A stretch of 60,236 nt of DNA from NCBI GenBank assembly GCA_913774845.1, contig CAJYJO010000026.1:1-60236 (forward strand), read 5' to 3'. The notes under the pieces are model-generated. The model worked only from the letters and a program-made list of their open reading frames with translations, was not told the DNA's origin and made no database searches. Within the stretch, counting starts at the first letter, position 1; each line of letters starts with the position of its first letter. The position numbers were made by a program, and so were the translations under genes. This DNA comes from an uncultured Microbacterium sp. GTDB lineage: Bacteria > Actinomycetota > Actinomycetes > Actinomycetales > Microbacteriaceae. Of the stretch, positions 1 through 60,236 are shown in pieces.

Positions 1-65
1 CCCCGGGGGCCCCACGACGTCGAACAGATCGCGAGACGGACGAGCCCGACCCTCCCGGACGGGCG

Positions 66-71
66 TACCCT
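66..71 (+). promoter_or_regulatory. Candidate -10 box (TACCCT) for the DUF3099 gene
   Basis: TACCCT fits the actinobacterial TAnnnT -10 pattern and ends 9 bases before the GTG start, so the transcript would have almost no leader. The same GTACCCTG string recurs ahead of the SURF1 leader ORF. No convincing -35 box is visible. Confidence 0.35.
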
Positions 72-80
72 GAGACCACT

Positions 81-452
81 GTGAAGACATCGCCTCGCGC
101 CCAATCCGCGACGTCGCTCCCCAAGGCTCCCCGGGAGGACGCCGACAACCGTTTCGCCAAGTACATGGTGATGATGGGGATCCGTATCGCGTGCTTCATC
201 GCGATGGCCGTGATCCAGCCTTACGGCTGGTACACCTTCGTCTTCGCCGCCGGCGCGATCTTCCTCCCCTACCTGGCCGTCATCGTCGCCAACGTCGGTC
301 AAGATGCGGCGCGGACCACGGCGGTCACCCCCGAGCGCGCTCTCGAGGCACCCCGCCCGGCCCCTGCTGCCGCGGCGGCGTCGGACGAGCCCCTGGTCAT
401 CCGCATCTCGGAGACTCCGCGCATCGATCCGCCGCGCGACGACCGCTCGTGA
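81..452 (+). CDS. DUF3099 family small membrane protein
   Basis: A 123-residue protein of unknown function. Residues about 30-70 form two adjacent hydrophobic segments joined by a tight PYGW turn, preceded by a charged N-terminus and followed by an Ala/Pro-rich cytoplasmic-looking tail. The MGIRIACF block at the first segment is typical of the actinobacterial DUF3099 family, which is why I name it so. It starts with GTG and its stop overlaps the next start (GTGA), so the two genes are translationally coupled. The start codon is only 9 bases after a TACCCT -10 box. The family has no established role. Confidence 0.8.
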   Translation: MKTSPRAQSATSLPKAPREDADNRFAKYMVMMGIRIACFIAMAVIQPYGWYTFVFAAGAIFLPYLAVIVANVGQDAARTTAVTPERALEAPRPAPAAAAASDEPLVIRISETPRIDPPRDDRS

Positions 453-655
453 CCGACGCGCCCGCCGAGTGCTCGCGGGCCGGATGCCGCGACGTCGCCG
501 TCTGGGCCATCCGGTGGCGTAACCCCCGCATCCATTCCGCGGACCGCCGCAAGACGTGGGTCGCCTGCGACGAGCACGTGGCGTACTTGCGCGAATTCCT
601 CGCCGCACGCGACTTCCCCGTCGAGGTCGCGGGCCTCTCTGACGAGCGCTCGTGA
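449..655 (+). CDS. Small Cys/His protein of unknown function
   Basis: A 68-residue hypothetical protein starting at the GTG that overlaps the TGA of the DUF3099 gene by three bases. It carries Cys8, Cys13, Cys40 and His43, spaced like a small treble-clef or zinc-ribbon site, and several conserved-looking aromatic residues (WAIRWRNPRIH). It is small, basic and soluble. I do not recognise a function; metal binding is an inference from the Cys/His spacing. The coupling to DUF3099 and the position just before SURF1 suggest a shared transcript, but SURF1 also has its own candidate promoter. Confidence 0.7.
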   Translation: MTDAPAECSRAGCRDVAVWAIRWRNPRIHSADRRKTWVACDEHVAYLREFLAARDFPVEVAGLSDERS

Positions 656-676
656 GCGCGGGCGCGACTCGCGACG

Positions 677-682
677 TACCCT
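677..682 (+). promoter_or_regulatory. Candidate -10 box (TACCCT) before the SURF1 leader ORF
   Basis: TACCCT followed by 7 bases and a GTG at 690, the spacing expected of a leaderless transcript. The surrounding GTACCCTG string matches the one at 65-72. Confidence 0.4.
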
Positions 683-689
683 GGGAGAC

Positions 690-743
690 GTGGCTGGACG
701 AACCGACGTGAACGCGTGCCCCCTCGGCGGGGTGTTCCGGTGA
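690..743 (+). CDS. Possible leaderless 17-codon ORF coupled to SURF1
   Basis: GTG at 690 opens a 17-residue frame (MAGRTDVNACPLGGVFR) whose TGA overlaps the GTG at 740 as GTGA, the same coupling seen between many real genes here. It begins 7 bases after a TACCCT -10 box. Translation is inferred, not shown. It may exist only to deliver ribosomes to SURF1, whose own start has no clear Shine-Dalgarno sequence. Confidence 0.35.
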   Translation: MAGRTDVNACPLGGVFR

Positions 744-1642
744 GCCGCCGCGAGACGCCCGCCGCCGCGCGCTGGGCGTTGTACGTCGGTGTCGCGATCC
801 TCTTCGCGATCGCCTGCGGGTTCCTGTCGAACTGGCAGTTCTCGCGCAACGCCGAGCGCAGCGAACAGCTTCAGCTCGTCGCCGAAAACTACGACGCCCC
901 CGCCGTCGCCCTGGGCGATCTGCTCGCCCCCGGGTCCGAGCTCACCCCCGCCGACGAGTGGCGCCCCGTGCGCATGCAGGGGCAGTACCTCGCCGACGAG
1001 CAGCTCCTCGTCCGCAACCGCGCGCACGGCGGTTCCGCCGCGTTCGAGCAGCTCGTGCCGTTCCGACTCGACGACGGGCGCACGTTCCTCGTCGACCGCG
1101 GCTGGCTCCCCCCGGGCAATCGGCAGTCCGAGCCCGACGAGATCCCCGCCCCGCCGTCCGGCGCCGTGACCGTCGAGGTGCGGCTGCGGCCCGGCGAGGC
1201 CGCGCCCACCTCGGGCCGCAGCGCCGAAGCCGGTCAGGTCCCCACCATCAACCTCGGCCTGGTCGCCGAGCAGACCGGTCCGATCGAGCAGGGCGCCTAC
1301 GGTCTGCTCGTGTCGGAGGACCCGCAGCCGGCGAGCGCGCCGACACCGGTCGATCCGCCCAGCGACGACCCGGGGCCGTACCTTTCCTACGCGGTGCAGT
1401 GGATCCTCTTCGCCGTCATGGGCTTCGGGTTCCTCACCTACGTGATCGTCAGCGAACGTCGACTCCGCCGCGAGGACGACGACGAGGACGACGACGACGC
1501 GGACGACGAGCTGCCGGTCCCCGTTCCCGAGGTCTCCGTCGAGGGCCGTCGCCGGGTCGACCCGGTGGCGCTGCACCGCGCCCGCAAGCGCCCCCGCGAT
1601 CGCGACGCCGACGACGAGGACGCCCTCCTCGACGCTCGCTGA
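740..1642 (+). CDS. SURF1 family cytochrome c oxidase assembly protein
   Basis: SURF1 proteins help assemble the heme a/a3 site of cytochrome c oxidase in the membrane. The 300-residue product has the family layout: an N-terminal transmembrane helix (about 12-30) leading into GFLSNWQFSRNAER, a large extracytoplasmic loop with the RGWLP motif near 120, and a second helix (about 217-237) preceded by SYAVQW. The cytoplasmic tail is unusual: a run of Asp/Glu encoded by a GAC/GAG triplet tract, then an Arg-rich end. I chose GTG 740 because it overlaps the stop of a short leader ORF; GTG 716 in the same frame would add 8 residues. The heme A and heme O synthase genes lie about 13 kb away and serve the same oxidase. 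Confidence 0.88.
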   Translation: MSRRETPAAARWALYVGVAILFAIACGFLSNWQFSRNAERSEQLQLVAENYDAPAVALGDLLAPGSELTPADEWRPVRMQGQYLADEQLLVRNRAHGGSAAFEQLVPFRLDDGRTFLVDRGWLPPGNRQSEPDEIPAPPSGAVTVEVRLRPGEAAPTSGRSAEAGQVPTINLGLVAEQTGPIEQGAYGLLVSEDPQPASAPTPVDPPSDDPGPYLSYAVQWILFAVMGFGFLTYVIVSERRLRREDDDEDDDDADDELPVPVPEVSVEGRRRVDPVALHRARKRPRDRDADDEDALLDAR

Positions 1643-1680
1643 GGCGCGCACGCCCCGGCACCCACCCCGCCGAAGGCGGA

Positions 1681-3279
1681 TCAGGCGAGCGTGATCAGGT
1701 CCGCGTAGTCGCGACCCCAGATGTCCTCGACGCCGTCGGGCAGGATGAGCACGCGCTCGGGGTTGAGCGCCTCCACGGCTCCTTCGTCGTGCGAGACGAG
1801 CACGACGGCGCCCTCGTAGTGCGCCAAGGCGCCCAGGATCTCCTCGCGCGAGGCGGGGTCGAGGTTGTTCGTCGGCTCGTCGAGCAGCAGCATGTTCGCC
1901 GACGACACCACGAGCGTCGCGAGCGACAGACGCGTCTTCTCGCCGCCCGAGAGCACCCCGGCGGGCTTGAGCACGTCGTCGCCGACGAAGAGGAACGAGC
2001 CCAGCACCTTGCGCGCCTCGGTCGCGGTGATGTGGGGAGCCGCCGACATCATGTTCTCGAGCACGGACCGACCGACGTCGAGATTCTCGTGCTCCTGCGC
2101 GTAGTACCCGATCTTGAGACCGTGTCCGGGTTCGAGCTGACCGGTGTCGGGCTGGTCGACACCCGCGAGGATGCGCAGCAGCGTCGTCTTTCCTGCACCG
2201 TTGAGACCGAGGATGACCACGCGTGAGCCGCGATCGATCGCGAGGTCGACGTCGGTGAAGATCTCGAGCGACCCGTACGACTTCGAGAGGCCCGACGCCA
2301 TGAGCGGGGTCTTGCCGCACGGCGCCGGCTTGGGGAACCGGAGCTTGGCGACGCGCTCGTCCTGACGCACCTCGTCGAGACCCGACAGCATCTTCTCGGC
2401 GCGCGCGACCATCTGGTGCGCGGCCGCGGCCTTCGAGGCCTTCGCCCCGAAGCGCGCGGCCTGCAGCTGCAGCGCCGTGGCCTTCTTCTCGACGTTGGCG
2501 CGCTCCTTCTTGCGGCGCTCCTCGTCGGCCACCCGCTGACGCAGGTAGTTCTTCCAATTCATGTTGTAGACGTCGATGACCTGGCGATTGGCGTCCAGGT
2601 AGAAGACGCGGTTGACCGTCTCGCCCACGAGCTCGACGTCGTGCGAGATCACGATGAGCCCGCCCTTGTAGCCCTTGAGGAACTCGCGCAGCCATACGAC
2701 GCTGTCGGCGTCGAGGTGGTTGGTCGGCTCGTCGAGGATCATCGTCTGCGCGTCGGAGAACAGGATGCGCGCGAGTTCGATGCGCCGGCGCTGACCACCC
2801 GACAGGGTCTTCAGGGGCTGATCGAGGATGCGGTCGGGAAGCGAGAGGTTGTGGGCGATGGATGCCGCCTCCGCCTCGGCCGCATAGCCGCCGGCCGCTT
2901 CGAACCGCTCGGTGAAGGTGGCGTACTTCTTCATCGCCTTCGCGGCGATCTTGGGGTCGTCGTCGGCCATGGCCATCGACGCCTCCTGCATCCCGAGGGC
3001 GAGCGAGCCCAGGCCGCGGGCGTCGAGGATGCGCGTGCGCGCCAGCATCTCGGGGTCGCCGGACCGCGGGTCCTGCGGGAGGTACCCGAGTTCGCCCGAG
3101 CGGTCGACGCCACCGTTCGAGGGCAGCAGGTCGCCGGCGAGCACCTTGGTCAGAGTCGTCTTACCGGCGCCGTTGCGCCCGACGAGGCCGATCTTGTCGC
3201 CGTCGGAGACGCGGAACGCCACGTCGGACATGAGCACGCGGGCGCCCACGCGGATCTCGAGGTCGTGCACGGCGAGCAC
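1681..3279 (-). CDS. ABC-F family ATPase (ribosome-associated type)
   Basis: A soluble twin-cassette ABC protein of 532 residues with no membrane segment, the size and order of ABC-F translation factors. The first cassette has Walker A GRNGAGKT (34-41), signature LSGGQRRR and ILDEPTNHLD; a charged linker rich in Arg/Lys/Glu follows; the second has GLNGAGKT, LSGGEKTR and LLDEPTNNLD. Such proteins act at the ribosomal E site in stalling relief or antibiotic protection; which role applies here cannot be told from sequence. The frame is open 61 codons further upstream, but homologues begin at MLAVHDLEIR, so I use GTG 3279. The gene converges on SURF1 with a 38-base gap lacking a clear terminator. 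Confidence 0.88.
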   Translation of the reverse strand: MLAVHDLEIRVGARVLMSDVAFRVSDGDKIGLVGRNGAGKTTLTKVLAGDLLPSNGGVDRSGELGYLPQDPRSGDPEMLARTRILDARGLGSLALGMQEASMAMADDDPKIAAKAMKKYATFTERFEAAGGYAAEAEAASIAHNLSLPDRILDQPLKTLSGGQRRRIELARILFSDAQTMILDEPTNHLDADSVVWLREFLKGYKGGLIVISHDVELVGETVNRVFYLDANRQVIDVYNMNWKNYLRQRVADEERRKKERANVEKKATALQLQAARFGAKASKAAAAHQMVARAEKMLSGLDEVRQDERVAKLRFPKPAPCGKTPLMASGLSKSYGSLEIFTDVDLAIDRGSRVVILGLNGAGKTTLLRILAGVDQPDTGQLEPGHGLKIGYYAQEHENLDVGRSVLENMMSAAPHITATEARKVLGSFLFVGDDVLKPAGVLSGGEKTRLSLATLVVSSANMLLLDEPTNNLDPASREEILGALAHYEGAVVLVSHDEGAVEALNPERVLILPDGVEDIWGRDYADLITLA

Positions 3280-3280
3280 A

Positions 3281-3296
3281 GCGAACGTCCGTTCAG
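3281..3296 (-). promoter_or_regulatory. SOS-box-like inverted repeat before the ABC-F gene
   Basis: GAAC, four bases, GTTC (3283-3294) forms the core of an actinobacterial LexA box, but the outer bases do not match the TCGAAC/GTTCGA consensus. It lies a few bases upstream of the start codon, within the likely 5' UTR. Weak candidate only. Confidence 0.2.
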
Positions 3297-3332
3297 TCGG
3301 GGAAGGGGGAAGGCCGACGAGGCCAGCCACCC

Positions 3333-3338
3333 AGTATA
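3333..3338 (-). promoter_or_regulatory. Candidate -10 box (TATACT) of the ABC-F gene
   Basis: On the minus strand TATACT stands about 54 bases upstream of the ABC-F start in the 237-base region shared with the divergent siderophore-binding protein gene. No good -35 hexamer is evident. Confidence 0.4.
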
Positions 3339-3475
3339 AGTCGGCTTCCCGTACGCCCGCCGACAGTCCCCGCCGCCGCGGGGTCGACGGAGGACCGGGA
3401 TGGCGATCCCTCGCCGTCGAGAGGTTCACCCGGCAGATCACCCGTCGGGTTTGCTTTCCCACCCGGAGCCTGACC

Positions 3476-3494
3476 TAAACTAAGCCTATCCTTA
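3476..3494 (+). promoter_or_regulatory. IdeR/DtxR-like iron box of the siderophore uptake operon
   Basis: This 19-base stretch matches the DtxR/IdeR consensus TTAGGTTAGSCTAACCTAA at 13 positions. It overlaps a TATCCT -10 candidate (3487-3492) and TAAACT (3476-3481), so a bound iron-loaded repressor would block transcription. The 11-mer TATCCTTACCT (3487-3497) recurs at the promoter of the siderophore-interacting protein gene (8659-8669). A strong AGGAGG ribosome binding site follows at 3505-3510. Confidence 0.6.
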
Positions 3495-3516
3495 CCTAAC
3501 ACGCAGGAGGCTCTTC

Positions 3517-4554
3517 GTGTCCCGATTCCGCGCACTGGCGGCACTCGCCGTCGGTTCCGCCCTCGTCCTCACCGGCTGCGCCGGCACCTCAGCCGCCCCG
3601 GGCGCACAGCAAGGATCGTCGACGTCGGCAACGGGGTCCTTCCCCGTCACGATCGACCACGCTTTCGGCGAGACCACGATCGAGGCGGAGCCGAAGCGCG
3701 TCGTCACGGTCAGCTGGGGCAACCAAGAGGCCGCGCTCGCGCTCGGCGTCGTGCCCGTCGCCATGCCGAAGGTCACCTGGGGTGACGAAGACGGCGACGG
3801 CATGCTCCCCTGGGTCAAGGACAAGCTCGACGAGCTCGGCGCGCAGACGCCCACGCTGATGGACGAGACCAACGGTTTCGACTACGAGGCGATCGCCGAC
3901 GCGAAGCCCGACGTCATCCTGGGCGCGTACTCGGGCATGACGCAGGAGCAGTACGACACGCTCAGCAAGATCGCCCCCGTCGTGGCCTTCCCCGAGATCG
4001 CCTGGGGCACCACCTGGCAGCAGATGACCCTGACGGACGCCAAAGCCCTCGGTCGCGAAGACCAGGCGCAGCAGCTGGTGTCCGGCCTGGAGAAGCACGT
4101 GACCGACGAGTCCGTCAAGTACCCCGCTCTGGCGGGAAAGAAGGCGCTGTTCACGTACATCGATCCGACGGACCTCAGCACCGTCGGCTACTACTCGACC
4201 AAGGACCCCCGCGCGACGTACCTCGACGAGCTCGGCCTGGTGCCCTCGTCGGCCGTCGAGGCCTCCAGCGCCACCGGTGACACCTTCTGGTTCACCGAGA
4301 GCACCGAGAAGATCGAGAACTTCTCGGACGTCCAGGTCCTCACCGGCTACGGCACCGATGCGACCCTCGCGCAGCTGCAGGCTGACCCGCTGTGGTCCCG
4401 CATCCCCGCCATCGCGAACGGTGCCGTGGCGTTCCTGCCCGACAACACCACCATGGCCGCGGCCGGCAACCCCAGCCCGCTGTCGATCGGCACGTCCTAC
4501 GGCGACGACTACATCGCCCTCGTGGGCAAGGCCGCTGAGAAGGCCGCGTCCTGA
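3517..4554 (+). CDS. Iron-siderophore ABC transporter substrate-binding lipoprotein
   Basis: An extracellular lipoprotein of 345 residues that captures a ferric siderophore and hands it to the permeases encoded next. The signal peptide ends in the lipobox LTGC with the lipidated Cys21, followed by a Ser/Thr/Ala linker and a FecB/BtuF-type two-lobe fold (VTVSWGNQEAALALGV early, KPDVILG in the middle). The siderophore cannot be named from sequence. GTG 3517 is supported by AGGAGG seven bases upstream. The gene is first in a plus-strand uptake operon and its promoter carries an IdeR-like box, so iron repression is expected. Confidence 0.9.
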   Translation: MSRFRALAALAVGSALVLTGCAGTSAAPGAQQGSSTSATGSFPVTIDHAFGETTIEAEPKRVVTVSWGNQEAALALGVVPVAMPKVTWGDEDGDGMLPWVKDKLDELGAQTPTLMDETNGFDYEAIADAKPDVILGAYSGMTQEQYDTLSKIAPVVAFPEIAWGTTWQQMTLTDAKALGREDQAQQLVSGLEKHVTDESVKYPALAGKKALFTYIDPTDLSTVGYYSTKDPRATYLDELGLVPSSAVEASSATGDTFWFTESTEKIENFSDVQVLTGYGTDATLAQLQADPLWSRIPAIANGAVAFLPDNTTMAAAGNPSPLSIGTSYGDDYIALVGKAAEKAAS

Positions 4555-4565
4555 TGAACGCGCTT

Positions 4566-4613
4566 CCGGTACGAGCCGTCCCGACGCCGAAGGCTTCGGT
4601 GCGGTTCGTCCGG
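4566..4613 (+). other. Intergenic stem-loop between binding protein and permease
   Basis: Inverted segments CCGG-t-ACGAGCCG (4566-4578) and CGGTTCGT-CCGG (4602-4613) enclose a second palindrome, CCGAAGGCTTCGG (4587-4599). There is no T-run, so this looks less like a full terminator than an RNA-stability or attenuation element that keeps binding protein expression above that of the permeases. Confidence 0.4.
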
Positions 4614-4654
4614 ACGCCGCTCGTGCCGACGCACGCTCCTCGTCCGTGGGCGCG

Positions 4655-5701
4655 ATGACCGCTCTCGCACAGGCCCCGACCATCCCCGGCGACGCCCGCC
4701 CGCGTCGCTGGGGGCGGCGACGCGTCGTTGGCGTCACGGCCCTCGTCGCCGTTCTCGTCGTCGCCGTGGCGTTGTCCGTGACCTTCGGTGCTCGCGACGT
4801 CACCGCCGCCGACGTGTGGGCGGGGCTCACCGGCTCGACCGACACGACGTCGGCCGCGGCCGTCGCCAAGCGCATCCCCCGCACCATCCTCGCGATCCTC
4901 GTGGGCGCCGCCCTGGCCGTGTCAGGCGCCGTGCTCCAGGGGGCGACGCGGAACCCGCTCGCCGACCCGCAGATCCTCGGCATCAACGGCGGCGCGGGAC
5001 TCGCGATCGTCACGGGGATCGCCTTCTTCGGCCTGAGCTCTCCGTCGATGTACATTTGGACGGGCTTGCTGGGCGCGGCAGCCGCGGCCGTCCTCGTCTA
5101 CGCGATCGGCTCACTCGGCCGCGGCGGGGCGACCCCCCTGCGCCTGGCCCTCGCCGGCGCGGTGACCGCTGTCGCGTTCAGCTCGCTGACCAGCGCGATC
5201 CTGCTTCCCCGGACCGACGTGATGAATGTCTTCCGTTTCTGGCAGATCGGCGGCGTCGGCGGAGCCACGGTCGAGGCCATCGGCCAGGTGCTCCCCTTCC
5301 TCCTCGCCGGCCTGATCATCTGCCTCGCAAGCGCTCCGGCGCTGAACACCCTCGCGCTCGGCGACGAGCTCGCCGCGGGTCTGGGCGCCCGCGTGCGGAC
5401 CGCGCGTCTCGTGGCGACCCTCGGTGCGGTCGTGCTCTGCGGAGCCGCGACCGCCGTCGCCGGCCCCATCGGCTTCGTGGGCCTCATCGTGCCCCACATG
5501 CTCCGCCTCGTCGTGGGCGTCGACCATCGATGGCTCCTTCCCGTCTCGGCCCTCGGCGGCGCGACCCTGTTGACGCTCTCCGACGTCGTCGGTCGTGTCG
5601 TGGCCCGCCCCGAAGAGATCGAGGTCGGCATCGTGACCGCCCTCATCGGGGCCCCGTTCTTCATCGCCCTCGTCCGCCGACAGAAGATGAGGGCCCTGTG
5701 A
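4655..5701 (+). CDS. FecCD-type iron-siderophore permease (first)
   Basis: A 348-residue integral membrane permease of the FecCD/BtuC family with about nine to ten hydrophobic helices. Family landmarks are R-I-P-R-T near the start, SGAVLQGATRNPLADPQILGINGGAG, and the cytoplasmic ATPase-coupling stretch GPIGFVGLIVPHMLR. It should pair with the next permease to form the channel used by the siderophore-binding lipoprotein and ATPase. ATG 4655 is used; GTG 4646 in the same frame adds three residues. Its TGA overlaps the GTG of the second permease. Confidence 0.9.
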   Translation: MTALAQAPTIPGDARPRRWGRRRVVGVTALVAVLVVAVALSVTFGARDVTAADVWAGLTGSTDTTSAAAVAKRIPRTILAILVGAALAVSGAVLQGATRNPLADPQILGINGGAGLAIVTGIAFFGLSSPSMYIWTGLLGAAAAAVLVYAIGSLGRGGATPLRLALAGAVTAVAFSSLTSAILLPRTDVMNVFRFWQIGGVGGATVEAIGQVLPFLLAGLIICLASAPALNTLALGDELAAGLGARVRTARLVATLGAVVLCGAATAVAGPIGFVGLIVPHMLRLVVGVDHRWLLPVSALGGATLLTLSDVVGRVVARPEEIEVGIVTALIGAPFFIALVRRQKMRAL

Positions 5702-6774
5702 CCACCCACGTCTCCCCCCGGGCCACCGCGCCTCGCACGGCACCGGACGTGCTGGCATCCGTCATCGCCGGGCGCCGCCGTCGCCGCCGCCGGTGGACCC
5801 TCGTCACCGCGACCCTGGCGACGGCGGTCGTGGCCGCGTTCATCCTCTCGCTCATGCTGGGGCAGACCTTCTACACGCCCGCCGAGGTGTGGGGCGTGCT
5901 CACCGGACAGCGCGTCGCCGGAGCCACGTTCACCGTCGGCGAGCTGCGCCTGCCCCGCGCGATGACGGCCCTGCTGACGGGACTCTGCTTCGGCATGGGC
6001 GGGGTCGTCTTCCAGACCATGCTGCGCAACGCCCTCGCCAGCCCCGATGTGATCGGCATCAACACCGGCGCGAGCGCGGCAGCCGTCATCGGCATCGTCG
6101 TGCTCGGCTGGGGCGAGACCGCCGTGTCCTTCCTCGCGATGGCGGCGGCTCTGGCCGCGGCGCTCGCGATCTATCTGCTCTCGTATCGCGGCGGGAGTTC
6201 GGGCGCGCGACTCATCCTCGTGGGCATCGGCGTCGCCGCGATGTGCCAGGCGGTCGTCTCGTACGTCGTCGCGCGTGCCGCGCAGTACGACCTCCCCGCC
6301 GCGATGCGCTGGATCACCGGCAACCTGAACGACGCCACGTGGGATCGGGCAATGCCGGTCCTCGTCGCGGTCGTCGTCCTAGGTCCGGTTCTGCTGATCC
6401 TGGCCGGGCGCCTCGAGATCCTCCGCATGGGAGACGACACCGCCGCTGCCATCGGCCTCCCCGTCGAACGGAGCCGCCTGCTGCTGATCGTGGCGGCCGT
6501 CGGCCTCCTGGCGTTCGGTACGGCCGCCGCCGGTCCCATCGCGTTCGTCTCGTTCCTCGCCGGACCGATCGCCGTGCGCCTGCTCGGCCCGGTCGGCCCG
6601 CCGATCCTGCCCGCGGGCCTCGTCGGAGCCCTGCTCGTGCTGGTCGCCGACTTCGCCGCGCAGTACGCCTTCGGCACCCGCCTGCCCGTGGGTGTCATCA
6701 CCGGCGTGCTGGGCGCGCCGTACCTCATCTTCTTGCTCATCCGCAGCAGCCGATCCGAAGGGACTTCGCTATGA
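5698..6774 (+). CDS. FecCD-type iron-siderophore permease (second)
   Basis: The partner permease, 358 residues. After an Arg-rich cytoplasmic N-terminus (RRRRRRR before the first helix) it shows the same family blocks as the first permease: ELRLPRAMTALLTG, GGVVFQTMLRNALASPDVIGI and GPIAFVSFLAGPIAVRL. The frame starts at the GTG overlapping the upstream TGA (GTGA), so the two permeases are translationally coupled and likely made in equal amounts. Its own TGA overlaps the ATG of a 19-codon ORF rather than the ATPase gene directly. Confidence 0.9.
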   Translation: MTTHVSPRATAPRTAPDVLASVIAGRRRRRRRWTLVTATLATAVVAAFILSLMLGQTFYTPAEVWGVLTGQRVAGATFTVGELRLPRAMTALLTGLCFGMGGVVFQTMLRNALASPDVIGINTGASAAAVIGIVVLGWGETAVSFLAMAAALAAALAIYLLSYRGGSSGARLILVGIGVAAMCQAVVSYVVARAAQYDLPAAMRWITGNLNDATWDRAMPVLVAVVVLGPVLLILAGRLEILRMGDDTAAAIGLPVERSRLLLIVAAVGLLAFGTAAAGPIAFVSFLAGPIAVRLLGPVGPPILPAGLVGALLVLVADFAAQYAFGTRLPVGVITGVLGAPYLIFLLIRSSRSEGTSL

Positions 6775-6830
6775 GCGCCGACCGCACGCCGGTCCGCCCC
6801 GTCCCCCACCACCGAGGAGTCACCCGATGA
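6771..6830 (+). CDS. Possible 19-codon coupling ORF between permease and ATPase
   Basis: ATG at 6771 overlaps the permease stop (ATGA) and opens a 19-residue frame, MSADRTPVRPVPHHRGVTR, whose TGA overlaps the ATG of the ATPase gene (ATGA again). Both junctions have the form seen between genuine coupled genes here. The peptide is basic and Pro/His-rich with no recognisable domain. A GAGGAG ribosome binding site for the ATPase lies within it. Translation is inferred; it may act only as a ribosome bridge. Confidence 0.35.
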   Translation: MSADRTPVRPVPHHRGVTR

Positions 6831-7654
6831 CCGTCGAGCGCACCTTGACCGCCGAGAGCGTCACGCTCGGCTACGGCGACCGGACGATCGTCGACTCCCT
6901 GGACCTCGCCCTGCCTCCGGGCCGCGTGACCGCCATCGTCGGCGCGAATGCCTGCGGGAAGTCGACGCTGTTGAAGGCGATGGCCCGTCTGCTGACGCCC
7001 TCGGCGGGGCAGGTCCTGCTCGACGGCAGGTCGATCCATCGCCTGCCGACCAAGCAGGTCGCCCGCGTTCTCGGGCTGCTTCCGCAGTCGCCGATCGCCC
7101 CCGACGGCATCGCCGTGTCCGACCTCGTCAGCCGCGGCCGTCACCCGCACCAGGGCGCGCTGTCGCGCTGGACCAGCGCGGACGACGCCGCCGTGGCGCG
7201 CGCTCTCGAGGCCACCGACGTCACGCACCTCGCCGACCGCCCCGTCGACGAGCTGAGCGGAGGCCAGCGGCAGCGCGTGTGGATCGCCATGGCGCTCGCG
7301 CAGGAGACGGATGTGCTGCTGCTCGACGAGCCGACGACCTTCCTCGACATCAGCCACCAGGTCGACGTGCTCGACCTGCTCACCGACCTCAACCGCGATC
7401 GCGGCACCACCGTGGCGATGGTGCTGCACGATCTCAACCTCGCCGCCCGCTACGCCGACCACCTCGTGGCCATGGCCCAGGGCGAGGTGATCGCGGCGGG
7501 CGATCCTTCCGACGTCCTCACCGAAGAGACCGTCCGCCGCGTCTTCGGCCTCGACAGTCGCGTCGTACCGGATCCCCTGACCGGGCGGCCGATGGTCATC
7601 CCGATCGGCCGGCACCACACGGTGGCCGAGCCGGAGCGGGCGCAGACGCTCTAG
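6827..7654 (+). CDS. Iron-siderophore ABC transporter ATPase
   Basis: The 275-residue cytoplasmic ATPase that drives the uptake system. It has Walker A GANACGKST (39-47), a Q-loop at LLPQSP, signature LSGGQRQR (143-150), Walker B LLLLDEPT (ending at 170) and the H-loop in VLHDLNLAARY, all typical of FecE/FepC proteins. GAGGAG at 6814-6819 supports ATG 6827. It is the last gene of the operon and is followed by a strong terminator facing the convergent siderophore-interacting protein gene. Confidence 0.92.
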   Translation: MTVERTLTAESVTLGYGDRTIVDSLDLALPPGRVTAIVGANACGKSTLLKAMARLLTPSAGQVLLDGRSIHRLPTKQVARVLGLLPQSPIAPDGIAVSDLVSRGRHPHQGALSRWTSADDAAVARALEATDVTHLADRPVDELSGGQRQRVWIAMALAQETDVLLLDEPTTFLDISHQVDVLDLLTDLNRDRGTTVAMVLHDLNLAARYADHLVAMAQGEVIAAGDPSDVLTEETVRRVFGLDSRVVPDPLTGRPMVIPIGRHHTVAEPERAQTL

Positions 7655-7670
7655 CCGGTCGCGAGAACCA

Positions 7671-7700
7671 CGGAAGCCCCGGCCGCGGCCGGGGCTTCCG
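7671..7700. terminator. Bidirectional terminator after the siderophore ATPase
   Basis: A perfect 30-base palindrome, CGGAAGCCCCGGCC-GC-GGCCGGGGCTTCCG in two halves, sits between two convergent genes. It can end transcripts on both strands. Confidence 0.8.
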
Positions 7701-7718
7701 TCGTGCGGGCGAGCAGAG

Positions 7719-8648
7719 TCAGGCGGTCCGCTCGACCTGCCCCGCGCGCCAGTAGCCCATGAATGCGACGCGCTTGCGGTCGACCCCGCACCCCTGGACG
7801 AGCATGCGGCGCAGCAGCTTGACCGTCGACGACTCCCCCGCGATCCACGCGTAGAACTCGCCTTCTGCGTCTGCCGGGCTGTCCCACAGCAGGTCGACGT
7901 CGAGGTCGATCTCCTCGAGTACCTGCGGGCGCGGTGCCGCGGCGCGGGCGAGCAGGTCGCCGGATGCCGCCGTCCAGGCCTCGATGGCCTCGATCAGCGC
8001 TTCTCCGTGCGGGCGATCATCCCGCGCGAGCCAGTGCACGCGGGCGCTTCCGGCTGCGACGGGAAGAGCGTCGTCGACCGTGGGCACCTCGATGAAGGCG
8101 TCGACCTCGAGGCCGGGCTCGAGTCCCTCGAGCACGGCCGAAATGGCGGGCGCCGCGGTCTCGTCGCCGGCGAGGAGGATGCGGCGCGCCGACCCGGGGT
8201 GGAAGTCGATGCCCTGCGCGGACTCGGGGCTGCGAGCATCGGGACCGACCACCACGAGATGGTCGCCGGTCGTCGCCGCCTCGGCCCAGGAGCCCGCGGG
8301 ACCGGCATCGTGATGCACGACGAAGTCGATGTCGAGCTCGAGCGCCTCGGGGTCGATCCGGCGCACCGTGTAGGTGCGGAACGGCATCCGCTCCTCATCG
8401 GGCAGATCGCGCCAGCGGGTGTACCACTCGCCTCCCGCGATGGCATCCGGGTCGTCCTGACCGATGTCGCACACGGTGCCGTCGCGGCCGGGCAGCACGA
8501 GTTTCACGCGCTGGTCCCGACGGTCGACCCCGAAAACGTCGAAGTCGGGCGAGGTGAAGGTCACGCGCACGAAGTGCGGAGACAGCCGCTGGACCGCTTT
8601 CACCACGGCGACGTACGGGCGGTAGGCGGGACGCGTGGCGGTGATCAT
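7719..8648 (-). CDS. Siderophore-interacting protein (FAD-dependent ferric reductase)
   Basis: A 309-residue cytoplasmic flavoprotein of the SIP/ViuB family, which releases iron from imported siderophores by reducing Fe(III) to Fe(II). The FAD-binding motif R-T-Y-T-V-R-R, the nucleotide-binding stretch LLAGDETAAPAI and the C-terminal WIAGESSTVKLLRR and FMGYWRAG blocks are the usual family markers. It converges with the uptake operon and presumably works on the same cargo. The ATG lies 6 bases after a TATCCT -10 box, so the mRNA should be leaderless. That box sits inside the perfect palindrome GTAAGGATATCCTTAC, consistent with iron repression. Confidence 0.9.
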   Translation of the reverse strand: MITATRPAYRPYVAVVKAVQRLSPHFVRVTFTSPDFDVFGVDRRDQRVKLVLPGRDGTVCDIGQDDPDAIAGGEWYTRWRDLPDEERMPFRTYTVRRIDPEALELDIDFVVHHDAGPAGSWAEAATTGDHLVVVGPDARSPESAQGIDFHPGSARRILLAGDETAAPAISAVLEGLEPGLEVDAFIEVPTVDDALPVAAGSARVHWLARDDRPHGEALIEAIEAWTAASGDLLARAAAPRPQVLEEIDLDVDLLWDSPADAEGEFYAWIAGESSTVKLLRRMLVQGCGVDRKRVAFMGYWRAGQVERTA

Positions 8649-8671
8649 TCTGTAAGGATATCCTTACCTTC
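8649..8671 (-). promoter_or_regulatory. Leaderless promoter and iron box of the siderophore-interacting protein
   Basis: On the minus strand TATCCT (8655-8660) is followed by 6 bases and the ATG. It is embedded in the 16-base palindrome GTAAGGATATCCTTAC (8652-8667). The 19-base window 8653-8671 matches the DtxR/IdeR consensus at 13 positions. Confidence 0.6.
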
Positions 8672-8709
8672 CTTCGGATGCCACGTCCGACCGTTCGACC
8701 GTGGAGGAC

Positions 8710-9879
8710 TCAGGTGCCCGCCCGGCCCACCAGACGCCCGATGCGCTCGACGGCGTCGCGCAGCACCTCGGGTGCGCACCCGAAATTGATGCGGACGTGC
8801 CCCACCCCCTCGGCCCCGAACAACGGACCGTGATGCAGCGCGACCTTAGCCTCCCGGCGGATGAACGGGGCCGGGTTGTCGCCCCAGCCGTAGGCCGACA
8901 CGTCGACCCACGCGAGGAAGCCCGCCTCGGGGGCGCGGTAGCGCGCGAGCGGCAGGTGCTCGGCCAGCAGGTCGGCCAGCAGCCGGCGGTTCTCGTCGAG
9001 CGCGGCCAGCAGGTGCTCGAGCCATCCGTCGCTCTCCGCGGCGAAGGCGGCGCGGTTCGCGATCACGCCGAACAACCCGGCGCGCCACTCCACCTCCCAG
9101 GGCAGCGACCGCACGACCGCGGCGGTCTCCTCCGCTCCCGTGACGATCACCGCGCACTTCAGCCCCGCGAGGTTGTACGTCTTGCTCGCACTCGTCACGG
9201 TGTATCCGACCGCGGCGGCCTCGGGAGCGGCATCCAGGAAGGGGGTGAACACCGCGGGGGCATGGGTGAGGGGCGCATGGATCTCGTCGCTGACGACGCT
9301 CGCCCCGTATCGTGCCGCAAGACGGGCCAGCTCGGCGAGGCTTTCCCGTGAGTGCACCGTACCGGTGGGGTTGTGCGGGTTGCACAGCAGCACCGCCCGG
9401 GCCCCGGCCTCCAGCGCCCGCCGGATACCGGCGAGGTCGAGACTCCACCGTTCGCCGTCGTCGAGCAGCGGGACGCGCTCCACCACCGCGCCGGCCTCCT
9501 CGACCGTGTCGTAGAACGGCGGGTAGACCGGGGGCGTCACGATCACCCGGTCGCCGGGAGAGGTCACCGCCCGCAGGACCTCGACGACCCCCATCATCAC
9601 GTCGCCCGTCCAGCGGATGCGCGCGGGGTCGGGCCGCCACCCCCACCGCCGTTCGGCGTAGGCGGCGAAATCGAGATCGATCCCGGGCCGGGGAGGGGTG
9701 TAGCCGGTGTCGCCGATCTCGACGGCACGATGCAGGGCCGCCGTGATCCCCGGGGCGAGCGGGAAGTCGGTCTCGGCCACGAACATCGGGATGACGTCGT
9801 CGCCGTACGAGCGCCACTTCGTGCTCGTGCGCTGACGGAGGAGGTCGAGCGGCAGGGCTTGGAGGGGGACGACGCTCAT
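8710..9879 (-). CDS. MalY/PatB family PLP-dependent C-S lyase
   Basis: A 389-residue fold-type I aminotransferase-like enzyme. The pyridoxal-phosphate lysine is in SASKTYNLAGLK (Lys233), with Asn168 in CNPHNPTGTVH and Asp198 in VVSDEIH positioning the cofactor. These blocks and the length fit the MalY/PatB group, which cleaves cystathionine or related thioethers to a thiol, ammonia and pyruvate; the substrate here is not known. The ATG is 6 bases after a TAGCCT -10 box, so the transcript is probably leaderless. The gene is followed after 61 bases by the separately controlled siderophore-interacting protein gene. Confidence 0.87.
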   Translation of the reverse strand: MSVVPLQALPLDLLRQRTSTKWRSYGDDVIPMFVAETDFPLAPGITAALHRAVEIGDTGYTPPRPGIDLDFAAYAERRWGWRPDPARIRWTGDVMMGVVEVLRAVTSPGDRVIVTPPVYPPFYDTVEEAGAVVERVPLLDDGERWSLDLAGIRRALEAGARAVLLCNPHNPTGTVHSRESLAELARLAARYGASVVSDEIHAPLTHAPAVFTPFLDAAPEAAAVGYTVTSASKTYNLAGLKCAVIVTGAEETAAVVRSLPWEVEWRAGLFGVIANRAAFAAESDGWLEHLLAALDENRRLLADLLAEHLPLARYRAPEAGFLAWVDVSAYGWGDNPAPFIRREAKVALHHGPLFGAEGVGHVRINFGCAPEVLRDAVERIGRLVGRAGT

Positions 9880-9885
9880 CCGTCG

Positions 9886-9891
9886 AGGCTA
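9886..9891 (-). promoter_or_regulatory. Leaderless -10 box (TAGCCT) of the C-S lyase gene
   Basis: TAGCCT on the minus strand, then six bases, then ATG 9879. No Shine-Dalgarno sequence is present, in keeping with a leaderless mRNA. Confidence 0.5.
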
Positions 9892-9960
9892 TCGGCTGGG
9901 CCCGCCGGGCTTCGCGCCGCCCGCAACGGGACGTCATCGATCCATTCGCCGTGAGACGAC

Positions 9961-9988
9961 GAAGACCCCGGCCGGAGCCGGGGTCTTC
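9961..9988 (-). terminator. Terminator of the SUF operon
   Basis: GAAGACCCCGGC (9961-9972) and GCCGGGGTCTTC (9977-9988) form a perfect 12-bp stem with a 4-base loop, 17 bases after the sufT stop codon. Confidence 0.8.
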
Positions 9989-10005
9989 GAGCGGGAAACG
10001 GAGGG

Positions 10006-10335
10006 CTAGATCGCGAAGCCGAGGGCGCGCATCATGTCGCGGCCGTCGTCGGTGATCCGCTCGGGGCCCCACGGGGGCATCCACACCCAGTTGATGCGGA
10101 AGCGGTCCACGACGTTGTCGAGGGCCTGCGCCGTCTGCTCTTCGAGGACGTCGGTCAGCGGGCAGCCGGCCGAGGTGAGGGTCATATGGATGACGAGCGC
10201 GTCGTTCTCGTCGTCCCACGCGAGATCGTAGATGAGACCGAGGTCGACCACGTTGATCCCCAGTTCGGGGTCCATCACGTCTTTGAGCGCCTCGGTGACC
10301 TCGTCGTACTTCTCGGGAGCGAGGGTTGCGGTCAT
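10006..10335 (-). CDS. sufT: MIP18/DUF59 family iron-sulfur assembly factor
   Basis: A 109-residue DUF59 (MIP18) protein, last in the SUF operon, of the kind called SufT or PaaD-like, which helps mature iron-sulfur proteins. The family motif is MDPELGINVVDLGLIYD near the N-terminus, followed by the conserved cysteine in LTSAGCPLTD. It follows sufC, but its ATG is also 6 bases after TAAGAT, a -10-like box overlapping the sufC stop codon, so it may additionally be made from its own leaderless transcript. No sufS or sufU lies beside it. Confidence 0.88.
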   Translation of the reverse strand: MTATLAPEKYDEVTEALKDVMDPELGINVVDLGLIYDLAWDDENDALVIHMTLTSAGCPLTDVLEEQTAQALDNVVDRFRINWVWMPPWGPERITDDGRDMMRALGFAI

Positions 10336-10344
10336 GTAACGATC

Positions 10345-11115
<771 letters not shown>

Positions 11116-11155
11116 GGTGTTCCTTACTCGTAAGTCTTCAGGTCGTGGGCGCGGC

Positions 11156-11485
11156 TCAGGCCGTCGCCTTGGTGACGGAGGGGTCGATGAGCACGTCGTC
11201 TCCGTCGATCACGACCTCGTACACGGGGACCGGCTCGTAAGCCGGGAGGTTCAGCGGGCGACCGGTGGTCAGCGAGAAAGCGGAGCCGTGGGCCCAGCAC
11301 TCCAGCGTCTCGCCCTCGACGAAGCCGTCGGACAGCGAGATGTCGCCGTGCGTGCACACGTCGCCGATCGCGTGGACGTCGCCGTTGCCGTCGAGCACGA
11401 CCGCGATCGCGACGCCGTCGATCTCGACGCGGCGCGCCTCGTCCTGCACGAGCTCGCTGAGCGCGCAGGCACGGGTGGCGCTCAC
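11156..11485 (-). CDS. Rieske-type [2Fe-2S] ferredoxin in the SUF operon
   Basis: A 109-residue soluble Rieske protein related to the small subunits of aromatic dioxygenase electron chains. The cluster ligands are visible as C-T-H and C-W-A-H, separated by 17 residues (CTHGDISLSDGF to ECWAHGSAF). Its GTG overlaps the sufD stop (GTGA), so it is coupled to sufD. Rieske genes in this position are common in actinobacterial suf operons, and an electron-donor role in cluster assembly is the usual proposal; it is unproven. Confidence 0.9.
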   Translation of the reverse strand: MSATRACALSELVQDEARRVEIDGVAIAVVLDGNGDVHAIGDVCTHGDISLSDGFVEGETLECWAHGSAFSLTTGRPLNLPAYEPVPVYEVVIDGDDVLIDPSVTKATA

Positions 11486-12675
11486 GCGGCCGCGCCTTCG
11501 GCCAGCTCGCGCTCGATGGCGGCGATCAGCTCGGTCTCGAGATCCGGGATGCCGATGCGCTGGACGATCTCGCTGAGGAACCCGAGCACCACGAGGCGGC
11601 GCGCCTCGTCTTCGGCGATGCCGCGGGCCTGCAGGTAGAACAGCTGCTCGTCGTCGAATCGACCGGTGGCGCTGGCGTGGCCCGCGCCCTGGATGTCGCC
11701 CGTCTCGATCTCGAGGTTGGGGATCGAGTCGGCGCGCGCTCCGTCGGTGAGCACGAGGTTGCGGTTGGCCTCGTAGGAGTCGGTGCCGGTGGCATCCGGT
11801 CCGATGAGGACGTCGCCGATCCACACGCTGCGCGCGCTCTCGCCCTGCAGCGCGCCCTTGTAGAGCACGTCGCCCACGGTGTGCGGGCCCTTGTGGTGCA
11901 GGTAGACCTGCGACTCGAGGTGCTGGCCGGCGTCGGAGAACGACAGGCCGTAGAGGCGCCCTTCGGCGCCCGGACCCGAGAGCTCGACCGAAGGGTTCAC
12001 GCGGACGACGCCGCCGCCGAAGCTCACCACGACGTGGGTGAGCTTGGCGTCGCGGTCGACGCGGGCCTGGTGGGCGGAGGCGTGGACCGCGTCGTCGTTC
12101 CAGTTCTGCACCGATACCACCGTGAGGTCGGCGCCGTCGCGAACGAGGATCTCGACGTTCTGCGCGTGCTGCGCGCTGCCCTCGTGACGCAGCACGATCG
12201 TTCCGCGCGAGTTCGGCTGGGCCTCGATGACGACGTGGGCGTGCGCCAGACCGCCCGTTCCGGTCAGCCGCACGACGACGGGCTCGTCGAGCTCGACGTT
12301 CGCGGGGATCCGCAGCAGGGGCGCCTCGCTCTCGTGCGTCCATGCGAGGGCCGCGGGCAGGTCTTCCGGACGGAAGTGCTCGCCGCGGGGCGCCTCACCG
12401 GCGGCCAGACGCAGCTGCTCGACCGCGTCGGGGGCGTTCACCTCGACGCTGACGACGCCGGAGGGGCCGGCCTCGTCGACGAAGAGCGGTGCCAGCCGGT
12501 CCAGCGGCGAGAGCTTCCAGTTGACCTCGCGCCCCGTGGGCACACCGAAGTCAGCGGGGTCGAACGAGGTCGCCCGCTCCGAGCGCGTCTGCACCGGAAC
12601 GACGGATGCCACGAGAGCGGCGGGGTCGACATGCCCCTCCGCGGCGGCTGCGGGGGTCTGCGTCGCAGTCGTCAT
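11482..12675 (-). CDS. sufD: Fe-S cluster assembly protein SufD
   Basis: A 397-residue SufD subunit, partner of SufB and SufC in the scaffold. The N-terminal third is divergent and Ala/Pro-rich; the C-terminal core has the right-handed parallel beta-helix repeats typical of SufB/SufD and ends with LFYLQARGIAEDEARRLVVLGFLSEIV, a block shared with SufB. The start ATG (12675) abuts the sufB stop codon directly, so translation is coupled. Its own stop overlaps the Rieske gene start. Confidence 0.95.
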   Translation of the reverse strand: MTTATQTPAAAAEGHVDPAALVASVVPVQTRSERATSFDPADFGVPTGREVNWKLSPLDRLAPLFVDEAGPSGVVSVEVNAPDAVEQLRLAAGEAPRGEHFRPEDLPAALAWTHESEAPLLRIPANVELDEPVVVRLTGTGGLAHAHVVIEAQPNSRGTIVLRHEGSAQHAQNVEILVRDGADLTVVSVQNWNDDAVHASAHQARVDRDAKLTHVVVSFGGGVVRVNPSVELSGPGAEGRLYGLSFSDAGQHLESQVYLHHKGPHTVGDVLYKGALQGESARSVWIGDVLIGPDATGTDSYEANRNLVLTDGARADSIPNLEIETGDIQGAGHASATGRFDDEQLFYLQARGIAEDEARRLVVLGFLSEIVQRIGIPDLETELIAAIERELAEGAAA

Positions 12676-14094
12676 TTAGCCTACGGATCCTTCCATGCCC
12701 ATCTCGATGAGCTTGTTGAGCTCGAGCGCGTACTCCATCGGCAGCTCGCGGGCGATCGGCTCGATGAAGCCGCGGACGATCATGGCCATCGCCTCGTCTT
12801 CGGGCATGCCGCGCGACTGCAGGTAGAACAGCTGCTCCTCGCTGACCTTCGAGACGGTGGCCTCGTGTCCGAGCTGCACGTCGTCGACGCGGATGTCGAT
12901 CGCGGGGTACGTGTCGCTGCGCGAGATCGTGTCGACCAGCAGCGCGTCGCAGCGCACCGTGTTCGCGGAGTGGTGCGCGTTGGCATCCACTCGGACCTCG
13001 CCGCGGTAGCCGGCGCGACCGCCGCCGCGCGCGATCGACTTCGAGACGATCGACGACTGCGTGTAGGGGGCCATGTGCACCATCTTGGCGCCGGCGTCCT
13101 GGTGCTGACCGGGACCGGCGAAGGCGACCGACAGGGTCTCGCCCTTCGCGTGCTCACCCATGAGGTAGATCGAGGGGTACTTCATCGTCACCTTGGAGCC
13201 GATGTTGCCGTCGACCCACTCCATCGTCGCGCCCTCGTGGGCGACGGCGCGCTTGGTGACGAGGTTGTAGACGTTGCTCGACCAGTTCTGGATCGTCGTG
13301 TAGCGCACGCGGGCGTTCTTCTTCACGATGATCTCGACCACGGCCGAGTGCAGCGAGTCGCTCTTGTAGATCGGAGCGGTGCAGCCCTCGATGTAGTGGA
13401 CGTAGCTGTCCTCGTCGGCGATGATCAGCGTCCGCTCGAACTGACCCATGTTCTCGGTGTTGATGCGGAAGTACGCCTGGAGCGGGATCTCGACGTGCAC
13501 GCCCTTGGGAACGTAGACGAAGGAGCCGCCCGACCACACGGCCGTGTTGAGCGCGGCGAATTTGTTGTCTCCGGCGGGGATGACCGTGCCGAAGTACTCC
13601 TCGAAGAACTCGGGGTGCTCGCGCAGAGCGGTGTCGGTGTCCATGAAGATGACACCCTGCTGCTCGAGGTCCTCGCGGATCTGGTGATAGACCACCTCGG
13701 ACTCGTACTGCGCGGCGACGCCGGCGACGAGGCGCTGACGCTCGGCCTCGGGGATGCCGAGCTTCTCGTAGGTGTTGCGGATCTCTTCCGGCAGGTCTTC
13801 CCAGGTCTGGGCCTGCTTCTCGGTCGAGCGCACGAAGTACTTGATGTTGTCGAAGTCGATCTCCGACAGGTCCGCTCCCCACGTGGGCATCGGCTTGCGG
13901 CCGAAGAGCTGGTAGCCCTTCAGTCGCGTCTTCAGCATCCACTCGGGCTCGGACTTGAGCGCGGAGATACCGCGCACCACGTCCTCGTTGATCCCGCGCT
14001 GCGCGATCGCGCCGGCGGCATCGGTGTCGTGCCAGCCGAACTCGTATTGCCCCAGGCTTTCGAGCTCGGGTCGATCGATGAGTACATCGGACAT
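12676..14094 (-). CDS. sufB: Fe-S cluster assembly protein SufB
   Basis: The main scaffold subunit, 472 residues, first gene of the operon. Recognisable SufB blocks are [30 protein letters not shown], the GCTAPIYK loop and the C-terminal [16 protein letters not shown] start at ATG 14094 ([10 protein letters not shown]) because AAGGAG lies about 10 bases upstream; the GTG at 14103 would overlap that site. The gene is divergent from ctaA across 249 bases. Actinobacterial suf operons often begin with a SufR-type repressor gene; none is present here, and no obvious operator is visible to me. Confidence 0.96.
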
Positions 14095-14210
14095 CGTGAT
14101 CACTCTCCTTCTCGGGCCTCAACGGTGTCATCCGCCCCGACATTCCAGACTCCGGTCGAAGTCTCAGGAAGGTCGCTGGTGGGCCCGCTCGAAGGCGCTG
14201 GCTGCGCGCC

Positions 14211-14216
14211 TAGACT
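14211..14216 (+). promoter_or_regulatory. Candidate -10 box (TAGACT) of ctaA
   Basis: TAGACT is followed after 7 bases by GTG 14224, which is in frame with ctaA. This could give a leaderless start 40 codons upstream of the ATG I chose, or simply a 5' UTR of about 120 bases. Confidence 0.45.
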
Positions 14217-14343
14217 GTCGTGGGTGCGGATCGCGCGAGCGCTGCACCCGGACCCTTCGATTCTACAGGCAACACCCGCTCCCGGTATGGCAGGCCCGCT
14301 CTCCCGACAGCCCGGAGCGCCTCGACGCCAGGAAGCCGTGCGC

Positions 14344-15330
14344 ATGCCCTCCGCCCCGTCCCCCACCGCCTCGTCCCGCGTCCCCGCCCCGCTGCGCCGT
14401 GTCGTCGCGTGGCTGCCGACCGACGTCGACCGCCGGGTGCGCGTGTTCGCGTGGCTGTCGTTCGTCGCCGAGGTGCTCATCATCGGCACGGGCGGCGCCG
14501 TCCGCCTCACCGGATCGGGCCTCGGCTGCCCCACGTGGCCGCGCTGCACGCCCGACTCCCTCGTCAACACCCCCGAGATGGGCATCCACGGGATCATCGA
14601 GTTCGGCAACAGAACACTGACGGGTCTGGTCGGCATCCTCGCCCTCGCCGTCGTCGTGCTCGTCTGGCGCATGCGTCACGAGCGCCGCGTCCTGTTCGTC
14701 CTCTCCCTCGTCGTGCTCGTCGGCATCGTCGCGCAGGCGGTGGTCGGCGGTATCACCGTGCTGACCGGACTGAACCCCTTCATCGTGGGGTTCCACTACA
14801 TCGCGTCGGTGTCCCTCGTCGCCGTGTGCGCCGCGTTCCTCGTGCTGATGGACCAGCCGACGGGGCCCCGAACCCTCGCTGTGCCGCGCTGGTTCGCCGG
14901 GCTCGTGCACGCCACGACCGGCGTGCTCGCGCTGACGATCGTGTTCGGCGTGCTCACCACGGGCGCCGGTCCGCACTCGGGGGACGAGGACGCGATCCGC
15001 AGCGGCTTCGACGCCCAGGTGCTCGAGCACGTGCACGCCTGGCCCGGCTACGCCCTGTTCGCCCTCACGCTCGCCGTCGTCGTCATCGCCTGGCGTCGCC
15101 GCCTGACGGTGCGCCGCTGGGCGACCGCGCTCCTGGCCGTCGAGCTCGTACAGATCGCCGTCGGCCTCTACCAGGCACGCAACGGCCTGCCCGAGCTCGC
15201 CGTGGGGACGCACATGGTGCTCGCCGCCCTGGCCGCGGCGACCATGACCGTGGTCGTGCTGCGCCTGAAGCAGCCTCTGACCGCTTCGCAACCGCACGCC
15301 GCGCGCGAGACGGCCGCCGCGCGCGGCTGA
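14344..15330 (+). CDS. ctaA: Heme A synthase (COX15/CtaA)
   Basis: An 8-helix membrane enzyme (328 residues) that oxidises the methyl group of heme O to a formyl group, giving heme A for cytochrome c oxidase. It has the Cys pair in GLGCPTWPRC (Cys62, Cys68) in the first extracytoplasmic loop, His82/Glu86 in IHGIIEFGNR, and further conserved histidines in VGFHYIAS, GLVHATTG, EHVHAWPG and GTHMVL. AGGAAG at 14330-14335 supports ATG 14344; GTG 14224, seven bases after a TAGACT box, is an alternative leaderless start. ctaB, the heme O synthase, lies 0.8 kb downstream on the other strand. Confidence 0.92.
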   Translation: MPSAPSPTASSRVPAPLRRVVAWLPTDVDRRVRVFAWLSFVAEVLIIGTGGAVRLTGSGLGCPTWPRCTPDSLVNTPEMGIHGIIEFGNRTLTGLVGILALAVVVLVWRMRHERRVLFVLSLVVLVGIVAQAVVGGITVLTGLNPFIVGFHYIASVSLVAVCAAFLVLMDQPTGPRTLAVPRWFAGLVHATTGVLALTIVFGVLTTGAGPHSGDEDAIRSGFDAQVLEHVHAWPGYALFALTLAVVVIAWRRRLTVRRWATALLAVELVQIAVGLYQARNGLPELAVGTHMVLAALAAATMTVVVLRLKQPLTASQPHAARETAAARG

Positions 15331-15519
15331 CCGCCGACGCGCCCGGGTCCGTCGCGACCCCCTTATACGCTCATAGGCGATTCATCGGCGACCCCTACAC
15401 AGCGCTCCGGCGCGTGGGCCATCGTTGATCCTGGCACGTCCGTGCCCGACGTCCCGTCGCCCCCGCTTCGGGACCCGCCGCCCGACAACCCCCTGTCGGA
15501 ACGACAAGGAGTACTCCCC

Positions 15520-16005
15520 ATGAAAACTCGTCCCCGCCTGGTGACCAGCATCTCGTTCTGGGTGCTCGTCGTCGCATCCCTGGCCGCCATCGCCGGCGGA
15601 CTCGCGATCATCCTAAACGGGATCGACGCGATGGAGCAGGTGCTCAACGACCCCAACGCCACCGTCGTCCAGGTCTACGTCGGCCAGTCGTGGGTCGTCG
15701 TCGGCGCCGCCGTGCTCGGAGCCGGTGCCGTCGGCATCGTCGCCGTGCTGTCCCTCGCCGCCGCCACCACACTGACCCGTCGCGGTGAGGTGTCGGTCGA
15801 GACGATCGACTGGACCAGCGACGACGAGACGGCCCCCGAGACCGCCGCCGCGCCGTTCGCTCCCTCCGCCACCGCCACCCCCCTCGCGGTGGAGGATGCC
15901 GACATCGAGACGCCGTCGACCGCCACCGCTCCCCCGCAGGCGGCCTCCGCCGCCCGTCACGACGAGCCCCGCCTCGACGCCGGAGACGACACCACGCGTC
16001 GCTGA
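15520..16005 (+). CDS. Small two-helix membrane protein, function unknown
   Basis: A 161-residue protein with two predicted transmembrane helices (about 10-32 and 52-76) joined by a short loop with VQVYVGQSW, and a long Ala/Thr/Asp-rich soluble tail. I recognise it as an uncharacterised protein of the Microbacteriaceae, not as an enzyme. AAGGAG at 15506-15511 fixes ATG 15520. It lies alone between ctaA and ctaB; the 189-base gap before it holds no other gene I can support. A terminator follows. Confidence 0.7.
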   Translation: MKTRPRLVTSISFWVLVVASLAAIAGGLAIILNGIDAMEQVLNDPNATVVQVYVGQSWVVVGAAVLGAGAVGIVAVLSLAAATTLTRRGEVSVETIDWTSDDETAPETAAAPFAPSATATPLAVEDADIETPSTATAPPQAASAARHDEPRLDAGDDTTRR

Positions 16006-16021
16006 TCCCGCTGAATCGAAG

Positions 16022-16049
16022 GCGCCCGCTCCCGGAAGGGGGCGGGCGC
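16022..16049 (+). terminator. Terminator after the two-helix membrane protein
   Basis: GCGCCCGC and GCGGGCGC arms with an inner CCC/GGG pairing form a strong hairpin followed by TTTCGCG. Confidence 0.7.
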
Positions 16050-16079
16050 TTTCGCGTGCGGACCCCCGGGAAACGCGAA

Positions 16080-16106
16080 GCGCCCGCCCCGGATCGGGAC
16101 GGGCGC
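16080..16106 (-). terminator. Terminator of ctaB
   Basis: GCGCCCG-c-CCCG and CGGG-a-CGGGCGC arms around GAT form a hairpin 12 bases past the ctaB stop; on the minus strand it is followed by TTCGCGTTTC. Confidence 0.7.
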
Positions 16107-16118
16107 GCACGGAACGTG

Positions 16119-17045
16119 TCAGAAGGGCAGCAGCGGGTCGACCGCGATCGCGACGAACAGCAGAGTGAGGTAGGTGATCGAGGCGTGGAACACGCGCATC
16201 GGACGGGGCTCGCCGCCGCGTACGGCACGGCTGTAGAGGCGGTGCGACTCGTAGACGAACCAGCCGCCGAACACGAGCGCCGAGACCGAGTAGACCAGCC
16301 CCATGGATGCCACCGGGATGAGCAGCAGCGAGCACGCCACCGTGGCCCACGCGTAAAGGATGACCTGCAGACCCACCTGCGAGCCGCTGCGCGTCGCGCC
16401 GAGCATGGGCACGTCGACCTCGTCGTACTGCGCCGCGTACTTCATCGACAGCGGCCAGTAGTGCGGCGGCGTCCACAGGAAGACCAGGGCGAACAGGATG
16501 AACGGCGCCCACGAGAGCGAGCCCGTCACCGCCGACCAGCCGATCAGCACCGGGAAGCAGCCCGCGATGCCGCCCCACACGATGTTCTGCTCGGTGCGGC
16601 GCTTGAGGATCATCGTGTAGATGACCACATAGAAGAAGATCGCGGCCGCCGACAGACCCGCGGCGAGCGGGTTGGTGAACAGCAGCAGCCAGACCGTCGA
16701 CACGATCGCGAGCGTCCAGGCGAAGGTCAGCGCACCGCGCGGCGACACCTCTCCCGTGACGAGCGGACGATTCTCGGTGCGCTGCATGTGCGCGTCGATG
16801 TCGCGATCCAGATACATGTTGAACGCCGCCGCGGAGCCCGCGCTGAGCGAGCCGCCGATCACGGTGGCGAAGATGAGCCACAGGTTCGGAAGACCGCCCT
16901 GAGCGAGGATCATCACCGGAACGGTGGTGACCAGCAGCAGCTCGAGGACACGGGGCTTCGTCAGAGCGACGTAGGCCCGAAGGGTCCGTCCGACGGAGCG
17001 GCGATCGGTCGTCGCAATGACGTGCGACGTCGTCGAGATGTCCAT
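16119..17045 (-). CDS. ctaB: Protoheme IX farnesyltransferase (heme O synthase)
   Basis: A 308-residue UbiA-family prenyltransferase with about nine membrane helices. It attaches farnesyl to heme B, giving heme O, the substrate of CtaA. The two Asp-rich regions are clear: N-x3-D-x3-D in NMYLDRDID (76-84), and the second-loop block [12 protein letters not shown] (143-154). The gene converges with the ctaA-side genes and is divergent from tkt. A TAGAAT -10 box lies about 35 bases upstream of the ATG. Confidence 0.95.
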
Positions 17046-17078
17046 CGTCCCCCGGGGTAGCGCGTATGTATCCCTCCG

Positions 17079-17084
17079 ATTCTA
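17079..17084 (-). promoter_or_regulatory. Candidate -10 box (TAGAAT) of ctaB
   Basis: TAGAAT on the minus strand, 34 bases upstream of the ctaB ATG in the 222-base divergent region. No clear -35 box. Confidence 0.4.
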
Positions 17085-17156
17085 CGTCATGCCCACCACA
17101 CGACCGGCCGAGTGTCGACCCCCGTCACGAACGGCAATCGAGTCGGCCGTTCTCGC

Positions 17157-17162
17157 TATGCT
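17157..17162 (+). promoter_or_regulatory. Candidate -10 box (TATGCT) of the pentose phosphate operon
   Basis: TATGCT in the tkt upstream region, giving a 5' UTR of about 100 bases. No convincing -35 box or operator is seen. Confidence 0.35.
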
Positions 17163-17267
17163 GGCGAAGAACGCGCGCCCCGCGCCGACACCCCACCCCC
17201 CTCTCGCCCCTACGGCGATGAGCGCGGACGTCGACCGTGAACCGGGCGCAGTATCGAGAAAGGCACC

Positions 17268-19370
17268 GTGTTGTCGGACTTCGAATGGGATGAGATCGAT
17301 CGGCGCGCGGTGGACACCGCTCGCCTTCTGGCGGCGGACGCCGTCGAGAAGGTGGGCAACGGCCACCCCGGAACGGCGATGTCGCTGGCCCCCGCCGCCT
17401 ACCTGCTGTATCAGCGCGTGCTCCGCCACGACCCGGCCGACACGCACTGGCCGGGACGCGACCGCTTCATCCTCTCGGCGGGGCACTCCTCGCTGACCCA
17501 GTACGTCCAGCTCTACCTCGGCGGATTCGGCCTCGAGAAGAAAGACCTCGAGGCGCTGCGCACCTGGGGCTCCCTGACCCCGGGCCACCCCGAGTACGGC
17601 CACACCGACGGCGTCGAGATCACCACCGGCCCGCTCGGTCAGGGTCTGGCCTCGTCGGTGGGCTTCGCGTACGCCGCCCGCTACGAGCGCGGCCTGTTCG
17701 ACCCGGAGTCGCCCGCCGGTGAGAGCCCGTTCGATCACTACGTCTACGTCATCGCCGGTGACGGCGACCTGCAGGAGGGCGTCACCAGCGAGGCCTCCTC
17801 GCTCGCCGGACACCAGGAGCTCGGCAACCTCATCGCCATCTACGACTCCAACCAGATCTCCATCGAGGACGACACCAACGTCGCCTTCACCGAGGACGTA
17901 CAGAAGCGCTACGAGTCCTACGGCTGGCACGTGCAGACGGTCGACTGGAAGAAGACCGGCGAGTACGTCGAAGACGTCGCCGAGCTGCACGCCGCCATCG
18001 AGGCGGCCAAGGGCGAGTCGAGCAAGCCCTCGCTCATCATCCTCAAGACGATCATCGGCTGGCCCTCGCCCGGCAAGCAGAACTCCGGCAAGATCCACGG
18101 CTCCGCCCTCGGCGCCGACGAGCTGAAGGCCACGAAGGAGGTGCTCGGCTTCGACCCCGAGCAGCACTTCGCCGTCGCCGACGACGTCATCGCCCACACC
18201 CGCAAGCTCGTCGAGCGCGGCGAGGCCGAGAAGGCCGCCTGGCAGCAGACGTTCGACGCCTGGGCCGAGGCCCACCCCGAGCGCAAGCAGCTGTGGGACC
18301 GCCTGCAGGCCCGCGAGCTCCCCGCCGACATCGCCGAGGCCCTGCCCGCGTTCGAGGCCGGCAAGGACGTCTCGACCCGCGCCGCGTCCGGTACGGTCAT
18401 CAACGCTTTGGCCGCCGAGCTCCCCGAGCTCTGGGGCGGTTCGGCCGACCTCGCCGAGTCCAACCTGACGACGATCAAGGATGCCAAGTCCTTCATCCCC
18501 TCGTCGTGGTCGACGCACGAGTGGTCGGGCGACCCCTACGGCCGCGTGCTGCACTTCGGCATCCGCGAGCACGCCATGGGCGCGATCCTCAACGGCATCG
18601 TCCTGCACGGACCCACCCGCCCGTTCGGCGGCACCTTCCTCATCTTCAGCGACTACATGCGCCCGCCGGTGCGTCTGGCCGCCCTGATGAACATCCCCAC
18701 GATCTTCGTGTGGACGCACGACTCCGTGGCGCTGGGCGAGGACGGCCCCACGCACCAGCCGATCGAGCAGATCGCCACGCTCCGCGCCATCCCCAACTTC
18801 GCCCTCGTGCGTCCCGCGGATGCCAACGAGACCAGCGTCGTCTGGCTCGAGATGCTGCGCCGCACCGCCGGTCCCGCCGGCATCGCCCTGACCCGCCAGA
18901 ACATCCCCGTCTTCGCCCGCGGCGAGGGTGCGGCATCCGGTGACGAGTTCGCGTCGGCGGAAGGCGCGGTCAAGGGAGCGTACGTGCTGGCCGAGGCGAA
19001 GAACGGCGAGCCCGACGTGATCCTGATCGCCACCGGCTCCGAGGTGCAGCTGGCCGTCGAGGCGCGCGAGAAGCTCGCCGCCGAAGGCGTGCACGCCCGC
19101 GTCGTGTCGGCCCCCTCGCTCGAGTGGTTCGCCGAGCAGGACGAGGCGTACCGCGAGTCGGTTCTGCCGGCGTCGGTGAAGGCGCGCGTGTCGGTCGAGG
19201 CCGGCTCCGCCCTCAGCTGGGCCGGAATCGTCGGCGACGCCGGCCGTTCGGTCGCGATCGACCACTTCGGTGCGTCGGCCGACTACAAGACCCTGTTCCA
19301 GAAGTTCGGCATCACCACCGAAGCCGTCGTGTCGGCCGCGCACGAGACCATCGCCGCGGCGAAGAAGTAA
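17268..19370 (+). CDS. tkt: Transketolase
   Basis: A 700-residue thiamine-diphosphate enzyme moving two-carbon units between sugar phosphates. Motifs: [13 protein letters not shown] near the N-terminus, the ThDP-binding [15 protein letters not shown], and the pyrimidine-domain block [21 protein letters not shown] 17268 is used; TTG 17271 is also possible, with a GAGAAAGG site just upstream. It heads the operon tkt-tal-pgi-zwf-opcA-pgl, in which the gaps are at most 19 bases and most later junctions overlap, so the whole oxidative and non-oxidative pentose phosphate branch is made together. Confidence 0.97.
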
Positions 19371-19389
19371 CCCGAGGAGAACCAGAGAT

Positions 19390-20511
19390 ATGAGCACTCC
19401 CACCGCAGACCTCGCCGCTCAGGGCGTCAGCATCTGGCTCGACGACCTGTCTCGTCAGCGCATCCAGTCCGGCAACCTCGCCGAGCTGATCGAGAAGCGC
19501 AACGTCTCGGGCGTCACGACCAACCCGACCATCTTCGCCGGCGCCCTGTCCAAGGGCGAGGCCTACGAGGGTCAGGTCAAGGAGCTCGCCGCGCAGGACG
19601 CGAGCGTCGACGAGGCGATCTTCTCGATCACCACCGACGACGTGCGCGACGCGTGCGACATCTTCCTCCCCGTGTTCGAGGCCACCGACGGCGTCGACGG
19701 CCGCGTCTCGATCGAGGTCTCCCCCGACCTCGCTCACGACACCGACGGCACCGTCGCTCAGGCGAAAGACCTGTCGGCTCGCGTCGACCGCAAGAACGTC
19801 CTCATCAAGATCCCGGCGACGAAGGCGGGCCTGCCCGCCATCACCGAGGTCATCGGTGCGGGCATCTCGGTCAACGTCACCCTCATCTTCAGCCTCGAGC
19901 GCTACGAAGAGGTCATCGACGCCTACCTCGCCGGTGTCGAGAAGGCGAAGGCCGCGGGCCACGACATCTCGACCCTGCAGTCGGTGGCGTCGTTCTTCGT
20001 CTCGCGCGTCGACACCGAGATCGACAAGCGCCTCGCCGCGATCGGCACCGACGAGACCGCCGACCTCAAGGGCAAGGCGGGCATCGCCAACGCACGCCTC
20101 GCGTACGAGCTGTACGAGAAGAAGTTCGCCGAGCCGCGCGCGAAGGAGCTCCTGGATGCCGGTGCCACCGTGCAGCGTCCTCTGTGGGCCTCGACCGGCG
20201 TCAAGGACCCGGCTCTGCCCGACACGCTCTACGTGACCGAGCTGGTGGCTCCCGGCACCGTCAACACGATGCCCGAGAAGACCCTCGAGGCCACGTTCGA
20301 CCACGGCGAGATCACCGGCGACACCGTCACCGGCGCCTACGCCGAGGCGCACGAGGTCTTCGACCGTCTCGCCGCCGCCGGCGTCGACGTCGCCGACGCG
20401 ACCCAGACGCTCGAAGACGAGGGCGTCGAGAAGTTCATCGCCTCGTGGCACGAACTGCAGGACACCGTCAAGACCGCCCTCGACGCCGGAAGCGCCCAGG
20501 CGGCGCAGTGA
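19390..20511 (+). CDS. tal: Transaldolase
   Basis: A 373-residue actinobacterial-type transaldolase that transfers dihydroxyacetone units between sugar phosphates. The N-terminal [14 protein letters not shown] and the strand [14 protein letters not shown], holding the Schiff-base lysine, are characteristic. GAGGAG at 19374-19379 supports ATG 19390, 19 bases after tkt. Its TGA overlaps the pgi GTG. Confidence 0.96.
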
Positions 20512-22133
20512 GCTTCGCGGTCAAGGTCACGGGCCATGCCAAGTCGGTCGTCGACGCCGAGCTCCCGGCACTGACCGGATCGCTCGTGGCGTCCGGCATC
20601 ACCGCCGGCGACGCGAGCCTGTGGGGCGCGGCCGCTGAAGACGAGGCATCCCGTCGGCTCGGGTGGGTGCGGGCGGTCTCCGTCTCGCGCCCGCTCGTGC
20701 CCGAGATCACCGCCCTGCGCGACGAGCTCGTCGCGCAGGGCGTGACCCGCGTGGTGCTCGCGGGCATGGGCGGTTCGTCGCTCGCGCCCGAGGTCATCGC
20801 GCAGTCGGCCGGTGTGCCGCTGGTCATCCTCGACTCCACGGCCCCCGGCCAGGTGCTCGCCGCGATCGACGGTGACGCCGAGTCGGGCGGTCTCGCGCAG
20901 ACCGTGCTCGTCGTGTCGAGCAAGTCGGGGTCGACGATCGAGACCGACTCCGCCAAGCGCGCGTTCGAAGCCGCCTACCGCGATCTCGGCATCGATCCAG
21001 CCGGGCGCATCGTGGTGGTCACCGACCCGGGCTCCCCGCTCGAGGCCTCGGCCCGCGCCGACGGCTACCGCGTGTTCCTCGCCGACCCCACGGTCGGCGG
21101 CCGGTATTCGGCGCTGACCGCGTTCGGCCTCGTCCCGGCGGGACTCGCGGGCGTCGACATCGACGACCTCCTCGACGAGGCGGACGCCACGCTCCTCGAG
21201 GTCGCGATCGACTCTCCCGAGAACCCGGCGCTCGTGCTGGCCGCGGCGATCGCGGGCGGCGGCGAACACCGCCGCGACAAGCTCGGGCTCGTCACCGACG
21301 GCACGCACCTGATCGGCCTCCCCGGCTGGATCGAGCAGCTCGTCGCCGAGTCCACGGGCAAACAGGGCACCGGCATCCTCCCGGTCGTGCTGCTGCCGGT
21401 CTCCCCCGAGCTCGAGACCAAGCCCGACGACCTGCAGGTCGTCCGCTTCGTCGACGACGCCGACGCGTTCCACCTCTTCGAGCGGCACACCGGCGAGGTG
21501 CTGGTGAGCGGCTCGCTCGGCGCGCAGTTCGTCGTGTGGGAGTACGCCACGGCCATCGCGGGACGGCTGCTGGGAATCGACCCCTTCGACCAGCCCGACG
21601 TCGAGTCGGCGAAGGAGGCCGCGCGCGGGCTCCTCGACGCGCAGCCCGCCGCCACCGCCCCGGCATTCGTCGCCGAGGGCGTCGAGGTGCGCGTGTCCGA
21701 TCCGGCCCTCGCGGCCGACGGGACGGTCGCGGGCGTGCTCGCGGCGCTGTGGCGCACCGTCCCCTCCGACGGGTACGTCAGCATCCAGGCCTACGTGAAC
21801 CGGCTCAACCTCGCCCAGCTCGCGGGACTGCGCGAGCTGATCGCGGCCGATTCCGGCCGGCCCACGACCTTCGGGTGGGGACCGCGGTTCCTGCACTCCA
21901 CCGGTCAGTACCACAAGGGAGGTCCCGCCACCGGCGTGTTCCTCCAGATCCTCGAACACACCGACGTCGACCTCGAGATCCCCGGTCGACCGTTCACGTT
22001 CGGACAACTCATCCAGGCACAGGCCGCGGGAGACGCGAGCGTACTGGCGGAGGGCCACGGCCGCCCCGTCGTCACGCTGACGCTGACAGACCCGCAGGTC
22101 GAGGTACTCTCACTCTTCGAGGCGGCGCAGTAA
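20508..22133 (+). CDS. pgi: Glucose-6-phosphate isomerase
   Basis: A 541-residue isomerase interconverting glucose 6-phosphate and fructose 6-phosphate, linking the pentose phosphate genes to glycolysis. The sugar-phosphate (SIS) site appears as [18 protein letters not shown], followed by [14 protein letters not shown]; the C-terminal [23 protein letters not shown] block is usual for the actinobacterial form found between tal and zwf. It starts at the GTG overlapping the tal stop, so it is translationally coupled. Confidence 0.92.
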
Positions 22134-22135
22134 GC

Positions 22136-23686
22136 ATGGTCGTAGAGATCACTCCGGGTCACAATCCGTTGCGCGATCCCGAGGATCGCCGTTTGAGCCG
22201 GATCGCCGGGCCCAGCGCCCTCGTGATCTTCGGCGTCACCGGCGACCTCTCGCGCAAGAAACTCATGCCGGCGGTCTACGACCTGGCCAACCGCGGCCTG
22301 CTGCCGCCGGGCTTCGCGCTCGTCGGCTTCGCACGGCGCGACTGGGAGGACCAGGACTTCGCGAAGGTCGTCTACGAATCGGTCAAGCAGTACGCGCGCA
22401 CCGAATTCCGCGAAGAGACCTGGAAGGAGCTCCTCGAGGGGATCCGCTTCGTGCAGGGAGAGTTCGACGACCCCGAGGCGTTCCGCCGCTTGCGTGACAC
22501 CGTCGACAAGCTCGACACCGAGCGCGGCACGATGGGCAACCACGCCTACTACCTCTCGATCCCGCCGAAGGCCTTCCCACTGGTCACGACGCAGCTCAAG
22601 GCATCGGGGCTGGTCGGGGACGAGTCCGACGGCGTCAAGGGATGGCGCCGCGTCGTCATCGAGAAGCCGTTCGGGCACGATCTCGCCTCAGCGCGCGAGC
22701 TGAACGAGGTCGTCGAGAGCGCCTTCCCGGCCGACTCGATCTTCCGCATCGACCACTACCTCGGCAAAGAGACCGTGCAGAACATCCTCGCGTTGCGCTT
22801 CGCGAACGAGCTGTACGAGCCGATCTGGAACCGCAACTACGTCGACCACGTGCAGATCACGATGGCGGAGGACATCGGGGTGGGTGGCCGGGCCGGCTAC
22901 TACGACGGCATCGGCGCGGCACGCGACGTCATCCAGAACCACCTGCTGCAGCTGCTCGCTCTCACCGCGATGGAGGAGCCGATCAGCTTCAACGCCGCCG
23001 ATCTGCGCGCCGAGAAAGAGAAGGTGCTCGCGGCGGTCCGCCTGCCCGAGAACCTCGCCGAGGCGACCGCTCGCGGGCAGTACGCCGGCGGCTGGCAGGG
23101 CGGCGAAGAGGTGCTGGGCTTCCTCGAGGAAGACGGGATGAACCCCGAGTCGGTCACCGAGACCTACGCGGCGATCAAGCTCGAGATCAACACGCGCCGC
23201 TGGTCGGGCGTGCCGTTCTACGTCCGCAGCGGGAAGCGTCTGGGACGCCGGGTCACCGAGGTCGCCGTGGTGTTCAAGCGCGCCCCGCAGCAGCTGTTCT
23301 CGCAGAGCCAGACGCAGGAGCTCGGACAGAACGCGTTGGTCATCCGCGTGCAGCCCGACGAGGGCGTCACGATCCGCTTCGGGTCGAAGGTCCCCGGTGA
23401 CGGCACGCAGGTACGCGACGTCACCATGGACTTCGGCTACGGCCACGCCTTCACCGAGGCGAGCCCCGAGGCCTACGAGCGACTCATCCTCGACGTGCTG
23501 CTGGGCGACCCGCCGCTGTTCCCCCGTCATGAAGAGGTGGAGCTCAGCTGGAAGATCCTCGACCCGATCGAGGAGTTCTGGGCCGCCGAGGGCGGTCCGC
23601 TGGAACAGTACTCGCCCGGTTCGTGGGGTCCGGCATCCGCCGACGAACTCCTCGCCCGCGACGGCCGCACCTGGAGGCGCCCGTGA
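22136..23686 (+). CDS. zwf: Glucose-6-phosphate 1-dehydrogenase
   Basis: A 516-residue enzyme oxidising glucose 6-phosphate to 6-phosphogluconolactone with NADP+. It has the N-terminal nucleotide-binding VIFGVTGDLSRKKLMPA and the active-site signature RIDHYLGKETVQN, where His and Lys act in catalysis. ATG 22136 lies two bases past the pgi stop. Its TGA overlaps the opcA GTG. OpcA and the downstream lactonase complete the local pathway. Confidence 0.97.
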   Translation: MVVEITPGHNPLRDPEDRRLSRIAGPSALVIFGVTGDLSRKKLMPAVYDLANRGLLPPGFALVGFARRDWEDQDFAKVVYESVKQYARTEFREETWKELLEGIRFVQGEFDDPEAFRRLRDTVDKLDTERGTMGNHAYYLSIPPKAFPLVTTQLKASGLVGDESDGVKGWRRVVIEKPFGHDLASARELNEVVESAFPADSIFRIDHYLGKETVQNILALRFANELYEPIWNRNYVDHVQITMAEDIGVGGRAGYYDGIGAARDVIQNHLLQLLALTAMEEPISFNAADLRAEKEKVLAAVRLPENLAEATARGQYAGGWQGGEEVLGFLEEDGMNPESVTETYAAIKLEINTRRWSGVPFYVRSGKRLGRRVTEVAVVFKRAPQQLFSQSQTQELGQNALVIRVQPDEGVTIRFGSKVPGDGTQVRDVTMDFGYGHAFTEASPEAYERLILDVLLGDPPLFPRHEEVELSWKILDPIEEFWAAEGGPLEQYSPGSWGPASADELLARDGRTWRRP

Positions 23687-24630
23687 TCATCGACCTGCCC
23701 GACACCACTGTCAGCGCGATCTCGAAGAAGCTCGTCAGCGTCCGCGAAGAGGGCGGCGCCGTCGCCCTCGGCCGCGTGCTGACGCTCATCATCGTCACCC
23801 GTCACGGGGCCGAGGAAGAGGTCATCGAGGCCGCGAACGACGCTTCCCGCGAGCACCCGATGCGCGTCATCGCGGTGCTGTTCGGCGACGAGGACGAGGA
23901 GCCGCGCCTCGACGCGCAGATCCGCGTCGGCGGTGACGCCGGCGCCAGCGAGGTCGTGGTGCTGCGCGCCCACGGTGCCGCCGGTTCCAACGCCGAGAGC
24001 CTGGTGACCGGCCTGCTGCTGCCGGACGCCCCGGTCGTGGCGTGGTGGCCGGCCGCCGCGCCGACCGATCCCTCGCACTCGGCCATCGGCCGCATCGCCC
24101 AGCGTCGGATCACGGATGCCTCTTCGCAGGCCGATCCGGCCGCCTGGGTCGCGCAGCTCGGCGAGCACTACTCCCCCGGTGACACCGACTTCGCCTGGAC
24201 CCGCGTGACCCGCTGGCGGGAGCAGCTCGCGGCGGTGCTCGACCAGCCGCCGTACGAGCCGGTCACGGCCATCGAGGTGCGCGGCGCGTCCGACTCGCCC
24301 TCCACCGCTCTGCTCGCCGCGTGGCTCGGCATGAAGCTCGACGCCCCCGTCGACTACGCCTACCTCCCCGCCGACGAGTGGACGAGCGGCATCAAGTCGG
24401 TGCGTCTGACGCGCGCGAGCGGCGACACCCTCCTCGAGCGTCCCGAGGCGGGGGTGGCGGTGCTCACCCAGCCGGGTCAGCCGACGCACGACCTCGCCTT
24501 CCCGCGTCGTACCCTCCGCGAGTGCCTGGCCGAGGAGTTGCGCCGTCTCGACCCCGACCTGCTCTACGGTCGTGTGATCACCGAGGGACACGATCTCCTG
24601 CTCGCCGCGAGCGAGAAGGACGCGTCATGA
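23683..24630 (+). CDS. opcA: OpcA, glucose-6-phosphate dehydrogenase assembly protein
   Basis: A 315-residue OpcA protein, required for full activity of glucose-6-phosphate dehydrogenase in cyanobacteria and actinobacteria. Typical stretches are the N-terminal VIIDLPDTTVSAISKKL and the central PDAPVVAWWPAAAP. The GTG start overlaps the zwf stop, and the ATGA at its end couples it to pgl. No catalytic motif is expected. Confidence 0.94.
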   Translation: MIIDLPDTTVSAISKKLVSVREEGGAVALGRVLTLIIVTRHGAEEEVIEAANDASREHPMRVIAVLFGDEDEEPRLDAQIRVGGDAGASEVVVLRAHGAAGSNAESLVTGLLLPDAPVVAWWPAAAPTDPSHSAIGRIAQRRITDASSQADPAAWVAQLGEHYSPGDTDFAWTRVTRWREQLAAVLDQPPYEPVTAIEVRGASDSPSTALLAAWLGMKLDAPVDYAYLPADEWTSGIKSVRLTRASGDTLLERPEAGVAVLTQPGQPTHDLAFPRRTLRECLAEELRRLDPDLLYGRVITEGHDLLLAASEKDAS

Positions 24631-25418
24631 CCGACAACGGCGCGGCCAAGCAGGTCATCATCAAGCCGGATGCCGACACCCTCGCGGCGTACGTCGCGAC
24701 GCGGTTCGTGAACCGCATCGTCAAGCGCGTGGCCGAGGGCAAGCGCATGCACGTGTGCCTCACGGGCGGCACGATGGGCGGCGCGGTCCTGCGCACGGCG
24801 GCGCGCGACGAACGTCTCGCGCAGATCGACTGGTCGCTCGTGCACTTCTGGTTCGGCGACGAGCGGTTCGTGCCGCGCGACTCCGACGACCGCAACGACA
24901 AGCAGGCCCGCGAGGCTCTGCTCGACCACCTCGACATCCCGGCCGAGAACATCCACACCGTCGCCTCGAGCGAGGACGGACTCGACCTCGATGCCGCAGC
25001 GATCGCCTACGCCGACGAGTTGGCGCAGTTCGCGCCCTCGGACCGCAGCGAGACGGGGCCCTGGCCGGCGTTCGACATCTGCTTCCTGGGTGTGGGTCCC
25101 GACGCGCACATCGCCTCGCTGTTCCCCGACCGCCCGGAGATCTCGGTGACCGACCGGGCCACGGTGCCGGTGCGCAACTCCCCCAAGCCGCCGAGCGACC
25201 GCGTGTCGTTGACGCGACCGGTGATCAACTCCTCCAAGCGCGTATGGATGGTCGTCGCGGGGGCCGACAAGGCGGCCGCCCTCGGTCTCGCCCTCGCGGG
25301 TGCGAGCTACCAGAGTGTCCCCGCGGCGGGAGCCAAGGGCCGGCGACGCACGGCGTTCTTCGTCGACGAGGTCGCCGCCGATCAGGTTCCGCCGCAGCTC
25401 ATCGACCGCGAGTACTGA
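24627..25418 (+). CDS. pgl: 6-phosphogluconolactonase
   Basis: A 263-residue lactonase of the NagB/DevB fold that hydrolyses 6-phosphogluconolactone. The N-terminal LTGGTMGGAVLR and the block HFWFGDERFVPRDSDDRN hold the usual phosphate and active-site residues. Its ATG overlaps the opcA stop (ATGA). It is the last gene of the operon, ten bases before a strong terminator. Confidence 0.96.
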   Translation: MTDNGAAKQVIIKPDADTLAAYVATRFVNRIVKRVAEGKRMHVCLTGGTMGGAVLRTAARDERLAQIDWSLVHFWFGDERFVPRDSDDRNDKQAREALLDHLDIPAENIHTVASSEDGLDLDAAAIAYADELAQFAPSDRSETGPWPAFDICFLGVGPDAHIASLFPDRPEISVTDRATVPVRNSPKPPSDRVSLTRPVINSSKRVWMVVAGADKAAALGLALAGASYQSVPAAGAKGRRRTAFFVDEVAADQVPPQLIDREY

Positions 25419-25427
25419 GCGCCCTTC

Positions 25428-25460
25428 CGAAGGCCGGATGCCGATGGCATCCGGCCTTCG
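25428..25460 (+). terminator. Terminator of the pentose phosphate operon
   Basis: CGAAGGCCGGATGCC (25428-25442) and GGCATCCGGCCTTCG (25446-25460) form a perfect 15-bp stem with loop GAT. The stem contains an inverted pair of the over-represented 7-mer GGATGCC. Confidence 0.85.
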
Positions 25461-25594
25461 TCGTTCCCGCGGAAGCCACAGGAAGTACCCCCTTGCCCTG
25501 GGGACGACGGCGGCTTACCGTACGACTGGGGGGCATCCTGGGTCCGGCGGGGGTTGAGACCACCACCGGCGCCGACGCAGTTGGGAGCGTTCGG

Positions 25595-28120
25595 ATGCCA
25601 TTTCTTGGTCGTGTTCGTGAAATGAGAATCGCCGAGAGGATCATCGATTCACGCGGTGTGTCCGCGTGCCTGTTCGTGGGTGAACCGGGCATCGGCAAGA
25701 CGGCGTTGTTGCGGGAGATCGCGCGCCGTCACGACACCGTGGCGGTGTCGACGAGCTCGAACGAGCGGATGTGGCCGCTATCGGGGTTGTCGGCGGTGGC
25801 CGCGGGTCTGGGCGACGCGCGCGGTGCCGCGATCGACGCGGTGCTGGCCCGCGGTCGCGACTGGCCCGAGCACCTGCTCGCCGACGAACTGCGTCGGATG
25901 CTGCTCATGGTGGTCGACGAGCCGGAGCTGCTCGTCGTCGACGATCTGGATGAGATGGACAGCGCGAGCATCACGGTCCTGTCCTACGTCTTCGGTCGCC
26001 TGCGGGGCACCGGCCTCAGCGTGGTGGCGTCCGTCGGAGCCCTCGACGCACGGCACGATTTCGCCGGGATGGCCCACGAGCGCGTCGACCGGCTCGACTT
26101 CGACGAGGCCGTCGAGGTGGCGCGGGCGCTCCTCGGACCGATGGCCGCTCCCGCCGTGCTGCACATCGTCGCCGAGGAGACGGACGGCGATCCCGGCATC
26201 CTCACCCGGGTGCGCCTGACCGCACCCGAGGCGGCGGGTGATGAGCCGCTCCCCGTGCCGTTGCGCCTCGCCGACGACACCGGTCGGCGTCGGCGGAGCG
26301 TCCCTGAGGTCGTGGATCCACGCGCCGGGACCGTGCTCGACCTGCTGTCGGTCGGTCCGGTCTACGGCTTCGAGCCGCTGCGCGCGACAGCGATGGAGCT
26401 GAACGTCGACATCGACGGTCTCATCGACGCGGGGCTCGTCGCGATGCGCGGGGAGTTGGCCCGAATCGCTGATCCGGCGCTGCGGCTGCGCCGTCACGCG
26501 GCGCTCGGCGTGGACGAACGGCGTCGGCTGCACGAACGGGCCGCGGACGACCACGCCGCCCAGTTCCCCGCCACGTACCAGTGGCATCGCAGCTTCCTCG
26601 ATCCGGCCGGCGACCGCTGCGAGCTTCTCGTCGCGGCGGCCGATCTGGCCGGTCAGGGCGAACCGCTCGCCGCGGTCGAGTTCGCCGAACGTGCCCTCGC
26701 CTGCCACGTCGGCGACGCGGAGCGCGGTCGTCTGCTCGTGGAGCTGGGCGAGGCGCTCGTGCTGCAGTGCCAGCCCGTCCTCGGCCGTCACTACCTGCGA
26801 CGCGCGGGCGTCCTCGACGAGCCGGTGATGCGCGCCCGCGCCGCCCTGGGGAACCTCCGTGCGATCGCCGCCGTCGCCCACGCGGTCGACGACACGGTCC
26901 TCCACGAGCAGGACGACGTCGACCCGCGCTCCCTCGAGCGCCTGTTGGCCGAGAACGGTCGTCAGCACCTGCGGCGGGCGGATCTGTCCCGGACGATGGA
27001 TGCCGTCTCCCTGGCGATCCAACGGGGCGTCGCGGGTCGCGAGACGGCATTGCTGGCCCGGCTGGTGGAGGAGTTCGGCGTCGACCCGGTACTCCCGCTG
27101 ACGATCGACGTGGGCGTCGGGGACACGGCATCCGGGTGCTCGACCTCGATCGAGGAAGGGGTGATGATCGTCGCCCTCGCCCTCTTACGCGAGGAGTACG
27201 CCGAGGTACGTCATCGCGTGCGCTCGATGCTCGACTGCGCGCCGCGACCCGCCCCGATATGGCGCGACTACCTGCTGTGGCTGCTGCTGGCCGCGGAGGT
27301 GCGGGCGGGCGATCCGGTCGCCGCACGGGAGGCCATGGCCGCGTGGCAGCACGAGCGGGTCCCGGGACGCACACCGGACGCGTCCACGATGATGCTCCTC
27401 GCCGGTGCGGCCGCGCTGGATCCCCTCGACGGACGGGCGGCGGATCTGGTGCGCCGGGGACGCGACCTGTGCCGCCGTGAGGGCACGCCCACCCTGCTGC
27501 CCTGGTTCGCGACGATCGACGGCGGTCTCGCCCTCGCCGAGGGACGCTACGACGACGCCATCACCGCCCTCCAGGCGGCCCGCGACGCCGCCGCGTTCAA
27601 CGACCCCTCCCTGCTGCGCATCGACGCCGATCTCGTCGAGGCGCTGTGGTTGAGCGGTCGTCGCGCCGAGGCGCGCCGCGAGCTGGCGCGCTTCGAGAAG
27701 GCGGCGGAGCGCTACCCCCGACGCTGGACGACCCTGGCCCTCGCCCGCGCTCGGGCGGTGTGTCGCAGCGGGGCGGACGGCGAGGCCGCGTTCCGCGAGG
27801 CGAAGGCGGTCACCCGCACCGACGACGCCCCCGCCGAGCATCGGCGCCTGGCCGCCTCGCGCGAGCGCTGCCTGCCGACGGTCGAGCGCACGCCCGCGCG
27901 CATCCCGGCGCGAAAGGCGCCGCGCGGAAGGGCGCTCACCCCGCAGGAGCAGGAGGTGGTGGCCCTGGTCGGCCAGGGCCTGCGCAACCGCGAGGTCGCC
28001 GCCGAGCTCTACATCTCGCTGCGCACGGTGGAGCTGCGTCTCACCGGCATCTACCGCAAGCTCGGGATCGCCTCCCGCGTGCACCTCGTCGCGTTGCTGC
28101 ACGGGTCGCCGACGTCGTGA
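25595..28120 (+). CDS. Large LuxR-family ATPase transcriptional regulator (LAL type)
   Basis: An 841-residue MalT/LAL-type regulator. An N-terminal AAA-like ATPase has Walker A GEPGIGKT (29-36) and Walker B LLVVDDLDEMD (112-122); a long helical, TPR-like middle follows; the C-terminal 61 residues (781-841) form a LuxR/GerE helix-turn-helix (LTPQEQEVVALVGQG, NREVAAELYISLRTV). Such proteins typically activate transcription after sensing a ligand or partner. GGGAG at 25583-25587 supports ATG 25595. It stands alone between two terminators and converges on the polysaccharide synthase gene, a possible but unproven target. Confidence 0.88.
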   Translation: MPFLGRVREMRIAERIIDSRGVSACLFVGEPGIGKTALLREIARRHDTVAVSTSSNERMWPLSGLSAVAAGLGDARGAAIDAVLARGRDWPEHLLADELRRMLLMVVDEPELLVVDDLDEMDSASITVLSYVFGRLRGTGLSVVASVGALDARHDFAGMAHERVDRLDFDEAVEVARALLGPMAAPAVLHIVAEETDGDPGILTRVRLTAPEAAGDEPLPVPLRLADDTGRRRRSVPEVVDPRAGTVLDLLSVGPVYGFEPLRATAMELNVDIDGLIDAGLVAMRGELARIADPALRLRRHAALGVDERRRLHERAADDHAAQFPATYQWHRSFLDPAGDRCELLVAAADLAGQGEPLAAVEFAERALACHVGDAERGRLLVELGEALVLQCQPVLGRHYLRRAGVLDEPVMRARAALGNLRAIAAVAHAVDDTVLHEQDDVDPRSLERLLAENGRQHLRRADLSRTMDAVSLAIQRGVAGRETALLARLVEEFGVDPVLPLTIDVGVGDTASGCSTSIEEGVMIVALALLREEYAEVRHRVRSMLDCAPRPAPIWRDYLLWLLLAAEVRAGDPVAAREAMAAWQHERVPGRTPDASTMMLLAGAAALDPLDGRAADLVRRGRDLCRREGTPTLLPWFATIDGGLALAEGRYDDAITALQAARDAAAFNDPSLLRIDADLVEALWLSGRRAEARRELARFEKAAERYPRRWTTLALARARAVCRSGADGEAAFREAKAVTRTDDAPAEHRRLAASRERCLPTVERTPARIPARKAPRGRALTPQEQEVVALVGQGLRNREVAAELYISLRTVELRLTGIYRKLGIASRVHLVALLHGSPTS

Positions 28121-28145
28121 CCTCGGGGCGTGCCCGACGACGCGA

Positions 28146-28178
28146 ACCCGCCCGCGGCGTCTCGGCGCCCGGGCGGGT
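28146..28178. terminator. Hairpin between converging LuxR and glycosyltransferase genes
   Basis: ACCCGCCCG (28146-28154) pairs with CGGGCGGGT (28170-28178), with a smaller GGCG/CGCC stem in the loop. The position between converging genes suggests a two-way terminator. Confidence 0.55.
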
Positions 28179-28183
28179 CGGCC

Positions 28184-29476
28184 CTACGCCGGCGACAGCG
28201 CGCGCCGGCGGTCGGGGCTCTTCCACCGGCCGTCCGAGGGGCGACCGAGCGCCGCGCGCAGGGCGCGAAGGCACAACAGCGCATCCCAGACCCGCATCAA
28301 CGGGAACAGGAGCATCCACACGCGAGGGCGGATGCGACCGACCGCGCACACGAACGCCGTCATCACGGCATCCACCAGGACGAACCCGAGCAACAGCGGC
28401 CCCACCGGGAGGGCGGTCGCGATCGCGTGCGCCGTGTGCGCGGCCTCCCCCGGCACCGACACCGCCACCGCGGCCGCCAGGCCCGAGACCACGAGAGCGG
28501 GGAGCACCGCCGCCAGCACGAGGCTCGACACGATCGTCTCGACCGCGAACACCCCCACCGACGCCGCGAACACCCCGGGACGCAGACGGTGACGCCGCAC
28601 CGTCTGCCAGAAGCCCAGGCTCCACCGCCGCATCTGCGCGGAGTAGTCGCGCAGGATCGCTGGATCCTGCGTCTCCGCGATCGCGCATTCGGGGTGGAAG
28701 GCGATGCGCCCCAGACCCTTCGCGTGCACCTCGAAGGTCATGTTGAAGTCCTCGATCGACAGCCCCGGCGCATCGATGTCGATGCGGTCGAGGATGTCGG
28801 TGCGGTACAGGCTCGCGAAGCCGGGCACGATGGCGACCGCGTCGGCCGAGCGGGCGGCCTGGCCGAACTTGTGGAGGTACTGGGTGCAGACGTACGTCCG
28901 CTCGCGGTACGTCGTGAGGAAGCGCCCGAGGGGCGTGTCCGGCGCGTCCGGAGCGGTCGTGGCGCGTCCCGCGACGGCGACCACCGTGTCGTCCGTGAAC
29001 AGCGGCAGCCCCGTGCGAAGGTAGTCCGCTCGCGGTCGGGAGTCGGCGTCGAGCAGGAGCAGCAGCGGGAAGCGCTCCGGGATGCGGAAGTGCGCCAGCC
29101 CGGCGCGGATCGCCCCCGCCTTGCCGCGGTTGGGGACGAGATCCCAGGCCTGCGCCCCGGCCTCGCGGGCACGGCCGACGGTGCCGTCGCTCGAACCGTC
29201 CGAGACGACGAACACGTTCGCCGCCGGCACGAGGCGGCGAGCGGCGCGCACCGCATCCGCGATCACGAGCTGCTCGTTGTGCGCCGCGATGAGCACCGCC
29301 ACCTCGTCGGCGCGGTAGTACATCGACGGCGTCAGGAGGGCGTCGCCCGAGCGGCCCTCGACGGCGAGGCGGACGAGGGCCGCCGCCCCCCATACGAGGG
29401 TGGACAGGCCCACCGTGCACACCGCGACGAGGAGGACGCCGAGCAGGCTCAGGACGGCGTTCGGGTCGGAACTCAC
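28184..29476 (-). CDS. Processive family 2 glycosyltransferase (membrane polysaccharide synthase)
   Basis: A 430-residue membrane-bound GT2 with the complete processive-synthase set: Asp93 in VSDGSSDGT, DAD at 143-145, Glu242-Asp243 in SIEDFNMTF, and QMRRW (281-285), the Q-x-x-R-W motif of cellulose, hyaluronan, chitin and PNAG synthases. One N-terminal helix (about 7-35) precedes the catalytic domain, and about three to four helices follow 305. The product is not predictable from sequence; the neighbours point to an amino-sugar polymer. I start at GTG 29476, six bases after a TACGGT -10 box (leaderless); an in-frame ATG 11 codons upstream is less likely. It is divergent from the nucleotide-sugar genes. 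Confidence 0.86.
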   Translation of the reverse strand: MSSDPNAVLSLLGVLLVAVCTVGLSTLVWGAAALVRLAVEGRSGDALLTPSMYYRADEVAVLIAAHNEQLVIADAVRAARRLVPAANVFVVSDGSSDGTVGRAREAGAQAWDLVPNRGKAGAIRAGLAHFRIPERFPLLLLLDADSRPRADYLRTGLPLFTDDTVVAVAGRATTAPDAPDTPLGRFLTTYRERTYVCTQYLHKFGQAARSADAVAIVPGFASLYRTDILDRIDIDAPGLSIEDFNMTFEVHAKGLGRIAFHPECAIAETQDPAILRDYSAQMRRWSLGFWQTVRRHRLRPGVFAASVGVFAVETIVSSLVLAAVLPALVVSGLAAAVAVSVPGEAAHTAHAIATALPVGPLLLGFVLVDAVMTAFVCAVGRIRPRVWMLLFPLMRVWDALLCLRALRAALGRPSDGRWKSPDRRRALSPA

Positions 29477-29482
29477 GCGACG

Positions 29483-29488
29483 ACCGTA
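29483..29488 (-). promoter_or_regulatory. Leaderless -10 box (TACGGT) of the GT2 gene
   Basis: TACGGT on the minus strand, six bases, then GTG 29476. This decides the start codon in the absence of a Shine-Dalgarno sequence. Confidence 0.45.
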
Positions 29489-29518
29489 CGCGTCGCGGCA
29501 CCGCGCCATACGCTCGGG

Positions 29519-29562
29519 AACCGCAATTGCGGTTGCGGTTCACCGCAGCTCGGCGTGCGGTT
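29519..29562. repeat. Palindrome and direct repeats in the divergent polysaccharide promoter region
   Basis: The perfect palindrome AACCGCAATTGCGGTT (29519-29534) overlaps a second copy of TTGCGGTT (29533-29540), and GTGCGGTT follows at 29555-29562. The cluster lies in the 257-base gap between GT2 and the dehydrogenase gene, which otherwise shows no gene. It is a good candidate operator for co-regulating both directions. Confidence 0.5.
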
Positions 29563-29733
29563 CGCGGCATCCCGCACGATCGGGGCGGGATCCTTGACCG
29601 CCCCGGACGGCGCCGTTCAGGGTGAACCCGGATCCGCACCGCACCCGATCCGGTCGGACCCCGCCCTCACCACCCGAAGAGTCGCAGGCGCCATCGACGG
29701 CGCCGCCCCGACCCCGCAGCTGGAGGAACACCC

Positions 29734-31065
29734 ATGTCCACAATCGATGTCCGGGACGACGTGATCGCCGCGCCGTTCCCTCCGACGACCACCGACAGCG
29801 CGACGTTCGACTTCGACGTCGCGATCGTCGGCCTGGGCTACGTCGGCCTTCCCACGGCGCTGGCGTACCACGCGAGCGGTTCCCACGTCCTCGCGCTCGA
29901 CGTCTCGTCGCGACGGCTGCGCGAGATCGCCGCCCGGGGCGCCGATCTCATCGAGTCCGATCGCGAGCGCCTCGACACCGCCCTGCGCACGCCCGCGGCC
30001 TTCCGTCTCACCGGCGACGTCGCCGAGCTCGGTCGCGCCGCCGCGATCGTGGTGTGCGTGCCCACCCCCGTGGACCACCAGCAGGTCCCCGACCTCGTCT
30101 CGCTCCGGGCGGCCTGCGCCACCGTCGTCGCCGCCGCCCGGCCCGGGCAGCTCATCATGCTCACCTCCACCACCTACGTCGGCTGCACGCACGACCTCGT
30201 CGAGCGCCCCCTGCGCGAGAGGGGCTTCGAGATCGGCCGCGACGTGTTCGTCACCTTCAGCGCCGAGCGCATCGACCCCGGCAACGTGGGCTTCGCCCAG
30301 GAGGTCGTGCCCCGCGTCGTCGGCGGCGCCACCCCCCGATGCGAGGAGGCGGGAGCGCTCCTGCTCTCGCGCTACGCCGCCCGCGTGCACCGGGTGTCGA
30401 GCCTCGCGACGGCCGAGATGACGAAGCTGCTCGAGAACACCTTCCGCGCGGTCAACATCGCCCTGGCCAACGAGTTCGCCGACATCTGCGGCGCACTCGA
30501 CGTCCCGGTCACCGAGGTCATCGAGGCGGCGAGCACCAAGCCCTACGGCTTCATGGCGTTCTATCCGGGTCCCGGTGTCGGCGGCCACTGCATCCCGTGC
30601 GATCCCCATTACCTGCTGTGGCAGCTGAAGGCGCTGCATGTGGATGCCGGTGTGATCACCGAAGCGATGACGCGCATCGCCGCCCGGCCCCGGCGCGTCG
30701 TGGAGCGCATCCGGGACGTGCTCGGTCGGGCGGGCAAGGGCACGCTCGGCGCCCGCATCCTCGTCGTGGGCGTGACCTACAAGCCCGACGTCGCCGATCT
30801 GCGGGAATCCCCCGCGCTGGAGATCATCGACCTCCTCATCGAGACCGGCGCCGAGGTGCAGTACGTCGACACCCACGCGCCGCACATCCACCTCGATTCC
30901 GGCCGCGAGCGCGATTCGCTCGCCGATCCGGGCGCCTTCCACCCGGACGTCGTCCTCGTGCACACCCGTCACCACGACGCCGATCTGGCCTGGCTGGACG
31001 ATCGCGCGGTCGTCGTCGACGGCACCTACCGCAGCACCGACATCGCCGGACGGGTGCTGCTGTGA
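29734..31065 (+). CDS. Nucleotide-sugar dehydrogenase (UDP-HexNAc dehydrogenase type)
   Basis: A 443-residue NAD-dependent enzyme that oxidises C6 of a UDP-sugar to a uronic acid. It has the Rossmann GLGYVGLP (33-40), TSTTYVGCT, and the active-site loop GPGVGGHCIPCDP with catalytic Cys286. The GGHCIPxDP form is that of UDP-N-acetylhexosamine dehydrogenases (WecC/WbpA), not UDP-glucose dehydrogenase, which has a GGSCFPKD-type loop. GGAGG at 29722-29726 supports ATG 29734. It is the first gene of a five-gene plus-strand operon whose junctions overlap, except before the deacetylase. The specific sugar is inferred. Confidence 0.85.
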   Translation: MSTIDVRDDVIAAPFPPTTTDSATFDFDVAIVGLGYVGLPTALAYHASGSHVLALDVSSRRLREIAARGADLIESDRERLDTALRTPAAFRLTGDVAELGRAAAIVVCVPTPVDHQQVPDLVSLRAACATVVAAARPGQLIMLTSTTYVGCTHDLVERPLRERGFEIGRDVFVTFSAERIDPGNVGFAQEVVPRVVGGATPRCEEAGALLLSRYAARVHRVSSLATAEMTKLLENTFRAVNIALANEFADICGALDVPVTEVIEAASTKPYGFMAFYPGPGVGGHCIPCDPHYLLWQLKALHVDAGVITEAMTRIAARPRRVVERIRDVLGRAGKGTLGARILVVGVTYKPDVADLRESPALEIIDLLIETGAEVQYVDTHAPHIHLDSGRERDSLADPGAFHPDVVLVHTRHHDADLAWLDDRAVVVDGTYRSTDIAGRVLL

Positions 31066-32117
31066 GCGGGGTCCCCGTGTACCCGGGACGGGGTCCGCGC
31101 CGGAAGACCCTCGTCACCGGCGGCGCCGGCTTCGTCGGCAGCCACCTCGTCGAGTACCTCCTTGAGCTCGGCGAAGACGTCGTCGTCCTCGACGACCTCT
31201 CCACCGGATCGACGCGCAACCTCGCCGGGGTCGCCGACCATCCGCGCCTGGAGATGATCCACGGCTCGATCCTCAACCCGCAGACCGTGGCGCAGGCCAT
31301 GCGCACCTGCGATCGCGTGTTCCATCTCGCGGCGGCGGTCGGGGTCAAACTCATCGTCGAGCAGCCGCTGCGGGGACTGCGCATCAACATCCACGGGACC
31401 GAGAACGTCCTCACCGCCGCCATCGAGCAGCAGGCGTCGGTGCTGCTGGTGTCCACCAGCGAGGTGTACGGCAAGAACACCGCGGACCGCCTGCGCGAGG
31501 ACAGCGACCGCGTCCTCGGCGACCCGCTGCTCTCGCGCTGGACGTACGCCGGCGCGAAGGGCATCGACGAGGCGTTCGCGAAGGCCTACCACGACCAGGA
31601 GGGGCTGGAGGTGTCGATCGTCCGCCTGTTCAACACGGTCGGCCCGCGGCAGACCGGACGCTACGGCATGGTCCTGCCGAATCTCGTCGGGCAGGCCCTG
31701 CGGGGCGCGCCCCTCACCGTCTTCGGCGACGGCCTGCAGACACGATGCTTCTCCGCCGTCGACGACGTCGTGCCCGCCATGGTGGACATCGAGCGGGATC
31801 CGCGCTCCCGCGGCCAGGCGTACAACCTCGGCGGGGCTCGCGAGATCTCCATCCTCGACCTCGCCCGCGAGATCATCCGCACGCTCGACAGTCGCAGCGA
31901 GATCCAGCTCGTGCCGTACGAGCAGGCCTACGCGCCGGGATTCGAGGACATGCGACGCCGCGTGCCCGACAACACCAAGGCGCACGATCTCGTCGGCTAC
32001 GAGCCGCGCACGCCCCTGACGACCACCATCATGCGCGTCGCCGCCGACCTGCTCGCGCGCGAGCGCCTCGGTTCCGACGCGATGCCGCTGGTCGGCGCGT
32101 TCCGGGGGGTCAACTGA
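31062..32117 (+). CDS. NAD-dependent sugar epimerase/dehydratase (extended SDR)
   Basis: A 351-residue extended short-chain dehydrogenase acting on nucleotide sugars. The NAD motif is TGGAGFVGSH (from Gly20), the catalytic Ser is in VSTSEVYG (131-133) and Tyr162-x3-Lys166 is in YAGAK. RLFNTVGPRQTGRYGMVLP and FEDMRRRVPD resemble the branch with UDP-glucuronate decarboxylases and UDP-sugar 4-epimerases, so either activity is possible. Its GTG overlaps the stop of the dehydrogenase, suggesting it modifies that enzyme's product. Confidence 0.85.
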   Translation: MSGVPVYPGRGPRRKTLVTGGAGFVGSHLVEYLLELGEDVVVLDDLSTGSTRNLAGVADHPRLEMIHGSILNPQTVAQAMRTCDRVFHLAAAVGVKLIVEQPLRGLRINIHGTENVLTAAIEQQASVLLVSTSEVYGKNTADRLREDSDRVLGDPLLSRWTYAGAKGIDEAFAKAYHDQEGLEVSIVRLFNTVGPRQTGRYGMVLPNLVGQALRGAPLTVFGDGLQTRCFSAVDDVVPAMVDIERDPRSRGQAYNLGGAREISILDLAREIIRTLDSRSEIQLVPYEQAYAPGFEDMRRRVPDNTKAHDLVGYEPRTPLTTTIMRVAADLLARERLGSDAMPLVGAFRGVN

Positions 32118-33925
32118 TGTGCGGCATCACCGCCTACCGCGGCCCGACGGCGGCGGCCGGTCGCGCCCGGGTGGCCCTGGAGCGGCTCGAGTATCGGGGC
32201 TACGACTCGGCCGGCATCGCCGCGCGCCGCGCCGACGGCACGTCGCTGCACGTGCGCACCGTCGACGGCGTCGCGTCGCTGTCCGGACCTCTCGAGGCGA
32301 GGGGAATGGATGCCACCACCGCTGCGATCGGCCACACCCGCTGGGCCACCCACGGCGGTGTGACCGAGCAGAACGCCCATCCGATCGAGGACTGCAGCGG
32401 CCGGTTGTTCGTCGTGCACAACGGCATCATCGAGAACGCCGACGTGCTGCGCGCCGACCTGCTCGCCGCCGGACACCGCTTTGCGACCGAGGTCGACAGC
32501 GAGGTCATCGTGCACCTCCTCGAGCAGGCGCTGCGCCCGGGCCGCTCGCTGGGCGACGCTCTCGCCGACGCGGTCCGCTCGCTCGAGGGGTCGTGGGCGA
32601 TCGTCGCCCTCGACAGCCGGTCGGGGGCGCTGGCCGGCACGGCGCACGCTTCTCCGCTCATCTACGCCGACGCCGGCGACGGCATGTACCTCGCCAGCGA
32701 CGTCGGTGCGGTCGCGCCGATGGTCGACGACTTCCGCGTGCTCGAGGACGACGACATCGTCCAGCTCGACGGCGACGGTCTGCACTGGCACCGCGCGGAC
32801 GGGAGTTCCCGGCCGCGCGGACGATGGCCCGTGCCGCAGACGGCGCTCCTGGCCAGCACCGGCCGGCACCGCGACCACATGGGCAACGAGATCGACGAGC
32901 AGCCCGCGGTCGCGCGCCGCGTGATCGACGCCCTCGCGCCGGGCGTCGGCGACGGACGGCTCTGGCGTGGACTGGGACTGCCCCCACTGGAGGGCATCGA
33001 TCGTGTCGCCGTCCTCGGATGCGGCACGTCGCTCCACGCGGGTCGGGCCATCGCCGGGGTGTTCGGGCGCCTCGGGGGCCTGCCCACCCGGTCGCTCATC
33101 GCCAGCGAGGCCGGGCACGAGGCCTGGGAGCCCCGCACCCTCGTGATCGCGATCAGCCAGTCCGGAGAGACCGCTGACATCCTGCGCGCTCTCGAGCGCC
33201 TGCCGCGCGACGGCGGACCGATCCTCGCGCTGACGAACAACGCCTCCTCCTCGCTCGCGCGTCGCGCCGACGCCGTGATCGACTGCCTCGCCGGCCCCGA
33301 GATCGGTGTCGCCGCGACGAAGACCTTCATCGCCCAGGTGCTCACGGGCGTGTGCGTGGCCCTCTCCGGACTGTCGACGACGGCTCGTGTCGATCCGAGC
33401 CTCTTCGCCTCGGAGCTGCGGGCGCTCACCGCGACGCCCGACGCCCTCGCCTCGGCGCTCGAGATCTGGCGCCCGACCATGACGGCGCTGGCGAGCGACT
33501 TCTCCCGGGCGTCGGGTTTCCTGTTCCTCGGTCGAGGCAGCGGGCTCGTCTACGCCGCGGAGGGGGCGCTGAAGCTGAAGGAGCTGTCCTACCGATGGGC
33601 GGAGCACCAGCCCGCCGGGGAGTTGAAGCACGGTCCTCTCGCTCTGGTGGATGCCGGCACCCCCGTCTTCGTGATCGACGACGGCGACCCGCGGCTCGAG
33701 GTCGACATCGCGGAGGTCACCGCCCGCGGCGGCCGTGTGGTCCGCATCGGCGAACGCGTGCTGCGCGTCGGCGGACTGCCCCTGCACCTGCCGCGCAGGG
33801 GTCCCTCGTGGGGACCGTTGGAGACCGTCGTCCCGCTGCAGATGTTCGCCCGGGAGCTGGCACTGCGCCTGCACCGCGACGTCGACAAGCCGCGCAACCT
33901 CGCCAAGTCGGTGACGGTCTCATGA
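32117..33925 (+). CDS. GlmS-like glutamine:fructose-6-phosphate aminotransferase
   Basis: A 602-residue protein with the full GlmS layout: an N-terminal glutaminase with nucleophile Cys2 (MCGITAY) and RWATHGG, then two SIS domains (VLGCGTSLHAG, ISQSGETADIL, AATKTF) and the C-terminal DKPRNLAKSVTV. It makes glucosamine 6-phosphate, the entry to UDP-GlcNAc. ATG 32117 shares its A with the upstream TGA (TGATG). Its place inside a polysaccharide operon suggests a dedicated second copy besides a housekeeping glmS elsewhere, but that cannot be checked here. No glmS ribozyme fits the zero-length gap. Confidence 0.88.
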   Translation: MCGITAYRGPTAAAGRARVALERLEYRGYDSAGIAARRADGTSLHVRTVDGVASLSGPLEARGMDATTAAIGHTRWATHGGVTEQNAHPIEDCSGRLFVVHNGIIENADVLRADLLAAGHRFATEVDSEVIVHLLEQALRPGRSLGDALADAVRSLEGSWAIVALDSRSGALAGTAHASPLIYADAGDGMYLASDVGAVAPMVDDFRVLEDDDIVQLDGDGLHWHRADGSSRPRGRWPVPQTALLASTGRHRDHMGNEIDEQPAVARRVIDALAPGVGDGRLWRGLGLPPLEGIDRVAVLGCGTSLHAGRAIAGVFGRLGGLPTRSLIASEAGHEAWEPRTLVIAISQSGETADILRALERLPRDGGPILALTNNASSSLARRADAVIDCLAGPEIGVAATKTFIAQVLTGVCVALSGLSTTARVDPSLFASELRALTATPDALASALEIWRPTMTALASDFSRASGFLFLGRGSGLVYAAEGALKLKELSYRWAEHQPAGELKHGPLALVDAGTPVFVIDDGDPRLEVDIAEVTARGGRVVRIGERVLRVGGLPLHLPRRGPSWGPLETVVPLQMFARELALRLHRDVDKPRNLAKSVTVS

Positions 33926-33972
33926 CACCGACCGTCTCGATCGTTTCCGCCACCCTCCGAAAGGACTCCCCC

Positions 33973-35421
33973 ATGTCCGAACGACACGCGGCCCCGGGCC
34001 GACGCTGGAGACGAGCTCTCGCGGTGCTCGCTGCCGTCGCGGTCGGCGCCGGCGGGCTCGTCGCGCTCTCCCCGACCCCAGCGGAGGCCGCGACCCGCAC
34101 CATCGTGAGCCTCACGTTCGACGACGCCAACGCCAACCAGCTCAACGCCCTGCCCGCGCTGAAGGCCAATGGCATGAAGGCGACGTTCTACGTCCCGTCG
34201 GGTTTCATCGGCGCGGCGAACTACATGACGCGCACCGACCTGACGAACCTGAAGAACGCCGGGCACGAGATCGGCGGCCACACCGTCAACCACCCCGACC
34301 TCGCGCAGGTGAGCGTCGACGAGGCGAAGCGGCAGATCTGCACCGACCGCGCCAACCTCACCTCGTGGGGCTTCACGGTCCGCAGCTTCGCCTACCCCTT
34401 CGCCTCCAGCACGACCGATGTCGAGAAGGCCGTCGCCGCCTGCGGCTACAACAGCGGGCGCCTGCTCGGCGACATCCGCAGCCGCTTCGGGTGCCCCGAC
34501 TGCGCCTACGCCGAGTCGCCCACGCGCCCCGAGGACAAGTTCGCCCTGAAGGCGCTCGACCAGGTCGACGACACCTGGACCCTCGACGACCTCAAGGCCG
34601 GCGTCACCAACGCCGAGAAGAACGGCGGCGGGTGGGTGCAGTACACCTTCCACGACGTCTGCGACAACGCCTGCAGCGAGCTGGCGGTCACGACCTCGAC
34701 GTTCACCCAATTCGTCTCCTGGCTGCGGACGCGGCAATCGGCGGGCACCGTCGTCAAGACCGTCGGCGACGTGATCGGCGGCATCGTCAAACCGGTGGTC
34801 AGCGGTCCGACCGTCCCTGCCCCCACGGGCTCCACGAACGGCATCGTGAACCCGAGTCTCGAACAGGCGGGCCCGGCCTGCTGGATGCGCGGCGGCTACG
34901 GCGTCAACAGCCCGGTGTTCGACTATGGCTCTCCCGCGCACACCGGCTCCGTCGCGAGCGGCATCACGATGTCGAACTACGTCGACGGTGACGCGAAGGT
35001 GCTTCCCCAGTTCGATCTCGGCCAGTGCGCTCCCACGGTCACCGTCGGCAAGACGTACACGCTGCGGCAGTGGTATCGCTCCAGCGGCCCGACGCAGTTC
35101 GCCGTCTACCTGCGCTCCACATCGGGGAGCTGGTCGTACTGGACCTCGAGCCCGTGGTTCGCCGCGGCCACCGACTGGACCCAGGCGGACTGGACCACGG
35201 CGGCCATTCCCACCGGCTACAACGGGATCAGCTTCGCGCTGAACATCTTCGGCAACGGGACACTCCGCACCGACGACCTGCAGCTCTACGACAGCAGCGG
35301 CGCCCCGCCGCTGCCCACCGCGAGCGCCTCGACCCAGACCGTCGCGCCGATGGCCGTCACGACGACCCCGCAGGGCCCGGTCGAAGTGGCCCATCCGACC
35401 GAGAGCGACGTCGCCCCGTGA
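33973..35421 (+). CDS. Secreted polysaccharide deacetylase with C-terminal binding module
   Basis: A 482-residue exported NodB-family deacetylase. A Sec signal peptide (about 1-39, ending AEA) precedes the catalytic domain: TFDD (Asp50/Asp51), metal ligands in GGHTVNH (His103, His107), RSFAYPF, and His227 in YTFHDV. After a Pro/Thr linker, residues about 285-455 form a beta-rich carbohydrate-binding-like module. Such enzymes remove acetyl groups from GlcNAc polymers outside the cell. GAAAGGA at 33959-33965 supports ATG 33973; an ATG at 33922 overlaps the GlmS stop and would add 17 residues. Its stop overlaps the lipoprotein gene. Confidence 0.87.
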   Translation: MSERHAAPGRRWRRALAVLAAVAVGAGGLVALSPTPAEAATRTIVSLTFDDANANQLNALPALKANGMKATFYVPSGFIGAANYMTRTDLTNLKNAGHEIGGHTVNHPDLAQVSVDEAKRQICTDRANLTSWGFTVRSFAYPFASSTTDVEKAVAACGYNSGRLLGDIRSRFGCPDCAYAESPTRPEDKFALKALDQVDDTWTLDDLKAGVTNAEKNGGGWVQYTFHDVCDNACSELAVTTSTFTQFVSWLRTRQSAGTVVKTVGDVIGGIVKPVVSGPTVPAPTGSTNGIVNPSLEQAGPACWMRGGYGVNSPVFDYGSPAHTGSVASGITMSNYVDGDAKVLPQFDLGQCAPTVTVGKTYTLRQWYRSSGPTQFAVYLRSTSGSWSYWTSSPWFAAATDWTQADWTTAAIPTGYNGISFALNIFGNGTLRTDDLQLYDSSGAPPLPTASASTQTVAPMAVTTTPQGPVEVAHPTESDVAP

Positions 35422-36167
35422 CGACCCGCCGGACGCCGTCGGCGGCGATCACCCTCGCGGTCGTCGCCGCCGTCGGCGTGACCGGTTGCGCGCCGGCCCC
35501 GACGCCCCGGCCCGACACGGGCTACCCGTGGCACACGGGGATCGTCTCGACGACGTTCTGGGTCGGCGAGGTCTTCGACCCGAACGCCTCCGACGGCAGT
35601 CAGCGCATCTCCACCTACGACTCCGACTGGCTGGGCTCCTACGGCGGCTGCGACGGCATCGCCGACGGCGACGACTGCCGCACCGAGGAGCGTGACGCCG
35701 GGAACGACTACTTCCCCACGCGCATGACCCCGCTCGAGAACCCGTTCTACCTCGACCTCCCCTTCGACGACGTCAACGACGACGAGGGCTTCGCCGCCCG
35801 CGGCACCGTCGTGCCGTGGGCGGGTGACCCCGCCTACGCGGACGTCGTCGACGATCGCTCGGTCAGCCTCATGAAGAACCGCTGGGTGGCCCTGCATAAG
35901 GACGGCCGGGTCTGTTACGGACAGATCCAGGATGCCGGCCCCGGCGAGTACCGCGACGCGGCGTACGTTTTCGGCGCCGACGACCGCCGCCCCGCCAACG
36001 CCCGCTACAACGGAGCAGGCCTGGACGTCTCACCCGCCCTCAACGGATGCCTCGGTTTCGCGGACCTCGACGGCGACGACGACCGCGTCGACTGGGCCTT
36101 CGTCGACGACGCCGACGTCCCGCCCGGCCCGTGGACGCGCATCGTCACCACCTCCCCCGTGCGATGA
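35418..36167 (+). CDS. Lipoprotein of unknown function coupled to the deacetylase
   Basis: A 249-residue predicted lipoprotein: Arg-rich n-region, hydrophobic core and lipobox VTGC with Cys24. The mature part is Asp- and Tyr-rich, with paired cysteines (YGGCDGIADGDDC) and several D-x-D-rich loops (FDDVNDDEGF, DLDGDDDRVD) that could bind calcium. I do not recognise the family. The GTG overlaps the deacetylase stop, so it is made with that enzyme and is probably tethered outside the membrane, perhaps to act on or hold the polymer. That role is an inference from context. Confidence 0.75.
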   Translation: MTTRRTPSAAITLAVVAAVGVTGCAPAPTPRPDTGYPWHTGIVSTTFWVGEVFDPNASDGSQRISTYDSDWLGSYGGCDGIADGDDCRTEERDAGNDYFPTRMTPLENPFYLDLPFDDVNDDEGFAARGTVVPWAGDPAYADVVDDRSVSLMKNRWVALHKDGRVCYGQIQDAGPGEYRDAAYVFGADDRRPANARYNGAGLDVSPALNGCLGFADLDGDDDRVDWAFVDDADVPPGPWTRIVTTSPVR

Positions 36168-36172
36168 GACGA

Positions 36173-36204
36173 AGAGGGCCGGATGCCATGGCATCCGGCC
36201 CTCT
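36173..36204. terminator. Bidirectional terminator after the polysaccharide operon
   Basis: A perfect 32-base palindrome, AGAGGGCCGGATGCC-AT-GGCATCCGGCCCTCT in two halves, separates the converging lipoprotein and rbpA genes. It contains an inverted pair of GGATGCC. Confidence 0.85.
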
Positions 36205-36227
36205 GTCGCGTCCGATGTCGGCGGGAC

Positions 36228-36581
36228 TTACTGTCCGCGCCGCTCGCGCAGCTGCTGAAGCGCGTCGTCGAGGAGCGAGGCCGCTTCCTCATCGCTGCGA
36301 CGTTCTTTCACGTATGCCAGGTGCGTCTTGTACGGCTCGGCCTTGGCCAGCGCCGGCGGGTTGTTCTTGTCGCGCCCGGCGGGGAGGCCGGAGTGCGGGG
36401 AGTCGATCGTCTCGGGGATCTCGTCGTCGGGGATGCCCGCCGCGAAGTACCGCACGGTCTCGTTGCCGAGCGCATCCCAGTACGACACCGCGACGCGGTC
36501 GGCGTGGAAGCCGTGGTCCTGCTCGCCCATGGGGCCCGCGCCGACGCGCGAGCCGCGGATGGCATTGCCGCCAGTGGCCAT
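36228..36581 (-). CDS. rbpA: RNA polymerase-binding protein RbpA
   Basis: A 117-residue actinobacterial RbpA, which binds RNA polymerase and the principal sigma factor and stabilises open promoter complexes. The sequence has the basic N-terminal segment (AIRGSRVGAGPMGEQD), a small beta domain with VSYWDALGNETVRYF, and the C-terminal sigma-interaction region PYKTHLAYVKERRSDEEAASLL. It has no cysteine at all, so it cannot bind the zinc reported for the Streptomyces protein. It follows secG by one base on the minus strand and presumably shares its transcript. Confidence 0.88.
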   Translation of the reverse strand: MATGGNAIRGSRVGAGPMGEQDHGFHADRVAVSYWDALGNETVRYFAAGIPDDEIPETIDSPHSGLPAGRDKNNPPALAKAEPYKTHLAYVKERRSDEEAASLLDDALQQLRERRGQ

Positions 36582-36582
36582 G

Positions 36583-36831
36583 TCAGATCTCCGCGAACTT
36601 GGTCAGCAGACCGAGACCGACGATGGTGACGAACCACACCAGCGCCAGCACGATCGTGAATCGGTTGAGGTTGCGCTCGGCGAGGCCCGAGGACCCCAGG
36701 GCGGAGCTCATGCCGCCGCCGAACATGTCGGACAGACCGCCACCACGACCCTTGTGGAGCAGGATGAGCAGGGTCAGCAGGAGGCTGGTGACGCCCAGGA
36801 GCACCTGCAGGACGAACTCGAGAATCTGCAC
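36583..36831 (-). CDS. secG: Preprotein translocase subunit SecG
   Basis: An 82-residue membrane protein of the SecYEG translocon with two transmembrane helices (about 3-25 and 57-78) joined by a Gly/Ser-rich loop (GRGGGLSDMFGGGMSSALGSSG), the classic SecG arrangement. The GTG start has AAAGG nine bases upstream. It lies between the terminator of the triosephosphate operon and rbpA, with its own TATACT -10 box. Confidence 0.93.
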   Translation of the reverse strand: MQILEFVLQVLLGVTSLLLTLLILLHKGRGGGLSDMFGGGMSSALGSSGLAERNLNRFTIVLALVWFVTIVGLGLLTKFAEI

Positions 36832-36876
36832 TGTCGAAAGCCTTTCGCGCGCGACCAGTCGGCCGCGCCAGCGTCA

Positions 36877-36882
36877 AGTATA
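36877..36882 (-). promoter_or_regulatory. Candidate -10 box (TATACT) of secG-rbpA
   Basis: TATACT on the minus strand, 45 bases upstream of the secG GTG and after the upstream operon's terminator. No good -35 box. Confidence 0.4.
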
Positions 36883-36904
36883 CGGGGACGCGTCTCAGAC
36901 GCAC

Positions 36905-36936
36905 GGATGCCCGCGGCTCGGCGGCCGCGGGCATCC
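36905..36936 (-). terminator. Terminator of the gap-pgk-tpiA operon
   Basis: GGATGCCCGCGGC (36905-36917) and GCCGCGGGCATCC (36924-36936) form a perfect 13-bp stem with a 6-base loop just after tpiA. It again pairs two inverted GGATGCC copies. Confidence 0.8.
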
Positions 36937-36943
36937 GGAGGCG

Positions 36944-37732
36944 TCAGACGCCGACGTGCTTCTGGAAGCGGATGATCGCCGCGAACTCGTCGACGACGAG
37001 GCTCGCGCCGCCCACCAGGGCGCCGTCGACATCTGGCTCGCGCATGAAGCCGGCGATGTTGCCGGACTTCACCGAGCCGCCGTAGAGCACCCGCGTCCGA
37101 GCGGCGGCGTCTGCTCCGAGCTTGTCGGCCACGACCGCACGCAGCTTCGCGCAGACCTCCTGTGCCTGGTCGGGCGTCGCGGCCTGACCGGAACCGATGG
37201 CCCACACGGGCTCGTACGCGACGACGATGTCGGCATCCGCCGAGACGCCCTCGAGCGCGACCTCGAGCTGACCGACGGGAACGGCGCTCGCGCCGAACTT
37301 CTCGAGGTCTTCGGAGGTCTCACCGACGCAGATGACCGGGACGAGACCGTGGCGGAGGGCCGCCTGGGTCTTCGACGCGATGATCTCGTCGGTCTCGTGG
37401 TGGAACTGCCGACGCTCCGAGTGACCGATGATCACGTACTTGGCGTCGAGCTTGGCCAGGAACTGCCCCGAGATCTCACCGGTGTACGCGCCGGAGTCGT
37501 GGGCCGACAGGTCCTGGCCGCCGAGCGCGAAGTCGATCTTGTCGGCATCGAGCAGCGTCTGGACGGTACGCAGGTCGGTGAACGGCGGGAAGACCGCGAC
37601 CTCGACGCTTCCGGTCTCGTGCTTGGCCTCCTTCAGCGTCCAGTGCAGCTTCTGGACGAACGCGACCGCCTGCAGGTGGTCGAGGTTCATCTTCCAGTTG
37701 CCGGCGATGAGGGGGGTTCTGGTCACTGCCAT
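36944..37732 (-). CDS. tpiA: Triosephosphate isomerase
   Basis: A 262-residue TIM-barrel enzyme interconverting dihydroxyacetone phosphate and glyceraldehyde 3-phosphate. It has the N-terminal GNWKMN lysine, His in IIGHSERR, the catalytic glutamate in VVAYEPVWAIG and the phosphate loop LYGGSVKSGN. GGAGG seven bases upstream supports ATG 37732. Its start overlaps the end of pgk by 10 bases, and a terminator follows. Confidence 0.97.
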   Translation of the reverse strand: MAVTRTPLIAGNWKMNLDHLQAVAFVQKLHWTLKEAKHETGSVEVAVFPPFTDLRTVQTLLDADKIDFALGGQDLSAHDSGAYTGEISGQFLAKLDAKYVIIGHSERRQFHHETDEIIASKTQAALRHGLVPVICVGETSEDLEKFGASAVPVGQLEVALEGVSADADIVVAYEPVWAIGSGQAATPDQAQEVCAKLRAVVADKLGADAAARTRVLYGGSVKSGNIAGFMREPDVDGALVGGASLVVDEFAAIIRFQKHVGV

Positions 37733-38937
37733 CCGAGGACCTCCAGTCCGGGGAGCTTCTTGCCTTCGAGGAACTCCAGGCTCGCGCCACCACCCGTGGA
37801 GATGTGGCCGAAGGCGTCGTCCGCGAAACCGAGCTGGCGCACGGCCGCGGCGGAGTCGCCGCCGCCGACGACACTGAGGCCGTCGACCTCGGTGAGCGCC
37901 TGGGCGACGGTCTTGGTACCGGCTTCGAACGCCTTCATCTCGAAGACGCCCATCGGGCCGTTCCAGAACACGGTCCGCGAGCCGCGGATGGCGTCCGCGA
38001 AGATCTCGGCGGTGCGGGGACCGATGTCGAGCCCCAGTCCGGACGCACCGAAGGCGGTGTCCTCCAGGGCGTCCGCGTCGGCGACCACGTGCTCGGCGTC
38101 CGCCGAGAACGACGCCGCGACGACCGCGTCGACCGGGAGGACGATCTCGACCCCGCGCTCCTTCGCCGTGGCGAGGTAGCCCTTCACGGTGTCGATCTGA
38201 TCCTGCTCCAACAGGCTGGAGCCGACCTTGTGCCCCTCGGCGACGAGGAAGGTGAACATCATGCCGCCACCGACGAGGAGCTTGTCGACACGGGGCAGCA
38301 GGTGCTCGATGACACCGAGCTTGTCGCTGACCTTCGATCCGCCGAGCACCACCGTGTAGGGACGCTCCGGGTTCTCGGTCAGACGGTCGAGGACCTCGAG
38401 CTCCTTCTGGATGAGAAGGCCGGCGGCCGAGGGCACGAGCTGAGCGAGGTCGTAGACGCTCGCCTGCTTCCGGTGCACGACGCCGAAGCCGTCGGAGACG
38501 AGAGCATCGCCGAGCCCGGCGAGCTCGCGCGCGAAGGCCTGTCGCTCGGACTCGTCCTTCGAGGTCTCCCCCGCGTTGAAGCGCAGGTTCTCGATGACGG
38601 CGACCTCACCGTTCTCCAGCGAGGACACGGCATCCTGAGCCGACTCGCCCACCGTGTCGCGCGCGAAGGCGACCGGCTGACCGAGCAGCTCGGACAGACG
38701 CTGCGCGACCGGCTCGAGCGAATACTTCGGGTCGGGCGCCCCGTCGGGACGCCCCAGGTGCGAGCACACGACCACACGCGCTCCGGCGTTGATCAGTGCG
38801 TTGAGGGTCGGCAGCGACGCGCGCACACGGCCATCGTCCGTGATGATCCCGTCCTTGAGAGGAACGTTGAGATCACAACGGACGATGACGCGCGTGCCGG
38901 CGAGCGACCCCAGCGAATCGAGGGTGCGCAGAGCCAT
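37723..38937 (-). CDS. pgk: Phosphoglycerate kinase
   Basis: A 404-residue kinase transferring phosphate from 1,3-bisphosphoglycerate to ADP. Motifs are VIVRCDLNVPLKDG (substrate site), SHLGRPDG, the hinge region LGGSKVSDKLGVI, and the C-terminal STGGGASLEFLEGKKLPG. SDGFGVVHRKQASV takes the place of the more widespread DAFGTAHRAHAS, a variant I associate with this actinobacterial group. It lies six bases after gap and overlaps tpiA, forming a glycolytic operon. Confidence 0.97.
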   Translation of the reverse strand: MALRTLDSLGSLAGTRVIVRCDLNVPLKDGIITDDGRVRASLPTLNALINAGARVVVCSHLGRPDGAPDPKYSLEPVAQRLSELLGQPVAFARDTVGESAQDAVSSLENGEVAVIENLRFNAGETSKDESERQAFARELAGLGDALVSDGFGVVHRKQASVYDLAQLVPSAAGLLIQKELEVLDRLTENPERPYTVVLGGSKVSDKLGVIEHLLPRVDKLLVGGGMMFTFLVAEGHKVGSSLLEQDQIDTVKGYLATAKERGVEIVLPVDAVVAASFSADAEHVVADADALEDTAFGASGLGLDIGPRTAEIFADAIRGSRTVFWNGPMGVFEMKAFEAGTKTVAQALTEVDGLSVVGGGDSAAAVRQLGFADDAFGHISTGGGASLEFLEGKKLPGLEVLGWQ

Positions 38938-38943
38938 GAAGGG

Positions 38944-39969
<1,026 letters not shown>

Positions 39970-40018
39970 TCAGTTGTGCGCGAGAAGCGCGTGATTGCGG
40001 TGTTCGCTGGCGGACAAC

Positions 40019-40050
40019 GGCGTCCCGGCGGGGTGTCCCGCCGGGACGCC
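40019..40050 (-). terminator. Terminator of sodA
   Basis: GGCGTCCCGGCGGG (40019-40032) and CCCGCCGGGACGCC (40037-40050) form a perfect 14-bp stem with loop GTGT, just past the sodA stop. Confidence 0.8.
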
Positions 40051-40058
40051 GCCACCGT

Positions 40059-40685
40059 TTACGACAGTACCAGCAGACCCGCGGTCTTCTCGCGGGCGGC
40101 GGCGAAGCGCTCCTGGGCGTCGGCCCAGTTCGCGATGTTCCAGAACGCCTTCACGTAGTCGGCGCGGACGTTCTTGTAGTCGAGGTAGTACGCGTGCTCC
40201 CAGACGTCGAGGAGCAGCAGCGGGACGGTGCCCGCGACGATCTGACCCTGCTGGTCGAAGAACTGCTGGATGACGAGGTTCTCACCGATCGAGTCCCAGA
40301 ACAGACCCGCCCAGCCGGAGCCCTGCACGCCGAGCGCGGCGGCGGTGAACTGCGCGCGGAAGGCGTCGAAGGAGCCGAACTGGTCGTCGATCGCGGACTC
40401 GAGGTCGCCGGTGGGCTTGTCGCCGCCGTTGGGCGAGAGGTTCGTCCAGAAGATCGAGTGGTTCGTGTGACCGCCGAGGTTGAACGCGAGGTCTTTCTGC
40501 AGGCGGTTGATGTTGGCGAAATCGCCCTTCTCGCGCGCTTCGGCGAGGAGGTCGAGAGTGGTGTTGGCGCCGTTGACGTACGTCTGGTGGTGCTTGCTGT
40601 GGTGCAGCTCCATGATGGTGGCGCTGATGTGCGGCTCCAGCGCCGAGTAGTCGTAGGGCAGTTCGGGCAGCGTGTACTTCGCCAT
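40059..40685 (-). CDS. sodA: Superoxide dismutase (Mn/Fe type)
   Basis: A 208-residue cytoplasmic superoxide dismutase of the iron/manganese family. Metal ligands are in [24 protein letters not shown] and the [11 protein letters not shown] signature (Asp and His). The metal preference is not certain from sequence; GSGWAGLFW and the QFFDQQGQ region fit Mn-type enzymes. The frame continues 28 codons upstream, but [13 protein letters not shown] is the family start and a GGAAG site precedes it. The gene has a 166-base upstream gap after whiA, so it is probably transcribed alone. Confidence 0.95.
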
Positions 40686-40746
40686 GTTCTCTACTTCCGA
40701 ATCGGGCGCTGCACCGAGACCTCGGCGCAGCGAGGGTGACGTCTTC

Positions 40747-40752
40747 ATCCTA
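40747..40752 (-). promoter_or_regulatory. Candidate -10 box (TAGGAT) of sodA
   Basis: TAGGAT on the minus strand, about 62 bases upstream of the sodA start, in the gap after whiA. Tentative. Confidence 0.3.
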
Positions 40753-40852
40753 GTGAGGGGTAACGACACCGCACCGGGGTTGCTTCCCGGTATGACGGAA
40801 GATATTCCGCCCGGGCGCGTCGGGCGACGGCCGGTCGAAGGATGCCGCGACG

Positions 40853-41830
40853 TCAGTCGTCGGCGCCGACGGGGACGGCGGCCTCGGTGCCCGGGATGCC
40901 CTCGGCCTCGGCCTTCTTGTCGGCCATCGCGAGCAGACGACGGATGCGACCGGCGACGGCGTCCTTGGTGAGGGGCGGGTCGGCGTGGTGGCCGAGCTCG
41001 TCGAGACTCGCGTCGCGGTGAGCCAGGCGCAGCTCCCCCGCCTGCTGCAGGTGGGCGGGCACCTCGTCGCCGAGGATCTCGAGCGCGCGCTCGACACGGG
41101 CGCAGGCGGCGACGGCGGCCTGGGCCGAGCGACGCAGATTCGCGTCATCGAAGTTGACGAGGCGGTTGACCCCGGCGCGCACCTCGCGGCGCTGACGCAT
41201 CTGGTCCCACTCGCCCGCCGTGCGGCGCGCACCCATCTCGTACAGGGCACCGCGGATCGCCTCGCCGTCGCGGACGACGACGCGGGGCACGCCCCGGACC
41301 TCTCGGGCCTTGGCCGGGATCCCGATGCGGTGCCCGGCGCCGACGAGTGCCATCGCGGCCTCGGACGAGGGGCAGGAGATCTCGAGGGCTGCCGACCGGC
41401 CCGGGTCGCTGAGCGAGCCGCTCGCGAGGAACGCCCCGCGCCAGATCGCGCTCAGGTCGGGACGCGAGCCGGTGGTGAGCTTGTTCGGCAGCCCCCGCAC
41501 GGGCCGGCGGCGCTGGTCGAGCAGACCGGTCTGACGGGCGAGCGTCTCGCCCGCCTCGATGACGCGGACGGCGAAGTGACCGCCGGTACGGCCGCCGGAG
41601 CCCTGCACGTGGTGCAGCTCGGGGCGCACGCCGTAGAGCTCCACGAGATCGCGGGCGACCCGACGGGCGAGGATGTCGGAGTCCAGCTCGGCCTCGACGG
41701 CGACGCGGTTGGCGATGGAGTGCAGACCGCCGGAGAAACGCAGGAGGGCGGTGAGCTCGGCGACCCGCGCCGTGGGGCGGGGGTCGCGGACGGTGATGAG
41801 CTCGGCCTTCACATCGGCGGTCAGCGGCAC
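40853..41830 (-). CDS. whiA: WhiA family DNA-binding regulator
   Basis: A 325-residue WhiA protein, required for sporulation septation in Streptomyces and a conserved cell-division or chromosome factor in other Gram-positives. It joins a LAGLIDADG-like N-terminal domain ([13 protein letters not shown] region) to a C-terminal helix-turn-helix ([27 protein letters not shown]). The GTG start lies 41 bases after rapZ. In most relatives a YvcK-type gene separates rapZ and whiA; it is missing here. Confidence 0.94.
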
Positions 41831-41871
41831 GGTTCTCCTCGGATGGGGGGCGGCGGGGGCGACGGTCCAGC

Positions 41872-42750
41872 CTACTCGCGACCGAGGTCGCGGTGAGCCA
41901 CCCGAACGGCCACTCCCGGAACATCGGCAAGACGTGCAGCGAGCTCGCGGGCCATCACGACCGACCTGTGCTTACCGCCCGTGCAGCCCACGGCCACGAC
42001 GGAATGGCGCTTGTTCTCGCGCTGATACCCCTCGAGCACGGGCCGAAGTGCGGCCGCGTAGGCGGTCAGGAACTCCGACGCCCCCTGCTGGCCCAGCACG
42101 TATTCCCGCACCTCCGGGTTCTCACCGGTGAGCGGGCGCAGACCCTCGTCCCAGAAGGGGTTCGGGAGGAAGCGCATGTCGGCGACCAGGTCGACGTCCG
42201 GCGGGAGCCCGTACTTGAAGCCGAAGCTCATCAACGTCACGGTATGACGGGCGGCGCCCTCCTCACCGAACAGCTCGACGGTGCGCAGCGAGAGCTGGTG
42301 CACGTTCAGGGTGGAGGTGTCGATGACGACGTCGGCAGCCTCGCGCACGGGTGCGAGTCGCTCCCGTTCGCGCCGGATGCCGTCGACGATCGTGCCGTCG
42401 CCCTGCAGGGGGTGCGGGCGCCGCACGGCCTCGAACCGGCGCACGAGCACCGCGTCAGCGGCATCCAGGAACACCGTGCGCACCTGCCGGCCGGCCTGGA
42501 GCGTGCGCATCGCCTCGGGGAGGTCGCCGAACAGCGTGCGACCGCGGACGTCGACCACGACCGCGACGCGCGGCACCGCACCGCCCGCCAGCTCGGTGAG
42601 CTCGAGCAACGGTCGCAGCATGCGCGGCGGCAGATTGTCGACGACGTACCAGTCGAGGTCTTCGAGCGCGTTGGCGACGGTCGAGCGACCGGCCCCGGAC
42701 ATGCCCGTGACGATCAACACCTCACCTGGCTCGTCTCGTGCCGGCTCCAT
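41872..42750 (-). CDS. rapZ: RapZ/YvcJ family nucleotide-binding protein
   Basis: A 292-residue P-loop protein. The Walker A is GMSGAGRST; the C-terminal domain has [28 protein letters not shown] and [11 protein letters not shown], the hallmarks of the RapZ family. RapZ controls glmS mRNA stability through small RNAs in E. coli, but the actinobacterial proteins have no established RNA role. ATG 42750 is supported by GGGAGG eight bases upstream. It sits in the conserved uvrC-rapZ-whiA run. Confidence 0.92.
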
Positions 42751-42779
42751 GATGATCGCCTCCCGTCGTCCTTCCCAGC

Positions 42780-44723
42780 CTAGCGAGCGAGATGGGCGTG
42801 GATGGCCTCGGCGAGGGCCGGACCGATGCCCGGAAGGGACATGATCTCGTCGGGCGTCGCCTGCTTCAGCGCGGCGACCGAGCCGAAGTGGCGCAGCAGC
42901 GCCTTGATCCGCGCGTCGCCCAGCCCGGGCACCTCGGCGAGCACGCTCGTGACGTCGCGCTTGCGGCGCTTGCGCTGGTGCACGATCGCGAAGCGGTGCG
43001 CCTCGTCGCGGAGACGCTGCAGCAGGTACAGCGCTTCCGAGGTGCGGGGCAGGATCACCGGGTACTCCTCCCCCGGCAGCCACACCTCCTCGAGGCGCTT
43101 CGCGATGCCGCACAGCGCGATCTCCTCATGACCGGCGTCGGCGAGGGCGCGTGCGGCCGCGGCGACCTGGGGCTGACCGCCGTCGACCACGAGCAACTGC
43201 GGGCGGTAGGCGAACCGCGGGCGCTTGCGGGCCGTCACGACGTCGCCGTCGGCCGTGACCTCGTCGGAATCGGGGGCGGCCACGATCGCACCGTCGATCG
43301 TCTCGGGCTCGATCTCGTCGGGCCGGTCGAGGTAGGCCAGTCGCCGCGTAAGCACCTGGTACATCGAGTCGGTGTCGTCGGTCGTCTCGGCCACGCCGAA
43401 CGAGCGGTACTGGTCTTTGCGGGGCAGGCCGTCTTCGAAGACGACCATGGATGCCACGACGTTGGTACCGGCCAGGTGGGAGATGTCGAAGCACTCGATG
43501 CGCAGCGGGGCCTCGGTCATGCCGAGCGCCTCCTGCAGATCGGTGAGCGCTTGCGATCGGGCGACGTAGTCGCTGGTGCGGCGGGTCTTGTGCAGCATGA
43601 GCGCCTGCTGCGCGTTGAGCGTCGCGGTCTTGAGCAGGTCTGCCTTGCGTCCGCGCTGGGCGACCTGCAGGGTCACCGGACGTCCGCGGCGTTCGCGCAG
43701 CCAGTCCTCCAGCTGCTCGGCGTCGTCGGGGAGCTCGGGCACGAGCACCTGGCGCGGGATGTCGCCGGCGTCCGCGTCGCCGTAGGTGCGCTGGAGCACC
43801 TGATCGACGAGGTCGGCGCCCGAGATGTCGATCTCCTTCTCGATCGTGGTCGCGCGCACACCGCGAACGCGTCCGCCGCGCACGACGAAGTGCTGCACCG
43901 TCGCGGCGAGCTCGTCTTCCGCGATGCCGAAGAGATCGGCATCCGTATCGGAGGCGAGCACGAGCGCGCTCTTGCCGAGGACCGCGTCGATGGCCTGCAG
44001 CCGGTCGCGGTAGTGCGCCGCCGACTCGTAGTCCATCGCCGCCGACGCCTCTTTCATGCGCGACGTCAGTTCTTTCGCGAAGCGCTGGTCGCCGCCCGAC
44101 ATGAAGGAGACGAAATCGTTGACGATCGCGCGGTGCTCCTCGATCGTCACCTTCATCGAGCAAGGGCCCCCGCAGCGCCCGATCTGGCCCGGGAAGCACG
44201 GCCGGCCCGACGCCATCGCCTTCTTGTACGACGAGTCGCTGCACGTCCGGATCGGGAAGACCTTGATCATCAGGTCGATCGTGTCGTGCACCGCCCACAC
44301 CTTGGGGTACGGCCCGAAGTACTTCGCCCCGCGGATCTTCGGATTGCGCGTGACGATGACCCGGGGCGCTTCATCGGCGAGGGTGATCGCCATGAACGGG
44401 TAGGACTTGTCGTCCTTGTAGCGCACGTTGAAAGGTGGATCGAACTCTTTGATCCACATGTACTCCAGCTGCAGCGAATCGACGTCGCTGGGGACGACGG
44501 TCCACTCGACGCTCGCCGCGGTGGTGACCATGCGACGCGTGCGCTCGTGCAGCGAGTGCAGCGGCGCGAAGTAGTTCGACAACCGCGCCCGCAGGTTCTT
44601 CGCCTTGCCGACGTACAGCACCCGCCCGTCCGCGTCGCGGAAGCGATAGACGCCCGGGTTGGTCGGGATCTCGCCGGCCTTCGGGCGGTACGGGAGGTGC
44701 GACAGTCGTTCTCGAGTGGCCAT
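42780..44723 (-). CDS. uvrC: Excinuclease ABC subunit C
   Basis: A 647-residue nuclease that makes both incisions in nucleotide excision repair. An N-terminal GIY-YIG domain ([20 protein letters not shown]), the UVR motif around [16 protein letters not shown], the RNase H-like C-terminal nuclease ([19 protein letters not shown]) and two terminal helix-hairpin-helix motifs are all in order. Its ATG lies three bases after the uvrA stop, so it is expressed with uvrA from the damage-type promoter. Confidence 0.97.
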
Positions 44724-44726
44724 GGC

Positions 44727-47696
44727 TCAGGCCCGTTGGCCGGCCAGCTCCGGCTCCCGGGCGACCTCGGTCTCGGACGTGTTGCGCTGCGTGCCGGTGC
44801 GGCCCGTCTCGAGGAGCTCCGCCAGGAACGCACCGGTGTGGCTGTCCTCCACCTTCGCGACCTGCTCGGGAGTGCCGGTGGCCACGATCGTGCCACCCCC
44901 GGCGCCGCCCTCGGGGCCGAGGTCGATGACCCAGTCCGAGCTCTTGATGACGTCGAGGTTGTGCTCGATCACGATGACCGTGTTGCCCTTGTCGACCAGC
45001 CCGTTGAGCACCTTCAGCAGCAGCGAGACGTCTTCGAAGTGCAGGCCCGTCGTGGGCTCGTCGAGCACGTAGATCGAGCGACCGTTGCTGCGGCGCTGGA
45101 GCTCGGTCGCGAGCTTGACGCGCTGCGCCTCGCCACCCGAGAGGGTGGTCGCGGACTGACCGAGTCGCACGTACCCGAGACCCACGTCGACGAGGGTCTT
45201 GAGGTAGCGGTAAATGGCCTGGATCGGCTCGAAGAACTCCGCCGCCTCGGAGATCGGCATCTCGAGGACCTCGGCGATGTTCTTGCCCTTGTAGTGCACC
45301 GACAGGGTGTCGCGGTTGTAGCGCTTGCCGTGGCAGACCTCGCAGTCGACGTAGACGTCGGGCAGGAAGTTCATCTCGATCTTCAACGTGCCGTCGCCCG
45401 AGCACGCCTCGCAGCGTCCGCCCTTGACGTTGAAGCTGAAGCGGCCGGCCTGGTAGCCGCGCACCTTCGCTTCGGGGGTCTCGGCGAAAAGGCTGCGGAT
45501 GCGGTCGAAGACGCCGGTGTAGGTCGCCGGGTTCGAGCGGGGCGTGCGGCCGATCGGCGCCTGGTCGACGTGCACGACCTTGTCGAGGTTGTCGAGACCG
45601 GTGACGCGCGTGTGCTTGCCGGGCACGCGGCGCGCGCCGTTCAGCTTGGAGGCGAGGACTTCGTAGAGGATGCCGTTCACCAGCGTCGACTTGCCGGAAC
45701 CGCTCACACCGGTGACCGAGGTGAGCACGCCCAGGGGGAAGTCGACCGTGACGTTCTGCAGGTTGTTCTCGCGCGCCCCGACCACCGTGATCTGGCGCTT
45801 CTTGTCGATCTTGCGACGCTTCTTCGGCGCCTCGATCGCACGGCGGCCCGAGAGATACGCACCGGTGAGCGACCGCTCGTCGTCGAGGAGCTCGGCGAGG
45901 GGCCCGGAGTGCACGACGTTTCCGCCGTCGACACCCGCTCGCGGCCCGATGTCGACGACCCAGTCGGCGGCGTGGATGGTCTCTTCGTCGTGCTCGACGA
46001 CGATCAACGTGTTGCCGAGGTCGCGCAGGGTCTCGAGCGTCTGGATGAGACGGCGGTTGTCGCGCTGGTGCAGACCGATCGAGGGCTCGTCGAGCACGTA
46101 GAGAACGCCCGTCAGTCCCGAGCCGATCTGGGTCGCCAGGCGGATGCGCTGCGCCTCGCCGCCCGACAGGGTGCCGGCCGCGCGACCGAGGCTGAGGTAG
46201 TTCAACCCGACCTGCAGCAGGAAGTCGAGACGGGCGCGGATCTCGCGCAGCACGGCCGCGGCGATCGTCGCCTCGCGCTCGGTGAGCGTGAGCTTCGAGA
46301 AGAACTCGCGCGCGTCGGCCAGGCTCATGCGCGAAGCCGCGGCGATCGAGGTGTTGTCGACGAGCACCGCGAGCACTTCGGGCTTCAGACGGTCACCGTC
46401 GCAGACGGCACAGGGGACCTCGCGGAGGTACTCCGACCAGCGCTGACGCTGGGTGTCGGACTCGGCCTGCAGGTACTGCCGCTCGATGTAGGGCACGACG
46501 CCCTCGAAGCCCGAGGAGTATCGCATCTCGCGGCCGTAACGGTTCTTCCACTTGACGGTGACCTTGTAGTTCTCGCCGCGCAGCACCGCCTGCTGGACGT
46601 CGTGCGAGAGGTCCTTCCACGGGGTGTCGAGTGAGAACTCGAGGTCGCGCGCAAGTCCTTCGAGCAGGCGCTCGTAGTACTGGAAGAGGCCCTTGCCCTG
46701 CGTGGTCCACGGCAGGATCGCGCCGTCGCGGATCGAGAGCTCCTCATCGCCGAGCATGAGGTCGACGTCGACCGACATGCGCGTGCCGAGTCCGGAACAG
46801 ACGGGGCACGCACCGAAGGGCGCGTTGAACGAGAAGGTGCGCGGCTCGATCTCGGTCAGCTGCAGCGGGTGCCCGTTCGGGCACGCCAGCTTCTCGGAGA
46901 AAGACTGCCACGCGTCGTCGCCCTCTTCGTCGACGAAGTTGACCTGCATGATGCCGCCGGCGAGTCCCATCGCCGTCTCCACCGAGTCGGTGACGCGGCT
47001 AAGGTTGTCTCCGGATGCCACGAGTCGATCGACCACGACCGCGATGTCGTGCTTGTAGCTCTTCTTCAAGACGGGAGGCTCGGCCAGCTGCACGAGCTCG
47101 CCGTCGACGACCGCGCGGGCGTAGCCCTTGGCGCTCAGCTCTTTGAAGAGGTCGACGAACTCGCCCTTCTTCTGCGTGACCACCGGGGCGACGATCTGGT
47201 AGCGCGTGCGCTCGGGCAGCTCCATGAGCTGGTCGGCGATCTGCTGCACGGTCTGACGCTGGATGCGTGCGCCGCAGTCGGGGCAGTGCGGGACGCCGAC
47301 GCGCGCCCAGAGCAGACGCATGTAGTCGTGGATCTCGGTGATCGTGCCGACCGTCGAACGCGGGTTGCGGTTGGTGGACTTCTGGTCGATCGAGACGGCG
47401 GGGCTCAGGCCCTCGATGAAGTCGACGTCCGGACGATCGACCTGACCGAGGAACTGACGCGCGTAGGCGCTGAGCGACTCGACGTAGCGGCGCTGCCCCT
47501 CGGCGAAGATGGTGTCGAAGGCCAGGCTCGACTTGCCCGAGCCGGACAGGCCGGTGAATACGACGAGCGAGTCGCGGGGGATGTCGAGGTCGACGTCCTT
47601 GAGGTTGTGGACGCGCGCGCCGCGCACACTCAACGTGCCGCTGGAGGCGGCGGTATTCGCGGGCGATGACGAGGAAACGACGGGAACGATCGGCAC
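44727..47696 (-). CDS. uvrA: Excinuclease ABC subunit A
   Basis: The 989-residue damage-recognition ATPase of nucleotide excision repair. It has two ABC cassettes (Walker [10 protein letters not shown] near the N-terminus and GVSGSGKST in the second half, each with an LSGGEAQR signature) and zinc-finger cysteines (CPDCG, CPNG/CPVCSG, and C-x2-C pairs in CEACSGDG and CEVCHGKR). The start is GTG 47696, with no ribosome binding site but a TAGACT -10 box six bases upstream, so the mRNA is leaderless. An ATGTCGGAG element 8 bases further up makes this a PafBC-type damage promoter. It leads uvrA-uvrC-rapZ-whiA. Confidence 0.97.
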
Positions 47697-47702
47697 CTGT
47701 TA

Positions 47703-47725
47703 AGTCTAGGTCGGCCCTCCGACAT
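47703..47725 (-). promoter_or_regulatory. PafBC-type DNA-damage promoter of uvrA
   Basis: Minus strand: ATGTCGGAG (47725-47717), 8 bases, TAGACT (47708-47703), 6 bases, GTG start. This matches the LexA-independent mycobacterial motif TGTCRGTG-N8-TAnnnT closely, and the layout is identical at uvrB and at the GIY-YIG-like gene. Confidence 0.75.
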
Positions 47726-47835
47726 CGGCCCCGGGTTCGCCCGGAGCGCACGGATGTGCGACAGTGCGCTGCTCGCACCGGGAAGACGATCTCTCGCGCA
47801 CGCCATCGTGTCGCGCCCGTCGGGCTCCCCCGTGG

Positions 47836-48276
47836 TCAGGGGATCGGAGCGTCGGCGGGACGCGCAGCGAACGGCGCGAGTCCGTCGCGAAGGGCGACCA
47901 GGGCGTCCGCATCGACGCCGACCCTCGCCATGATCTGCGTCGGTACGTCGAGAGCGCGTTCGCGCAGCTCTCGCCCCTCGGGCGTCAGCGCGATGTCGAG
48001 CACGCGTTCGTCATCCGCGCGCCGGGAGCGGATCACCCGCCCCTGGGCTTCGAGCCGCTTCACGAGGGGCGAGAGGGTCGCCGGCTCCATCGCGAGTTCG
48101 GCGGCGAGGGCGCCGAGGGAACGCGGCGACTGCTCCCAGAGGGCGAGCATGACGAGGTATTGCGGGTGCGTGAGCCCGAGGGGCTCGAGGACGGGCCGGT
48201 AGATCGACACCACGTTGCGCGCAGCGGTGACCAGCGCGAAGCACACCTGGTTCTCGAGCGTCAGCGGATCGTCCAC
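47836..48276 (-). CDS. MarR/OhrR family transcriptional regulator
   Basis: A 146-residue winged-helix regulator. The N-terminal LENQVCFALVTAARNVV places a cysteine (Cys12) where OhrR proteins carry the peroxide-sensing cysteine; LTHPQYLVMLALW and the recognition region LAMEPATLSPLVKRLEAQG follow the OhrR pattern. A sensor of organic peroxide is the best guess, but no ohr gene is adjacent. GGAGGAGG precedes the GTG start. It is divergent from a small zinc-ribbon gene, and the shared gap contains ATTAGT-AC-ACTAAT, its probable operator. Confidence 0.87.
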   Translation of the reverse strand: MDDPLTLENQVCFALVTAARNVVSIYRPVLEPLGLTHPQYLVMLALWEQSPRSLGALAAELAMEPATLSPLVKRLEAQGRVIRSRRADDERVLDIALTPEGRELRERALDVPTQIMARVGVDADALVALRDGLAPFAARPADAPIP

Positions 48277-48296
48277 ACGACCTCCTCCGGAAAATA

Positions 48297-48310
48297 ATTA
48301 GTACACTAAT
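48297..48310. promoter_or_regulatory. Probable MarR/OhrR operator
   Basis: ATTAGT and ACTAAT flank AC in the 38-base gap between two divergent genes. The repeat covers a TACACT -10 box (48302-48307) for the plus-strand gene and a TAGTGT candidate on the minus strand, so one bound dimer could control both. AT-rich against the high-GC background. Confidence 0.6.
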
Positions 48311-48314
48311 GATC

Positions 48315-48551
48315 ATGACACGAAAGGACGCCGATCGCCCGTCGCTGCGCGAGCGTGTACGCGAGGCCGGCGGCTGGTACCAGTACCTGAACACCCGACT
48401 CATCCGGGTCGCTGGCCCGGCCTCGGTCGGCCCCTACGAGACCACCCCCGAACCGGTGCGCACCGGCCGACCGTGCCCACTGTGCGGTCACGCCATGACG
48501 GAGCACACCGTCGACCGGTCGGGGCCGAAGCCGCTGCTGCACTGCCCCTGA
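48315..48551 (+). CDS. Small zinc-ribbon-like protein divergent from the MarR/OhrR regulator
   Basis: A 78-residue hypothetical protein. The C-terminal part has CPLCGHAM and a final cysteine in LLHCP, with a nearby His, resembling a small zinc ribbon. The N-terminal half is basic and amphipathic (RERVREAGGWYQYLNTRLIRV). I take ATG 48315, seven bases after the TACACT box (leaderless); ATG 48309 overlaps the operator. Its control by the neighbouring MarR/OhrR protein is likely from the shared operator. Function unknown. Confidence 0.7.
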   Translation: MTRKDADRPSLRERVREAGGWYQYLNTRLIRVAGPASVGPYETTPEPVRTGRPCPLCGHAMTEHTVDRSGPKPLLHCP

Positions 48552-48644
48552 CGCAAGCACGACGTGTCCCGTCGTCGATCGCGTCGCCTCACGACAAATC
48601 GTCGTCTTCTCGAAAGGAACCGGGGCTCCCGCCCCCTCTGCAGC

Positions 48645-50714
<2,070 letters not shown>

Positions 50715-50720
50715 GATTCC

Positions 50721-50743
50721 AGCGTAGGCGGGGCCTCCGACAT
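50721..50743 (-). promoter_or_regulatory. PafBC-type DNA-damage promoter of uvrB
   Basis: Minus strand: ATGTCGGAG (50743-50735), 8 bases, TACGCT (50726-50721), 6 bases, ATG. The same spacing is seen at uvrA and the GIY-YIG-like gene. Confidence 0.75.
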
Positions 50744-50850
50744 CGGGGTCGGCTTGCGTTCGCCGTGCGCGAGCATGCCACTCGCGCCGGTCCCCGAGAC
50801 GGGTGCCGGGATGTGCGCCCGGCGTCGAGCCAGGTTCGCCGGAGGGTGGC

Positions 50851-51453
50851 TCAGCCGCGCGAGGTCAGCCGCGCCCAGAGATCATCGACCTGCCGACGGG
50901 TGGCATCCATCGTCGAGGAGGTGTCGATCACGACGTCGGCCAGGGCGAGGCGTTCCTCGTCGCTGGCCTGCGAGCCGACGCGGGCACGGGCATCGGCCTC
51001 GCTCGACCCGCGGTTGTCGACCAGCCGGTGCACGCGCACCTCCGCGGGGGCGTGCGCGACGATCACCGTGTCCCACGCGTCGTCGGCGCGCGCCTCCGCC
51101 AGCAGCGGCACGTCGTAGACGACGACGGCGTCCGGGTCGTCGTCGAAGGCCGCCGCGAACCGCCGCTGCGACTCCGCTCGGACGGCCGGATGCACGAGTG
51201 CGTTCAACCTCGCCAGCCGCTCGGGGTGACCGAACACCATCGCTCCGAGGGCGGGACGGTCGAGGGAGCCGTCGTCCGCGATCACGTCCGCACCGAACAC
51301 GCGCGCGATGTCGGCGAGCACCGGCGAACCCGGCGCCTGGACCTCGCGCACGATGGCGTCGGCGTCGACGATCACCGCGCCGCGGTCGGCGAGGAGGGAT
51401 GCGATGGTGGACTTGCCCGAGGCGATTCCACCGGTGAGCGCGACGAGGGGCAC
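50851..51453 (-). CDS. coaE: Dephospho-CoA kinase
   Basis: A 200-residue kinase for the last step of coenzyme A synthesis. The P-loop GGIASGKST is at the extreme N-terminus, followed by [14 protein letters not shown], the conserved HPAVR and [12 protein letters not shown] use GTG 51453 because family members start just before the P-loop; an in-frame start at 51471 would add six residues. It lies downstream of uvrB's promoter region on the same strand and is divergent from the receiver protein gene. Confidence 0.93.
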
Positions 51454-51514
51454 TCGACGAGGATGCCACACCCCGGCCGGTCCGGCCCTCCCACCGTCGG
51501 GGCCGGTCGTCGTC

Positions 51515-51520
51515 TAGCAT
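51515..51520 (+). promoter_or_regulatory. Candidate -10 box (TAGCAT) of the receiver protein gene
   Basis: TAGCAT, 46 bases upstream of ATG 51567, in the 113-base divergent gap with coaE. Confidence 0.35.
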
Positions 51521-51566
51521 TCCTCGAAAGCGCACACCGTTCCACCCGCTCCCCGGAAGCTCCGCC

Positions 51567-51968
51567 ATGCCCCCCGCACGCACGATCGTGGTGATCGAGG
51601 ATGATCTCGACATCCGGCTGCTGCTGTGCACCATCCTCGAGGGCGCGGGATTCGCGGTGCACGCCGCTGCCACGGGCCTCGACGGCATCGAGCTCGTGCG
51701 CCGACACGACCCGACCGTCACCACCCTCGATGTCAGCATGCCCGGCATCGACGGCTTCGAGACCGCTCGGCGCATCCGCGCGTTCAGTCCGACGCGCATC
51801 CTCATGGTGAGCGCGCGGGCCGACGAGCCCGAACGGCGCGCCGGCCGCGAAGCCGGTGCCGACGATTACCTCACCAAGCCCTTCCGTCCGCGCGAGCTGC
51901 GTCAGCGTGTCGAGGATCTCGCGGGGGCTGCACCGCCGGTACCCCCTCCGATCCGAGCACGCCCCTGA
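51567..51968 (+). CDS. Single-domain response regulator (receiver only)
   Basis: A 133-residue protein that is a complete CheY-like receiver with no output domain. The acidic pocket (Glu11, Asp12, Asp13), phospho-acceptor Asp55 in LDVSMPG, Ser82 and Lys104 in YLTKPF are all present, so it should accept phosphate. The short Pro-rich tail holds no DNA-binding motif. It converges on a degenerate GGDEF protein and the histidine kinase behind it; pairing with that kinase is likely but not proven. Confidence 0.88.
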   Translation: MPPARTIVVIEDDLDIRLLLCTILEGAGFAVHAAATGLDGIELVRRHDPTVTTLDVSMPGIDGFETARRIRAFSPTRILMVSARADEPERRAGREAGADDYLTKPFRPRELRQRVEDLAGAAPPVPPPIRARP

Positions 51969-51996
51969 CCCTCCGGGCCCGTCCCCGACGTCGGCC

Positions 51997-53154
51997 TCAC
52001 ACCGGCCCGAGGGCGTCCTCACCGCTGCGGGCGGCCTGAGCCGCGGCCTCCTCCGCCCTCCGGACCAGGGCATCGGGAGCGTAGCCGTGGTCGGCCGCCA
52101 GGGCCATCCCCACCCCGACCACGGGGACGACCGCCGCTCCCAGCCGGGAGAGATCGCGCACGACCCGCTCACGGAGGACACGCGCAGCGCGCCGCACGTC
52201 GGTGGTGGGGGTGGTGGTGAACGCGACGACGAGGCCGGTGGCATCCACTTCTCCCACCAGCGCGAGGGTGGGCGCGTGACGGCGGACCGAGGCCCGCAGT
52301 TCGCGCGCGATCCCGTCGGCGTCGTCGGGGCCGAAGGCGACCGCGATGCGCTTCAGATCGTCGACGCGGACACCCAGCACGCACAGGCCTTCGCCCGCGG
52401 ACTCCGCGCGCGAGGCGACGCTGGTCAAGGTCACGTCGAACGACTCGGGCAGCAGGACGCCATCGGCATCCATCGACAGCTCGAGGGTCTCGGAGATGCC
52501 GCGCATCGCCGAGTCGTTCGTGCGCAGGACCGAGGTGACCACGATCGCGGCGATGACGAGGGCGACGGTCAGCAGCGCCGACACCCGGGTGTCGAAGGCG
52601 GAGCGGAACAGATCGCTGTCGGGTCCGATCGCGACGAAGACGATCGTGCGGCTGACGAACCACACCGCTTCGACGGCCAGGATGGCCGCCAGGCCCGCGG
52701 CGCTCCAGCGACGGCCGATCGGCCCGCGGCGGGTCTCGATCGCGCCGAGCACGGCGAAGAGGGCGTTGCCGAGGAAGAAGGGCACCGCGCCCGCCCAGTC
52801 GCCGCCGTCGGGGCCCGCAGCGAGCGCGGAGATCACGACGACGGTGATGGTGACGACCATGACGAGGGACGGGACCCGCGTCGGCCGGCCGTTGTACGCG
52901 ACGCATCCCAGCCAGATGAGACCCGTGGCGGCGACGAAGGCGCCGTTGCCGACGGCGACCGCGACGAAGGCACCCGACATGAGCATCCACGCGAGGTAGC
53001 ACAGCGCGGAGAACGTGCCCGCCAGGTAGGCGCTGGCCCACAGCCGTCCGGACCAGCCGTCCTTGAGCATGATGGTGTCGAGCAGGTACATCGTCGTCGA
53101 GACGACGATCACGAGCGCAGCGACGACCTGCAGGGTCAGGACATCCAGGATCAC
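51997..53154 (-). CDS. Membrane protein with degenerate GGDEF domain
   Basis: A 385-residue protein with about seven to eight transmembrane helices (1-210) and a cytoplasmic GGDEF-like C-terminus (about 225-385). The diguanylate cyclase signature is lost: G-E-V-D-A (301-305) stands where GGDEF or GGEEF should be. It is therefore unlikely to make cyclic di-GMP and may instead bind a nucleotide or act structurally. Its GTG overlaps the stop of the histidine kinase gene (GTGA), so the two are coupled and probably act together in the membrane. Confidence 0.75.
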   Translation of the reverse strand: MILDVLTLQVVAALVIVVSTTMYLLDTIMLKDGWSGRLWASAYLAGTFSALCYLAWMLMSGAFVAVAVGNGAFVAATGLIWLGCVAYNGRPTRVPSLVMVVTITVVVISALAAGPDGGDWAGAVPFFLGNALFAVLGAIETRRGPIGRRWSAAGLAAILAVEAVWFVSRTIVFVAIGPDSDLFRSAFDTRVSALLTVALVIAAIVVTSVLRTNDSAMRGISETLELSMDADGVLLPESFDVTLTSVASRAESAGEGLCVLGVRVDDLKRIAVAFGPDDADGIARELRASVRRHAPTLALVGEVDATGLVVAFTTTPTTDVRRAARVLRERVVRDLSRLGAAVVPVVGVGMALAADHGYAPDALVRRAEEAAAQAARSGEDALGPV

Positions 53155-54770
53155 AGGCCCTCCCGGGGATCGCGCGGAAGCCGCACGGTGAAGGTGGCGC
53201 CCTCGCCGAGGGCGGTGCGCACCGTGATCTCCCCGCCGTGGGCGCGGACGAGGTCGCGGCTGATCGCCAGCCCCAGCCCGCTGCCGTGGGTGGAGGAGTT
53301 GCGCACCGCGTCACCGCGGAAGAAGCGTTCGAACAGACGGGCCTGCTCGCCCGGGCCGATCCCCGGCCCGTCGTCCGAGACGACGATCGCGACCGAGTGC
53401 ACGTCGCACACGACGGCCGCCTCGACCGCTCCGCCGCGGGGGATGTACTTCACCGCATTCGACAACAGGTTGTCGACCACTTGGCGCACGCGCCGCGCGT
53501 CGACGACGGCGCGTGCCTCCGCTTCGCCGACGACCGAGACCCGGATGCCGTGATCCTCGGCGCGCGGAGCGATGGATTCCGCCGCGGCGCGGACGACGGC
53601 GGAGAGGTCGGTGACGCGCAGGTCGAGGTCGACGCCGATCCCCTCGCGCGAGGTCGTCGACATCGCGAGGATGTCGGCCACCAGTTCGAGCAGCCGCGAC
53701 GCGTTGCGCTCGGCGACGGTCAGGCGGTCGCGGACCGGACCGGTGATCGAGGGGTCGTCCAGTGCCAGGTCGAGGTAGCCGATGATCGAGGTGAGGGGCG
53801 TGCGCAGTTCGTGCGAGACGCTCGCCACGAGGTCCTCCCGCGCCCGCCGCGCCTGCTCCTCGACCGTGACGTCGCGCGACACCACCACGCCACCGGCCTC
53901 GCCGATGTCGCTCGCGGGCAGACGTCGAGAGGTGATGCTGAGGGCGCGACGGTCCTCTCCCGGGGAGCCGTACCAGACCAATTCGCCCTCGAACACCTCC
54001 CCCGCGCGGGCGCGGGCCAGCGGCGAGGCCTCGGGGGCGATGACCGTCGACCCGTCGGCGGAGAACACCGCCACCTCGCGGCCGAACGCATCGGTGGTGT
54101 TCAACAGCAGCGCATGGGCGGCGTTCGTGACGGTGAACTCGCCCGACGGCGTCACACGCGTCACGCCGAAGTCGACGGCATCCAGAACCTCCGTGACGAG
54201 GTCCTCCTGCCGCCGCGCACGATCGACGGCGCGACGCAGCTCGGCCGACTGCTTCTCGAGCAGTTCGCGCTGGGCCCGCGCACGGCGGGCGGTGAAATGC
54301 GACATCGACGACAGCGCCGCGATGACGAACGGCAGCACGAGAGTCGCCGAGGTGAAGCGCTGCCCGTCGACGACGAACGACTGATGGATCATCACCGCGG
54401 TGACCACCACGCTGATCGAGACCACGCCTCGCACCCCGAAGACCATGCCGACCCAGATCGCCGGGAACGCCCACAGCAGCCCGAGGCCGGCCAGCGGCGC
54501 CGCCTCGCGAAGGAGCGCGATCGCCAGCACATCGGCGATGGGCAGGGCCCCCATCACCCAGCGCGGGAGGCGTTCCCAGGGGGCCAGCATCGCCGCGACG
54601 ACGCCGGCGAAGATGACCGCGGCGCCGGTGAAGAACACCGGGCCGCCGAGGACCTGCCGGGTGAGCACCGATACGGTCACGCCGATGAGGGTCGCGGCGG
54701 TGAGGAGCATCTGATTCGCCACGATGCTGCGGCGCAGCCCGAGGCGCTCGCTCGGGACGGGAAGCGCCAT
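53151..54770 (-). CDS. Membrane sensor histidine kinase with PAS domain
   Basis: A 539-residue kinase: about five to six N-terminal helices (15-160), a coiled linker, a PAS-like domain (about 190-305), HisKA with His320 in VSHELRTPL, and an HATPase domain with N box DNLLSNAVKY (Asn438), DDGPG (466-470) and GSGLGL (496-501). The signal is unknown. ATG 54770 is seven bases after TATGGT, so the transcript is probably leaderless, and an inverted repeat covers the -35 region. It is coupled to the degenerate GGDEF protein, and the nearby receiver is a likely target. Confidence 0.88.
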   Translation of the reverse strand: MALPVPSERLGLRRSIVANQMLLTAATLIGVTVSVLTRQVLGGPVFFTGAAVIFAGVVAAMLAPWERLPRWVMGALPIADVLAIALLREAAPLAGLGLLWAFPAIWVGMVFGVRGVVSISVVVTAVMIHQSFVVDGQRFTSATLVLPFVIAALSSMSHFTARRARAQRELLEKQSAELRRAVDRARRQEDLVTEVLDAVDFGVTRVTPSGEFTVTNAAHALLLNTTDAFGREVAVFSADGSTVIAPEASPLARARAGEVFEGELVWYGSPGEDRRALSITSRRLPASDIGEAGGVVVSRDVTVEEQARRAREDLVASVSHELRTPLTSIIGYLDLALDDPSITGPVRDRLTVAERNASRLLELVADILAMSTTSREGIGVDLDLRVTDLSAVVRAAAESIAPRAEDHGIRVSVVGEAEARAVVDARRVRQVVDNLLSNAVKYIPRGGAVEAAVVCDVHSVAIVVSDDGPGIGPGEQARLFERFFRGDAVRNSSTHGSGLGLAISRDLVRAHGGEITVRTALGEGATFTVRLPRDPREGL

Positions 54771-54777
54771 GGCCTCG

Positions 54778-54819
54778 ACCATAGCGGCTCGGCGGGGGCC
54801 GTCACGGGCGCGTGACGGC
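54778..54819 (-). promoter_or_regulatory. Leaderless promoter and inverted repeat of the histidine kinase gene
   Basis: TATGGT (54778-54783 on the plus coordinates) precedes the ATG by 7 bases. GCCGTCAC (54798-54805) and GTGACGGC (54812-54819) form an 8-bp inverted repeat over the -35 region, a possible operator, or a terminator of the upstream gene. Confidence 0.4.
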
Positions 54820-54937
54820 GGCACGCCGATTTCGCGGACCTGCACCGGCGCTCGTCGCCGTTCGCCGAGCCGCCGTCGAACGCCGAGCCCACGTCATGGA
54901 ACCCCGCCCCGACGAGCCGGCGCCGGTGCCCGTCGCG

Positions 54938-55609
54938 TCAGAATCCGAAGTCGCCGCCGAAATCCCCGCCGAAGTCGGCACCCACGTCGCCGACACCGGG
55001 GTCCACCGCACCGCCGTCCACCGCTCCCCCATCGGCGCCGCCGCCCTGGTCGGCGGCGGCTCCATCGGCGTAGCCGGCGTCGTAGCCGGGGTCGAAGAGG
55101 GCGCCGACGAGCGCCGATCCGACGACGTATCCGCCGATGGTGCCGAGCATCGACGCACCGAGCATCGAGCCGAAGCCCGGGCCGCCCGAGAACGACCTCC
55201 CGCCGAAGGTGCGCTCCATGAAACCGGGCTGGGCGTACTCCGCGCGGGTGGCGGCGCGGGCGAGAGACGACGGGTCGTCGCTGCGCGGTCGTTCCGCGGG
55301 GTCCACGCCCGCCGAGATCTCCTGCAGGACCTGCTGCCGCTGCGCCGGGGTGAGCTTTCCGAACGCCTCGGCGTGCACCTGTTCGACGGTCTCCGGGGGC
55401 GCCGTCCGAAGGAGGTAGCGGTAGCGCTCGACAGCACGCTGGTCGTCGCCGGTACCGGATGCCGCGCCCACGGCGCCCGCGGGCGGCGGCGGCGCGTAGC
55501 TCCCGTCGGCTGCCCGCATCTCGCTCGCCGCGCCCCGCGGCGTCGCGGTCTCGGCAGGGCGCTTCGACTCATCGTCCGCGGAGCCGAACAGTCGATCGAG
55601 GAATCCCAT
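54938..55609 (-). CDS. Uncharacterised Gly/Asp-rich protein
   Basis: A 223-residue protein of unknown function. The N-terminus MGFLDRLFGSADDE is followed by a Pro/Ala linker and a helical region (AVERYRYLLRTAPPETVEQVHAEAFGKLTPAQRQQVLQEI, about 62-101). A glycine-zipper segment (GSMLGASMLGTIGGYVVGSALVGALF, about 150-175) could enter a membrane, and the C-terminus is an Asp/Gly repeat ending GGDFGGDFGF. I know similar proteins in Microbacteriaceae only as hypothetical. GGGAGG supports ATG 55609, and a TATGGT -10 box lies about 29 bases upstream. Confidence 0.75.
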   Translation of the reverse strand: MGFLDRLFGSADDESKRPAETATPRGAASEMRAADGSYAPPPPAGAVGAASGTGDDQRAVERYRYLLRTAPPETVEQVHAEAFGKLTPAQRQQVLQEISAGVDPAERPRSDDPSSLARAATRAEYAQPGFMERTFGGRSFSGGPGFGSMLGASMLGTIGGYVVGSALVGALFDPGYDAGYADGAAADQGGGADGGAVDGGAVDPGVGDVGADFGGDFGGDFGF

Positions 55610-55809
55610 CTTGTGCCTCCCGTGTCGGTGTGCGCCCACCATAGATACGGAGTCTCGGAGGACGCCGGGGCTTGCGTCCCGCGTCGGGGCTCGCACGGGC
55701 CGCTCCGCGAGCCGCGTACGACGTCGGCGCCGTCCCGCGTCGGGATCACCCGCCGCGCGCACGGCGGCTCGTCCGGCTCCCCGACCCCAGCCGCGGGGAC
55801 CACCGGGGC

Positions 55810-56361
55810 TCACCCCCGCCGCGCGATGGCCTCGCTCGTCCAGCGGGCGTACCGCGCCCAGGGGTCGTCGACCCCCGCGGCGAGGGCGGTCACATGCGCG
55901 TCGAGCGCCGGGGATCGGCGGAACCACTCGGTGCGCCCGTATCGCTCCTCGGCGAACGACTCGTGCCGGCGACGTTCGACGAGGCGATCCCCGGGCTCGA
56001 ACGCCAGCAGCTCGTCGTGCCAGATCGCGGCGAGACGCTGCCGCGGACGGGCCGTCGTACCGATCTTGATGCGGTCCTCGAACCGCAGGTAATAGACGAC
56101 GTCGACCCGGGGCGGCGGGAGTTCGTCGTCGACGGGATCGCCGTGCCGCCACTCGCACACGGCGCACAACCACCCGCTCGGCCAGCGCACGCCGAGTCGC
56201 GAGCCGCACAGCCGGCACGGCACCGGCAGCACGTCGGTGATGCCCGACGCCGCCGTGCTCCACTCGGCGCTCACGGCCGCGTGCCAGGCGCACAGACTCA
56301 CCGGAGCATCGGGCTCGACGCCACCGGGGCAACCGGGGACGAGGCAGTCGGAGGCGGGCAT
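55810..56361 (-). CDS. Zinc-ribbon GIY-YIG/T5orf172-like protein with a DNA-damage promoter
   Basis: A 183-residue protein. The first 75 residues hold two metal-binding sites: Cys6, Cys11, Cys24, His27, then a C-x2-C...C-x2-C ribbon (Cys49, Cys52, Cys66, Cys69). Residues about 87-165 resemble the T5orf172/MUG113 branch of GIY-YIG nucleases: VVYYLRFEDRIKIGTT, Arg106, a candidate catalytic Glu129, His133 and FAEERYGRTEWF. Nuclease activity is an inference. The ATG is leaderless, six bases after TAGCGT, with ATGTCGGAG 8 bases further up, the same damage promoter as uvrA and uvrB, which points to a role in DNA repair. Confidence 0.72.
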   Translation of the reverse strand: MPASDCLVPGCPGGVEPDAPVSLCAWHAAVSAEWSTAASGITDVLPVPCRLCGSRLGVRWPSGWLCAVCEWRHGDPVDDELPPPRVDVVYYLRFEDRIKIGTTARPRQRLAAIWHDELLAFEPGDRLVERRRHESFAEERYGRTEWFRRSPALDAHVTALAAGVDDPWARYARWTSEAIARRG

Positions 56362-56367
56362 GAGCTC

Positions 56368-56390
56368 ACGCTACGCCCGACCTCCGACAT
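56368..56390 (-). promoter_or_regulatory. PafBC-type DNA-damage promoter of the GIY-YIG-like gene
   Basis: Minus strand: ATGTCGGAG (56390-56382), 8 bases, TAGCGT (56373-56368), 6 bases, ATG 56361. Element, spacing and start distance are the same as at uvrA and uvrB. Confidence 0.72.
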
Positions 56391-56394
56391 CGCC

Positions 56395-58680
56395 TCACGC
56401 GTCCGTGTCGGGCGCCTCCAGCAGCAGGAACAGCCCGGCGTAGGGTCCGAGCTCGAGAGAGAAGCTCTGCAGCTCGTCGACGCGTCCGACGACGTCGCCG
56501 CTGGCGGCATCCACCGCGGTGCTCTGCGGCACGAGCCATTCGGAGCGCACCGTGCCCTCGATCGTCTCTCCCGAGAAGTTCAGCACCGTGATCTGCAAGG
56601 GGGCGTTGTCGGCACGTCGGTCGCCCCCGTCGAGGCGGTGCACCATGACGAGCATGCTCGGGTGGCCGACCTGCGGGATGTCGACCTGCGAGGCCACGGC
56701 GATCCCGTGCTCGCTGCGAATGGCCAGGACGTCGCGCAGGCCCGCCAGGAACGACTCCGGGTCCTTCTGCTGGTCGCCGAGCGAGCCGTAGAGCGAGCGC
56801 GCCCGCGGGACGCCCGAGACCGACGACACCGCTTCGGGAGCGACGTCCAACAGGTCGTGCGCCCCCCGCTCGATCCAGCGGGTGTCGCCGGAGGAGATGA
56901 GGTGGCGCACGTCGTCGGCGGGCAGGGTGAGCGATCCGGTGAGGTCCCACCCCGACAGCGCGAAGACGCCCGGCTGCCACGAGTTGTATTTGACCAGCAG
57001 CAGATGCGCGTCTCGGATCGCCGGGACGTCGGCCTCCGTGATGTCGTCGAGCGTCGCCTTGCCCTGCGTGGCGGCGATGAGGGATGCCGAGGTGCAGGCG
57101 ATCCCGTTCTGCGTGAAGACGAGGTTGTAGTCGGCGTCGACCGTGAGCTTCTCGGTCAGGTCGGCCCGGACCATCTCCGCGATCTCCCCGCCGGTGTGCT
57201 CCCCGTGCCGGAACGGGTAGACGGTGTCGCGGTGCGTCGTCGCCCAGTGGACCAGCTCGTAGGTGAGCTCGTCGTGGTTCTGCATGCCGTGGACGAGCTG
57301 CACGGGCTCGACGCCCGTCTCGAGGGCCGTGGTGAGCGCGAGGCGCAGGAACTCGGTGTTGGCCGTGGCCAGAGCGTGGTGGTACCCCGGGCGGGTCACG
57401 AAGTCGTACGACAGATCCGCGCCGACCGCGCCCGTGTCGCGGATGTCCTCCATCGTGAGGTTGAGCTCCTGGAACGTGAAGCCGCCGACCTTGCGCACCA
57501 TGCCCGCGATGATGTGGTTCGCCGCGTGCGAGAGCGGGTGGCCCTCCGACCACGCCGGCAGCCCCTCCGCGCTCTTCTCCACGCCGAGGAAGCCGTTGGC
57601 ATCCAGACGCAGGGCGCTCGTGCCGAGATCGCCGAGCGAGTGCAGGGCGTCGCCGATGACGAGGCGCATCCCCGCGAAAGTGGGGTCCAGCCAGTTGATC
57701 GAGGGCTGTCCCTCCTTGAAGTAATGCAGGTAGACCCAGCGACGCTCGAGACCGTCCACACCTACGACGGGCGCGGTGGCGCTCCAGTTCGTCTCCTTCA
57801 CACCGGGGGTGTAGAAGATGACGCGCTGTAGTTCGCCGATGATGTAACCGGCGGCGCTGAGCTCACGCTCGGTCTCGGCGTCGAGGTTGACCGAGTCGCG
57901 CCCGGCGGGCACCTCGGGCAGCAGGTCCCAGTCCTCCCGGGGGATCTCGACCATGTGGTAGATCCCGGGGTAATCCTTGTACGCCATCTCCGCGAGGCGG
58001 AAGTCGGCGCCCTTGCCGGTGTGACCGGGGACGATGTCGTCGATCACACTGCCGCCGTGCGACTCCGCCACGTCGGCCACCCGGCGGAAGGCGTTCTCGT
58101 CGCCGAACTCGGGGTCGATCTGCGTGCTGATGCGGTCGAAGTGACCATCGACGCTCGGCGTCTCCTGCCACCCCGTGATGCCGCCGGCCCGCTTGACCGG
58201 GCCGGTGTGGATGCCGTTGATCCCCACCCACTCGAACGCTTCCCACAGCGCCTCGTCACCGAGCGCATCGAGGAACGACTCCCCCGGCCGGGTGATGAGC
58301 GAGATGGGGTACGCCGTGAACCACACGTCCGTCGACTCGATCGCGCGGCGCGCGTCGGGGCGGGCGTAGGGATTGCGCCACATCGAGGGCTGGCCCGACA
58401 ACTGCCGGCTGAGGACGTCGGCATCCTTGAGCATCGACTGGCGCACGAGCCATTCGACGTACGAGGGGTTGCCGCCGTTGGCGTTGCGCGGGTCCGTGAG
58501 GAACCGTCGCAGCGTGCCGCCTCGGAACTGGTCCCGCGGACGCAGCCGTCGCGGCCGCGCGGGGTACCGCTGCTCGTCGTAGCTGATCTCCGATACCGTC
58601 TCGACGGGTTCATCCGCGGTGGCTTGCTCGGCCAGCGTCGTCTCGTCTTCCGTCACGGTGCGCTCGTCGGCGTCGTCCAC
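56395..58680 (-). CDS. GH13 alpha-amylase family enzyme, trehalose synthase-like
   Basis: A 761-residue glycoside hydrolase family 13 protein. The catalytic residues are visible: nucleophile Asp360 in ALRLDANGF, acid/base Glu405 in TFQELNL, and Asp470 in MQNHDE. It is nearest, in my reading, to the trehalose synthase/maltose glucosyltransferase branch, but it is longer than typical TreS and its N-terminal 60 residues are acidic and unrelated. Substrate and direction (maltose to trehalose, or hydrolysis) are uncertain. GGGAGG supports the GTG start. No partner trehalose gene is adjacent. Confidence 0.75.
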
Positions 58681-58773
58681 ACCAGACCTCCCTCACATCA
58701 CCTCCGACGCTAGTCGCTCGATGCCTCATCATCTGTAGGCATTGACCTCATGTCGGCAGGTCTGAGACGACGC

Positions 58774-59985
58774 TCACTCCCGACGCGGGACCGCGCGCAG
58801 GGCGCCGACCGCGGCGAGGGCAGCGAGTGCGCACAGGGTGAGCACGGCGCCCAGGAACCAGGCCCAGCCGAAACGTCCGAAGGCGATTCCCAGCGCCCAC
58901 CCGAAGAGGCTCGACCCGCCGTAGTAGCCCAGGTAGTACAGCGACGATGCCTGGGCACGCGCCTCGGGGTCCGCCGCGGCGGGCGTCCACCCGGATGCCA
59001 CGGCGTGTGCACCGAAGAACCCCGCGGTGAACGCGATCAGCCCGGCGAGGACGGCGGCGACGGAGGGGAGGAACATCAGCGCCGCGCCCGACGCCATTAC
59101 CGCGGTGCTCGCGAGCAGCACGGGGAGGCGGCCGTATCGCACCGCCAGGGCGCCCGCGCGCGGCGAGGACGCCGTCCCCGCCAGGTAGGCGAGGAAGAGC
59201 AGAGTGACGACGGCAGGCGGGAGCGAGAACGGCTGCTCGGTGAGGTGGAACCCGAGGTAGTTGTAGACGGCGACGAACGCCCCCATCAGCAGGAAGCCCT
59301 GGGCGTACAGGGCGAGTTGCGCGGGTGAGCGCAGATTCAGCGCGAGACGGCGCGCGATCGAGGGACCGCGGACCGATCGGGACCGCCCCGGCACGAACCC
59401 GCGCGCCGCGGGTACGAGAGCGAGGAACACCGCGGCCGAGACGACGCACACCAGGACGACGGATGCCACTCCCCACCGCCACCCGTGCAGTTCCCCCACC
59501 CACCCGGACGCGACGCGTCCCGTGAGACCGCCGACCGTGGTCCCGGCGATGTACGACCCGGCCGCCGCAGCGACCGCACGCGGGTGGATCTCCTCGCTGA
59601 GGTAGGCGAGCGCCACCGCGGGCACCGCGCCGAGGGCCAGCCCCTCGAGAAGACGCAGGCCCAGAAGGACGCTCAGCTCGTGCGCGAGCGGGGTGAGTCC
59701 GCCCAGGACCGTCGCCGCGATCAAGCCGATGGCCATCGCCGGGACGCGCCCGATCCGGTCCGCGACGACCGACCACGGAATCACCGCCGCAGCGAGACCG
59801 AGAGTGGATGCCGATACCGTCAACGCCGCATCCGCCGGCGCCGCGGCGAGATCGGTGGCGATCGCCGGGAGCAGCGCCTGCGTCGCGTACAGCTGGCCGA
59901 AGGTCGCCACGCCTCCGAAGAAGAGACCGACCAGAAGACGGCGGTACTCCCGACTCCCCGGCACATGTCCCGCGAAGCCGCTCAC
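58774..59985 (-). CDS. Major facilitator superfamily transporter
   Basis: A 403-residue MFS protein with 12 predicted helices and the loop motif VVADRIGRVPAMA after the second helix. The overall pattern (QALLPAIATDLAAAPADAALTVSASTLGLA, then ASGWVGELHGWRWG) resembles the YnfM/arabinose-efflux-like exporters, but the substrate is unknown. The GTG start follows TAGGGT by six bases, so the mRNA is probably leaderless. It lies just downstream of an rRNA operon terminator. Confidence 0.85.
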   Translation of the reverse strand: MSGFAGHVPGSREYRRLLVGLFFGGVATFGQLYATQALLPAIATDLAAAPADAALTVSASTLGLAAAVIPWSVVADRIGRVPAMAIGLIAATVLGGLTPLAHELSVLLGLRLLEGLALGAVPAVALAYLSEEIHPRAVAAAAGSYIAGTTVGGLTGRVASGWVGELHGWRWGVASVVLVCVVSAAVFLALVPAARGFVPGRSRSVRGPSIARRLALNLRSPAQLALYAQGFLLMGAFVAVYNYLGFHLTEQPFSLPPAVVTLLFLAYLAGTASSPRAGALAVRYGRLPVLLASTAVMASGAALMFLPSVAAVLAGLIAFTAGFFGAHAVASGWTPAAADPEARAQASSLYYLGYYGGSSLFGWALGIAFGRFGWAWFLGAVLTLCALAALAAVGALRAVPRRE

Positions 59986-59991
59986 TCTTCG

Positions 59992-59997
59992 ACCCTA
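59992..59997 (-). promoter_or_regulatory. Leaderless -10 box (TAGGGT) of the MFS gene
   Basis: TAGGGT on the minus strand, six bases, then GTG 59985. Confidence 0.45.
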
Positions 59998-60025
59998 GTG
60001 ATCTCTCGACTCCGGGTATGACGAA

Positions 60026-60080
60026 GCGCCGGTACACACGCCGCTCCCCTGGTGCCCCGGGGGGGTGCGTGTACCGGCGC
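60026..60080. repeat. Large hairpin between the rRNA operon and the MFS gene
   Basis: GCGCCGGTACAC (60026-60037) and GTGTACCGGCGC (60069-60080) form a perfect 12-bp stem; the loop contains a nested CCCCGGGG. It could be a second terminator of the rRNA operon or block read-through into the MFS gene. Confidence 0.5.
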
Positions 60081-60088
60081 GAGGTCAC

Positions 60089-60103
60089 GGGGGGGGGGGG
60101 GGG
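60089..60103. repeat. Poly-G tract of 15 bases
   Basis: Fifteen consecutive G between the two hairpins downstream of the rRNA operon. Such tracts are prone to length variation and to sequencing or assembly error. Confidence 0.8.
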
Positions 60104-60121
60104 AATGTGCCCGTAAAATGC

Positions 60122-60153
60122 GAAATGGCCACCCAGCGTTGGGTGGCCATTTC
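60122..60153 (-). terminator. Terminator of the rRNA operon
   Basis: GAAATGGCCACCCA (60122-60135) and TGGGTGGCCATTTC (60140-60153) form a perfect 14-bp stem; on the minus strand it is followed by GCATTTTAC. It is 12 bases past the 5S rRNA 3' end. Confidence 0.88.
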
Positions 60154-60165
60154 GGCTGAAAAGAA

Positions 60166-60236
60166 GTCCGGCGGTGTCCTACTCTCCCACAGGGTCCCCC
60201 CTGCAGTACCATCGGCGCTGAGAGGCTTAGCTTCCG
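60166..60236 (-). rRNA. rrf: 5S ribosomal RNA, 3' part (truncated by window edge)
   Basis: Read on the minus strand, the last 71 bases give the 3' two-thirds of an actinobacterial 5S rRNA: CGGAAGCTAAGCCTCTCAGC, then GCCGATGGTACTGCAGGG, GGGAGAGTAGGACACCGCC and a GGAC end. The 5' part lies outside the window, so this is the tail of an rRNA operon transcribed toward lower coordinates. The exact mature 3' end is uncertain by a few bases. Confidence 0.92.

What the first reader, a model, noticed from the sequence alone, without database searches (positions are those of the whole stretch)
47703..56390. Three genes share one PafBC-type DNA-damage promoter with identical geometry
uvrA (47703-47725), uvrB (50721-50743) and the GIY-YIG-like gene (56368-56390) each have ATGTCGGAG, exactly 8 bases, a TAnnnT box (TAGACT, TACGCT, TAGCGT), exactly 6 bases, then the start codon. 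The element and spacing match the LexA-independent mycobacterial damage promoter TGTCRGTG-N8-TAnnnT, which is controlled by PafBC. The fixed distance to the start codon, giving leaderless mRNAs, is an extra feature. It suggests that in this family the excision-repair genes belong to the PafBC regulon rather than the SOS regulon.
Basis: partly seen in the sequence, partly recalled or inferred. Interest (0 to 1): 0.85.

Follow-up and report, generated by a model that had tools for sequence, protein, structure and literature searches.

The report
PafBC damage promoters on leaderless genes
Three genes, two of them for DNA repair, share a known type of DNA-damage switch set so close to each gene that its message should begin at the start codon; the switch is of a known kind, but this bacterium has about 80 copies, far more than most of its relatives.

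Summary
The three sites are real and as described: TGTCGGAG, 8 bases, TAnnnT, 6 bases, start codon. They are not chance: the genome has 80 exact TGTCRGNG-N8-TAnnnT sites against about 2 expected and 0 in the reversed-pattern control. 65 of 80 have an ORF start 6-8 bases downstream, 54 at exactly 6. 23 of 80 precede replication or repair genes, 10 precede DUF222 genes. pafB and pafC are adjacent and match solved PafBC proteins. The PafBC (RecA-NDp) reading is well supported; damage induction was not testable. In kind this is known from mycobacteria. Added here: the leaderless placement is common at such sites across the class (245 of 427 GTG-type sites, 32 genomes), so it is not special to these genes. 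The GAG form is expanded in one clade of the genus (22 of 198 genomes have 19-71 sites, the other 176 a median of 7). In one sister genome, four non-repair orthologues have the leaderless -10 box without the 8-base element, which suggests that the regulon grew by adding that element to existing leaderless promoters.

The parts
47703..47725 (-). PafBC-type promoter of uvrA: ATGTCGGAG (47717-47725), N8, TAGACT (47703-47708), then 6 bases to GTG at 47696
44727..47696 (-). uvrA, 989 aa, predicted leaderless
   Evidence: ORF; NCBIfam NF001503 and TIGR00630 above cut-off
50721..50743 (-). PafBC-type promoter of uvrB: ATGTCGGAG, N8, TACGCT, then 6 bases to ATG at 50714
   Evidence: element also upstream of uvrB in 17 of 29 named loci examined
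48645..50714 (-). uvrB, 689 aa, predicted leaderless
   Evidence: ORF; NCBIfam NF003673 and TIGR00631 above cut-off
56368..56390 (-). PafBC-type promoter of the GIY-YIG-like gene: ATGTCGGAG, N8, TAGCGT, then 6 bases to ATG at 56361
   Evidence: exact element at the orthologue in G539 (L220, start at 7 bases)
55810..56361 (-). GIY-YIG-like gene, 183 aa (weak assignment)
   Evidence: ORF; MUG113 and T5orf172 below cut-off; 71% identical orthologue in G539

Best explanation
The three elements are -26/-10 promoters of the PafBC (RecA-NDp) type. Inferred working: single-stranded DNA made by damage activates the PafB-PafC pair; PafB reads TGTCGGAG at about -28 to -21, PafC docks on domain 4 of the housekeeping sigma factor, and RNA polymerase opens the TAnnnT box. 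Transcription then starts at about the first base of the start codon, so that uvrA, uvrB and the GIY-YIG-like gene give leaderless mRNAs. They belong to a set of about 80 sites which has grown in one clade of the genus, probably by adding the 8-base element to leaderless promoters that already existed. Shown here: the sites, their number, spacing and recurrence in relatives, the genes behind them, and the presence and conservation of pafB/pafC. Inferred: binding, induction, transcription starts, and the direction of the growth.
For: 80 sites, 0 in the reversed-pattern control, about 2 expected. 65 of 80 have an ORF start at 6-8 bases. 23 of 80 precede replication or repair genes. pafB and pafC are adjacent and match PDB 7p5x/9fnd/6sj9 chains, with the MFERDK-LR-LG segment of the PafB HTH part kept. 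uvrB upstream regions chosen by protein and not by motif: 17 of 29 examined loci carry an exact element against 0.0 in Markov-simulated sequences, all 17 with an in-frame start at 6 or 7. 19 of 26 GAG sites of the distant clade member G539 and 15 of 24 sites of the sister genome G517 stand before homologues of genes in this set (blastp E<=1e-5, a few only 34-38% identical). That PafB reads the -26 motif, PafC contacts sigma domain 4 and ssDNA activates the pair is from passages of PMC11804915 on M. smegmatis.
Against: No expression, binding or transcription-start data for this organism. 15 of 80 sites have no ORF start at 6-8 bases; some (before luxS, a GDSL lipase, Sir2) may be chance or leadered genes. 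47 of 80 downstream genes are neither replication/repair nor DUF222. The seventh base of the element is A in 59 of 80, not the T of the mycobacterial consensus. 12 of the 29 uvrB loci lack an exact element. Gain rather than loss rests on one sister genome, and the tree is of PafBC itself.
Confidence: 0.86

Rival explanations
1. The shared element is the site of another activator or of an alternative sigma factor, and resembles the PafBC site only by descent or accident (for example ClgR, once reported to recognise the mycobacterial motif).
For: A passage of PMC5656591 cites a study in which ClgR recognised this promoter motif. The common form here is GAG rather than GTG.
Against: The element ends 8 bases before the -10 box, which fits the PafBC -26 position and not a -35 box. 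The target genes overlap the mycobacterial PafBC regulon as described in PMC8223512. PafB and PafC are both present and conserved. clgR was not sought here.
Confidence: 0.08
2. The sites are ordinary leaderless promoters of the housekeeping sigma factor, and the conserved TGTCGGAG has no regulatory role.
For: TAnnnT-N6-start is a general leaderless promoter layout in actinobacteria (recalled; the titles of PMC3898074 and PMC3160421 point that way). In the sister genome four orthologues have this layout without the element.
Against: 80 exact elements against about 2 expected, repeated before homologous genes in G539 and G517 and before uvrB in distant genera, are hard to explain without a function of the element.
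Confidence: 0.04
3. On the growth of the regulon only: the large set is ancestral to the genus, and the low-count genomes lost sites or moved to another element form, rather than the high-count clade gaining them.
For: Only GAG sites were counted over the genus. In G517 only 12 of the 24 sites of all forms are GAG.
Against: Counts rise stepwise towards the crown of the high-count clade on the PafBC tree, and most other genomes of the class have few GAG and a moderate number of GTG sites (means 3.0 and 13.5 in 31 genomes).
Confidence: 0.25

Closest known systems
RecA-NDp / PafBC-dependent promoters of Mycobacterium (tTGTCRgtg - 8 nt - TAnnnT)
   Same: Same TGTC-R-G core, same 8-base gap to TAnnnT, targets that include uvrA, uvrB and recA, pafB and pafC present.
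   Different: Seventh base A in 59 of 80 sites and fifth base G in all 80; many more exact sites than most relatives. The leaderless placement is not a difference: it is common in the class.
LexA/SOS-controlled uvrA and uvrB
   Same: Damage-response control of excision repair is the expected function.
   Different: No exact LexA box near the three genes; recA and imuA' in this genome do have one near their PafBC-type element.
Leaderless mRNAs of actinobacteria
   Same: TAnnnT box followed by 6-8 bases and the start codon.
   Different: Here the layout is coupled to a -26 element of the damage response. I found no paper in the held library that states this as a rule for PafBC promoters.

Membership tests
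PafBC (RecA-NDp) promoter | TGTCRG core, 8-base gap, TAnnnT | tested here: met
PafBC (RecA-NDp) promoter | GTG at bases 6-8 of the element, as in the mycobacterial consensus tTGTCRgtg | tested here: not met
   the three sites read GAG; 10 of 80 genome sites read GTG. The consensus prints these bases in lower case, as less fixed ones, and a later M. tuberculosis motif (TGTCGG-N10-TAnnnT) does not require them
PafBC (RecA-NDp) promoter | pafB and pafC in the genome | tested here: met
PafBC (RecA-NDp) promoter | Sites concentrated at DNA repair genes | tested here: met
   23 of 80 replication/repair, 10 of 80 DUF222; no genome-wide gene table was at hand for an enrichment test
PafBC (RecA-NDp) promoter | Induction by DNA damage that depends on PafBC and not on RecA/LexA | not testable with these tools
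   no expression data
PafBC (RecA-NDp) promoter | PafBC binding at the -26 element | not testable with these tools
   no binding data
Leaderless gene | -10 box 6-8 bases before the start codon | tested here: met
   6 bases at all three genes; 65 of 80 sites at 6-8
Leaderless gene | Transcription start mapped at the start codon | not testable with these tools
   no 5'-end data
LexA/SOS target | LexA box in the promoter of uvrA, uvrB and the third gene | tested here: not met
   no exact GAACNNNNGTTC near them; one-mismatch hits at chance level

The most novel reading that the evidence does not exclude
In one clade of this genus the PafBC damage regulon has grown several-fold by repeated, independent gain of an 8-base GAG-type -26 element in front of genes that already had leaderless -10 promoters. 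Leaderless layout is thus the raw material for cheap recruitment into a damage response: the DNA-reading part of PafB stayed the same, while its sigma-contacting partner PafC changed.
Probability: 0.5. Interest if true: 0.65.

Novelty: new variant of a known kind. Interest (0 to 1): 0.5.

Why it matters
It offers a second, non-mycobacterial model for the PafBC response with a list of about 80 predicted sites. It suggests that this response is read out largely through leaderless mRNAs across the class. And it gives a graded series of related genomes (0-6, 10-16, 25-33 and 41-71 GAG sites) in which one can ask how a stress regulon grows and whether the regulator or the promoters changed.

Tried and rejected
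A LexA explanation was tested and not supported for the three genes. A classical -35/-10 sigma-70 promoter was sought in 47600-56600 and none was found. A structure of the GIY-YIG-like protein was tried from a 2-sequence alignment; the model was too poor and no fold search was made. Whether the expansion came from a changed DNA-reading helix of PafB: between 20 high-count and 11 low-count genomes PafB has 2 residues fixed differently (153 and 186, outside the HTH) and PafC has 12, three of them in the first 83 residues. The comparison of uvrA upstream regions in named loci was uninformative, as uvrA was absent or out of reach in most of them, and is not counted. Several sister-genome stretches chosen by guessed gene order did not hold the orthologue hoped for: no match was listed for radA, the DUF3072 gene, the DtxR gene, the MFS gene of L037, the M3 peptidase gene or the gene of L064. 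Co-occurrence of PafC with the motif over the phylum was not used as evidence, because it is confounded by kinship.

Literature: no paper in the held library has both PafBC and Microbacterium (0 papers). Two have both PafBC and leaderless; the passages seen mention them apart. Searches listed nothing that, by title or start of abstract, reports leaderless layout as a rule of PafBC promoters or growth of the regulon in this group. Papers outside that library were not seen. Of PMC11804915, PMC6789036, PMC5656591, PMC8151990, PMC8223512, PMC10936776 and PMC7790235 I saw passages only. Gamulin 2004 and the Muller papers were seen only as cited there.

Full report
Observation. The three sites exist as written, on the minus strand, and are the only exact ATGTCGGAG-N8-TAnnnT strings in the window. 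Each is followed by exactly 6 bases and the start codon of an ORF. uvrA and uvrB are firm. The third gene has only a weak match to GIY-YIG-type models. The genus is not named by the tools; the best named UvrB match is Microbacterium commune at 92%, so Microbacterium is my inference.

Genome-wide. TGTCRGNG-N8-TAnnnT occurs 80 times in the 3.37-Mb genome and 0 times read backwards. A first-order Markov model of the window expects about 2.0, and 0.05 with N6 and ATG/GTG. Of the 80, 59 have A at the seventh base, 10 T, 6 G and 5 C; all 80 have G at the fifth base; 49 have A and 28 have G just before the element. ATG or GTG stands at exactly 6 bases in 54 of 80, at 7 in 8, at 8 in 4; every other distance from 0 to 39 has 0-5. 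By the ORF rule used (at least 70 aa), 65 of 80 have an ORF start at 6-8 bases: 54 at 6, 8 at 7, 3 at 8. Some of these ORFs may be out-of-frame artefacts of a GC-rich genome (the one at L010, for instance, has no Pfam match).

Genes. Of the 80 downstream ORFs, 70 were scanned with Pfam, 8 more, and uvrA and uvrB with NCBIfam. Replication or repair, 23 of 80: uvrA, uvrB, a UvrD-like helicase, pcrA, dnaX, dnaE (replicative type), holA, gyrB, ftsK, recA, radA, recQ, mfd, an sbcD-like gene (Pfam only; no NCBIfam match at the 1e-50 used), tag, alkZ, SRAP, SprT-like, an ExoIII-type gene, two RNase_T exonucleases, a TM0106-type nuclease, and imuA' (no Pfam match itself; named from the IMS-domain gene after it). 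Ten of 80 precede DUF222 genes: eight by Pfam (L020, L035, L063, L011, L015, L041, L047, L053) and two cut by contig ends but alike in their first residues (L002, L027). The other 47 include the GIY-YIG-like gene, transporters, metabolic enzymes and unknowns; a few (before luxS, a GDSL lipase and Sir2, with starts at 14-38 bases) may be chance sites. recA has an ORF start at 29 bases and an exact LexA-type box 74 bases upstream of the element. imuA' has one 24 bases downstream of it.

Regulator. pafB and pafC lie side by side (L081; PafC HTH domain PF19187, E=1.3e-28), followed on the same strand by an MTR4-like helicase. None of the nine L081 ORFs scanned matched a Pup ligase; the whole genome was not searched for one. 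PafB and PafC match the M. smegmatis chains of 7p5x/9fnd and the 6sj9 PafBC chain over nearly their full length; the MFERDK-LR-LG segment of PafB is kept. Passages of PMC11804915 state that the PafB HTH reads the -26 motif, the PafC HTH contacts sigma domain 4, and ssDNA activates the pair. Passages of PMC8223512 list UvrABC and recA in the mycobacterial regulon, say that the motif extends to other Actinobacteria, and say that recA, uvrA and uvrC there answer to both PafBC and SOS. Passages of PMC8151990 give TGTCGG-N10-TAnnnT in M. tuberculosis.

Leaderless placement is common, not special. Of the 80 named loci fetched by the UvrB protein, I examined the 31 most similar, all Actinomycetota by title; the other 49, among them further actinobacterial MAGs, were not examined. 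In the 29 of these 31 with enough upstream DNA, 17 carry an exact element against 0.0 in Markov-simulated sequences, and all 17 have an in-frame start at 6 or 7 bases. The other 12 have no exact element; three of them have a looser one. In 32 genomes of the class, this one included, 245 of 427 TGTCGGTG-N8-TAnnnT sites have ATG or GTG at 6 or 7 bases (sums). In two of these genomes read site by site, 10 of 15 (G307) and 9 of 15 (G325) sites have ORF starts at 6-8 bases; the 15 were all for which loci were given, out of 29 and 19 sites.

Clade expansion. GAG-type sites in 346 genomes drawn over the phylum: 59 here, and at most 10 in the 31 other members of the class. In 198 genomes of the genus, this one included, 22 have 19-71; the other 176 have at most 17, median 7. 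On a PafB+PafC tree of 30 of 31 genomes the 19 high-count genomes (25 or more) are one side of a fully supported branch. Counts are 0-6 in the six deepest genomes, 10-16 in the five nearest outside genomes, 25-33 in one high-count branch (support 100/98) and 41-71 in the other (support only 81/54). Two limits: the tree is of the regulator itself, and over the genus only GAG sites were counted. The sister genome G517 has 24 sites of all forms, with 2 in the control, against 80 here. In G517 17 of 24 sites, and in G539 18 of 26 GAG sites, have ORF starts at 6-8 bases.

How it may have grown. I took 13 stretches of G517, placed by guessed gene order around known G517 sites. 16 orthologues at 45% identity or more had readable upstream DNA; two more were cut by stretch ends and two weak matches were set aside. 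Nine keep the element with at most 2 mismatches to TGTCGGAG, but eight of these nine (uvrA, uvrB, dnaX, the RNase_T gene, SprT-like, sbcD-like, the TM0106-type gene with a start at 19 bases, and a hydrolase gene) were already known G517 sites and served as anchors. The ninth, the GIY-YIG-like gene, is new and weaker (CGTCGGTG, 6 bases to an in-frame GTG 18 bases upstream of the aligned start). Of the seven others, four (pta, a metallophosphatase, an S9 peptidase, an MFS gene) have an in-frame TAnnnT with N6 or N7 and a start codon but 4-6 mismatches in the element; one MFS gene has such a box out of frame with the aligned start; two (the GDSL and Sir2 genes, whose sites here may be chance) have neither. 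In those four, then, the leaderless core promoter is shared and the element is the difference. Loss in G517 is not excluded.

Verdict. The added value is that leaderless layout is common at such promoters across the class, and that one clade has a large GAG-type set of sites.

Noticed in passing
L002, L011, L015, L027, L035, L041, L047, L053, L063 (and L020); L258 for one full copy: Ten DUF222 genes carry PafBC-type leaderless promoters; nine have closely similar first residues, and the copy read in full has a Cys/His-rich stretch near its end that looks like an HNH nuclease motif. Four (L002, L027, L047, L053) are cut by contig ends, as expected of repeats that break an assembly.
   Followed up: partly
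L013, L056, L075, L050, L031: Replication and chromosome genes (dnaX, replicative dnaE, holA, ftsK, gyrB) carry the damage-type element, so parts of the fork machinery may be raised by damage.
   Followed up: partly
L055:500-560: imuA' has a PafBC-type element and, 24 bases downstream, an exact LexA-type box just before the start: possible double control of the mutagenic polymerase operon. The element also stands before imuA' in G539 (L230).
   Followed up: partly
G000:C22:26025-26087 (L029, L030): Two elements back to back, 19 bases apart and pointing outwards; one faces an ABC transporter gene.
   Followed up: no
G450:C17:828-9221 (listing): Five near-identical elements on one strand within 8.4 kb of a relative's genome, perhaps a tandem gene array with copied promoters.
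   Followed up: no
L057 and L210: The F420 biosynthesis gene fbiC (cofGH) has a leaderless PafBC-type promoter in two distant members of the clade, a possible link between cofactor F420 and the damage response.
   Followed up: no
PafC in L081, L177-L195 against L196-L206: Twelve residues of PafC but only two of PafB are fixed differently between high-count and low-count genomes.
   Followed up: partly
G000:C5:23375-23572 (L078): A third WYL-domain gene apart from pafB and pafC, not examined.
   Followed up: no
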